From NCBI GenBank assembly GCA_024639765.1, contig JAHEHU010000019.1:1-42162 (forward strand): DNA of 42,162 bases. Direction: 5' to 3'. The translations under genes were made by a program, and so were the position numbers. The notes beneath the pieces were generated by a model. That model was not told where the DNA came from. It did no database searches and was given only the letters and a program-made list of their open reading frames with translations. This stretch comes from Eudoraea sp. GTDB lineage: Bacteria; Bacteroidota; Bacteroidia; Flavobacteriales; Flavobacteriaceae. Positions within the stretch are counted from its first letter, which is position 1; the number at the start of each line of letters is the position of its first letter. Positions 1-42,162 of the stretch are shown here, in pieces.

Positions 1-236
1 TATTTAAATTTTCCTCCTTTTGGGAAAAAGAAAACAATACATCCAATAGTAACAAAATACAAGATATACTTATAGATCAGCGACTGATTTTTATATACCT
101 TATCCAGAGAATCTTCCATATAATTTTACTGCTCATTCAAAAATAGAAAATATAATGGCAAACCCTGTCTTTTCTTTGCTAATGGTTATTCGTTGCACGA
201 TATTTTCTTAATTTCGTAACATAAGTTTTAAGAACA

Positions 237-1412
237 ATGAAAGAAGTAGTAATTGTATCGGTAGCGAGAACACCGATAGGTAGTTTTTTAGGATCTTTAT
301 CTGGTATCCCAGCGCCAAAATTAGGTGCCATCGCAATAAAAGGTGCCCTGGATAAAATAGGCCTGGCACCTGAGATGGTTGAAGAAGTACTAATGGGCAA
401 TGTAGTGCAGGCAGGCACGGGACAAGCTCCTGCCAGACAGGCAGCCATGTATGCCGGAATTCCCGATACGGTGCCTTGTACCACTGTAAACAAAGTTTGT
501 GCCTCTGGGATGAAGAGCATCATGCAAGCAGCACAATCTATCGCCCTTGGAGACATCTCCATAGCGATTGCAGGAGGCATGGAAAACATGAGCCTTATAC
601 CACATTATGTTCATATGCGTAATGGTCAAAAGTTTGGACCGGCTACCCTGGAAGACGGCATGCAAAAAGATGGCTTGGTAGACGCCTATGATCATAATGC
701 GATGGGCGTTTGTGCAGATCTTTGTGCCTCCGAACATCATTTCAGCAGAGAAGATCAGGATGCTTTTGCTGTTCAGTCGTATGAGCGTGCCGCCAAAGCA
801 TGGAGCGACGGAAAATTTGCGGATGAAGTAGTGCCCGTGGAGGTGCCACAAAGACGAGGAGAGCCCTTGGTAATTGCAGAAGATGAGGAATATAAGAATG
901 TGAAAATGGAAAAAATACCTTCCTTGCGACCCGCTTTTAGTAAGGACGGAACGGTCACTGCAGCTAATGCCTCTACCATAAACGATGGGGCGGCGGCCCT
1001 GGTATTGATGAGTGCAGAGAAGGCAGCGGAACTAAAACTTTCACCCTTAGCCACTATAAAGAGTTATGCAGATGCCGCCCAGGAACCGAAATGGTTTACA
1101 ACTGCCCCTGCTAAAGCATTACCAAAAGCACTGGCAAAAGCAAACCTGGACATCAAATCTATAGACTACTTTGAATTTAACGAGGCCTTTTCCGTTGTAG
1201 GTCTTGCCAATATGAAATTATTGGGATTACAAGATTCCAATGTTAATGTTTTTGGAGGTGCTGTGGCACTTGGTCATCCCCTGGGATGTTCCGGGGCCCG
1301 TATTGTTATTACCTTATTGAGTGTCTTAAAGGAAAATAACGGAAAACTGGGTGCAGCCGCCATATGTAATGGCGGGGGAGGTGCATCGGCCCTTATTTTG
1401 GAACGTAAATAA
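237..1412 (+). CDS. acetyl-CoA C-acetyltransferase / thiolase family protein
   Basis: 391-aa ORF; MKEVVIVSVARTPIGSF start, NKVCASGMKSIM active-site Cys region, GHPLGCSGAR and CNGGGGASA C-terminal thiolase motifs. Confidence 0.95.
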   Translation: MKEVVIVSVARTPIGSFLGSLSGIPAPKLGAIAIKGALDKIGLAPEMVEEVLMGNVVQAGTGQAPARQAAMYAGIPDTVPCTTVNKVCASGMKSIMQAAQSIALGDISIAIAGGMENMSLIPHYVHMRNGQKFGPATLEDGMQKDGLVDAYDHNAMGVCADLCASEHHFSREDQDAFAVQSYERAAKAWSDGKFADEVVPVEVPQRRGEPLVIAEDEEYKNVKMEKIPSLRPAFSKDGTVTAANASTINDGAAALVLMSAEKAAELKLSPLATIKSYADAAQEPKWFTTAPAKALPKALAKANLDIKSIDYFEFNEAFSVVGLANMKLLGLQDSNVNVFGGAVALGHPLGCSGARIVITLLSVLKENNGKLGAAAICNGGGGASALILERK

Positions 1413-1418
1413 GGATCC

Positions 1419-2186
1419 TTGCAAAAGACAACGCATCACTACGGCCTATGTGCTCTGAGTATTATTCCGATCAGGGCCAATACAGATCAGGCAAGTGAGC
1501 AGCGAAGTCAACTTTTATATGGCGATACCTTTAAGATCACTGAACATAGGAAAGAGTGGAACAAGATACGTGTAACCTCCGATGGCACGGAGGGATGGAT
1601 CCAAAAAAACCAGATCACTCCCTTATCAAAAGAACTCTATAAAGAGCTGAAGGCGGTAAAATATCCCGCCTATTCATCAGATCTTATTGCCTTTGTAAGC
1701 CATCAAAAAAGTCAACTTACCCCGGTACTTCTAGGTTCTGTTGTTCAAAACGCCAAAACCCTTGATCATAGCTTTGAAGGTGAATCCGTCAGCGGCACTA
1801 TGGATAAAGACCAGTTGGTCCCAACAGCCTTGCAGTACCTGAATGCCCCTTTTCAATGGGGAGGAAAGACACCATTTGGTATAGATTGCTCGGGGTTGGT
1901 GCAGATGGTGTACAAAATAAATGGTTATTCCCTGCCCAGGGATGCCGGAGATCAGGCTAAGGAAGGGGAAGTACTGAGTTTTGTTGAAGAAAGTTCCCCG
2001 GGAGACCTGGCCTTTTTTGATAATGGGGAGGGTGTCATTATCCACGTTGGAATAATTATGCGAAATAATCATGTGATACACGCCTATGGATGTGTCCGTA
2101 TTGACAGGCTAGACCAGACCGGTATCTTCGATGTAGAAAAGGGGACATACACCCATCACCTAAGGGTCATTAAGAAAATTCTATAA
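1419..2186 (+). CDS. SH3b + NlpC/P60 (C40) family cysteine peptidase, TTG start
   Basis: DCSGLVQMVY catalytic Cys motif, HVGIIM His motif; N-terminal SH3-like region (GWIQKNQI); no evident signal peptide. Confidence 0.85.
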   Translation: MQKTTHHYGLCALSIIPIRANTDQASEQRSQLLYGDTFKITEHRKEWNKIRVTSDGTEGWIQKNQITPLSKELYKELKAVKYPAYSSDLIAFVSHQKSQLTPVLLGSVVQNAKTLDHSFEGESVSGTMDKDQLVPTALQYLNAPFQWGGKTPFGIDCSGLVQMVYKINGYSLPRDAGDQAKEGEVLSFVEESSPGDLAFFDNGEGVIIHVGIIMRNNHVIHAYGCVRIDRLDQTGIFDVEKGTYTHHLRVIKKIL

Positions 2187-2188
2187 AA

Positions 2189-2214
2189 AAACCCGATCCA
2201 TACGAATCGGGTTT
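2189..2214. terminator. bidirectional intrinsic terminator
   Basis: AAACCCGAT-CCATACGA-ATCGGGTTT, perfect 9-bp stem between convergent genes, flanked by an A-tract. Confidence 0.85.
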
Positions 2215-2235
2215 GCATTGTTACTTTAAAAAATG

Positions 2236-3501
2236 CTACTCTCCCAAAAGATTTTTGATCCTCATGAAGTTTTCGTTATCTCCCAAAGCTCCATAGATAT
2301 TCTTCAACTGAGATAATATGGCCTGGTTGTCAGGATTTTGTTTTAAAGCATCTTCCAGAACGGTCGCACCTTCTCTGAATAAATCGTCTTTTTTACTTTT
2401 TAGTTCTTCATACCTGGCAATATCAGCCCTGGAATTACCCAGGCTGTTCATTTCATCTATCAAACTATTCCCCTCATTTACATAGGTGGTAGAAAGGTTC
2501 AATTGAGCGTTTACATAACCGGGATTTATTTCTATAGCCTTTTTATAAGCAGCCCTGGCTTCTTCTAAATTCCCCTGCTCCATATTAATTACTCCAATAT
2601 TATACTGAAGATCCGGGTTATCTGGGGCCATATCAGAGGCCTGAGCCATTAATACCTTAAAGGTGTCTTTATCACCCATTTTGTAGTACAAATTGGCTTC
2701 ATTTAATAACAAATTGACGTCATCCGGATTATTGGCCCTTGCATCCTTATATGCCTGAAGTGCTTTGTCATCCTGACCAAGCTGTGTATAGATCAACGCA
2801 ATATTTTTGATGATCTCAGCGCTTTTTGAAGCGGTTCTTTCCTCAACAGGATCTTTGTAAGTCCCGGATTTTACCATAAGTTCCATTTGAACCTTATCAT
2901 TCATTTCTTCAACCTCCCCTGTTTCAACATTCGTAGCTTTGAAAGCTAAGGTACTACCGTCATAATTCACATTTTTCAATTCTTCATAGTATCCGAGCGC
3001 TTTTTCATAATGACCCCCATTTACGGCACTACTGGCAGCGTAATACAGGTAAATTGTATCTCTTGGACTTAAGGTATACGCCATATACAACTTATCTGCA
3101 CCTTCTTCAAAGTTCTTGTTGTTATTATCCTCAACGGCTGCATTGATAAGATCTGATGTTAAACCCGTTAGCATCTGATTACTTTCTGAAGTATATTTTT
3201 CTTTCCCGCTCTTTTCTTCAATGCTCAATACCTCTTTATAAGATGTTACCGCCTCATCAAAGGCAGTGGCATCCCCTTTTTTGGCAAGGTCAGCAAACAC
3301 ATTACCTCTTACAAAATAGTATTGTGCCTGTACGCGTTCGTCAGCTCCGCTTATCATACCTGAAGCAGCCTCTAAACTTGCCTTGGCACTTGCAGGATCT
3401 CCATTTTTCAATGCTTTTTCAGCATCCTTTAGCTCGTTCTTTTGAGAAAAAGCTACCATGCTAAACGTCATGGCCATTAAAATTAATAGTTTAGTTCTCA
3501 T
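2236..3501 (-). CDS. secreted tetratricopeptide-repeat protein
   Basis: signal peptide MRTKLLILMAMTFSMVAFSQ followed by TPR-like repeats (e.g. NPDLQYNIGVINMEQGNLEEARAAYKKAIEINPGY). Confidence 0.9.
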   Translation of the reverse strand: MRTKLLILMAMTFSMVAFSQKNELKDAEKALKNGDPASAKASLEAASGMISGADERVQAQYYFVRGNVFADLAKKGDATAFDEAVTSYKEVLSIEEKSGKEKYTSESNQMLTGLTSDLINAAVEDNNNKNFEEGADKLYMAYTLSPRDTIYLYYAASSAVNGGHYEKALGYYEELKNVNYDGSTLAFKATNVETGEVEEMNDKVQMELMVKSGTYKDPVEERTASKSAEIIKNIALIYTQLGQDDKALQAYKDARANNPDDVNLLLNEANLYYKMGDKDTFKVLMAQASDMAPDNPDLQYNIGVINMEQGNLEEARAAYKKAIEINPGYVNAQLNLSTTYVNEGNSLIDEMNSLGNSRADIARYEELKSKKDDLFREGATVLEDALKQNPDNQAILSQLKNIYGALGDNENFMRIKNLLGE

Positions 3502-3531
3502 CGTTTTATTATTTGTATTAGTGTTTATTAA

Positions 3532-6063
3532 TTATTCTTCTTTATCCGGTGCATTGGTATCAAGAGCCGTGCCATCTTCTGTATTCACTTCAATATCACG
3601 CAGTTCTACTTCCTCCAGATTATCCTCGTCCTTCATAACTTTCGCAACCGCAGCAATAGAATCTGAATCCTTAAGATTGATGAGTTTTACCCCTTGTGTG
3701 GCTCTACCCATGGTCCTAAGATCATCTACACTCATTCGTATAGCGATCCCGGATTTATTGATGATCATAAGATCGTCAGAATCAGAAACATTCTTTATGG
3801 CCACCAGACCTCCGGTTTTATCTGTGATAGAAATCGTTTTCACACCTTTTCCACCTCTGTTGGTGATCCTGTAATCTTCAATGCTGGAACGTTTTCCGTA
3901 CCCATTTTCTGAAACTACTAAGATCTCATCATCAAAATTGTGGACAGAGACCATTCCGATCACCTCATCGTCATCATTAGCCAGTCTAATTCCTCGCACT
4001 CCTGAAGCACTTCTTCCCATAGGTCTGGTCTTGCTTTCCTCAAAACGGATCGCCTTCCCGGATTTTAATCCCAAGAATATCTGACTGGTACCGGTAGTGA
4101 GTTTTGCTTCTAGCAATTCGTCATCCTCCCTGATATTGATCGCTATAATTCCATTTTGTCTGGGTCTAGAATACTGCTCCAGAGAGGTCTTTTTAACGGT
4201 CCCTTTCTTAGTGGCCATAATGACGTAATGACTATTCACATAGTCCTCATCTTTCAGGTCTTGCGTGCATATAAACGCCTTTACCTTGTCTTCAGATTCT
4301 ATATTGATCAGGTTTTGTATAGCCCTTCCCTTAGAGGTCCTGCTTCCTTCAGGTATCTCGTATACGCGCATCCAGAAACATTTACCACTTTGAGTAAAGA
4401 ACAACATATACTGGTGATTGGTCCCTACAAAAAGGTGTTCAAGGAAATCCTCATTCCTGGTGGAAGAGGCCTTTTGCCCAACACCACCTCTGTTCTGAGT
4501 TTTGTATTCAGAGAGCGGAGTTCTTTTTATATAACCTGCATGCGAAATAGTGATCACAACCTGCTCATCAGGGATCATGTCCTCAATGCTGAGGTCTCCT
4601 CCTGCAAAATTGATCTCTGAACGCCTTTCATCTCCAAACTTCTCTTTTACCTCCAGAAGTTCATCTTTAATGATCTGCATTCTCCTGTCCTTGTTGGCCA
4701 GGATATCCTTTAAGTCTTCAATGGTTTTCAGGATTTCCTCGTATTCTGAACGTAATTTATCTTGTTCGAGGCCTGTAAGTTGCCTTAGCCTCATTTCAAC
4801 AATCGCCTTCGCCTGAATTTCTGTCAGTTTGAAGCGTTCCATCAAATTTTCTCTGGCCTCATCTGCATTAGAAGAAGCTCTGATGATCTTTATTACTTCA
4901 TCTATGTTGTCTGAAGCAATTATAAGCCCTTCCAGGATATGAGCCCTGTCCTCGGCCTTTTTAAGATCGTACTTCGTTCTTCTGACCACCACTTCATGGC
5001 GGTGTTCTACAAAAAAGCCGATGATCTCCTTCACATTTAACAATTGCGGCCTGCCTTTAACAAGGGCAATATTGTTTACGCTAAATGACGACTGTAATGC
5101 CGTGTACTTAAATAACGTATTTAATACAATGTTTGGAATGGCGTCTCTCTTAAGGATGTAAACAATGCGCATACCATTGCGGTCACTCTCATCTCTAATA
5201 TTGCTTATCCCTTCTACTTTCTTATCATTGACAAGGTCGGCCGTCTTTTTGATCATATCGGCCTTGTTCACCTGATAAGGGATCTCGGTTACTATGATAC
5301 ATTCCCTTCCCTGAACTTCCTCAAATTGAGTTTTGGCACGCATGACAATTCGTCCTCTTCCCGTATGGAATGCCTCTTTGACACCATCATAACCATATAT
5401 TATCCCACCTGTTGGGAAATCGGGCGCTTTAATGTGCGTAATTAATTCATCGATCTCAATATCCGGATTGTCAATATAGGCTACGGTTCCATCTACCACT
5501 TCTGACAGATTGTGAGGAGGCATATTAGTGGCCATCCCAACCGCAATTCCCGAAGCGCCGTTGATAAGTAAGTTGGGTATTCTTGCAGGAAGTACGGTAG
5601 GCTCTTGTAAGGAATCATCAAAATTTAATTGGTGGTCTACCGTTTCCTTATCAATATCGGTAAGCATCTCATCAGCGATCTTGCGCATACGAGCCTCGGT
5701 ATAACGCATGGCCGCAGGGCTGTCTCCGTCAATGGAACCAAAATTTCCTTGTCCGTCCACCAACATATAGCGCAGACTCCATTCCTGGGCCATCCTTACC
5801 ATAGAATCATACACCGAGGTATCCCCATGAGGATGGTACTTTCCAAGTACCTCCCCTACGATACGGGCCGATTTTTTATGTGAACTGTTAGACCTTACCC
5901 CTAACTCATGCATGCCATAGAGCACTCTTCGGTGTACAGGTTTTAATCCGTCCCTGACATCAGGTAAGGCTCGTGACACTATGACCGACATTGAGTAATC
6001 AATGTAGGCAGATTTCATCTCATCTTCAATGTTGATCGGGATTAACTTTTCTCCTTCAGCCAT
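3532..6063 (-). CDS. gyrA: DNA gyrase subunit A
   Basis: 843 aa; [22 protein letters not shown], catalytic Tyr in [11 protein letters not shown]-terminal beta-pinwheel repeats. Confidence 0.98.
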
Positions 6064-6323
6064 ATAAAAATCCTATTGTTTTTGAGTGGTTAAAACATCG
6101 GGGCAATATACGCAAAATGATAGCTAGGGTCGAACAAAACAAGGACTTTATTGAAGAATTTATTAACATGACAGGAGGGTGATTTAGTTGATAATTAGGG
6201 TGTTAATTTTTTTGTAAATCGCGCATTTTTTCGTCATTTAGGCCATGTTAAACTAATATAGGTACGGTATTTGACGTTCTTACAGTAAGTTTTAGTAATT
6301 TTAAAGTGATTTAAGGAAACTAT

Positions 6324-8876
6324 ATGGACGATAATTTTTCACCAAGAGTAAAAGACGTAATTGCTTACAGCAAAGAGGAGGCATTAAGGCTGGGCCATGA
6401 TTTCATTGGCACTGAGCACCTTATGTTGGGATTGCTGCGAGATGGAAATGGCAAGGCTATTAGCATCCTCGACGCTTTAGATGTGGACCTTGATCATCTT
6501 AGACGTAAGGTGGAAATATTGAGTCCGGCCAATCCGAATCCAGGCAGTGCGCAAAAAGACAAAAAGAATCTGCACCTAACAAGGCAGGCTGAACGGGCAT
6601 TGAAGACAACTTTCCTGGAAGCAAAACTGTTCCAGAGCTCCTCTATCAATACGGCCCATCTATTGCTATGTATTCTGCGTAACGAAAACGACCCCACTAC
6701 GAAGTTACTTCATAAGTTGAAAGTAGATTACGATGGGGTTAAAGAACAATTCAAATCTATGATCACCAGTGATGATGATTATATTGATTCCCCTACCTCA
6801 GAATCATTTCCCAGTGATTCCGATGAACCCTCAGAAGGCAAAGAAGCCTCTTATGGGTCAACATCCTCTCAGAAGGGCAGCAAAAAATCCAAAACTCCGG
6901 TACTCGATAATTTTGGTCGTGACCTTACCCAATTGGCAGAACAAAATAAGTTAGATCCGGTAGTAGGGAGAGAAAAAGAAATAGAAAGGGTTTCGCAGAT
7001 CCTGAGTAGAAGAAAAAAGAACAACCCACTACTAATCGGAGAACCTGGGGTTGGAAAAAGTGCCATAGCTGAAGGCCTGGCGCTAAGGATCATCAACAAA
7101 AAGGTATCTCGTATCCTTTACAATAAAAGAGTTGTTACCCTTGATCTTGCTTCTTTGGTGGCCGGTACTAAATACCGCGGCCAATTTGAAGAACGCATGA
7201 AGGCAGTGATGAATGAGCTTGAAAAGAATGATGATGTAATCTTATTTATTGATGAGATCCATACCATTGTAGGTGCAGGAGGGGCAACAGGGAGTCTGGA
7301 CGCTTCCAATATGTTCAAACCGGCCCTGGCACGTGGAGAAATTCAATGTATAGGTGCTACGACCCTTGATGAATACAGACAGTATATTGAAAAAGACGGG
7401 GCACTGGAAAGAAGATTTCAAAAGGTCATGGTTGAGCCTACTACCGTAGAAGAGACCATAGAGATTTTAAAAAACATAAAAAGCAAATACGAAGATCATC
7501 ATAATGTACGGTATACGGATGAGGCTATCCTCGCTTGTGTGAAGCTCACCAATAGATATATGACAGATCGTTTTCTTCCAGACAAAGCTATTGATGCGCT
7601 CGATGAAGCCGGATCTCGTGTGCATATCGTGAACATGGATGTTCCTGAGCAGATCCTGGAATTAGAGAAACAGTTAGATGATGTTAGGGAACTAAAGAAT
7701 ACCGTTGTTAAAAAACAACGATATGAAGAAGCAGCAAAATTGCGGGATGATGAGAAGCGATTGGAAAAAGACCTGGCCGTTGCACAAGAAAAATGGGAAG
7801 AGGACAGTAAGCTTCACAGGGAAACAGTCTCTGAAGACAATGTAGCAGATGTGGTGTCCATGATGAGTGGTATACCGGTCAATAAGATAGCACAAACGGA
7901 AAGCAACAAACTGGCTGAATTACCAACGCTTATTAAAGGAAATGTTATTGGGCAAGATGAAGCGGTCGCAAAAGTAGCCAAGGCAATTCAGCGTAACAGA
8001 GCCGGACTTAAAGATCCCAATAAACCCATTGGTTCATTTATTTTCCTAGGACAAACCGGTGTGGGTAAAACACAATTGGCAAAAGTTCTGGCCAAAGAGC
8101 TATTCGATTCTGAAGATGCCCTGATCAGAATAGACATGAGTGAATACATGGAAAAATTTGCCATTTCACGATTGGTAGGTGCTCCTCCGGGATATGTGGG
8201 GTATGAAGAAGGGGGTCAACTTACGGAAAAAGTAAGGCGTAAACCATATTCAGTGATCCTGCTGGATGAGGTGGAAAAAGCACACCCTGATGTTTTTAAT
8301 ATGTTGTTACAGGTGTTAGATGATGGATTCCTTACTGATAGTTTAGGACGAAAGATAGACTTCAGAAATACTATTATAATCATGACCTCCAATATTGGGG
8401 CCAGACAACTGAAGGATTTTGGGCAAGGTGTAGGTTTTGGTACAGCTGCTAAAAAATCCCAGGAAGGTTCTCATCAGAAAAGCGTGATCGAAAATGCATT
8501 AAAAAAGGCATTTGCTCCAGAATTTTTAAATAGGATAGATGATGTAGTGGTCTTCAATCCTTTGGAGAGGGAACATATCCATAAGATCATCGATATAGAA
8601 TTGGCAAAACTATTTGCCAGGATAAAGGAAATAGGATATGATATGAATCTTACAGACAAGGCTAAAGATTATATCGCAGAAAAAGGTTTCGACAAACAAT
8701 ATGGAGCCAGACCACTGAAAAGAGCCATTCAGAAATATATTGAAGACGCCCTTGCGGAGGAAATCGTGAATTCCAAATTAGAAGAAGGAGACAGTATTTA
8801 TATGGACTATGATGGGAAAAAAGAATTTTTAACCATCGAAATTAAAAAAGCCAAGAAATCTTCAAAGGAGGCATAG
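6324..8876 (+). CDS. clpC: ATP-dependent Clp protease ATP-binding subunit ClpC
   Basis: Clp N domain; two AAA+ modules (GEPGVGKSAIAEGLA, GQTGVGKTQLAKVLA); UVR-like middle domain; 850 aa. Confidence 0.96.
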   Translation: MDDNFSPRVKDVIAYSKEEALRLGHDFIGTEHLMLGLLRDGNGKAISILDALDVDLDHLRRKVEILSPANPNPGSAQKDKKNLHLTRQAERALKTTFLEAKLFQSSSINTAHLLLCILRNENDPTTKLLHKLKVDYDGVKEQFKSMITSDDDYIDSPTSESFPSDSDEPSEGKEASYGSTSSQKGSKKSKTPVLDNFGRDLTQLAEQNKLDPVVGREKEIERVSQILSRRKKNNPLLIGEPGVGKSAIAEGLALRIINKKVSRILYNKRVVTLDLASLVAGTKYRGQFEERMKAVMNELEKNDDVILFIDEIHTIVGAGGATGSLDASNMFKPALARGEIQCIGATTLDEYRQYIEKDGALERRFQKVMVEPTTVEETIEILKNIKSKYEDHHNVRYTDEAILACVKLTNRYMTDRFLPDKAIDALDEAGSRVHIVNMDVPEQILELEKQLDDVRELKNTVVKKQRYEEAAKLRDDEKRLEKDLAVAQEKWEEDSKLHRETVSEDNVADVVSMMSGIPVNKIAQTESNKLAELPTLIKGNVIGQDEAVAKVAKAIQRNRAGLKDPNKPIGSFIFLGQTGVGKTQLAKVLAKELFDSEDALIRIDMSEYMEKFAISRLVGAPPGYVGYEEGGQLTEKVRRKPYSVILLDEVEKAHPDVFNMLLQVLDDGFLTDSLGRKIDFRNTIIIMTSNIGARQLKDFGQGVGFGTAAKKSQEGSHQKSVIENALKKAFAPEFLNRIDDVVVFNPLEREHIHKIIDIELAKLFARIKEIGYDMNLTDKAKDYIAEKGFDKQYGARPLKRAIQKYIEDALAEEIVNSKLEEGDSIYMDYDGKKEFLTIEIKKAKKSSKEA

Positions 8877-8895
8877 TACTGTAGGAAATGATAAC

Positions 8896-8930
8896 AAAAA
8901 GAGTGTCACTAAAACTGACACTCTTTTTTT
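8896..8930 (+). terminator. intrinsic terminator of clpC
   Basis: AAAAAGAGTGTCA-CTAAAAC-TGACACTCTTTTTTT, 13-bp stem plus T-run. Confidence 0.9.
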
Positions 8931-9058
8931 GTCAAAATCTCAAAAAACCTGATTCTAAATTCTAAAATGTTTTTAAAACGATAAATACGCTTTTAATCTA
9001 ATATTTTTCAAAACGGATTGCCTTCCAACTACTTTCGTTTTGAACACTACAAAACTAC

Positions 9059-9466
9059 ATGGGGATGAAAGTTACACCGTCAAAAACACCGGTTGTCATA
9101 AAGGAGTATGTCTTAGAAATAGGGAGCGTTCAAGTTTTTGACAATTATATGGTGGCTGTTTTTGATGAAGGATGTACGGTGACTTTGGAAAGGGCTTATC
9201 AACTGATCGGGATTTCAGAAATTCACTTTAGAGACAAACCTTTCGGCTTTATAAGTTTAAGAAAGAACTCTTATGCTTTAGATCCTACCATCTATAATTA
9301 CGTAAGAGAATTAGATAACCTTAAGGCTTTTGCAATTGTCTCTGTGAAAGAAATGGACATGCACAACTTTGCTATTGAAAAAATGTTCTACAAAAAGCCT
9401 ATGAAATTTTTTATTGATTACAATAATGCCCTTACCTGGATAAAAAGACGGGTTTCTAAGAAGTAG
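9059..9466 (+). CDS. conserved hypothetical protein, possibly STAS/SpoIIAA-like
   Basis: 135-aa intact ORF; mixed alpha/beta pattern; family assignment tentative. Confidence 0.7.
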   Translation: MGMKVTPSKTPVVIKEYVLEIGSVQVFDNYMVAVFDEGCTVTLERAYQLIGISEIHFRDKPFGFISLRKNSYALDPTIYNYVRELDNLKAFAIVSVKEMDMHNFAIEKMFYKKPMKFFIDYNNALTWIKRRVSKK

Positions 9467-11009
9467 GTTCTTCCGTAGGATCATTTTCTTCTAGGTCATT
9501 TTCAGGCAGAAGTAACTCCCCGAAAGCACTTCCTAATTGCGCTATTATATTACTTGCTATCAGCGCCTCCACACTACCCCCCCGCAAAGCTATGTCACCT
9601 GCCCTTCCATGGATGTAAACACCCATGATGGCCGACTCTAGTGATGAATATCCTTGTGCAATAAGGCCTGAAATTATACCGGTAAGCACATCACCACTTC
9701 CCGCAGTGGCCATTCCGGGATTACCTGAATCATTTACATATCCTTTATCTCTATAAACTGTGATGGTATGGGCACCTTTAATAACAACAATTACATCGTG
9801 AGTAGTGGAAAACTCCTTCACCTTTTCCAACTTCTCAAAATCACCCTCCCAAGGGCCAAGCAATCGTTCCAATTCCTTAGGGTGAGGTGTTAAAACCGTT
9901 TGGGGACGCAAGTAGCTTAATAAGGATTTCTTCTTGGAAAGAATATTTAATCCGTCCGCATCAATAACTAGGGGAGCTTTATTTTCCTTTAAAAAGGCCT
10001 CGAATGCTGAAATAGTAGCATCTGAAATTCCAACTCCAATTCCAAAGGCTATCACTGAGGTATCAATATCCACCTTTATTTGGGTGAGTTGGTCCTCATC
10101 TTTATCGGTAATAACCATTACTTCCGGTAGTGCGCTTTGAAGCGGAAGATATCCACATCCCGGAACATATGCCGTAACCAGCCCACTGCCGGCTTTTAAA
10201 CACGCCTTGGCTGCCAGATGTACTGCACCAATCTTACCGAATGAACCACCAATGATCAATGAATGACCATAAGTGCCTTTATGAGTAAATTTTTGTCTGG
10301 GACGGTACAGGGCCCCGATCTCTTTTTGCTGTATAAGCTCATACCCTATGGGTAATGTAGAAACAAACTCCTGGTCCAAACCAATATCAAGTATCGCCCA
10401 ATATCCACAGTAGGGTCCGGTTTCCGGAAGGAAAAACACAAGTTTGGGATACTGAAATGACAATACCACGCTGGCTCTTACAATACCCTGAGGGTTGCCA
10501 ATAGCAATGTCAGTGAACAATCCTGACGGAATATCTATGGCGAGAATGAATGCTTGGGAAGCGTTTATATGAGCAATAAGTTTTATAACCCATTCATCCG
10601 GATTTCTATTGAGTCCGGTGCCAAAAATAGCATCTACAATTACATCATCCTTGGGGATACTTGGAAAAATATCTTTTTTGGAAAGGACGTGTGGCCAAAT
10701 CTTCCGGTCCTTAAGTCGGTCCAGGTTAGTAAGAAAATCTGCAGATCTCTTATCGCTATAATTTACGATATACACCTCCACGGAATAACCGTGTTCCGCC
10801 AGATGCCGGGCAACCACCAGACCGTCTCCTCCATTATTCCCGATACCACAAAAGAGGTGCACCGTTACAGGCGCTCCCTGTAATTGCTGATGAAGCCAAT
10901 TAAAAAGAGCTGTTCCGGCCCTTTCCATAAGATCATCACTCTTTATACCCTGATTTTGAATGGTATACTGATCGGTTTTTCTAACTTGTTCGCCAGTTAG
11001 TATGTACAT
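9456..11009 (-). CDS. nnr: bifunctional ADP-dependent NAD(P)H-hydrate dehydratase / NAD(P)H-hydrate epimerase
   Basis: N-terminal YjeF-like epimerase (GIGNNGGDGLVVARHL), C-terminal carbohydrate-kinase-like dehydratase (GNPGMATAGSGDVLTGIISGL). Confidence 0.95.
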   Translation of the reverse strand: MYILTGEQVRKTDQYTIQNQGIKSDDLMERAGTALFNWLHQQLQGAPVTVHLFCGIGNNGGDGLVVARHLAEHGYSVEVYIVNYSDKRSADFLTNLDRLKDRKIWPHVLSKKDIFPSIPKDDVIVDAIFGTGLNRNPDEWVIKLIAHINASQAFILAIDIPSGLFTDIAIGNPQGIVRASVVLSFQYPKLVFFLPETGPYCGYWAILDIGLDQEFVSTLPIGYELIQQKEIGALYRPRQKFTHKGTYGHSLIIGGSFGKIGAVHLAAKACLKAGSGLVTAYVPGCGYLPLQSALPEVMVITDKDEDQLTQIKVDIDTSVIAFGIGVGISDATISAFEAFLKENKAPLVIDADGLNILSKKKSLLSYLRPQTVLTPHPKELERLLGPWEGDFEKLEKVKEFSTTHDVIVVIKGAHTITVYRDKGYVNDSGNPGMATAGSGDVLTGIISGLIAQGYSSLESAIMGVYIHGRAGDIALRGGSVEALIASNIIAQLGSAFGELLLPENDLEENDPTEEPTS

Positions 11010-11154
11010 ATACTTAAATATTCTGTTTTAATGCTAACATCACTTTAGCTGAATTACCTGATTTACGTGAAATCCTTTTTTCTTGGTATCTCGTCATCAA
11101 TTTCTTAAAAATAAGGTGAAAAAATCCGAGACTCCTTAAAAAAACTTATTAATG

Positions 11155-11185
11155 TTGGGTTGGGTATCTAAAAATACTACATTTG
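11155..11185 (+). promoter_or_regulatory. Bacteroidota-type promoter for the thr operon
   Basis: TTG (11155-11157) - N20 - TACATTTG (11178-11185), matching TTG-N19-21-TAnnTTTG. Confidence 0.65.
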
Positions 11186-11231
11186 AACGCTTATAAGGGT
11201 GTGTATAATAACCGCTAACTGTCATTTTCAG

Positions 11232-11288
11232 ATGAAAGAACCAATACGTATTGGAACAGTCCTTCTTACTACCACCCCATGGGGGTAA
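11232..11288 (+). CDS. thrL: putative thr operon leader peptide MKEPIRIGTVLLTTTPWG
   Basis: ATG AAA GAA CCA ATA CGT ATT GGA ACA GTC CTT CTT ACT ACC ACC CCA TGG GGG TAA; 4 Thr and 2 Ile in 18 codons, between the promoter and thrA, with adjacent hairpins; the symbol is by functional analogy only. Confidence 0.65.
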   Translation: MKEPIRIGTVLLTTTPWG

Positions 11289-11341
11289 ATCTATATTTTT
11301 ACTCCGTTATAGTCGTTTCTTTTCTTTAATTTTTGATTGTC

Positions 11342-13786
11342 ATGAAAGTTTTAAAATTTGGTGGTACTTCCGTAGCTACGGCAGCTAGTATCCAACAGGT
11401 ACAGAATATCATCGCCAATACTAAGGCCAAAAAATTGATTGTTGTGGTATCTGCCTTGGGTGGAGTAACGGATTTGTTGCTTAATGCGGCCTCAACCGCC
11501 GCTGCACAGGAAATCACTTACAGGGACATTCTAAAGAAAGTAGAGGCTCGTCACCTCAGCATTATAAAAGAATTACTACCGTTAAAAGCTCAAAGCAAGG
11601 TGCTGAGCAAGGTTAAAAGTGAGCTGAATGTTTTAGAGACCCTTCTTGAAGGGGCGTTTTATATTGGGGAGAGAACCCCCAAACTTACCGATAAGATCGT
11701 GAGTTTCGGAGAACTTTTATCTGCCTATATCATAAGTGAATATTTCAAAGAAGTTGGCCACAAGGCCATTTTTAAAGATAGCAGGGAATTACTTATCACA
11801 GATAATAATCACGGCAAAGCCACAGTAGATTTTGAAGAAAGTGGCGAACGCTGTTTGAGATTCTTTTCCAAGGAACAAGCCCCAATTATAGTAATGCCGG
11901 GTTTTATTGCCGCCACCGCGGATGGAAATGTCACAACTCTTGGTAGAGGAGGATCAGATTATACGGCATCTATAATAGCTGCTGCCCTGGACGCAGAAGA
12001 ATTACAAATATGGACAGATGTTAGTGGCATGTACACGGCTAATCCTAAACTAGTGAAGCAAGCAAAAGCCATCCCTCATATCTCCTATGAGGAAGCAATG
12101 GAATTATCTCATTTTGGCGCCAAAGTATTATATCCTCCTACTATTCAGCCTGTTCTGGCTAAAGGTCTTCCCATGGCCATTAAGAATACCTTTGAACCAG
12201 ATGCACCTGGCACCTTGATAATGCAGAAAGCACCTGAAGAAGGAAGGACAGTTAGGGGAATAACGAATATTCCAGATATTACACTTCTATCACTAGAAGG
12301 TCCAGGAATGATCGGTATTCCCGGTATTTCCAAACGATTTTTTGAAGTGCTTTCACAAGCCGAGATCAGTGTTGTTCTAATTACCCAGGCATCATCAGAA
12401 CACTCTATTTGCATAGGGATCGCAGATGAAGATGCAGAAAAGGCCGTGAGTATGTTGAATAAGGCCTTTGCCTACGAGATGACCTTGGAAAAAATAAAAC
12501 CGATTCTTATTGAAAAAGAATTGGCCATCATTGCCCTGGTTGGTGATCAAATGAAAAATCATCAGGGTCTAAGCGGAAAAATGTTCAGTACCCTCGGTAA
12601 GAACAATGTAAATATCCGGGCTATTGCCCAGGGGGCCTCTGAACGGAATATTTCTGCAGTGATAAGGAAAGAGGATGTGAAAAAAGCGCTGAATACACTT
12701 CATGAAGCCTTTTTTGAGGAACAGACAAAACAATTGAATTTGTTCATTCTAGGAGTAGGAAATGTGGGCTCAAAATTGCTGGAGCAATTAAAACAACAAA
12801 AAAGGTACTTAAAGGAACATTTACGTCTCAATGTTAGGGTTATTGGCATCTCCAATTCCCGTACTATGTATTTTGATGATCAGGGAATCCCCTTACAAAA
12901 ATGGCCAGAATTACTAGCCTCAGGAAAAACCGCAGATGCATCAGAATTCTACAATACTATTCTGAAGATAAATGCAAGAAATAGCATATTGGTGGATAAT
13001 ACAGCCAGTGAGAAGGTTGCGAATAGTTATAGTACCTATCTCAAGCAAAGCATCGCGGTGGTGACCTGTAATAAAATTGCTTGTTCCTCTGGGTATGAGT
13101 ACTATACCCAACTTAAAGAACTGGCGAAGGAATACGAGGCGCCTTTCCTGTTTGAAACAAATGTAGGTGCAGGTTTACCTATAATAGACACATTAAAGCA
13201 CCTAATAGCATCTGGGGACGAGATCATTACAATTAAGGCCGTGCTATCGGGAAGTCTCAACTTCGTGTTTAATAATTTTAACGAGACCACAACGTTTCAC
13301 GATGTCGTAAAACAAGCTCAAGAAGAAGGTTATACAGAGCCCGACCCAAAAATAGATCTTAGTGGAATTGATGTAATGCGCAAAATTCTTATACTGGCGA
13401 GGGAAAGTGGGTATGAACTAGATCTAAAGGAAATTGAGAACAAGTCCTTTCTTCCTGAAGAAGCACTGAAAACGAACAACAATGAGGCCTTTTTTACTGC
13501 TTTGAAGAAATATGAGCGCAACTTTCAGCAGCTGGTGGCCGATGCAACTAAAGCAAATTGTAAACTTAAATTTGTAGCATCTCTCGATAAGGGAAAAGCA
13601 AGCGTTGGCCTGGAACAGATCCCTGTGGGGCACGACTTCTATTCCTTGGCGGGAAGTGATAATATTGTGCTCTTTTATACAAAAAGGTATCCTAAACAGC
13701 CACTGATCATAAAGGGTGCAGGTGCAGGTGCAGATGTTACTGCTTCCGGAATTTTTGCCGATATCATCAGAATAGGAACGTATTAA
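11342..13786 (+). CDS. thrA: bifunctional aspartate kinase / homoserine dehydrogenase I
   Basis: MKVLKFGGTSVATAASIQ kinase start, ACT domains, FILGVGNVGSKLLEQL Rossmann fold, GAGAGADVTASGIFADIIRI HSD C-terminus; the track start at 11333 is ATT, ATG is at 11342. Confidence 0.97.
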   Translation: MKVLKFGGTSVATAASIQQVQNIIANTKAKKLIVVVSALGGVTDLLLNAASTAAAQEITYRDILKKVEARHLSIIKELLPLKAQSKVLSKVKSELNVLETLLEGAFYIGERTPKLTDKIVSFGELLSAYIISEYFKEVGHKAIFKDSRELLITDNNHGKATVDFEESGERCLRFFSKEQAPIIVMPGFIAATADGNVTTLGRGGSDYTASIIAAALDAEELQIWTDVSGMYTANPKLVKQAKAIPHISYEEAMELSHFGAKVLYPPTIQPVLAKGLPMAIKNTFEPDAPGTLIMQKAPEEGRTVRGITNIPDITLLSLEGPGMIGIPGISKRFFEVLSQAEISVVLITQASSEHSICIGIADEDAEKAVSMLNKAFAYEMTLEKIKPILIEKELAIIALVGDQMKNHQGLSGKMFSTLGKNNVNIRAIAQGASERNISAVIRKEDVKKALNTLHEAFFEEQTKQLNLFILGVGNVGSKLLEQLKQQKRYLKEHLRLNVRVIGISNSRTMYFDDQGIPLQKWPELLASGKTADASEFYNTILKINARNSILVDNTASEKVANSYSTYLKQSIAVVTCNKIACSSGYEYYTQLKELAKEYEAPFLFETNVGAGLPIIDTLKHLIASGDEIITIKAVLSGSLNFVFNNFNETTTFHDVVKQAQEEGYTEPDPKIDLSGIDVMRKILILARESGYELDLKEIENKSFLPEEALKTNNNEAFFTALKKYERNFQQLVADATKANCKLKFVASLDKGKASVGLEQIPVGHDFYSLAGSDNIVLFYTKRYPKQPLIIKGAGAGADVTASGIFADIIRIGTY

Positions 13787-13848
13787 TAAATTGAAATTTC
13801 ACTTACATCATAAATTTCTCTTAGCTTTAAATATGAATTCTATCCTCT

Positions 13849-14781
13849 ATGAGCAAAGACACTGTTAAAATATTTTGTCCGGCCACTATAGCGAATATTT
13901 CGTGTGGTTTTGATGTGCTGGGACTTGCGCTTAAAGGCATAGGGGATGAAATGGTCATTAAAAAAGTGCCCTCCCCTGGTTTAAAGATCACTAAAATAAG
14001 TGGACTTGATCTGCCATTGGAAATCAATAAAAATGTAGCCGGAGTGGCGGGCCTGGCTTTCATGGAGGCATCAACATACACTGGAGGTTTTGAAATAGAG
14101 ATCTACAAAAAGATCAAGGCAGGAAGTGGAATAGGAAGTAGTGCGGCCAGCGCAGCAGGGGCCGTATGGGCTATGAATTACCTTATAGACTCTCCTTTTA
14201 ACCAACATCAATTGGTGCAATTTGCCATGGCAGGAGAAAAACTGGCTAGCGGTGTTGCCCATGCAGATAATGTGGCCCCCGCCATTTATGGAGGATTTAC
14301 CCTGGTAAGGAGTACAGAACCACTCGATGTTGTTCCCATACATGTTCCAAAAGAATTATACGCTTCCATCATTCATCCCCATATAGAAATAAAGACCTCC
14401 GACTCCAGAAAGATCCTCAAAACCAGTATTTCACTTGCAGATGGGATCAAACAATGGGGAAATGTGGGTGCTTTGGTAGCAGGTCTTTTTCAGGAAGATT
14501 ACGATCTTATCAGCAGGGCCCTGGAAGATCATATCGTAGAGCCTATCAGGTCTATCCTTATCCCTGGTTTTGATGAGGTAAAATTAGCAGCCTTACAAGC
14601 AGGTGCTCTAGGTTGCGGAATATCCGGATCGGGGCCTTCTATTTTTGCGCTGAGCAAAGGAGAGAAGACCGCACAAAAAGTAACACTGGCCATGAGCAAA
14701 GTATTTGAGAATATAGGTCTTTCACATGATGCTTATGTCTCTGAGATCAATACTAAAGGAATACAAATCATGACCCATTAA
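13849..14781 (+). CDS. thrB: homoserine kinase
   Basis: GHMP kinase motif KIKAGSGIGSSAASAAGAVWA; GCGISGSGPSIFAL; between thrA and thrC. Confidence 0.96.
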   Translation: MSKDTVKIFCPATIANISCGFDVLGLALKGIGDEMVIKKVPSPGLKITKISGLDLPLEINKNVAGVAGLAFMEASTYTGGFEIEIYKKIKAGSGIGSSAASAAGAVWAMNYLIDSPFNQHQLVQFAMAGEKLASGVAHADNVAPAIYGGFTLVRSTEPLDVVPIHVPKELYASIIHPHIEIKTSDSRKILKTSISLADGIKQWGNVGALVAGLFQEDYDLISRALEDHIVEPIRSILIPGFDEVKLAALQAGALGCGISGSGPSIFALSKGEKTAQKVTLAMSKVFENIGLSHDAYVSEINTKGIQIMTH

Positions 14782-14805
14782 GGGTCTTTTGATGTTAGAT
14801 ATAGC

Positions 14806-16098
14806 ATGAACTTCTATAGCCTTCATACAAATGACGCCAAAGTTTCTTTTAAAGAGGCTGTTATCAATGGAATAGCTCCAGATGGTGGACTGTATTTTCC
14901 GGAACAGATCCCACAACTACCTGCCTCTTTTTTTGATAACATCGAGGGCCTTTCAAATCTGGAGATCGCCTTCAGGGCCTTATTCCCATTTGTTAAAGAA
15001 GATATTCCTGAGACAATTCTCAGGGAAATACTTGAAGAAGTACTCGATTTTGATTTTCCCCTTGTACCCATAAGTGAGCATGTTTCAACCCTCGAACTCT
15101 TTAATGGGCCCACTATGGCCTTTAAAGATGTTGGTGCACGCTTTATGGCCAATTGCCTGGGATACTTCTTCAGGGATTCTGAAAATAAAGTCACCGTCCT
15201 GGTAGCCACATCCGGAGACACCGGTGGTGCTGTAGCTAACGGGTTTCTGGGAGTTGCCGGGGTTGAAGTAGTAATTTTGTATCCCAGTGGCAAAGTAAGT
15301 GATATTCAGGAACGTCAATTAACAACTTTAGGACAGAACATTACCGCATTGGAAGTAAGTGGTACTTTTGACGACTGTCAGCGGATGGTGAAACGAGCTT
15401 TTGTAGATACCAGTCTAAAAGGAAGTGTACAGCTTACCTCAGCCAATTCAATAAATGTAGCTCGATGGTTGCCACAAATGTTATATTTTCTTTTTGCCTA
15501 CAAACATCTGAAAGCCTCGGGAAAAGAACTTGTATTTTCGGTTCCCAGCGGAAATTTCGGCAACATATGTGCCGGAATGTTGGCACAGCGCATGGGGATG
15601 CCGGTACGGCATTTTATTGCGTCCACTAATGTAAATGATACGGTTCCTGCGTATATGCAAACTGCCATCTATGAGCCTAAACCTTCCGTGGCAACCATTT
15701 CTAATGCCATGGATGTTGGGGACCCGAGCAATTTTATCAGAATACGTAAGCTGTATAATGATGATTTCTCAGAATTAAGTAAACATCTTACCTCTTATTC
15801 CTTCACTGATAAAGAGACCAAAGAAGCCATGAAAAATTTATATGCCAAAGCCGGCTATGTTGCTGATCCCCATGGTGCAGTTGGTTATTTGGGCCTCCAA
15901 AAATATCGGGAGAAGCATCCGAATACCTATGGTGTTTTCCTGGAAACTGCTCATCCTGTCAAATTTTTAGATGTAGTGTCCTCTACCTTGAACGTCACCC
16001 TATCGTTACCACCCCAGATAGCAAAGATCATGCATAAAGAGAAGGAATCTGTCTCCATTTCAGAGTACGAAGAACTCAGGTTATTTCTGTTGAAGTGA
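14806..16098 (+). CDS. thrC: threonine synthase
   Basis: ELFNGPTMAFKDVGARFMA PLP-lysine motif, TSGDTGGAVANGF; operon position. Confidence 0.97.
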   Translation: MNFYSLHTNDAKVSFKEAVINGIAPDGGLYFPEQIPQLPASFFDNIEGLSNLEIAFRALFPFVKEDIPETILREILEEVLDFDFPLVPISEHVSTLELFNGPTMAFKDVGARFMANCLGYFFRDSENKVTVLVATSGDTGGAVANGFLGVAGVEVVILYPSGKVSDIQERQLTTLGQNITALEVSGTFDDCQRMVKRAFVDTSLKGSVQLTSANSINVARWLPQMLYFLFAYKHLKASGKELVFSVPSGNFGNICAGMLAQRMGMPVRHFIASTNVNDTVPAYMQTAIYEPKPSVATISNAMDVGDPSNFIRIRKLYNDDFSELSKHLTSYSFTDKETKEAMKNLYAKAGYVADPHGAVGYLGLQKYREKHPNTYGVFLETAHPVKFLDVVSSTLNVTLSLPPQIAKIMHKEKESVSISEYEELRLFLLK

Positions 16099-16165
16099 TC
16101 GTTTTCTTCCTTTTACAAAGAAACCAAAACTAAGGTCCCTTAGGAAGGCAACCAACTATTTTCAA

Positions 16166-16173
16166 TATCTTTG
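16166..16173 (+). promoter_or_regulatory. candidate -7 element for gcvT
   Basis: TATCTTTG (TAnnTTTG), 22 nt before the ATG; no clear -33 TTG. Confidence 0.45.
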
Positions 16174-16195
16174 CGCAGCAAAAATTACTTATTAC

Positions 16196-17281
16196 ATGAA
16201 AAATACAGCGCTCTCCCAAACACATGAGGAATTAGGTGCAAAAATGGTACCCTTCGCCGGGTACAAAATGCCCGTTTCTTATGAAGGTGTAAATATAGAA
16301 CACGAAACCGTGAGAAACGGGGTTGGTGTTTTTGATGTATCACATATGGGTGAATTTCTGATCGAAGGACCCAATGCCTTGGGACTCATACAGAAAGTTA
16401 CCTCCAATGATGCTTCAAAATTAACAGTCGGGAAAGCGCAATACAGCTGTTTGCCTAATGAGACCGGAGGAATTGTAGACGACCTGATAGTATACAGAGT
16501 AAAAGAAGAAACCTATCTGTTAGTAGTGAACGCCTCCAACATTGAAAAGGACTGGAATCATATTTCTAAATACAACAAGGAACACAAGGCAGTTATGCGT
16601 GATCTTTCCGAGGCGTATTCACTTCTTGCCATTCAGGGCCCAAAAGCTGTTGAAGCAATGCAGTCTATCACCTCGGTAGATCTGGAACAAATCAAATTTT
16701 ACAATTTTGTAGTGGGTGATTTTGCCGGCATTGATCATGTTATTATTTCTGCCACGGGCTATACGGGATCGGGTGGCTTTGAGATTTATTGTAAAAACAG
16801 TGAGGTAAAACAGGTTTGGGACACCGTTTTTAAAGCCGGAGAAAAGTATGGCATAAAACCAATAGGGCTGGCAGCCAGAGATACCCTAAGACTAGAGATG
16901 GGATATTGTTTATATGGCAATGATATTACAGACGACACTTCGCCTTTTGAGGCCGGTCTGGGATGGATCACCAAATTCACCAAAGATTTTGTGAATAGTG
17001 ACGCTCTGGCCAAAGAAAAAGAACGCGGACCAAAACAGAAATTAGTTGCTTTCGAATTAGATGACCGTGGTATTCCACGGCAGGGATATGATATTGTTGA
17101 CGGGCAAGGAAAGACTATTGGGAAGGTTACATCGGGTACCATGTCCCCTTCGCTTGGCAAGGGAATTGGTTTGGGATATGTGCCTATCATATTTGCAGAA
17201 ACAGGGAGTAAATTCAATATCCAAATAAGAAAACATGCCATTCCGGCAACTGTTGTAAAACTACCTTTTTATAAGGGTTAA
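16196..17281 (+). CDS. gcvT: glycine cleavage system aminomethyltransferase (T protein)
   Basis: MKNTALSQTHEELGAKMVPFAGYKMPVSYEG, FDVSHMGEF, 361 aa. Confidence 0.97.
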   Translation: MKNTALSQTHEELGAKMVPFAGYKMPVSYEGVNIEHETVRNGVGVFDVSHMGEFLIEGPNALGLIQKVTSNDASKLTVGKAQYSCLPNETGGIVDDLIVYRVKEETYLLVVNASNIEKDWNHISKYNKEHKAVMRDLSEAYSLLAIQGPKAVEAMQSITSVDLEQIKFYNFVVGDFAGIDHVIISATGYTGSGGFEIYCKNSEVKQVWDTVFKAGEKYGIKPIGLAARDTLRLEMGYCLYGNDITDDTSPFEAGLGWITKFTKDFVNSDALAKEKERGPKQKLVAFELDDRGIPRQGYDIVDGQGKTIGKVTSGTMSPSLGKGIGLGYVPIIFAETGSKFNIQIRKHAIPATVVKLPFYKG

Positions 17282-17306
17282 AAGGTCTGCGAATACTGGA
17301 GGAACG

Positions 17307-18134
17307 GTGCAAGAAGAAGGAAAGAAAATACTCATTTTAGGAGCCAGCGGATTCATTGGTAATGCTCTTTACAAGGAATTGTGTAATTACTACGATACCT
17401 ATGGAACCTATTTTTCATCCAGAAATGGGTATTCTACCAATCAACAGTTTTTTCAATACGATATGCAAGAGGATGATATTTTTCAGCTGCTGGAAGAACT
17501 TCGTCCCAATATTATCATTTCTGCCCTGCGAGGCGATTTTGGGGCTCAAATTCAGGCACATCAGCATATCGTAGAATATGTTGCCAAACACAATTGTAAG
17601 ATATTATTCCTGTCCTCTGCCAACGTTTTTGATGCATATAGTAAATTTCCTTCCTATGAATATGACAAGACGCTCTCGGAAAGTATTTATGGCCGATTAA
17701 AAATTAAAATTGAGAATATGCTGCTTCGTCTTCCAAAGAAAAAAGCAGCAATTTTAAGGATACCTATGGTCTTTGGAAATACGTCTCCGAGGATCAAAGA
17801 GATGAAACAGGCAATTTGGAATAACGAGGCCATTGAGGTCTTTCCAAATCTCATTATCAACGTCACCAATGAAGACAAATTAACGCAGCAGATCCATTAC
17901 CTAATCAACAGAAACAAGTTTGGGATTTATCACCTGGGAAGTACGGACCTTGTGCATCATGAAGATTTTATAAGGGAGGTGGTAGACAGGGTTGGAAGTT
18001 TTAATCCGATATACAAAAGGGTATTTACCACCAATGAAGAAAGATTTTTAGCAGTGCTGCCAAAAGATCGTCTCCTGCCAAAGAACTTGCAATCGAGCTA
18101 TCAGGAAATTATAGACCATCATGTATTGGGTTAG
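17307..18134 (+). CDS. NAD(P)-dependent sugar-nucleotide epimerase/reductase (RmlD-like), GTG start
   Basis: KILILGASGFIGNALYKEL Rossmann motif; YDKTLSESIYGRLKIKIE replaces the canonical YxxxK region. Confidence 0.8.
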   Translation: MQEEGKKILILGASGFIGNALYKELCNYYDTYGTYFSSRNGYSTNQQFFQYDMQEDDIFQLLEELRPNIIISALRGDFGAQIQAHQHIVEYVAKHNCKILFLSSANVFDAYSKFPSYEYDKTLSESIYGRLKIKIENMLLRLPKKKAAILRIPMVFGNTSPRIKEMKQAIWNNEAIEVFPNLIINVTNEDKLTQQIHYLINRNKFGIYHLGSTDLVHHEDFIREVVDRVGSFNPIYKRVFTTNEERFLAVLPKDRLLPKNLQSSYQEIIDHHVLG

Positions 18135-18263
18135 GTAGTTACGCTGTTAGTCTTCCGATATAACTTTTTTTCCTTGTATCTTTATTATTCACGCGAATAT
18201 TGCTCACGGGTTTGAAGGAAACCATTAAGCTCAAGCAGAAAATCATCAAAAAATATAAACGCC

Positions 18264-18551
18264 ATGGAAAAACTTACACCGGAAAAGATTGAAGAACAAA
18301 TGTCATCCCTTGAAGGGTGGGAATATGTCAATAATGGAATTGAAACATCCTTTGAGTTTAAGAATTTCAAGGAGGCTTTTACCGTAATGACCCGTATTGC
18401 CTTTGAGTGTGAGGCTCAAAACCATCACCCGGAATGGAGTAATGTCTACAACTCCTTGAACATCCGTTTAAGCACCCATGACGCCAATGGCGTAACTGAG
18501 AAAGACTTTATCTTGGCTCGCAGCATTGAAAAGATCATTGAAAGCGAGTAA
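18264..18551 (+). CDS. 4a-hydroxytetrahydrobiopterin dehydratase (pterin carbinolamine dehydratase)
   Basis: 95 aa; FECEAQNHHPEWSNVYNSLNIRLSTHDANGVTEKD family signature. Confidence 0.93.
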   Translation: MEKLTPEKIEEQMSSLEGWEYVNNGIETSFEFKNFKEAFTVMTRIAFECEAQNHHPEWSNVYNSLNIRLSTHDANGVTEKDFILARSIEKIIESE

Positions 18552-18574
18552 GCATCGTTTTGAATTATACCGCC

Positions 18575-18604
18575 TTGTAGGGCTTTCAAAATTTGCTAAA
18601 TTTG
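18575..18604 (+). promoter_or_regulatory. Bacteroidota-type promoter for the yebC-family gene
   Basis: TTG (18575-18577) - N19 - TAAATTTG (18597-18604), 26 nt before the ATG. Confidence 0.65.
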
Positions 18605-18630
18605 CCTGTATTTACTCAGGAAATTAGTAT

Positions 18631-19341
18631 ATGGGAAGAGCATTTGAATTTCGGAAAGCGCGAAAAATGAAGCGTTGGTCTGCCATGTCCAAGGCCTTTA
18701 CACGTATAGGCAAAGATATTGTGATGGCAGTAAAGGAAGGAGGTCCAGATCCTGATGCCAATTCACGGCTGCGAGCAGTGATCCAAAATGCGAAATCCGT
18801 GAATATGCCCAAGGATAATATTGAACGGGCCATAAAAAGAGCCTCGGACAAATCCCAGGGTGAATACAAAGAAGTGTTATTTGAAGGGTATGCACCCCAT
18901 GGAATTGCTGTCCTTATAGAAACTGCAACCGACAACAATACGCGCACAGTGGCCAATATAAGGAGTTACTTCAACAAGTGTAACGGGAGCCTCGGCACTT
19001 CCGGATCCGTAGAATTTATGTTCGATCATACGTGTAATTTCAGAATACCTACCGAAGGTATAGATCCCGAAGAATTGGAACTCGACTTTATTGATTTCGG
19101 TGCAGAAGAGGTCTTTGAGGACGAGGATGGAATTATGATTTATGCTCCTTTTGAAAGTTTTGGGGCCATTCAAAAAGAACTGGAATCCAGAGAAATAGAA
19201 ATTTTATCGTCTGGGTTTGAGCGTATTCCGCAGGTCACCAAGGAGCTAAGCGCCGAAGAAGCCGAAGATGTGGAAAAACTTCTTGAAAAGATTGAAGAGG
19301 ATGATGATGTACAAAACGTATATCACACCATGAAGGAATAA
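18631..19341 (+). CDS. yebC: YebC/PmpR-family transcriptional or translational regulator
   Basis: MGRAFEFRKARKMKRWSAMSKAFTRIGKDIVMAVKEGGPDPDANSRLRAVIQNAKSVNMPKDNIERAIKRA. Confidence 0.96.
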   Translation: MGRAFEFRKARKMKRWSAMSKAFTRIGKDIVMAVKEGGPDPDANSRLRAVIQNAKSVNMPKDNIERAIKRASDKSQGEYKEVLFEGYAPHGIAVLIETATDNNTRTVANIRSYFNKCNGSLGTSGSVEFMFDHTCNFRIPTEGIDPEELELDFIDFGAEEVFEDEDGIMIYAPFESFGAIQKELESREIEILSSGFERIPQVTKELSAEEAEDVEKLLEKIEEDDDVQNVYHTMKE

Positions 19342-19586
19342 GATATCCTAGTCAACGTGCCAAAATAGAATTTTATATTTCTCCTGCCTATTTATAATAA
19401 TAGCTAGCTTACTCTTAAGAAAGCTTTGAATATTGGCTTATACACTGAAGGTTTAGGTTTATGGCATTCTTCTACGTATGCCTTAATACTATCAACTGAT
19501 TGAGATCATTGTGTAATTGACCTTAGATGCTTAGGTTGTTTGTATATGAATTTTCATTTAAATCCTATGATCTAAAACCTAAAGTC

Positions 19587-20096
19587 ATGAAAGCACTAAG
19601 TAAATTATTTCTATTCGCGCCCTTCTTTGCCCTTTTACTCTTTTCCTGTTCTTCTGATGACCCTGAAACTAAATCTGATTGTGGTCCTAATTATTGTATT
19701 AGTGAATTACAGGGAACCTGGGAAGCTACTGAGTACACCTTAACATTTTGTGGAACGGGTAATCCTCCAAATCCCAGTAGTTTTGAAGCTATAGCCGCAG
19801 GTGGTTCTGCAACGCTTGTTATACAATCCAATGGCAGATTTTCATTAAACGCAATGATCATGATTGATGGACAAACATTCCAAGAAACTGCATCAGGAAC
19901 AATTTATTTTGAAGACGGGAAATTTTTCGCCATTCAGTTCGATGATGATGAACCAAATGATCCTACGTATTTCGGAGACACATTGAATGGTAATACCTTT
20001 AGTATAGTTGGAGGAACTCCGGTAGCCGAGTGGGACTTTGATATGGATGAAATAGATGAAGAGGCCTGCGTAGCCCTTACATTTGTCAAAGTTTAG
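19587..20096 (+). CDS. lipocalin-like secreted lipoprotein (paralog 1)
   Basis: internal ATG 19587 gives MKALSKLFLFAPFFALLLFSC-SSDD lipoprotein signal; ISELQGTWEAT shared with 20451-20939. Confidence 0.8.
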   Translation: MKALSKLFLFAPFFALLLFSCSSDDPETKSDCGPNYCISELQGTWEATEYTLTFCGTGNPPNPSSFEAIAAGGSATLVIQSNGRFSLNAMIMIDGQTFQETASGTIYFEDGKFFAIQFDDDEPNDPTYFGDTLNGNTFSIVGGTPVAEWDFDMDEIDEEACVALTFVKV

Positions 20097-20147
20097 GATG
20101 ACAACTTCTAATGTATCGTTTTTTGATCTTTATTAAAACTAAAACGT

Positions 20148-20205
20148 AGCTGTCCCTGATAACCTGAAATGCTATTTTCAGCCGTTATTTGGGATAGCTT
20201 TTTAT
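20148..20205 (+). terminator. intrinsic terminator after lipoprotein 1
   Basis: nested stems AGCTGTCCC/GGGATAGCT, ATAAC/GTTAT, CTGAAA/TTTCAG with TGCTAT loop, then TTTTTAT. Confidence 0.75.
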
Positions 20206-20367
20206 ATGATAGTGGCACTCACTTCACAAAAGCTATAAAGATGAATTTATTTAAAACACTTCCTGCCAATCCATTACAGATACGATACATAACGAAATAA
20301 TGCCACTTTACTTCTGTGGATCGCAATGCATTTCAACCTCATATACCACCTTACATGATTAGGGTCA

Positions 20368-20398
20368 TTGCACATGCTTTTGTACAGAGCTACCTTTG
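20368..20398 (+). promoter_or_regulatory. Bacteroidota-type promoter for lipoprotein 2
   Basis: TTG (20368-20370) - N20 - TACCTTTG (20391-20398). Confidence 0.65.
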
Positions 20399-20450
20399 AT
20401 CATTAGAATTTCTAATTCGTTCATTCGTGAACTTCTAAATCAAAGAAATC

Positions 20451-20939
20451 ATGAGAACTTCAGTAAAAACATTATTATTTGGCACATTATTGATTTTGTT
20501 TGGTGCATTGTCTTGCAGCGAAGAAGATCCGATAAGTGAACTCACCAAGGATGGTGATTTTAACATCAGTGAATTAGCAGGTACTTGGGAGGCCACACAA
20601 GCACAATTTAGTGTAAATACCACTTCTGTAGATGTTGTGGAAGACGGAGGTACCGTTGCGATGACCGTACAATCTAACGGCCGTTTTACCCTGACCCTCG
20701 ATCCGATAGACCGGGCACCCTACACAGTAAGTGGAGAAATGTTCTGGGAAAAATGGGAAGGAAGCTACTTCTTTGCCATCGTATGGGATGACGAACCCGG
20801 AGATTGGGACACCTATGGCCATACCTGGGACGGTACAACTTTTACCATTAACGGAGGTACTGGCTCCGGCGAATATGATTTTGATAATGATGGGGATGCG
20901 GAACCGTGTACACTGCATTTTGACTTCGTGAGAAGCTAG
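20451..20939 (+). CDS. lipocalin-like secreted lipoprotein (paralog 2)
   Basis: MRTSVKTLLFGTLLILFGALSC-SEED lipobox; ISELAGTWEAT and QSNGRFTL shared with the upstream paralog. Confidence 0.8.
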   Translation: MRTSVKTLLFGTLLILFGALSCSEEDPISELTKDGDFNISELAGTWEATQAQFSVNTTSVDVVEDGGTVAMTVQSNGRFTLTLDPIDRAPYTVSGEMFWEKWEGSYFFAIVWDDEPGDWDTYGHTWDGTTFTINGGTGSGEYDFDNDGDAEPCTLHFDFVRS

Positions 20940-20940
20940 C

Positions 20941-21477
20941 TTAAGTGTATTCTGGGATCTTCCCTACCACTCCTTTGAAGAAATCTTTATACCGTGCAAA
21001 GTCTTTCTCCTTATCATCCGTAGGGAATACAGGATCAGAAATTTTCACCTGTTTCTTCCCATAGTCGAATGCTACCATCACTATGGGCACCTTGGCCTCT
21101 TTGGCTATGTAGTAAAACCCGGTTTTCCATTTGGTAACTTTCTTTCGCGTTCCTTCCGGAGATAAGGCCAACCTAAAAACCTTGCGCTGGGTAAATATCT
21201 TTGCAGTACTAACTACGGTATCGCTGTTTTTACTTCGGTCTATGGGTGTACCCCCCATCCATCTAAAATACCAACCAAAAGGAGGGTTGAACAAACTCTT
21301 CTTGCCAATAAAGTTAAATTCCCGTTTCAAAATGCTTCTTAACAATAACCCTATAAAGAAATCTACCCAACTGGTATGGGGAACAATGATCACAACACAT
21401 TTCTCCACTTCCGGAAACGGACCAATCAGCTTCCATCTCATTAACTTAAAAAAAATGAATTTACTCAGGACGCGCAT
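20941..21477 (-). CDS. PlsC-like lysophospholipid (1-acylglycerol-3-phosphate) acyltransferase
   Basis: PHTSWVDFFIG acyltransferase block, LALSPEGTRKKV block. Confidence 0.88.
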   Translation of the reverse strand: MRVLSKFIFFKLMRWKLIGPFPEVEKCVVIIVPHTSWVDFFIGLLLRSILKREFNFIGKKSLFNPPFGWYFRWMGGTPIDRSKNSDTVVSTAKIFTQRKVFRLALSPEGTRKKVTKWKTGFYYIAKEAKVPIVMVAFDYGKKQVKISDPVFPTDDKEKDFARYKDFFKGVVGKIPEYT

Positions 21478-21566
21478 ACAAGATTTCTGTGCTTTTTTAA
21501 TTTAAAATTATACGTTGTGAAGTTCGTAAGAACGTGAAAAAAAACGATGCTCGCTAACTTAAAAGA

Positions 21567-22694
21567 TTATATTTTACGGTAGATCTCTCTAAGTTTTTCA
21601 CGGCTTACCTTTGTTTTCCATGCGGGTCCCAGGGCATTTTCCCAAAGCGGTTCCATGCTCATAGAAACAGAGATCATTGTATTCATTTCTTCTTCAGAAA
21701 GATCACTACAAATACCGGTAGGTAAAACAATTTGGTGACGCTCCATCATTTTATAAAATAATTCAACGCCCTCAGGATAATACTCTTCAAGATGTTGGAA
21801 AACAAGACAATTACCAATTCCATGTCTAACACCCAAGACGTAAGACAAGCCATAACTAAGGGCATGTGCTACCCCAACCTGTGAATACGCGATACTCATG
21901 CCACCATGCCAGGAGGCCATCATCAGTTTATCTCGTGACTCCGATGGCGAAAGTGACCCCAGGAATACCTCTTTGCAGAGGTCCAATGCTTTCTCCCCAT
22001 AACTTTGGCTGAAAGCATTTAAAAAGGTGCCATTCAATGATTCTATACAATGTATATAGCAGTCCATCCCCGTGTAAAACCATTGTTCTTCTGGTACTCC
22101 CTTTGTGAGATCGGGATCTAACAATACCTGATCAAAAGTGGTAAAATCAGAATTGATCCCCAATTTGCGATTTGGTCCCGATAATACCGTGGTCCGAGAA
22201 ACCTCTGCCCCTGTTCCGCTTATTGTTGGAATTCCAACATGATAAATGGCTGGTTTAGACACCAGATCCCAGCCTTGATATTTTGAAGCAGAACCAACAT
22301 TGGTTAACATAATTGATACTGCCTTTGACAGATCTAGAAGGGTCCCTCCTCCAATTCCCACAATGCCGGAAGGTAATTCCTGGAATTCATTATTGATCAT
22401 GGAAACCAGGGTATCTACCTGCAAAGTTTTAGGTTCTTCATCTGCAGAAATGAAAACGATCTTGTCATTAAAAAGCACAGGAATTCTGGATAACAAAGAA
22501 GTGTTTTCAAAAACATCATCGACCAAATAAATTATGGGGGCTTCTGAATTCTTTCGCTTTGGCAATAAAATCTCGCCCAATTGATCAAAACAACCACTTC
22601 CAAAAACCACCCTGGGTACCATTGGAAAGTTTCTATAATAGGTATGGGCTCCTTTCTTCGGCATATTCAAAATTAAATCTTTCTTTTCGTCCAT
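21567..22694 (-). CDS. kdnB: iron-containing alcohol dehydrogenase, likely 3-deoxy-alpha-D-manno-octulosonate 8-oxidase
   Basis: GIGGGTLLDLSKAVSIMLTN, KYQGWDLVSKPAIYHVGIPTISGTGAE, EEQWFYTGMDCYIHCIESLNGTFLNAFS resemble Shewanella KdnB from memory; adjacent to kdsB. Confidence 0.82.
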   Translation of the reverse strand: MDEKKDLILNMPKKGAHTYYRNFPMVPRVVFGSGCFDQLGEILLPKRKNSEAPIIYLVDDVFENTSLLSRIPVLFNDKIVFISADEEPKTLQVDTLVSMINNEFQELPSGIVGIGGGTLLDLSKAVSIMLTNVGSASKYQGWDLVSKPAIYHVGIPTISGTGAEVSRTTVLSGPNRKLGINSDFTTFDQVLLDPDLTKGVPEEQWFYTGMDCYIHCIESLNGTFLNAFSQSYGEKALDLCKEVFLGSLSPSESRDKLMMASWHGGMSIAYSQVGVAHALSYGLSYVLGVRHGIGNCLVFQHLEEYYPEGVELFYKMMERHQIVLPTGICSDLSEEEMNTMISVSMSMEPLWENALGPAWKTKVSREKLREIYRKI

Positions 22695-22701
22695 AAGGGT
22701 C

Positions 22702-23400
22702 TTACAGATATTTTAATAGTTCCTTTATCCCTGATAAGGTTAGGTGATTATTTGAATGTTCATCGGGTGACACTTCCTCATGCGCCCAGGTAGTATGAAA
22801 AGGTATATGAACGGCTTGTGCTCCTATAGAAAGGATCGGTAAGACATCCGATTTTAAGGAATTCCCGACCATTAGGAACTCTGAAACCTCAATTTCTAAG
22901 TGCTCCAGTAAATTCATATAATTCAATTCCTTTTTATCACTAAGTACCTCCACATGATGGAAATAGGTAGATAGTCCGGAGCGATCCAGTTTTCGTTCCT
23001 GATCTAGCAGATCGCCCTTAGTAAGTACGATCAGTCGATATTTATCCGATAAATTCTTCAATACCTCTTCCACATTGTCTAATAATTCCACAGGATGGGA
23101 TATCATTTTTTTACCAAGATTCAGAATTTCCTGTAAGGTTGTTTGTGAAACCTGGTGATTTGAAATATCCATGGCAGATTCTATCATGGATAAGGTAAAA
23201 CTTTTAATACCATATCCATAAAGGTCCAGGTTTCCGATCTCCGTTCTAAACAACTCCTGATCTATCTTATTCTTGGTCTCATACTTTTCTAGTAATGAAG
23301 CAAATTGTTCTTCTGCTTCCCTAAAATAGGTTTCATTTACCCATAAGGTATCATCTGCATCAAAGCCAACCACTTTTATGTTACTGAAATCTACTTCCAT
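22702..23400 (-). CDS. HAD-superfamily hydrolase with C1-type cap
   Basis: [14 protein letters not shown] motif I, VLTKGD motif [14 protein letters not shown] motif IV. Confidence 0.88.
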
Positions 23401-24119
23401 GCAGCTTTTGCTTTTTCGAGGTCTTCGGGAGTATCAATCTCAATACCGGTGACCAATGTCTCTACCATTTTAATTTTTTTTCCATACTCCAGGTACCTAA
23501 TGGCCTCAATCTTCTCAGAGGCTTCTAACGGAAGCATGGGCAGACGCCTGAAATCCAGTACTGCTTGCTTTCTAAAGGCATATACCCCTTTATGCTTGTA
23601 ATAGCTTGGTGTTCTGTCAGTTGCTCTTGGAAACGGAATCACAGATCTTGAAAAGTATAGTGCAAAATTCTGTTGGTCTACGATTACTTTTACTGTATTG
23701 GGACTTTCTATATCATCCAGGTCCGTTATTCTGGTCATAAGGGATGCCAGATCTACTTCCTTTGCGCTATCTTTTTTAAACACCTGTATTAAGCTCGCCA
23801 AACTTTCTTTATCCGTAAAGGGTTCGTCACCCTGTATATTGACCACTATATCTATGTCCATATTGGCAACTGCTTCGGCAATTCTATCACTTCCACATTC
23901 ATGTTCCTCTATGCTCATAATGGCCTTACCGCCATTGGCAATGATCGTGTCATAAATGAGTGTGCTGTCTGTCACTACGTAAACGGCATCAAAAAGTCCT
24001 GTGGCCATTGCGGCTTCATAGGTTCTTATAATGACCGGCTTTCCTGCCAGATCCTGCATCAATTTACCAGGGAATCTGGAAGCGGCATAACGGGCAGGTA
24101 TCATGGCGATTATATTCAT
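23391..24119 (-). CDS. kdsB: 3-deoxy-manno-octulosonate cytidylyltransferase
   Basis: [53 protein letters not shown]. Confidence 0.96.
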
Positions 24120-24141
24120 AGTGGTAATTCCTGTAATGAGA

Positions 24142-24711
24142 TTAGTTTTTAAGTTTTGGTCGCAATTTTCTATAAATGGAAAATATAAAGATCAATAGGA
24201 TGATCACAAGAATAGCAGCTATTATTGGTGCAATTATGGAAACTACTGCAACTAAAAGTGCTGTTGTGGTTTCTATAAAAGAGATGATGGGATTTCCAAT
24301 ACCGGCAGTGCTAACTGTGGAGGCCACCCTCCCGGTTGCGGACGCTCCCTTAATGGCGGTGGCAGTCCCTCCTCCGGCAATGATCGCCAATGACCATGTA
24401 ATGACGGGGTCAAGATCTGAAATGGTCGCTACCATAACGGCCGTACCAGCCAAAGCCGCTAAAGGCAAGGCCAGGCTGTCTAGTACATTATCAACATATG
24501 GGATAAAATAGGCAAAGACCTCAATCACTGTAGCTACCCCCAGGGTAATCAGTGCAAATAGGCTTCCGATCCATTCCCAATGTTCATTGAGATCCCACAT
24601 TCCAAAATAGGATGCAGCACTTAGCACAAACAAGGGTAAGAACACCCGAAACCCAACAGAGGCGGCTAATCCAATTCCTAAAAAAATGCTGATTATGGTT
24701 TCTGAGGTCAT
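24142..24711 (-). CDS. DUF4126-like membrane protein
   Basis: about five hydrophobic segments; [15 protein letters not shown] start. Confidence 0.75.
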
Positions 24712-24745
24712 TCTAGAGCAATCTAAACACTAAAGTAACGTATTC

Positions 24746-26179
24746 TCAATCAAGAAAAAAATCGTCCTTAAAACCGATTAAATATAACTTTTCTCTGGCC
24801 CTGGTGATGGCTGTATACAACCAACGAAAATATTCTTTATCCGGTCCGGAGGGCAAATACGGCTGCTCTACAAAAACGGTATGCCATTGTCCCCCCTGGG
24901 ATTTATGGCAGGTTATAGCATATGAAAATTTCACCTGCAGGGCATTAAAGAAAGTGTTGTTCTTCACGGCGAGGAATTTCTTGTATTTTGAAGTTTCCCG
25001 GGCATAATCTTTTAATACCTCCTGATAAAGTTTGTTGCCATCCTCATAGGAGAGTGAAGGCGTTTCTGCCTTAAGCGTATCTAACAATAGAACTGTTTCA
25101 AAGGGCTTTTGATTGGGGTAGTCTGTCATTTTGACCTTTACTTCTGCAAATCTAAAACCATAAAGTTCTTTAAATGAAAAAATCTCCAGCACTTCTACAA
25201 TATCGCCATTCGCAATAAAGCCAGCCTCCGATTGGGGTTTCAGCCAGAAGTAATTATTTTTCACCACCATTAAAAAATCGCCGACAGACAGATCGTTTTC
25301 AAGAAAAAGGATACGTTTCCTGATATTGTCATTATACAAATTGGCTCGTTTATTAGACCGAACTATCAAAGCGCTTTCTTCCTTTCCCTGCGTTGAATAC
25401 GCTTCTTCAATCGCTTCCTGAATGTCATAGCCATCCGTTAACCGAACGATGTCTGTAAAAGACTCCAGCCTGAATTGGAAACTATCAAAGAGATCGCTTT
25501 GCAACTGATCTCTTAGCTGAGTTGCATTCACAAGGATACCTGAATCCTGTGCCTGTCTCACCACCTCGTCTAATTCTATTAAGGTTACTTCCTTTCCAAA
25601 ATGAGTTTGCAGTTGATGTTCGTCCAGTGCCGGACTCAGTGATAAGCGTACAGGAGGCAGTTGTGCAGTGTCGCCAATTAGGATGAGTTTACATTGATGG
25701 CCCGAATAAACAAATTGAATAAGATCATCTAGAAGTGAGCCGTTTTCAAACAGTTTAGAATCGGAAGGGGCATCCGGGATCATTGAAGCTTCATCTACAA
25801 TAAAGACAGTATTTCTATGCTTATTTGGTGCGAGTACAAATCGTATCCCACCACCCCGTTCTTTTTTTGGAAAATAAATCTTTCTATGAATTGTAAAAGC
25901 CTGAGTCTTGGAATAACTAGACATTACTTTTGCTGCTCTTCCGGTAGGTGCCATTAAAACAGCTTTAAGAGAAGTTTTCCAGAGATTTGTGACCAGATCC
26001 CCTATGATGGTAGTTTTCCCGGTCCCGGCAAATCCCTTCAGTAAAAAAAGCTGATCTCTGCTGCCAGTTAGCAGAAACTCTGCCAGTAATTGTAAGGTAA
26101 TATCCTGTTTCTCAGTAGGTGTGTGTGGAAATTTATCCTTTAAGAGACGGTAAAATGTGGAAGCAGTAGGAGTATCCAT
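24746..26179 (-). CDS. RecD-like / UvrD-C ATP-dependent DNA helicase or exonuclease
   Basis: LKGFAGTGKTTIIGDLV Walker A, FIVDEASMI Walker B, SYAITCHKSQGGQWHTVFVEQ, YTAITRAREKLYLIG. Confidence 0.92.
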   Translation of the reverse strand: MDTPTASTFYRLLKDKFPHTPTEKQDITLQLLAEFLLTGSRDQLFLLKGFAGTGKTTIIGDLVTNLWKTSLKAVLMAPTGRAAKVMSSYSKTQAFTIHRKIYFPKKERGGGIRFVLAPNKHRNTVFIVDEASMIPDAPSDSKLFENGSLLDDLIQFVYSGHQCKLILIGDTAQLPPVRLSLSPALDEHQLQTHFGKEVTLIELDEVVRQAQDSGILVNATQLRDQLQSDLFDSFQFRLESFTDIVRLTDGYDIQEAIEEAYSTQGKEESALIVRSNKRANLYNDNIRKRILFLENDLSVGDFLMVVKNNYFWLKPQSEAGFIANGDIVEVLEIFSFKELYGFRFAEVKVKMTDYPNQKPFETVLLLDTLKAETPSLSYEDGNKLYQEVLKDYARETSKYKKFLAVKNNTFFNALQVKFSYAITCHKSQGGQWHTVFVEQPYLPSGPDKEYFRWLYTAITRAREKLYLIGFKDDFFLD

Positions 26180-26239
26180 GAGCTATCAAAGATAAACAGG
26201 ATTTTTGGGTCAAAAACTTTTACGATTGAAAAAAAATTG

Positions 26240-26247
26240 TAGATTTG
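26240..26247 (+). promoter_or_regulatory. candidate -7 element
   Basis: TAGATTTG (TAnnTTTG), 34 nt before ATG 26282; no clear -33. Confidence 0.4.
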
Positions 26248-26281
26248 TTGGAACCGCTAAATTTAATTAATACTTGTTCAA

Positions 26282-26932
26282 ATGAAAACCATCTTTCAAA
26301 TAATACTTTGGATCGCCTGTATTGTTTTAGGTTACCTAATTTATCGTTCTGTAACTGGTCCGATCGAATTTAAAAAAATAAAACAAGAACGTTTTGACAA
26401 GGTAATTTCTGTTCTTAAGGATATCCGGAACTCTCAGGAAGCCTACAAAACAGTAAATGGAAAATTTGCCAATGACTTCAATAGTTTGATCGCTTTTGTA
26501 GATACTGGTAAATATACCATTACGCAGAGAAGGGATTCATCCTACATGGAATTTGACAAAACCTATGGTATTGATCTATTACAAGAAGTTACCATAGTGG
26601 ATACCCTCGGCTTCATAGCTATTAAAGATTCTCTTTTCAAAGGAGATACGCGCTATAAAAGTATGATGAATGTGCCGTATGCACAGAATAATCAGACTTT
26701 TGAAATGAAGGCAGACATCATTGAAAAAAGTGGTTATAGAGCGCCTGTTTTTGAAGTCAAGGTGAAGAAGGACATCATCTTATACGATCAGCCAAAAGAT
26801 TTGCTGACAAGGGAAAACTCCCAGATAAGTGTTGAGGAAGTAAATGGTTCTGAGATCAAGGTTGGATCACTCACAGAGGTGAGCACCAACGGAAACTGGC
26901 CCCCTATTTATGACAAAAAAGGAGACCAATAA
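26282..26932 (+). CDS. conserved membrane-anchored hypothetical protein
   Basis: N-terminal TM segment MKTIFQIILWIACIVLGYLIYRSV; intact 216-aa ORF overlapping the next gene by 23 nt. Confidence 0.85.
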   Translation: MKTIFQIILWIACIVLGYLIYRSVTGPIEFKKIKQERFDKVISVLKDIRNSQEAYKTVNGKFANDFNSLIAFVDTGKYTITQRRDSSYMEFDKTYGIDLLQEVTIVDTLGFIAIKDSLFKGDTRYKSMMNVPYAQNNQTFEMKADIIEKSGYRAPVFEVKVKKDIILYDQPKDLLTRENSQISVEEVNGSEIKVGSLTEVSTNGNWPPIYDKKGDQ

Positions 26933-27749
26933 AGATTCTAAGAACGATCTAATTTTGGAAGATTATCATAAATTGTCCATTCAGGTTAGCCTGAATGGAC
27001 TTTCTTTTTGTATTCTGGATACCATTGGCAAAAAGATCGTAAAAGCGGGAAAACACAGCTTTGACAATAGACTTAACCCCTATGAAGCCCAAAAGGAACT
27101 GAAGCGGTTTATTAAAGGGCAAAAAATCAAGGACTTCGAGTTTTCTGAAGTCGTAATTGTTCACAGGAATAATTTGTTCAGCCTGGTACCGAAGGTACTG
27201 TTTGATCCAAATGAATTGGCTAATTATCTGAAGTTCAATACCAAGATCCTGGCCAATGATCTTCTGGAGTACGATGAGATCCCGGGATATGATATGGTAA
27301 ATGTCTATGTTCCTTTTATTAACATCAATAATTTCATCTACGAACTCTTTGGTGACTTTGAATTTAACCATCACAGCACCGTTCTGGTGGCATCCTTACT
27401 GGGCCGTAATGCTTCCGGTTCAGAAACAATTTGTTATGCTTATGCGACTGACGATGAATTAGATCTTGTTATTCTTCAGAATAAGAAGTTGTTGTTCTAT
27501 AATAATTTTACCTACAAGACACCAGAGGATTATCTCTATTACCTGCTTTTTACGTTGGAACAATTACATCTGGATCCGAATGAAATCAAATTAAGGCTCT
27601 TCGGAAGCATTGAGGAAGGAGATCCTATTTTTTCCATTTGCCAGGATTATGTACATCATCTATCCATTTACCTTCCCAACTTACCAGATGCTCTGATATC
27701 TGATGAAACGGCTCTTAATGCCAACTATCTGACAATTAACGCGCTCTAA
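26910..27749 (+). CDS. DUF3822 family protein
   Basis: 279 aa; LSIQVSLNGLSFCILD start; directly upstream of rsmD as in other Bacteroidota (recalled). Confidence 0.85.
   Translation: MTKKETNKDSKNDLILEDYHKLSIQVSLNGLSFCILDTIGKKIVKAGKHSFDNRLNPYEAQKELKRFIKGQKIKDFEFSEVVIVHRNNLFSLVPKVLFDPNELANYLKFNTKILANDLLEYDEIPGYDMVNVYVPFININNFIYELFGDFEFNHHSTVLVASLLGRNASGSETICYAYATDDELDLVILQNKKLLFYNNFTYKTPEDYLYYLLFTLEQLHLDPNEIKLRLFGSIEEGDPIFSICQDYVHHLSIYLPNLPDALISDETALNANYLTINAL
26975..27009 (+). other. intragenic intrinsic-terminator-like hairpin
   Basis: GTCCATTCAGG (26975-26985) TTAG CCTGAATGGAC (26990-27000), perfect 11-bp stem, followed by TTTCTTTTT (27001-27009). Confidence 0.7.
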
Positions 27750-28292
27750 ATGAGAATCATATCTGGTACACATAAAGGAAGGCGTATCAGTGCGCCAAAA
27801 AATTTACCTGTAAGGCCAACAACAGACATGGCTAAAGAAGCGCTGTTCAACATTCTAAATAATCAGTTTTACTTCGAAGATATTCGCGTTTTGGACCTTT
27901 TTGCCGGTACGGGCAATATAAGTTTTGAATTTGCTTCAAGAGGTTGCACAGATATTACAAGCGTAGATAGTTATCCCGGATGTATAAAATTCATTAGTGA
28001 GAAAGCTGCAGAATGGGGTTTTAATATCAAAGCAGTGAAAACGGATGTTTTTAAGTTTCTGGAATCGGCAACTGAAAGCTATGATCTGATCTTTGTGGAT
28101 CCTCCTTACGATATGCCCCTGGAACATTTTTGTAAGATCCACAGGCTGGTATATGAACGAAATTTACTTGCACCCTCAGGAACATTGATCATAGAACACT
28201 CCAAGCAAATGGAACTTTCGCACCTATCGCATCATACTTCTGTGAGAAAATACGGGAGTAGTTTGTTTAGTTTCTACCAGAAGGAGGTATAA
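27750..28292 (+). CDS. rsmD: 16S rRNA (guanine(966)-N(2))-methyltransferase
   Basis: MRIISGTHKGRRISAP, VLDLFAGTGNISFE, FVDPPYDMP. Confidence 0.96.
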   Translation: MRIISGTHKGRRISAPKNLPVRPTTDMAKEALFNILNNQFYFEDIRVLDLFAGTGNISFEFASRGCTDITSVDSYPGCIKFISEKAAEWGFNIKAVKTDVFKFLESATESYDLIFVDPPYDMPLEHFCKIHRLVYERNLLAPSGTLIIEHSKQMELSHLSHHTSVRKYGSSLFSFYQKEV

Positions 28293-28295
28293 AAA

Positions 28296-28613
28296 AAGCA
28301 GATCATAAGCCGGATTCTGTAGCCTTTAAAAGGATCCTTATCATTTATCTGGATCTTTGGTTACCCAAAGACTCTATCCGCCTACCCTTCAGCTTGGACG
28401 TGCCGCCCTCAAACACTGATTTACATGGCGTTTCACCACATAGAGTTTACATGATTTCACTACAGCTTAACCTGTACATTCTTTCTGTTGCACTAGTCCG
28501 CCCCACCCCGATTGTTATCGGAACGGGTGACGGGTGTTACCCGCTATGTTGCACTTTGGTGTCCGGACTTTCCTCCTCCCGCATCAAACGGGAAGCGATA
28601 AGGTGACCTGCTT
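28296..28613 (-). ncRNA. rnpB: RNase P RNA (bacterial type)
   Basis: minus strand AAGCAGGTCACC...GGGAGGAGGAAAGTCCGGACACC near the 5' end and ACAGAATCCGGCTTATGATCTGCTT at the 3' end; P1 pairs AAGCAGGTCA with TGATCTGCTT. Confidence 0.95.
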
Positions 28614-28617
28614 CTTG

Positions 28618-28625
28618 CAAAGGTA
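28618..28625 (-). promoter_or_regulatory. candidate -7 element for rnpB
   Basis: minus strand TACCTTTG, 5 nt before the first P1 nucleotide. Confidence 0.55.
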
Positions 28626-28690
28626 CAGGAATTGTTGATAAAAATTAGGGAATAGCAGTGAAAAGAAAGTCCATAAATGAACGCTATTTT

Positions 28691-28698
28691 TATATTTG
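28691..28698 (+). promoter_or_regulatory. candidate -7 element for dnaX
   Basis: TATATTTG (TAnnTTTG), 45 nt before the GTG start; no clear -33. Confidence 0.45.
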
Positions 28699-28743
28699 TA
28701 AGGATGGTATGTATGTCAGCTTTAAATTCCTAATCTAGAACTT

Positions 28744-30564
28744 GTGGAACCTTTTATAGTCTCAGCCCGAAAGTATAGACCCCAAACATTCAAAGACGTT
28801 GTGGGGCAGGAAGCTATTACCAATACACTGGTAAATGCCATCGATAATAATCACCTGGCTCAGGCCCTATTATTTTGTGGTCCAAGGGGCGTTGGAAAGA
28901 CCACTTGTGCCAGAATACTGGCGAAACAGATCAATAGGGATGGTACTGAAAAGGAAGATGAGGACTTTGCATTTAATATCTTTGAGCTAGATGCCGCGTC
29001 TAACAATTCTGTAGATGATATACGAAATCTGATTGATCAGGTACGTATCCCTCCACAGGTAGGAAAATACAAAGTATATATCATTGATGAGGTGCATATG
29101 CTTTCTCAGTCGGCATTTAACGCTTTTCTGAAGACCCTTGAAGAGCCTCCCAAACATGCTATTTTTATTCTGGCTACCACCGAAAAGCATAAAATTATCC
29201 CAACCATACTTTCGAGATGTCAAATATTTGATTTTAAACGCATTACCGTTTCAGACGCAGCAAATTATCTCAAATATATCGCAGAACAGCAGGGCATAAA
29301 TGCCGAGGATGATGCACTTCACATCATTGCCCAGAAGGCAGATGGTGCGTTGCGCGATGCGCTTTCTATTTTTGACAGGGTGGTTAGCTTTTCCGGAAAA
29401 GAGCTAACACGTAAGGCAGTTACAGAAAACCTGAACGTCTTAGACTACGACACCTATTTTCAAGTAACCGATCTTATCCTTAAGAATGATATTCCAAACC
29501 TTCTCTTATTATTCAATAAGACCCTGGCACTTGGTTTTGAAGGTCACCATTTTATCATTGGATTGGCCTCACATTTCAGAGATTTAATGGTTTGCCAACA
29601 CCATGAAACCATTGCCTTGTTGGAAGTTGGAGACAACGCTAAGAAATTATATCTGGAACAGGCCAAAAAGACCTCTCAGGAATTTCTATTAAATGCCCTT
29701 GAGATAGCAAATCAGGTAGATCTGCAATACAAAAGCAGTAAAAATGCCCGTTTATTAGTAGAACTGGCCCTTATGAAGCTGGCTTCCCTTACATTCAAAG
29801 GTGAAAAAAAAAATCCTGACCACAGCTCAACAAGGCTCATTCCATTAGGGCAGTTGATCCCTGCTTCCTTTTTTCATCATTCTGTCACCACATCCGTTAA
29901 AAATGCTATAGTTGAGGACATAAGTGATCCAATACCTCTTGCCGATGAAAAAGTGGTGGCAACGGCCGTTAACCAGCAAAAGGAGCCAACATTAGAGGAA
30001 ACCGAATTGAAGATGGCTACTGATATTGAGGATGTTACATTATCAGAAACTTCAACTATCGTCACTGCACCAGCCAGGAAGATCCACATAAAGGAGCAAC
30101 CTACCCGAGTATCCGGACTCTCTATCTCCAGCATCAAAGCAAAGAAGAAACACGAACTAAATAAGATAGAGGTTACCTACGATGAAGACTCTCTTCCAGA
30201 TGATCCTATCACCGAGGCGGAATTACTAAAACACTGGCATTCTTATGTTAAACTGTTGGATGAAAAAGGAAAGAAAATCCTAGCCAGTAACCTAAGTTCT
30301 GATACCCCAAAAATTAAGGATGGAACAACCATTGTCATTGAATTACCTAATGACACCATGAAAAAAGAGGTGGAACGTGAACAGTTGGACCTTATGACAT
30401 TCTTAAAAAAGGCGTTAAATAATCATTATCTGCTACTTTCTATTTCCGTAAATGAAGAGACGATCAAAAAATATGCCTTTACACCACAGGAGAAATACGA
30501 AAAACTACGGGAAAAAAATCCGGCAATAGATCTGTTACGAAAAACGTTTGATCTAGATCTTTGA
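28744..30564 (+). CDS. dnaX: DNA polymerase III subunits gamma/tau, GTG start
   Basis: SARKYRPQTFKDVVGQEAI, FCGPRGVGKTTCARILAK, IIDEVHMLSQSAFNAFLKTLEEPP. Confidence 0.96.
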   Translation: MEPFIVSARKYRPQTFKDVVGQEAITNTLVNAIDNNHLAQALLFCGPRGVGKTTCARILAKQINRDGTEKEDEDFAFNIFELDAASNNSVDDIRNLIDQVRIPPQVGKYKVYIIDEVHMLSQSAFNAFLKTLEEPPKHAIFILATTEKHKIIPTILSRCQIFDFKRITVSDAANYLKYIAEQQGINAEDDALHIIAQKADGALRDALSIFDRVVSFSGKELTRKAVTENLNVLDYDTYFQVTDLILKNDIPNLLLLFNKTLALGFEGHHFIIGLASHFRDLMVCQHHETIALLEVGDNAKKLYLEQAKKTSQEFLLNALEIANQVDLQYKSSKNARLLVELALMKLASLTFKGEKKNPDHSSTRLIPLGQLIPASFFHHSVTTSVKNAIVEDISDPIPLADEKVVATAVNQQKEPTLEETELKMATDIEDVTLSETSTIVTAPARKIHIKEQPTRVSGLSISSIKAKKKHELNKIEVTYDEDSLPDDPITEAELLKHWHSYVKLLDEKGKKILASNLSSDTPKIKDGTTIVIELPNDTMKKEVEREQLDLMTFLKKALNNHYLLLSISVNEETIKKYAFTPQEKYEKLREKNPAIDLLRKTFDLDL

Positions 30565-30915
30565 TCTTTTTTCTGCCCATGTCTGGTATGTAAATACAAG
30601 CATCACCAAGGCTATAATAAATAGACCAAGTGCCTCACGACCTCGTTCTATATTCTCAAAATTTCCTTTTTCAAGTAAAATTCCCTCGAAAGTAGCTGGC
30701 CAAACCAGGATTCCACCAACACAGTAGGAAATAAACAAAAGAGCGCCAATACGGTAATTGAATCTGTGAAGAAAGAAAAGTAACGATGCTACACTGGGTA
30801 TCGCATACACCATAATCCATATAATAGGATCGGGGTCATTCCATTGAACAAAACAGGCCAGGGCAAATAAAATCATACAGGCAAAAGCGAACCATCGCAA
30901 AAATTCTTTCATCAT
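30553..30915 (-). CDS. TMEM220-like small membrane protein
   Basis: MMKEFLRWFAFACMILFALACFVQWNDPDPIIWIMVYAIPSVASLL; start trimmed from 31149, which would run into miaE. Confidence 0.75.
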   Translation of the reverse strand: MMKEFLRWFAFACMILFALACFVQWNDPDPIIWIMVYAIPSVASLLFFLHRFNYRIGALLFISYCVGGILVWPATFEGILLEKGNFENIERGREALGLFIIALVMLVFTYQTWAEKRSKI

Positions 30916-31014
30916 TCTATTAATAATAGTACTAGAAACTCCCAAGAAGAGTATAAAGATAACTTTTTGAAAAGTACGCTTTTCGAAGATTCTTTTGTAC
31001 CGGCAGAATTTTGG

Positions 31015-31022
31015 TATTTTTG
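31015..31022 (+). promoter_or_regulatory. candidate -7 element for miaE
   Basis: TATTTTTG, with TTG at 30995-30997 (N17) upstream. Confidence 0.5.
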
Positions 31023-31053
31023 GACTCGTATCTCTAATTATCAAATAGAATAT

Positions 31054-31635
31054 ATGCTCGGACTTAAACTTCCAACAGACCCCAGATGGGTAAACATCGT
31101 TGAGATGAACATTGATGAGATCCTTACGGATCATGCCTATTGCGAACAAAAAGCTGCAAGCACTGCCATCTCGTTTATTGTTAGCTTTCCCGAATATCCT
31201 GAACTAATTAAAGAAATGATCTCATTATCCCGTGAAGAAATGGGTCATTTTAAAATGGTTCACGACAAGATCCTGGCCAGGGGAAAAACATTGGGGAGAC
31301 ACCGAAAAGACGAGTATGCCATTGCCCTGCATAAATTCTTTCCTAAGGGAGGCTCCAGGACCACTCAATTGATCCACCGACTTTTGTATGCGGCCCTTAT
31401 CGAAGCCAGAAGTTGTGAACGTTTTCGACTGCTATCTGAAGAACTAAATGACAAAGATCTGGCGAAATTTTATCATTCACTTATGATTAGTGAGGCCGGT
31501 CATTACACCATGTTCTTAAACTTTGCAAGGAAATATGGTGACAGGAATGAGGTAGATAGCAAATGGACTGCACTACTGGAGTATGAGGCTGCTATTATGC
31601 GAGAATTAGGCACCAAGGAACACATACATGGCTAA
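31054..31635 (+). CDS. miaE: tRNA-(ms2io6A)-hydroxylase-like diiron protein
   Basis: MLGLKLPTDPRWVNIVEMNIDEILTDHAYCEQKAAS, SREEMGHF, RLLYAALIEARSCERF, SEAGHYTMF. Confidence 0.88.
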   Translation: MLGLKLPTDPRWVNIVEMNIDEILTDHAYCEQKAASTAISFIVSFPEYPELIKEMISLSREEMGHFKMVHDKILARGKTLGRHRKDEYAIALHKFFPKGGSRTTQLIHRLLYAALIEARSCERFRLLSEELNDKDLAKFYHSLMISEAGHYTMFLNFARKYGDRNEVDSKWTALLEYEAAIMRELGTKEHIHG

Positions 31636-31638
31636 GGT

Positions 31639-32934
31639 CTACACTTCTTTTAATTTATAGATCCAGAAAATACTTAAGGCTAACATCCCCATAAAAAAGA
31701 TCAGTAGTGCCTCATAATTGAACCACTGTGCAATAAAACCTATTCCTGCTGTTAAGAGTGTGAAACAGCCTATTAGTGTATTCGAAAGGGCTATGTACAA
31801 CGGACGTTCTTTTTCCGGTGCAAAATCTGTCATGTAGGTCTTTCTACTTAAACGCGCACCACCATGTGCCATCATGTTCAAAAGGATCAAAGGGGCAAAT
31901 AAGTAAATCGTCTGAAGAGAGGTATCCAGATACATGAACCCCATCACCAGTCCACAATTTACAATACCAAATACAGCTATTAACAGCATTAATTTACGGG
32001 AGGATCTGTCGGCGAACATGCCCCAAAAAGGACTAGAAACCATGGCAGCGATCCCTGAAGCAATAACAAAAATGCCAAGCCCGGTCATCCTGGCCTGGGT
32101 AGTTTCTTTTCCTATAATTACGAAAAAGGGTTGGGCCAGAGGAATTGCCATCAAAAAAGCTCTGGCTAAGACAAAATATCGCAGATTAGTATCTTCTTTA
32201 AGAAAATGTATCCCGGACTTGAATTCCTGAAGAGCCGTTCTTCCTCCCTCTGTAGCGCCTGGTTCTTCACTAATAAGTAGAAAAAACAAACCCGCCAGTA
32301 TCCATAATAGAGCTGCAGCCCCTACCAACAGAAGGATAATAGACATGGTATCCCAGGATGTTACATAGAAGTAAAGGGCTAATCCAAAAAGCAAGGTGAG
32401 AATTCCGCCTCCTGTGGCCCTCCACGCAAGCAGTCTCCCTCTACTTCCCTTGGGTATTGTTTTGGCCATTACATCCTTAAAGGCCACTGAGGAAACCCCA
32501 CTGGCTATGCTAAATAATAGAAGGAGAACTACGATGGTTATTCCTAGCTGAATACCTTCCAACATCGCAAAAGCAAGACCCATGATGAGAACCAGGAACG
32601 CTTGAACAAAGGCAGGGATACCCCAGAAATATTTCCGAACCGGAAATTTCCTAATTGCACCAGAAACGGCCAATTGTGGCAACAAACTTCCAAGGTTTTT
32701 TAGGGGGACGAGCATACCGGAGATACCGGATCCACTGCCAATTAAAGACAGTATCCAGGGTAAGGTTACACTGGGACTTACCAGTTGTTCTGCCAATTTT
32801 GAACAAAAACCGCTTACAACATTCTTAATAAAATTTCCGGGTACTTTTTTACAATGCTCTTCTCCGATAGACTCACAACTGCGAGATTCGAATTCCAGAT
32901 TTAACCAGATAAGTGCTTTATTTGTCTTCTTCAA
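31639..32934 (-). CDS. MFS transporter
   Basis: about 10-12 hydrophobic segments; FADRSSRKLMLL MFS-like loop. Confidence 0.88.
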   Translation of the reverse strand: MKKTNKALIWLNLEFESRSCESIGEEHCKKVPGNFIKNVVSGFCSKLAEQLVSPSVTLPWILSLIGSGSGISGMLVPLKNLGSLLPQLAVSGAIRKFPVRKYFWGIPAFVQAFLVLIMGLAFAMLEGIQLGITIVVLLLLFSIASGVSSVAFKDVMAKTIPKGSRGRLLAWRATGGGILTLLFGLALYFYVTSWDTMSIILLLVGAAALLWILAGLFFLLISEEPGATEGGRTALQEFKSGIHFLKEDTNLRYFVLARAFLMAIPLAQPFFVIIGKETTQARMTGLGIFVIASGIAAMVSSPFWGMFADRSSRKLMLLIAVFGIVNCGLVMGFMYLDTSLQTIYLFAPLILLNMMAHGGARLSRKTYMTDFAPEKERPLYIALSNTLIGCFTLLTAGIGFIAQWFNYEALLIFFMGMLALSIFWIYKLKEV

Positions 32935-35044
32935 GGAGTGGTTGAATGAGAACGTTTTTTTTGGTATTCAATCTATTGAGATAGTAATCATAAACTGCAA
33001 ATTGTGAACGAACCTTTGGCTTATTATTCCTTACATAACAATTATCCTGATCTTCGTTGAACCTGCGCGCTTTAACATTGTCGTTCCAGGAGATCTCAAA
33101 GGTTTCTATCAATTCCTTTTTGATTTCCTGATCGTAAATTGGGCATCCTACCTCCACCCTGTTTTCTATATTTCTGGTCATCCAGTCAGCCGAGGAAATA
33201 TAGACTTTTGGATCACCTGCATTGGCAAAGATAAATAAACGAGGATGTTCCAGAAATTTGTCTACTATACTGATTGCTTCAATATTTTCACTCATCCCCT
33301 TTATTCCGGGGATCAAACAACATATACCCCTAATTACCAACTTTATCTTTACTCCTGCCCTACTTGCCTCATACAACTTGTCTACCATTTTATAGGAGGT
33401 TAAGCTGTTCATTTTTATCTTGATATACCCTTCTTTTCCCTGTTTCACATTCTCGATCTCCTGATCTATTAGCTTTTTAAAAGCGCTTCTGGTATAATGT
33501 GGCGAGACGATAAGATGTTTGTATTTGTTGATCTTGTAGGTCGTTTCAAAGAAATCGAATACCATATTCAACTCCTTCAGGATCTTATCATTGGTTGTAA
33601 ATAAAGTATAATCTGTGTAAATCCTGCCCGTGGCTTCATTAAAATTTCCTGTACTTATGAACCCATAGCGGTTTATCCTATCATTTTCTTCACGTTCTAT
33701 GAGACATGTTTTACTATGAACCTTTAAGCCAGGGACCCCGAAGATCAATTTTATGCCTTCTTCCTGTAATTGTTCAGCGTAACCAATATTAGCGGTTTCG
33801 TCGAAGCGGGCACGCAATTCAATCTGCACAGTAACCTGTTTTCCATTCTTAGCTGCGTTGATCAGGGATGAAATGACCTGAGAATTATCGGCAAGGCGGT
33901 AAACAGTGATCTTAATAGTCTTCACTTTAGGATCTAATGCCGCCTCACGAAGAAACCTAATGATATATGAGAATTTGTGGTAGGGTGCATACTGTAAATA
34001 ATCCTTCTCTGCTATTTGGCCCAAAAAGCTGCCTTCCGGCTCAACACCTTTGATAGGCAAGGGTATTATTTTTTGATACATCAGCGTTTCCTTACCCAGG
34101 CTCGGAAAACTCATATAATCTCGTCTATTGTGATATCGCCCTCCCGGAATTACACTATCTGTATCTGTTATACCCATCTTTTCTATGAGAAATGACAGGG
34201 TATCTTCTTCAATATTCTTGTCGTATACAAAACGAACCGGGTCACTGATCTTTCGATTATCAACACTGGAAGATATCTTTTCTATGAAACTTTTACTGAG
34301 ATCATTGTCTATATCCAATTCGGCATCACGGGTAATTTTGATCATATGAGCAGAAATGGAGGAATAGTCGAACATGGAAAAAATACTATCCAGACAAAAT
34401 CGGATAAGATCATCCAAAATAATGATATAGTGTTTTTCTCCTTCCCTGGGCAACACAACAAATCTGTCAATGCCTTTAGGAATTTCTATAAGGGCATAAC
34501 TTTTTTCTTTGGTAAGATCTGCAGGTCTTTTTCCATCTTCACTTTTCATAACCATTTTTATGGCTAAATAAGCGGCAGAGTCCTTTAGCATGGGGAATTC
34601 CGCGAGGTCGTTCAAAATAATGGTCATTAACTGCGGACTTACCTTGTCCAAAAAATAGGTTTTTATGAATTTGGACTGTTCTTCCGTAACCTCTTCTTCA
34701 TTGATCAGAAAGATATTTTCTTCTTCCAACTCCTTTTCTATGTCTTTATGGATCTCTAAACTGCGCGTCTGTTGTTCAATCACTATTTTTGTGATCTCTT
34801 CCAATAGGTCCTTTGCAACTTCTCCGCCCAACACACTTTTACCAGATTTACCTGCCTCTGCGATACGTTTTACGGTAGCGTAACGCACTTTGAAAAATTC
34901 ATCAAGGTTGTTTGAGAATATACCGAGAAACCTGAGCCTTTCAATGAGTGGAACTCGTTGGTCAGCGCTTTCCTGCAACACTCGGTCGTTAAACTTCAAC
35001 CAGCTGATCTCCCTATTTATATACTGATTCTTTGTTTTAATCAT
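32918..35044 (-). CDS. ppk1: polyphosphate kinase 1
   Basis: YINREISWLKFNDRVLQES, SNNLDEFFKVR, KVHSKTCLI and ISSADWMTRN motifs; start set to ATG 35044. Confidence 0.96.
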   Translation of the reverse strand: MIKTKNQYINREISWLKFNDRVLQESADQRVPLIERLRFLGIFSNNLDEFFKVRYATVKRIAEAGKSGKSVLGGEVAKDLLEEITKIVIEQQTRSLEIHKDIEKELEEENIFLINEEEVTEEQSKFIKTYFLDKVSPQLMTIILNDLAEFPMLKDSAAYLAIKMVMKSEDGKRPADLTKEKSYALIEIPKGIDRFVVLPREGEKHYIIILDDLIRFCLDSIFSMFDYSSISAHMIKITRDAELDIDNDLSKSFIEKISSSVDNRKISDPVRFVYDKNIEEDTLSFLIEKMGITDTDSVIPGGRYHNRRDYMSFPSLGKETLMYQKIIPLPIKGVEPEGSFLGQIAEKDYLQYAPYHKFSYIIRFLREAALDPKVKTIKITVYRLADNSQVISSLINAAKNGKQVTVQIELRARFDETANIGYAEQLQEEGIKLIFGVPGLKVHSKTCLIEREENDRINRYGFISTGNFNEATGRIYTDYTLFTTNDKILKELNMVFDFFETTYKINKYKHLIVSPHYTRSAFKKLIDQEIENVKQGKEGYIKIKMNSLTSYKMVDKLYEASRAGVKIKLVIRGICCLIPGIKGMSENIEAISIVDKFLEHPRLFIFANAGDPKVYISSADWMTRNIENRVEVGCPIYDQEIKKELIETFEISWNDNVKARRFNEDQDNCYVRNNKPKVRSQFAVYDYYLNRLNTKKNVLIQPLLEEDK

Positions 35045-35529
35045 TTCCTTAATTCTTTGGGGATCACCACCTTTTCTGTTTTTCCTTGTTGAACGTCCCT
35101 CCAATGGGAAACTTCAAACGAGAGATGCACCAATCCTGTTGTGGGTACATTATCTAGATAGGTATCACCCCAGCTATTTGCAATTTGAGTGAACGCATGG
35201 TTATGACCGAAGATCATAACCACCTGCTGTGTATCTGGTAAATTTTTTACAAAATCCATAACATGTTCCCCGGAAAAATCATACAGCTCATTGGAAAGAG
35301 CAAAATCTGAATATGGTATTTTGAGATTCCTTAAGAATATTACACAGCTATGCAGGGCTCTAATAGCGGGACTAGAATACACCCCATGGATCTTAACCTT
35401 ATCTTTTCCAAAATAGTGAGATACTCTATGAGCATCCTGTATACCTTTTTCTTTTAATGGACGATCCTTGTCATCTACCCCATAGTCCCAGGAAGATTTT
35501 CCATGCCTCACCAATATTAAATGTTTCAT
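35041..35529 (-). CDS. SixA-like phosphohistidine phosphatase (histidine phosphatase family)
   Basis: MKHLILVRHGKSSWD RHG motif; IFGHNHAFTQIAN second His motif. Confidence 0.9.
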   Translation of the reverse strand: MKHLILVRHGKSSWDYGVDDKDRPLKEKGIQDAHRVSHYFGKDKVKIHGVYSSPAIRALHSCVIFLRNLKIPYSDFALSNELYDFSGEHVMDFVKNLPDTQQVVMIFGHNHAFTQIANSWGDTYLDNVPTTGLVHLSFEVSHWRDVQQGKTEKVVIPKELRK

Positions 35530-35599
35530 ACGCACTTACTTACAAAATAGACGGAACATTATTTTACACCCCTAAAAAATCTCCTGCGGCAAGTTAACA

Positions 35600-36247
35600 T
35601 TAAGGAGCTAACCTTTCTATCTTCCACATATAATCTTTTGCCAGTGTGTAACGGATCCTGTCATGCAATCTATTGGGTCTACCCTGCCAGAATTCGAGAG
35701 ATTCAGGAGATACTAAATACCCTCCCCAATATGAAGGACGGGGTATTTCTTTGTCTTCATACTGTTTCTCTAATTCTCTTAACTTGTCTTCCAGCATTTC
35801 CCTGGAGGGAATTACTTCACTCTGGTTAGAGACTATCGCCCCTAATTTACTGCCCGTGGGTCTCGATTCAAAATATCCATCAGACATATTCTCAGCTATC
35901 TTTGATGCCTTGCCTTTTACAATAACCTGCCGTTCCATAGCCGGCCAAAAAAAGGAAAGACAAACCTTGGGATTTTTTTCTATGGCCTTACCCTTCTCAC
36001 TTTCATAGTTGGAGTAAAAAATAAATCCTTCATGGGTAAATCGTTTTAAAAGGACTATCCGCGCTTTTGGATAACCATCCAATCCCATGGTAGAAATGGT
36101 CATGGTATTCTTTTCATCTACAGTGTCCAATTTCTCCAATTCATAAAACCATTTCTGGAAAAGTTCCATTGGATTTTCTGAAATAGCGTCTTCCATCAAG
36201 GCGCTTTTCTCGTATGATTTTCGATAATTTCCCAGGTCTTTATTCAT
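35600..36247 (-). CDS. pdxH: pyridoxamine 5'-phosphate oxidase
   Basis: GYPKARIVLLKRFTHEGFIFYSNYESEKGKAIEKNP; C-terminal LEFWQGRPNRLHDRIRY. Confidence 0.96.
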   Translation of the reverse strand: MNKDLGNYRKSYEKSALMEDAISENPMELFQKWFYELEKLDTVDEKNTMTISTMGLDGYPKARIVLLKRFTHEGFIFYSNYESEKGKAIEKNPKVCLSFFWPAMERQVIVKGKASKIAENMSDGYFESRPTGSKLGAIVSNQSEVIPSREMLEDKLRELEKQYEDKEIPRPSYWGGYLVSPESLEFWQGRPNRLHDRIRYTLAKDYMWKIERLAP

Positions 36248-36327
36248 GCTGTTTCTAAACTTGGCCTTAGCAAAACAAAGTTGGTGAAAACTTAACAAAA
36301 AGGGAAATTGCTGTCTCCTTTTTATCC

Positions 36328-37233
36328 TTAGAAGGTCAGTAATTTACCATCTTCTGCAAGTTGTACATTAGAAAAATAAGGAACTGCTTCCTTTAGGAAT
36401 GCATCTTTCTTCTTATACCTGATAGAAAAATGACCTAAAATAAGAAGTTTTACCGCTGCCGCCTTTGCTACCTTTGCAGCTTCTTCAGCTGTGGAATGCT
36501 TTGTTTTGGCCGCCAGATGTGCTTCTGAAGTTAAAAACGTAGCTTCGTGATATAACACATCCACTCCTTTTATCCATTCTGAAATCTGAGGATGGTAGGC
36601 CGTATCACTGCAATAGGCATAACTCTTAGGCGCAGGGGGATCTAATGTCAAGAGTGTATTTGAGATGGCTTCTCCATTCTCGAGAATTACATCCTTTCCT
36701 TTTTTGATATTCTTAAAATACGCCTTGTCAATTTTATAGGTGGCTACTGCTTCTGTATTTAGGACCCGTTCCTTTGGTTTTTCACGAAAAAGAAAACCGT
36801 TGGTATAGACCCGGTGAGAGAGCGGAATGGTTGAAACGGTTACCTTAGTGTCCTCAAAGATCACAATAGGGTCTTTTTCCGTCAACTCATGAAAGTGAAT
36901 GGTAAAACTAGTCCACGAATTCCCCACTCTCAAGAGCATGAGAAGAACTTCTTTTAATCCGGAAGGACCGTATATATGAAGTTCTTTCTCGCGTCCCAAT
37001 AATTGGAAAGTAGCAATTAGACCGGGCAACCCAAAAAAATGATCGCCGTGAAGATGAGAGATAAAAATATGGTTGATCCTGGAAAACTTGATCTTGTGCT
37101 TCCTTAGCTGTACTTGGGTACCTTCTCCACAATCTATCAAGAACAAATGATCTCTAATTTCCAGTATTTGAGCAGTAGGGTTACCCATCAGGGAAGGGGT
37201 GGCCGCATAACATCCCAAAATATGAAGTTTCAT
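36328..37233 (-). CDS. rnz: ribonuclease Z
   Basis: FISHLHGDHFFGLPGL metallo-beta-lactamase motif; KHSTAEEAAKVA; HFSIRYK. Confidence 0.95.
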   Translation of the reverse strand: MKLHILGCYAATPSLMGNPTAQILEIRDHLFLIDCGEGTQVQLRKHKIKFSRINHIFISHLHGDHFFGLPGLIATFQLLGREKELHIYGPSGLKEVLLMLLRVGNSWTSFTIHFHELTEKDPIVIFEDTKVTVSTIPLSHRVYTNGFLFREKPKERVLNTEAVATYKIDKAYFKNIKKGKDVILENGEAISNTLLTLDPPAPKSYAYCSDTAYHPQISEWIKGVDVLYHEATFLTSEAHLAAKTKHSTAEEAAKVAKAAAVKLLILGHFSIRYKKKDAFLKEAVPYFSNVQLAEDGKLLTF

Positions 37234-37250
37234 AGGCTTCTGATCAATTC

Positions 37251-37706
37251 TTAAAAGTATTCTTTGGCATCTCCAACAGTAAAATTTGAACGAAAACTAA
37301 AGGCAAAAGCAGATTCTCCTTTGGTATTTAAATGATCTAATCTCATTTTGGCTTCCATTAGGCCGATAGCAGGCTCTTTTGTGTACCAACATACCATGTG
37401 ATTATCTTTCAATTTAGAAAACCATTCTTTTCGTCTGTTGTAGATCTCAACGTGTGCGCTTTGATAGGTAAAGTTAAGTAAGCTCTCTCTGGATTCCCAT
37501 AAGGACATATTGACAATTAAGGCAGCATCACCAAACACCTCATAGATCTTATCCGCAGGCTCCTCTATCCAACGCCATACAAAACCCGGACTTTCTTCCG
37601 CAACGGCATTAATTCTGGCTGTATTATTCACAAAATCGGCCATCCGAGGGTCATCCAAACTGTATTTCGGTCTGGCGATATTAACTTGAGCAAAATAATA
37701 CGGCAT
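37251..37706 (-). CDS. DUF3291 (antibiotic-biosynthesis-monooxygenase-like fold) protein
   Basis: YYFAQVNIARPKYSLDDPRMADFVNNTARINAVAEESPGFVWRW. Confidence 0.78.
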   Translation of the reverse strand: MPYYFAQVNIARPKYSLDDPRMADFVNNTARINAVAEESPGFVWRWIEEPADKIYEVFGDAALIVNMSLWESRESLLNFTYQSAHVEIYNRRKEWFSKLKDNHMVCWYTKEPAIGLMEAKMRLDHLNTKGESAFAFSFRSNFTVGDAKEYF

Positions 37707-37709
37707 ACC

Positions 37710-38042
37710 TTATATTTCCAGATCTCTTTCTATATCTTCCATCTCAATAAGATCTAATGCTTCCTGGATGGTTGGAACCAGGCTTATCTCATCAGGAACT
37801 TCCTCATACGATACTTTATCGGTTACCAGTACAAAAGATTTTTTGGCCTTCCTGTGGGTATTGGATAGCTGTAGAAATTCGAGGACATCATCTGTACTGA
37901 GCCTGGAAAATGAGAAAAGATTTACAATAATATGGTCATTCCTGATCTTTTCGTAGGCCGAGTTTAAATTTTCTAAAAATTTAAGAAGTGAGATGTTCTC
38001 CTGATAAACAATGGTACTATTGCCTTCCTTTTCGAAAATCAT
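37710..38042 (-). CDS. small conserved STAS-like protein in the pyr-rnz cluster
   Basis: 110-aa intact ORF, 6 nt after pyrB; I recall it being mislabelled as ribonuclease Z in some annotations. Confidence 0.7.
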   Translation of the reverse strand: MIFEKEGNSTIVYQENISLLKFLENLNSAYEKIRNDHIIVNLFSFSRLSTDDVLEFLQLSNTHRKAKKSFVLVTDKVSYEEVPDEISLVPTIQEALDLIEMEDIERDLEI

Positions 38043-38048
38043 TGACTA

Positions 38049-38975
38049 CTATTTTATCTGTGATGCTAGTAAATAAATAACGGCCATCCGTATGGCTACC
38101 CCATTCTCTACCTGATGAAGTATGATGGATTGAGAGGAATCTGCAACATCACTGGTTATTTCAACACCTCTGTTGATAGGCCCGGGATGCATGATAACGA
38201 TCTCCTTCTGCAGGCTATCCAGAATATGCCTGTTAATTCCAAATTGTTGTGTGTACTCCCTTGTTGATGGAAAATAACTGATATCCATACGTTCGTTCTG
38301 AACTCGCAGCATATTAGCCACATCGCACCATTCCAGTGCTTTTTGGAGATTAGGCTCAACTCCTACTCCAAGTGTCTCTATATATTTAGGGATCAATGTT
38401 TTAGGACCACATACTTTTACCTCTGCCCCCTGGAGTTTGAGGGCAAAGATGTTAGACAAAGCCACCCTGGAATGTAATATGTCACCTACGATCACTACTT
38501 TCTTTCCGGCAACATCACCTAATTTCTCACGGATAGAGTATGAATCTAACAACGCTTGCGTAGGATGTTCATGGGCCCCATCCCCTGCATTTATGATGGC
38601 CGCCTTTACATGCTTTGCAAGAAATATACCTGCGCCAGGATTTGGGTGCCTCATCACCACCATATCTACTTTCATAGAAAGGATATTGTTGACAGTATCT
38701 ATCAGTGTTTCCCCCTTTTTAACGGAAGACTGAGAAGCGGAAAAATTGATAACGTCTGCAGATAAACGTTTTTCGGCCAGCTCAAAACTTAATTTGGTAC
38801 GCGTACTATTCTCAAAAAAAATATTTGCAATGGTAATATCTCGTAGAGAAGGAACTTTCTTAATAGACCTATTGATAACTTCTTTGAACTGATCGGCAGT
38901 TTCGAAAATGAGTTGGATATCCTTTTCATTCAGATATTTAATTCCCAAGAGGTGTTTTACGCTCAGTACCGACAT
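38049..38975 (-). CDS. pyrB: aspartate carbamoyltransferase catalytic subunit
   Basis: FENSTRTKLSFELAEKRL; HPTQALLDSYSI; HPGPINRGVEI. Confidence 0.97.
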   Translation of the reverse strand: MSVLSVKHLLGIKYLNEKDIQLIFETADQFKEVINRSIKKVPSLRDITIANIFFENSTRTKLSFELAEKRLSADVINFSASQSSVKKGETLIDTVNNILSMKVDMVVMRHPNPGAGIFLAKHVKAAIINAGDGAHEHPTQALLDSYSIREKLGDVAGKKVVIVGDILHSRVALSNIFALKLQGAEVKVCGPKTLIPKYIETLGVGVEPNLQKALEWCDVANMLRVQNERMDISYFPSTREYTQQFGINRHILDSLQKEIVIMHPGPINRGVEITSDVADSSQSIILHQVENGVAIRMAVIYLLASQIK

Positions 38976-38979
38976 TCTT

Positions 38980-39519
38980 TTATTTGTTTACTAAATAAAC
39001 CCCGTCCTTTCCTTCATTTTCTTCCCACATAACTTTTACCTTTTCTTCATTGATGGCATCTACCTGTCTGCCCCTGTAATTTGGCTGTATGGGCAAATGC
39101 CTGCTGAACCTTCTGTCTATAAGGGTTAATAGTTCTATTTCTTGTGGTCTTCCGAACGATTGAATGGCTGTTAAGGCGGCCCTAATGCTTCGCCCGGTGT
39201 ATAACACATCATCTATTAAAACCACATTTTTTCCTTCAACCAAAAAATCGATATTGGTTGTACTCGCCTCCAGCGGTTTATCACTTCTTCTAAAATCATC
39301 ACGAAAAAAAGTAATATCAAGAAGACCCAATTTTATTTCCCTGACCTTGTACTCTTCTTTAAGGATCTTCGCTAAACGATTTGCCAGAAAACTGCCTCTG
39401 GGCTGTATTCCTATTAGAACAGTGTTGGAAAAGTCTAGATGGTTCTCTAAAAGTTGGCAAGCAAGGCGATGTAAAATAATGTGGATTTCTTTTGAGGAAA
39501 GAAGTACTTTTTGACTCAT
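38980..39519 (-). CDS. pyrR: bifunctional pyr operon regulator / uracil phosphoribosyltransferase
   Basis: VVLIDDVLYTGRSIRAALTAI PRPP motif; LIGIQPRGSFLANRL; start trimmed to ATG 39519. Confidence 0.94.
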   Translation of the reverse strand: MSQKVLLSSKEIHIILHRLACQLLENHLDFSNTVLIGIQPRGSFLANRLAKILKEEYKVREIKLGLLDITFFRDDFRRSDKPLEASTTNIDFLVEGKNVVLIDDVLYTGRSIRAALTAIQSFGRPQEIELLTLIDRRFSRHLPIQPNYRGRQVDAINEEKVKVMWEENEGKDGVYLVNK

Positions 39520-39546
39520 GGTTTGCGCTACCAACATATTTGAAAA

Positions 39547-39554
39547 CAAAAATA
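39547..39554 (-). promoter_or_regulatory. candidate -7 element for pyrR
   Basis: minus strand TATTTTTG, 27 nt before ATG 39519. Confidence 0.5.
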
Positions 39555-39636
39555 GGGATTTCTGTTCAATAAAAAGTATCCGTTATAAATATCATCCATG
39601 TCAATACGCTATAGATATCGTAGTATATCAATAAAA

Positions 39637-39662
39637 AAGCCCCGACCAAATGGTCGGGGCTT
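39637..39662 (-). terminator. intrinsic terminator of rpsA
   Basis: minus strand AAGCCCCGACCATTTGGTCGGGGCTTTTTTAT. Confidence 0.92.
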
Positions 39663-39693
39663 CACTTTATATATTGCAAAACGTTAAAAAAGC

Positions 39694-41529
39694 CTACTTC
39701 TTTTTACCAGCCTCCATTTTGTCTTTTAGCGCTTGTAGTTGCTCATTGGCGTCTCCCAGTGTTGGTTTAGACTCCTCAGCCGAAGCAGCAGCTTTTTTCT
39801 TCGCCGCTTTAACATTACGTTGCTCTTCTGCTCTGAAGATTGCCGTATGGCTGGCTACAACTCTTTTGAATTCTTTGTTGAACTCAATGATCTTGAAAAG
39901 GGCTTCTTCTCCCTTAGCCAACTTTTTGCCATCTTCCTTCTCCATATGCCTTTGAGGAACAAAGGCCGTAATGTCCTTATTGAAGTCGATCACAGCGCCT
40001 TTATCAACGATCTCAGTTATAGCCGCTTTGTGTTCAGTACCCAGGGCAAATTCCTTTTCGTATTTATCCCACGGGTTTTCAGTGGTTTGCTTGTGGCCTA
40101 AACTTAACTTGCGTCCTTCTACATCCAATTCAAGAACCTCTACTTCCAGAGTGTCACCAACTGCAACGAACTCTGATGGGTGCTTGATCTTTTTGGTCCA
40201 TGAGAGGTCTGAAATATAGATCAACCCATCGATACCTTCTTCCAGTTCAACAAAAACACCAAAGTTGGTAAAGTTCCTTACAATTCCTTTGTGCTTAGAT
40301 CCAACAGGATATTTAGATGTAATGTCTGTCCATGGATCTGGCGTAAGTTGTTTGATACCCAAAGACATTTTTCTATCCTCACGGTCTAGTGTAAGTACAA
40401 CCGCTTCCAATTCATCACCAACCTTTACAAAGTCCTGCGCAGATCTTAAATGAGTAGACCAGGACATTTCTGAAACGTGGATCAATCCTTCAACTCCTTC
40501 AGCTACTTCAAGGAAAGCACCGTAATCTGCAATTACTACAACCTTCCCTTTCACTTTATCTCCAACCTTAAACTCATCGCCTAAGGCATCCCAAGGATGT
40601 TTCTCTAGTTGTTTAAGTCCTAATTGAATTCTGGATTTATTATCATCGAAATCAAGGATCACGACATTTAGTTTTTCGTCTAGCTCTACCACCTCATTTG
40701 GATGGTTGATTCTACTCCACGAAAGATCTGTAATATGGATAAGTCCATCTACACCACCAAGATCTATAAAGACACCATAAGAAGTAATATTTTTCACTAC
40801 CCCTTCTAATACCTGTCCTTTTTCTAACTGGCTTATGATCTCTTTTTTCTGCTCTTCAATGTCAGCCTCTATGAGCGCTTTATGAGAAACCACCACGTTC
40901 TTGAACTCGTGGTTGATCTTCACAACCTTGAATTCCATGGTCTTCCCTACATACTGATCGTAATCGCGAATTGGTTTCACGTCTATCTGTGATCCCGGAA
41001 GGAATGCTTCAATACCAAATACGTCCACGATCATACCACCTTTAGTTCTGCATTTTACAAATCCAGTAACTACTTCCTCCTTATCATGAGCAGCATTAAC
41101 CCTGTCCCATGCCTGAATGGTACGTGCTTTTCTATGAGATAGGACCAATTGTCCGCTTTTATCCTCGCGGATATCGATCAATACTTCTACTTTGTCCCCA
41201 ACCTTAAGTCCGGGATTGTAGCGAAATTCATTAAGGGAAATAACCCCCTCAGATTTAGCATTGATGTCAATGATTGCTTCGCGATCCGTAATATGAGTTA
41301 CAGTTCCCTGAACTACTTCCTCATCTGCCGTATCTACAAAGTTCTCGGCTACTAATTTTTCGAATTCCTCTAATTTGGATTCGTCTACACGCTCAATCCC
41401 CTCTTCATACTTATCCCAATCAAAATTCTTTAAAAATTCTTTCGGATCTTGTTTAGGAGCCTCTACTTTTTGTTCCTGAGCGACCTCAGCTACCTGAGTC
41501 TCTTCTGTTGTTGTTTTCTTTTCAGCCAT
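39694..41529 (-). CDS. rpsA: 30S ribosomal protein S1
   Basis: repeated S1 domains (e.g. GVVKNITSYGVFIDLGGVDGLIHITDLSW); 611 aa. Confidence 0.97.
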   Translation of the reverse strand: MAEKKTTTEETQVAEVAQEQKVEAPKQDPKEFLKNFDWDKYEEGIERVDESKLEEFEKLVAENFVDTADEEVVQGTVTHITDREAIIDINAKSEGVISLNEFRYNPGLKVGDKVEVLIDIREDKSGQLVLSHRKARTIQAWDRVNAAHDKEEVVTGFVKCRTKGGMIVDVFGIEAFLPGSQIDVKPIRDYDQYVGKTMEFKVVKINHEFKNVVVSHKALIEADIEEQKKEIISQLEKGQVLEGVVKNITSYGVFIDLGGVDGLIHITDLSWSRINHPNEVVELDEKLNVVILDFDDNKSRIQLGLKQLEKHPWDALGDEFKVGDKVKGKVVVIADYGAFLEVAEGVEGLIHVSEMSWSTHLRSAQDFVKVGDELEAVVLTLDREDRKMSLGIKQLTPDPWTDITSKYPVGSKHKGIVRNFTNFGVFVELEEGIDGLIYISDLSWTKKIKHPSEFVAVGDTLEVEVLELDVEGRKLSLGHKQTTENPWDKYEKEFALGTEHKAAITEIVDKGAVIDFNKDITAFVPQRHMEKEDGKKLAKGEEALFKIIEFNKEFKRVVASHTAIFRAEEQRNVKAAKKKAAASAEESKPTLGDANEQLQALKDKMEAGKKK

Positions 41530-41549
41530 ATTGCTGATTTTACTTTGTA

Positions 41550-41587
41550 TTCCATAAACCTCTAGGAGTAAGGCAACGCCTATGGAA
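41550..41587 (-). promoter_or_regulatory. candidate structured 5' leader element of rpsA
   Basis: outer stem TTCCATA/TATGGAA enclosing GGC-GTT-GCC and CTC-CTA-GAG hairpins, 20 nt upstream of the start. Confidence 0.5.
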
Positions 41588-41647
41588 GTTGTTATTCTTT
41601 TTTTGTCTTTTCCCTTTTATCTCTTAGAAACTTGCCAAAAAGGTGTG

Positions 41648-41678
41648 CAAAAATACAATTAAATTATTGTTTTAACAA
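41648..41678 (-). promoter_or_regulatory. Bacteroidota-type promoter for rpsA
   Basis: minus strand TTG (41678-41676) - N20 - TATTTTTG (41655-41648). Confidence 0.65.
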
Positions 41679-41790
41679 CCTAAAAAACCTTGCCACAGGC
41701 AAAATCACAACAAATAAGAACTGTGGCAGCAATATCTTGGTAGATTTCGTATCTTTATGACAACAATATTAACCTTATAATAAAGTATAA

Positions 41791-42162
41791 ATGAGTGCTA
41801 AAGACAAGTACCAAAGTGTGTTATCTCTTGGAGAGAAACTGGGTATAAAAGATGGTAAAGTAAGTGAGGAAAACGGTGTTTTAAAAATTAAAGGTGAAGC
41901 CAAAACTCCTTATGAAAAGAACATTTTATGGGATAGAATAAAAGAAGTTGGCGGGGAAAATCCTGCTGATATCAAAGCGAATATCACTGTAGCGGATAAC
42001 AGTGTTTATCACAGGCATATAGTGCAACGTGGTGAATCTTTAAGTAAAATTGCTAAGCATTATTACGGAGATCCCATGAAATACAAGCAGATCTTTTCTG
42101 CCAATACAGATATTTTGAAGAATCCTGATATGATTCATCCAGATCAAGTGCTCACCATTCCC
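41791..42162 (+). CDS. BON/LysM-domain protein similar to Kbp/YgaU, truncated by the window end
   Basis: ATG 41791; ...VYHRHIVQRGESLSKIAKHYYGDPMKYKQIFSANTDILKNPDMIHPDQVLTIP is a LysM domain; absent from the ORF track because no stop is reached. Confidence 0.88.
   Translation, partial: MSAKDKYQSVLSLGEKLGIKDGKVSEENGVLKIKGEAKTPYEKNILWDRIKEVGGENPADIKANITVADNSVYHRHIVQRGESLSKIAKHYYGDPMKYKQIFSANTDILKNPDMIHPDQVLTIP

Follow-up and report, generated by a model that had tools for sequence, protein, structure and literature searches.

The thrABC genes of Eudoraea sp. are preceded by a short ORF which, judged by its conservation among relatives, is a real Thr/Ile leader peptide ORF and belongs to a threonine leader that, according to sequence comparison, is conserved across much of the Bacteroidota. 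The leader peptide very probably senses the supply of threonine (with isoleucine) for thrABC. The leader may act through attenuation that depends on Rho and/or pausing and is relieved when a ribosome stalls at the Thr/Ile codons, a reading to which we assign a probability of about 0.5.

In the window, i.e., the whole stretch of 42,162 nt analysed, thrA (11342-13786, plus strand; NF006959, 1065 bits), the predicted regulated gene encoding a bifunctional aspartate kinase/homoserine dehydrogenase I, is followed by thrB (homoserine kinase; 13849-14781, plus strand; NF002288) and thrC (threonine synthase; 14806-16098, plus strand; TIGR00260), the three genes lying consecutively and on the same strand as the leader ORF. 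The upstream neighbour of the leader region is a divergently oriented NAD(P)HX repair gene (9456-11009, minus strand). In Bacteroidota, translation mostly starts without Shine-Dalgarno initiation and promoters are mostly not of the E. coli type. A Bacteroidota-type promoter, TTG-N20-TACATTTG (11155-11185, plus strand; TTG at 11155, TACATTTG at 11178-11185), placed about 150 nt upstream of thrA by the preliminary description, is indeed present there and recurs as TTG-N19/20-TAnnTTTG 184-223 nt 5' of thrA in most relatives. A second aspartate kinase/homoserine dehydrogenase (39 % identical) is encoded elsewhere in the genome (G000:C152:3025-5424; L013, L169); its open frame of 1145 aa comprises ~330 extra residues and probably represents a fusion.

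The leader ORF (11232-11288, plus strand) comprises 18 codons, translates to MKEPIRIGTVLLTTTPWG followed by the stop codon, and carries its Thr run directly 5' of a hairpin at the ORF end (hairpin 1). As described from the window sequence, it contains Thr and Ile codons upstream of thrABC, and it proved to be conserved across the Flavobacteriaceae and beyond. In the closest relatives (Muriicola; thrA 91 % identical), the same promoter and leader ORF are present; here as well as in ~80 named Flavobacteriaceae contigs (Zobellia, Maribacter, Cellulophaga, Arenibacter, Flagellimonas and others), an ORF ending with TTTPLG, TPWG or similar immediately before the stop codon is located 55-80 nt 5' of thrA. 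In sixty further genera of the family the arrangement is mostly alike but richer in Ile, e.g., AIITTTTITTTPCGV. Alignment of the upstream regions across the family, suggested earlier as a check, thus revealed the short ORF and its Thr codon run in nearly all relatives examined, with some loci (e.g., L116, L138, L140, L146 and L147) lacking the element. After poor matches had been dropped, 126 flavobacterial thrA upstream loci entered the statistics, and the Thr/Ile-rich ORF ending in hairpin 1 is present in these 126 regions. The eight codons 5' of hairpin 1 encode Thr at 37.8 % and Ile at 17.7 %, compared to 5.2 % and 7.8 %, respectively, in neighbouring proteins.

The window alone could not have decided whether these features go beyond chance, since folding of the 171 nt examined in it is no better than that of shuffled sequence (z -0.24); the comparison with relatives settles this question. 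While such ordinary folding energy would agree with a short ORF and palindromes that arose by chance and have no regulatory role, this explanation is refuted by the conservation across the family and beyond as well as by the strong codon bias, leaving it virtually no probability.

The start codon of the leader is uncertain (ATG at 11232 versus an in-frame GTG at 11199), since the peptide initiated at the latter is nearer to the length usual among relatives (28-33 aa). The candidate 5' extension (11199-11231, plus strand) would yield VCIITANCHFQ-MKEPIRIGTVLLTTTPWG with 29 aa, and in the closest relative (L003, L019) the leader starts with an ATG within the stretch matching 11199-11231.

Hairpin 1, ACCCC-AUG-GGGGU (ACCCCATGGGGGT; 11274-11286, plus strand), is located at the end of the ORF where it had been described, and its arms are near-invariant in relatives. 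Its 5' end coincides with the last Thr codon (11274-11276), and the stop codon begins with its final stem base. All four bases occur at the wobble position of Thr codons lying outside the stem, whereas the one within the stem is practically always ACC. The arms are likewise kept while the loop varies in sequence and length (3-4 nt), as do the reading frame, the peptide C-terminus and the position of the stop codon, the latter lying in relatives anywhere between 7 nt ahead of the stem end and 18 nt beyond it. These sequence patterns indicate that hairpin 1 is under constraint at the nucleic acid level. Constraint rather than rich covariation carries this argument, because the core is invariant and outward extension pairs show complementarity no greater than chance: a fully compensated stem variant, AUCCC-CUU-GGGAU in Pricia antarctica (L077), is a rare case, 112 loci otherwise show no variation of the core ACCC:GGGU, and true covariation is thin. 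Hence, of the hairpin covariation to be looked for, conservation of the stem was found, compensation only rarely, and extension of the pairing not beyond chance level. Automatic DNA alignment misregisters variants with a 4-bp stem; stem statistics were therefore generated by script.

Near-invariant core arms forming an inverted repeat could also be expected if ACCCCnnnGGGGT were a DNA operator for a repressor and the ORF incidental. The spacing of the half-sites, though, differs by 1-2 bases, the repeat always directly follows in-frame Thr/Ile codons, and the stop codon is adjusted around the repeat, rendering a DNA operator very improbable.

Downstream of hairpin 1, a second conserved element, YAUAUAU followed by a UCC segment, is represented in the window by AUCUAUAUUUUUACUCC (11289-11305, plus strand), as assigned from the conserved element and its spacing. 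Among relatives, YAUAUAU starts 7-10 nt and UCC is found 14-18 nt after the stem, positions 7-16 being almost devoid of G; in more distant groups the element reads CAUAUC(A/G)UCC. It forms part of a G-poor, unstructured spacer extending to the thrA start (11287-11341, plus strand). The composition of the stretch between hairpin and thrA is A.33, C.20, G.08 and T.39, and the mean excess of C over G in the spacer amounts to 0.126 versus 0.005 (sd 0.077) in 116 control 5' regions and 0.002 before hisG. Many relatives (e.g., L043, L056, L069, L090 and L126) possess a second small hairpin 25-60 nt after hairpin 1, the arms of which vary and yet stay complementary (GCGC/GCGC, GCGA/UCGC, GCCU/AGGC, GUGU/ACAC; mean fold z -0.81); it is absent from the source genus and not followed by a U-tract in the relatives.

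Hairpin and element are also found before thrA in additional families (f2, f5, f15, f32, f57, f58, f74 and f93). In family f9 (L254, L255, L257), it is thrB instead of thrA that is preceded by this Thr-rich leader with its hairpin and UAUAUAU-UCC element, implying that the element is tied to threonine synthesis and not to a particular gene. When the order was searched with a covariance model built on the element (E <= 0.01), no genome gave more than one match, and all matches checked lie before a thr gene except for one in family f13 (L256), which is located within coding sequence and was rejected as a chance match. Family f19 (L245, L250, L279, L280) has a different type of thr leader, with an ORF ending in TTTTG or TITG and the stop codon placed in the loop of an ACGGG-GURA-CCCGU-like hairpin, the G/C polarity of which is opposite to that of hairpin 1.

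The preliminary description had named a perfect 14-nt palindrome within the ORF and proposed two mutually exclusive hairpins involving the sequence around the stop codon; this architecture found no general support. The palindrome CCAATACGTATTGG sits at 11241-11254, yet it was discarded, since neither the closest relative nor any other has it and it looks like chance. GGGGTAAA (11282-11289) is able to pair with TTTACTCC (11298-11305), and the corresponding alternative pairing GGGGUAAA:UUUACUCC (11282-11305, plus strand) would be possible only with hairpin 1 open. This pairing is recognisable in L003, L004, L007 and L008, and neither in the rest of the genus nor beyond; in the family as a whole, native combinations of the 3' arm with the downstream segment paired more weakly than swapped ones (z +2.6), which gives no sign of co-evolution. 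A textbook pair of mutually exclusive hairpins as a general design is therefore not supported by the comparison. Another candidate, long-range pairing of ACGGACAUA early in the ORF with GUCCGU after the stop codon in the Maribacter/Arenibacter group, was conspicuous on inspection and likewise dismissed (own-versus-swapped duplex energies, z -0.2). The segment ACGGACAUA itself (codons Thr-Asp-Ile) is conserved early in leader ORFs of the Maribacter/Arenibacter group (e.g., L023, L036, L056).

No terminator-like site was detected in the window between 11000 and 11500, and a G+C-rich hairpin with U-tract before the first structural gene, as characteristic for the classical thrL type, is likewise lacking in the window. 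The missing long U-tract pointed out for the Eudoraea leader turned out to be a general conserved property, in contrast to trp and his, whose leaders in the same genome possess intrinsic terminators. The terminator scan was positive for 2 of 126 thr leaders as compared to 7 of 8 trp and 12 of 14 his leaders of relatives, and U on average makes up ~0.36 of the eight bases that follow hairpin 1, i.e., near background. Based on these sequence features, the thr switch probably works by other means than an intrinsic terminator.

One may nevertheless consider classical intrinsic attenuation of the enterobacterial thrL type, with hairpin 1 or GGGGUAAA:UUUACUCC serving as a weak terminator despite the lack of a U-tract. 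Hairpin 1 is followed by a T-rich stretch in L117 and L151 and also in L261, true terminators exist in some Bacteroidota thr leaders (L248, L282, L284, L286), and the source genome has trp and his leaders of the classical type. Set against the scan results, the background-level U content and the confinement of the second hairpin to part of the genus, these cases leave intrinsic attenuation unlikely. Those thr leaders that are of the terminator type (L248, L282, L284, L286) are devoid of the hairpin and the YAUAUAU-UCC element, so that terminator and hairpin element look like alternative platforms for the same sensor, a pattern which would favour a role in transcription.

The trp leader of the source genome (G000:C13:6684-6800; L167) matches the Rfam family Bacteroid-trp and has a strong intrinsic terminator at its end, and the terminator of its his leader is GGACCCGTTTGAGCAATCAAACGGGTTTTGTTTTT. 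Upstream regions of hisG (L195-L213) in Flavobacteriales contain His-rich leader ORFs (e.g., MSFIQLHHHHF) with canonical terminators, and nothing clear was found for ilvD leaders.

Translational attenuation represents a further option, in which translation of the leader would shift the pairing at the thrA start such that thrA is translated only upon ribosome stalling. In its favour, the thr leader has no intrinsic terminator, the UCC segment behind hairpin 1 might in principle find another pairing partner, and a precedent is provided by E. coli toiL, where a stalled ribosome frees the start site and Rho is secondary (PMC12121999). Masking of the start site is, however, disfavoured by several observations: the region around the thrA start shows less structure than in control genes (z +0.75 versus +0.23), the linker avoids pairing with the beginning of the thrA coding sequence, the start is not sequestered, the distance between hairpin 1 and the thrA start varies among relatives from 55 to 174 nt, and the linker is kept where thrB replaces thrA downstream. 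Pairing of the UCC element with thrA codons was also rejected, since own pairs are weaker than swapped and shuffled ones and the element also precedes thrB. Overall, translational attenuation has a low probability.

For Rho- and/or pause-dependent attenuation, the following sequence of events may be envisaged. When threonine is plentiful, the ribosome would complete the leader and leave at the stop codon, and hairpin 1 would be free to form. Hairpin 1 together with the AU-rich stretch 7-14 nt behind it may then hold RNA polymerase at a pause, and the exposed unstructured RNA with its excess of C over G may allow Rho to terminate before or early in thrA. When charged tRNA is scarce, the ribosome on the leader ORF would stall at the Thr/Ile run and cover or open hairpin 1, and the stalled ribosome may cancel termination by Rho. 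In the source genus, the freed GGGGUAAA may additionally mask the UCC segment.

Rho generally prefers unstructured RNA with C in excess of G. Rho is encoded in the genome, and an unstructured stretch with C over G is found downstream of the sensor; this finding is also compatible with other causes, as the skew could alternatively leave the thrA start accessible or prevent pairing of the spacer with ACCCC. In his and trp leaders, pause hairpins have ~5 bp with the RNA 3' end 10-12 nt behind. Hairpin 1, with 4-5 bp and YAUAUAU starting 7-10 nt behind, resembles these in size and spacing of the AU stretch and would be a candidate pause hairpin.

Leader-peptide attenuation of threonine biosynthesis (thrL) is classical in enterobacteria such as E. 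coli, and the Rfam family Thr_leader covers the enterobacterial thr operon leader. As in thrL, a Thr/Ile codon run in the flavobacterial leader is contained in a short ORF directly upstream of thrABC, and a hairpin overlaps the ORF end. Unlike thrL, it has neither a U-tract terminator nor a family-wide pair of exclusive hairpins, and it has a conserved YAUAUAU-UCC element of its own.

Among known leaders of the phylum, Bacteroid-trp (RF01692; listed in PMC2864571) shares the leader-peptide regulation of an amino acid operon and is present in the same genome; it consists of one long hairpin holding the Trp codons plus a canonical terminator, whereas the thr element has neither. For Flavobacterium psychrophilum, a member of the same bacterial family, "strong clues" for leader-peptide attenuation before amino acid operons were reported (PMC9723704); threonine is not mentioned in the main text, and the leaders meant there may overlap with the thr leader. 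In E. coli, the uORF toiL upstream of topAI senses antibiotics and frees the topAI ribosome-binding site (PMC12121999). The thr leader resembles toiL in that stalled ribosomes on a short uORF would control the next gene, Rho-dependent termination taking part at toiL, and differs from it in that masking of a start site was not seen at thrA. A published description of the thr element was not found in the literature searched, subscription papers and supplements lying outside its scope.

With odds a little short of even, one may speculate that many Bacteroidota employ a leader-peptide switch in which a stop-codon hairpin, the YAUAUAU-UCC element and Rho and/or a programmed pause replace the intrinsic terminator, i.e., a distinct and unlisted RNA element on a platform unlike that of the trp and his leaders in the same cells. 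One genome that combines textbook terminators at trp and his with a thr leader seemingly devoid of one provides a natural comparison, bearing on how ribosome position becomes a transcription decision in Bacteroidota and whether this occurs via Rho or pausing.

The Bacteroidota thereby gain a conserved threonine leader element matching no Rfam model: Rfam covariance models including Bacteroid-trp (RF01692) gave no meaningful match at the thr leader, while RF01692 does match elsewhere in the genome. In another part of the window (28291-28614, minus strand), an RNase P RNA of bacterial class A is present (RF00010, 189.5 bits).
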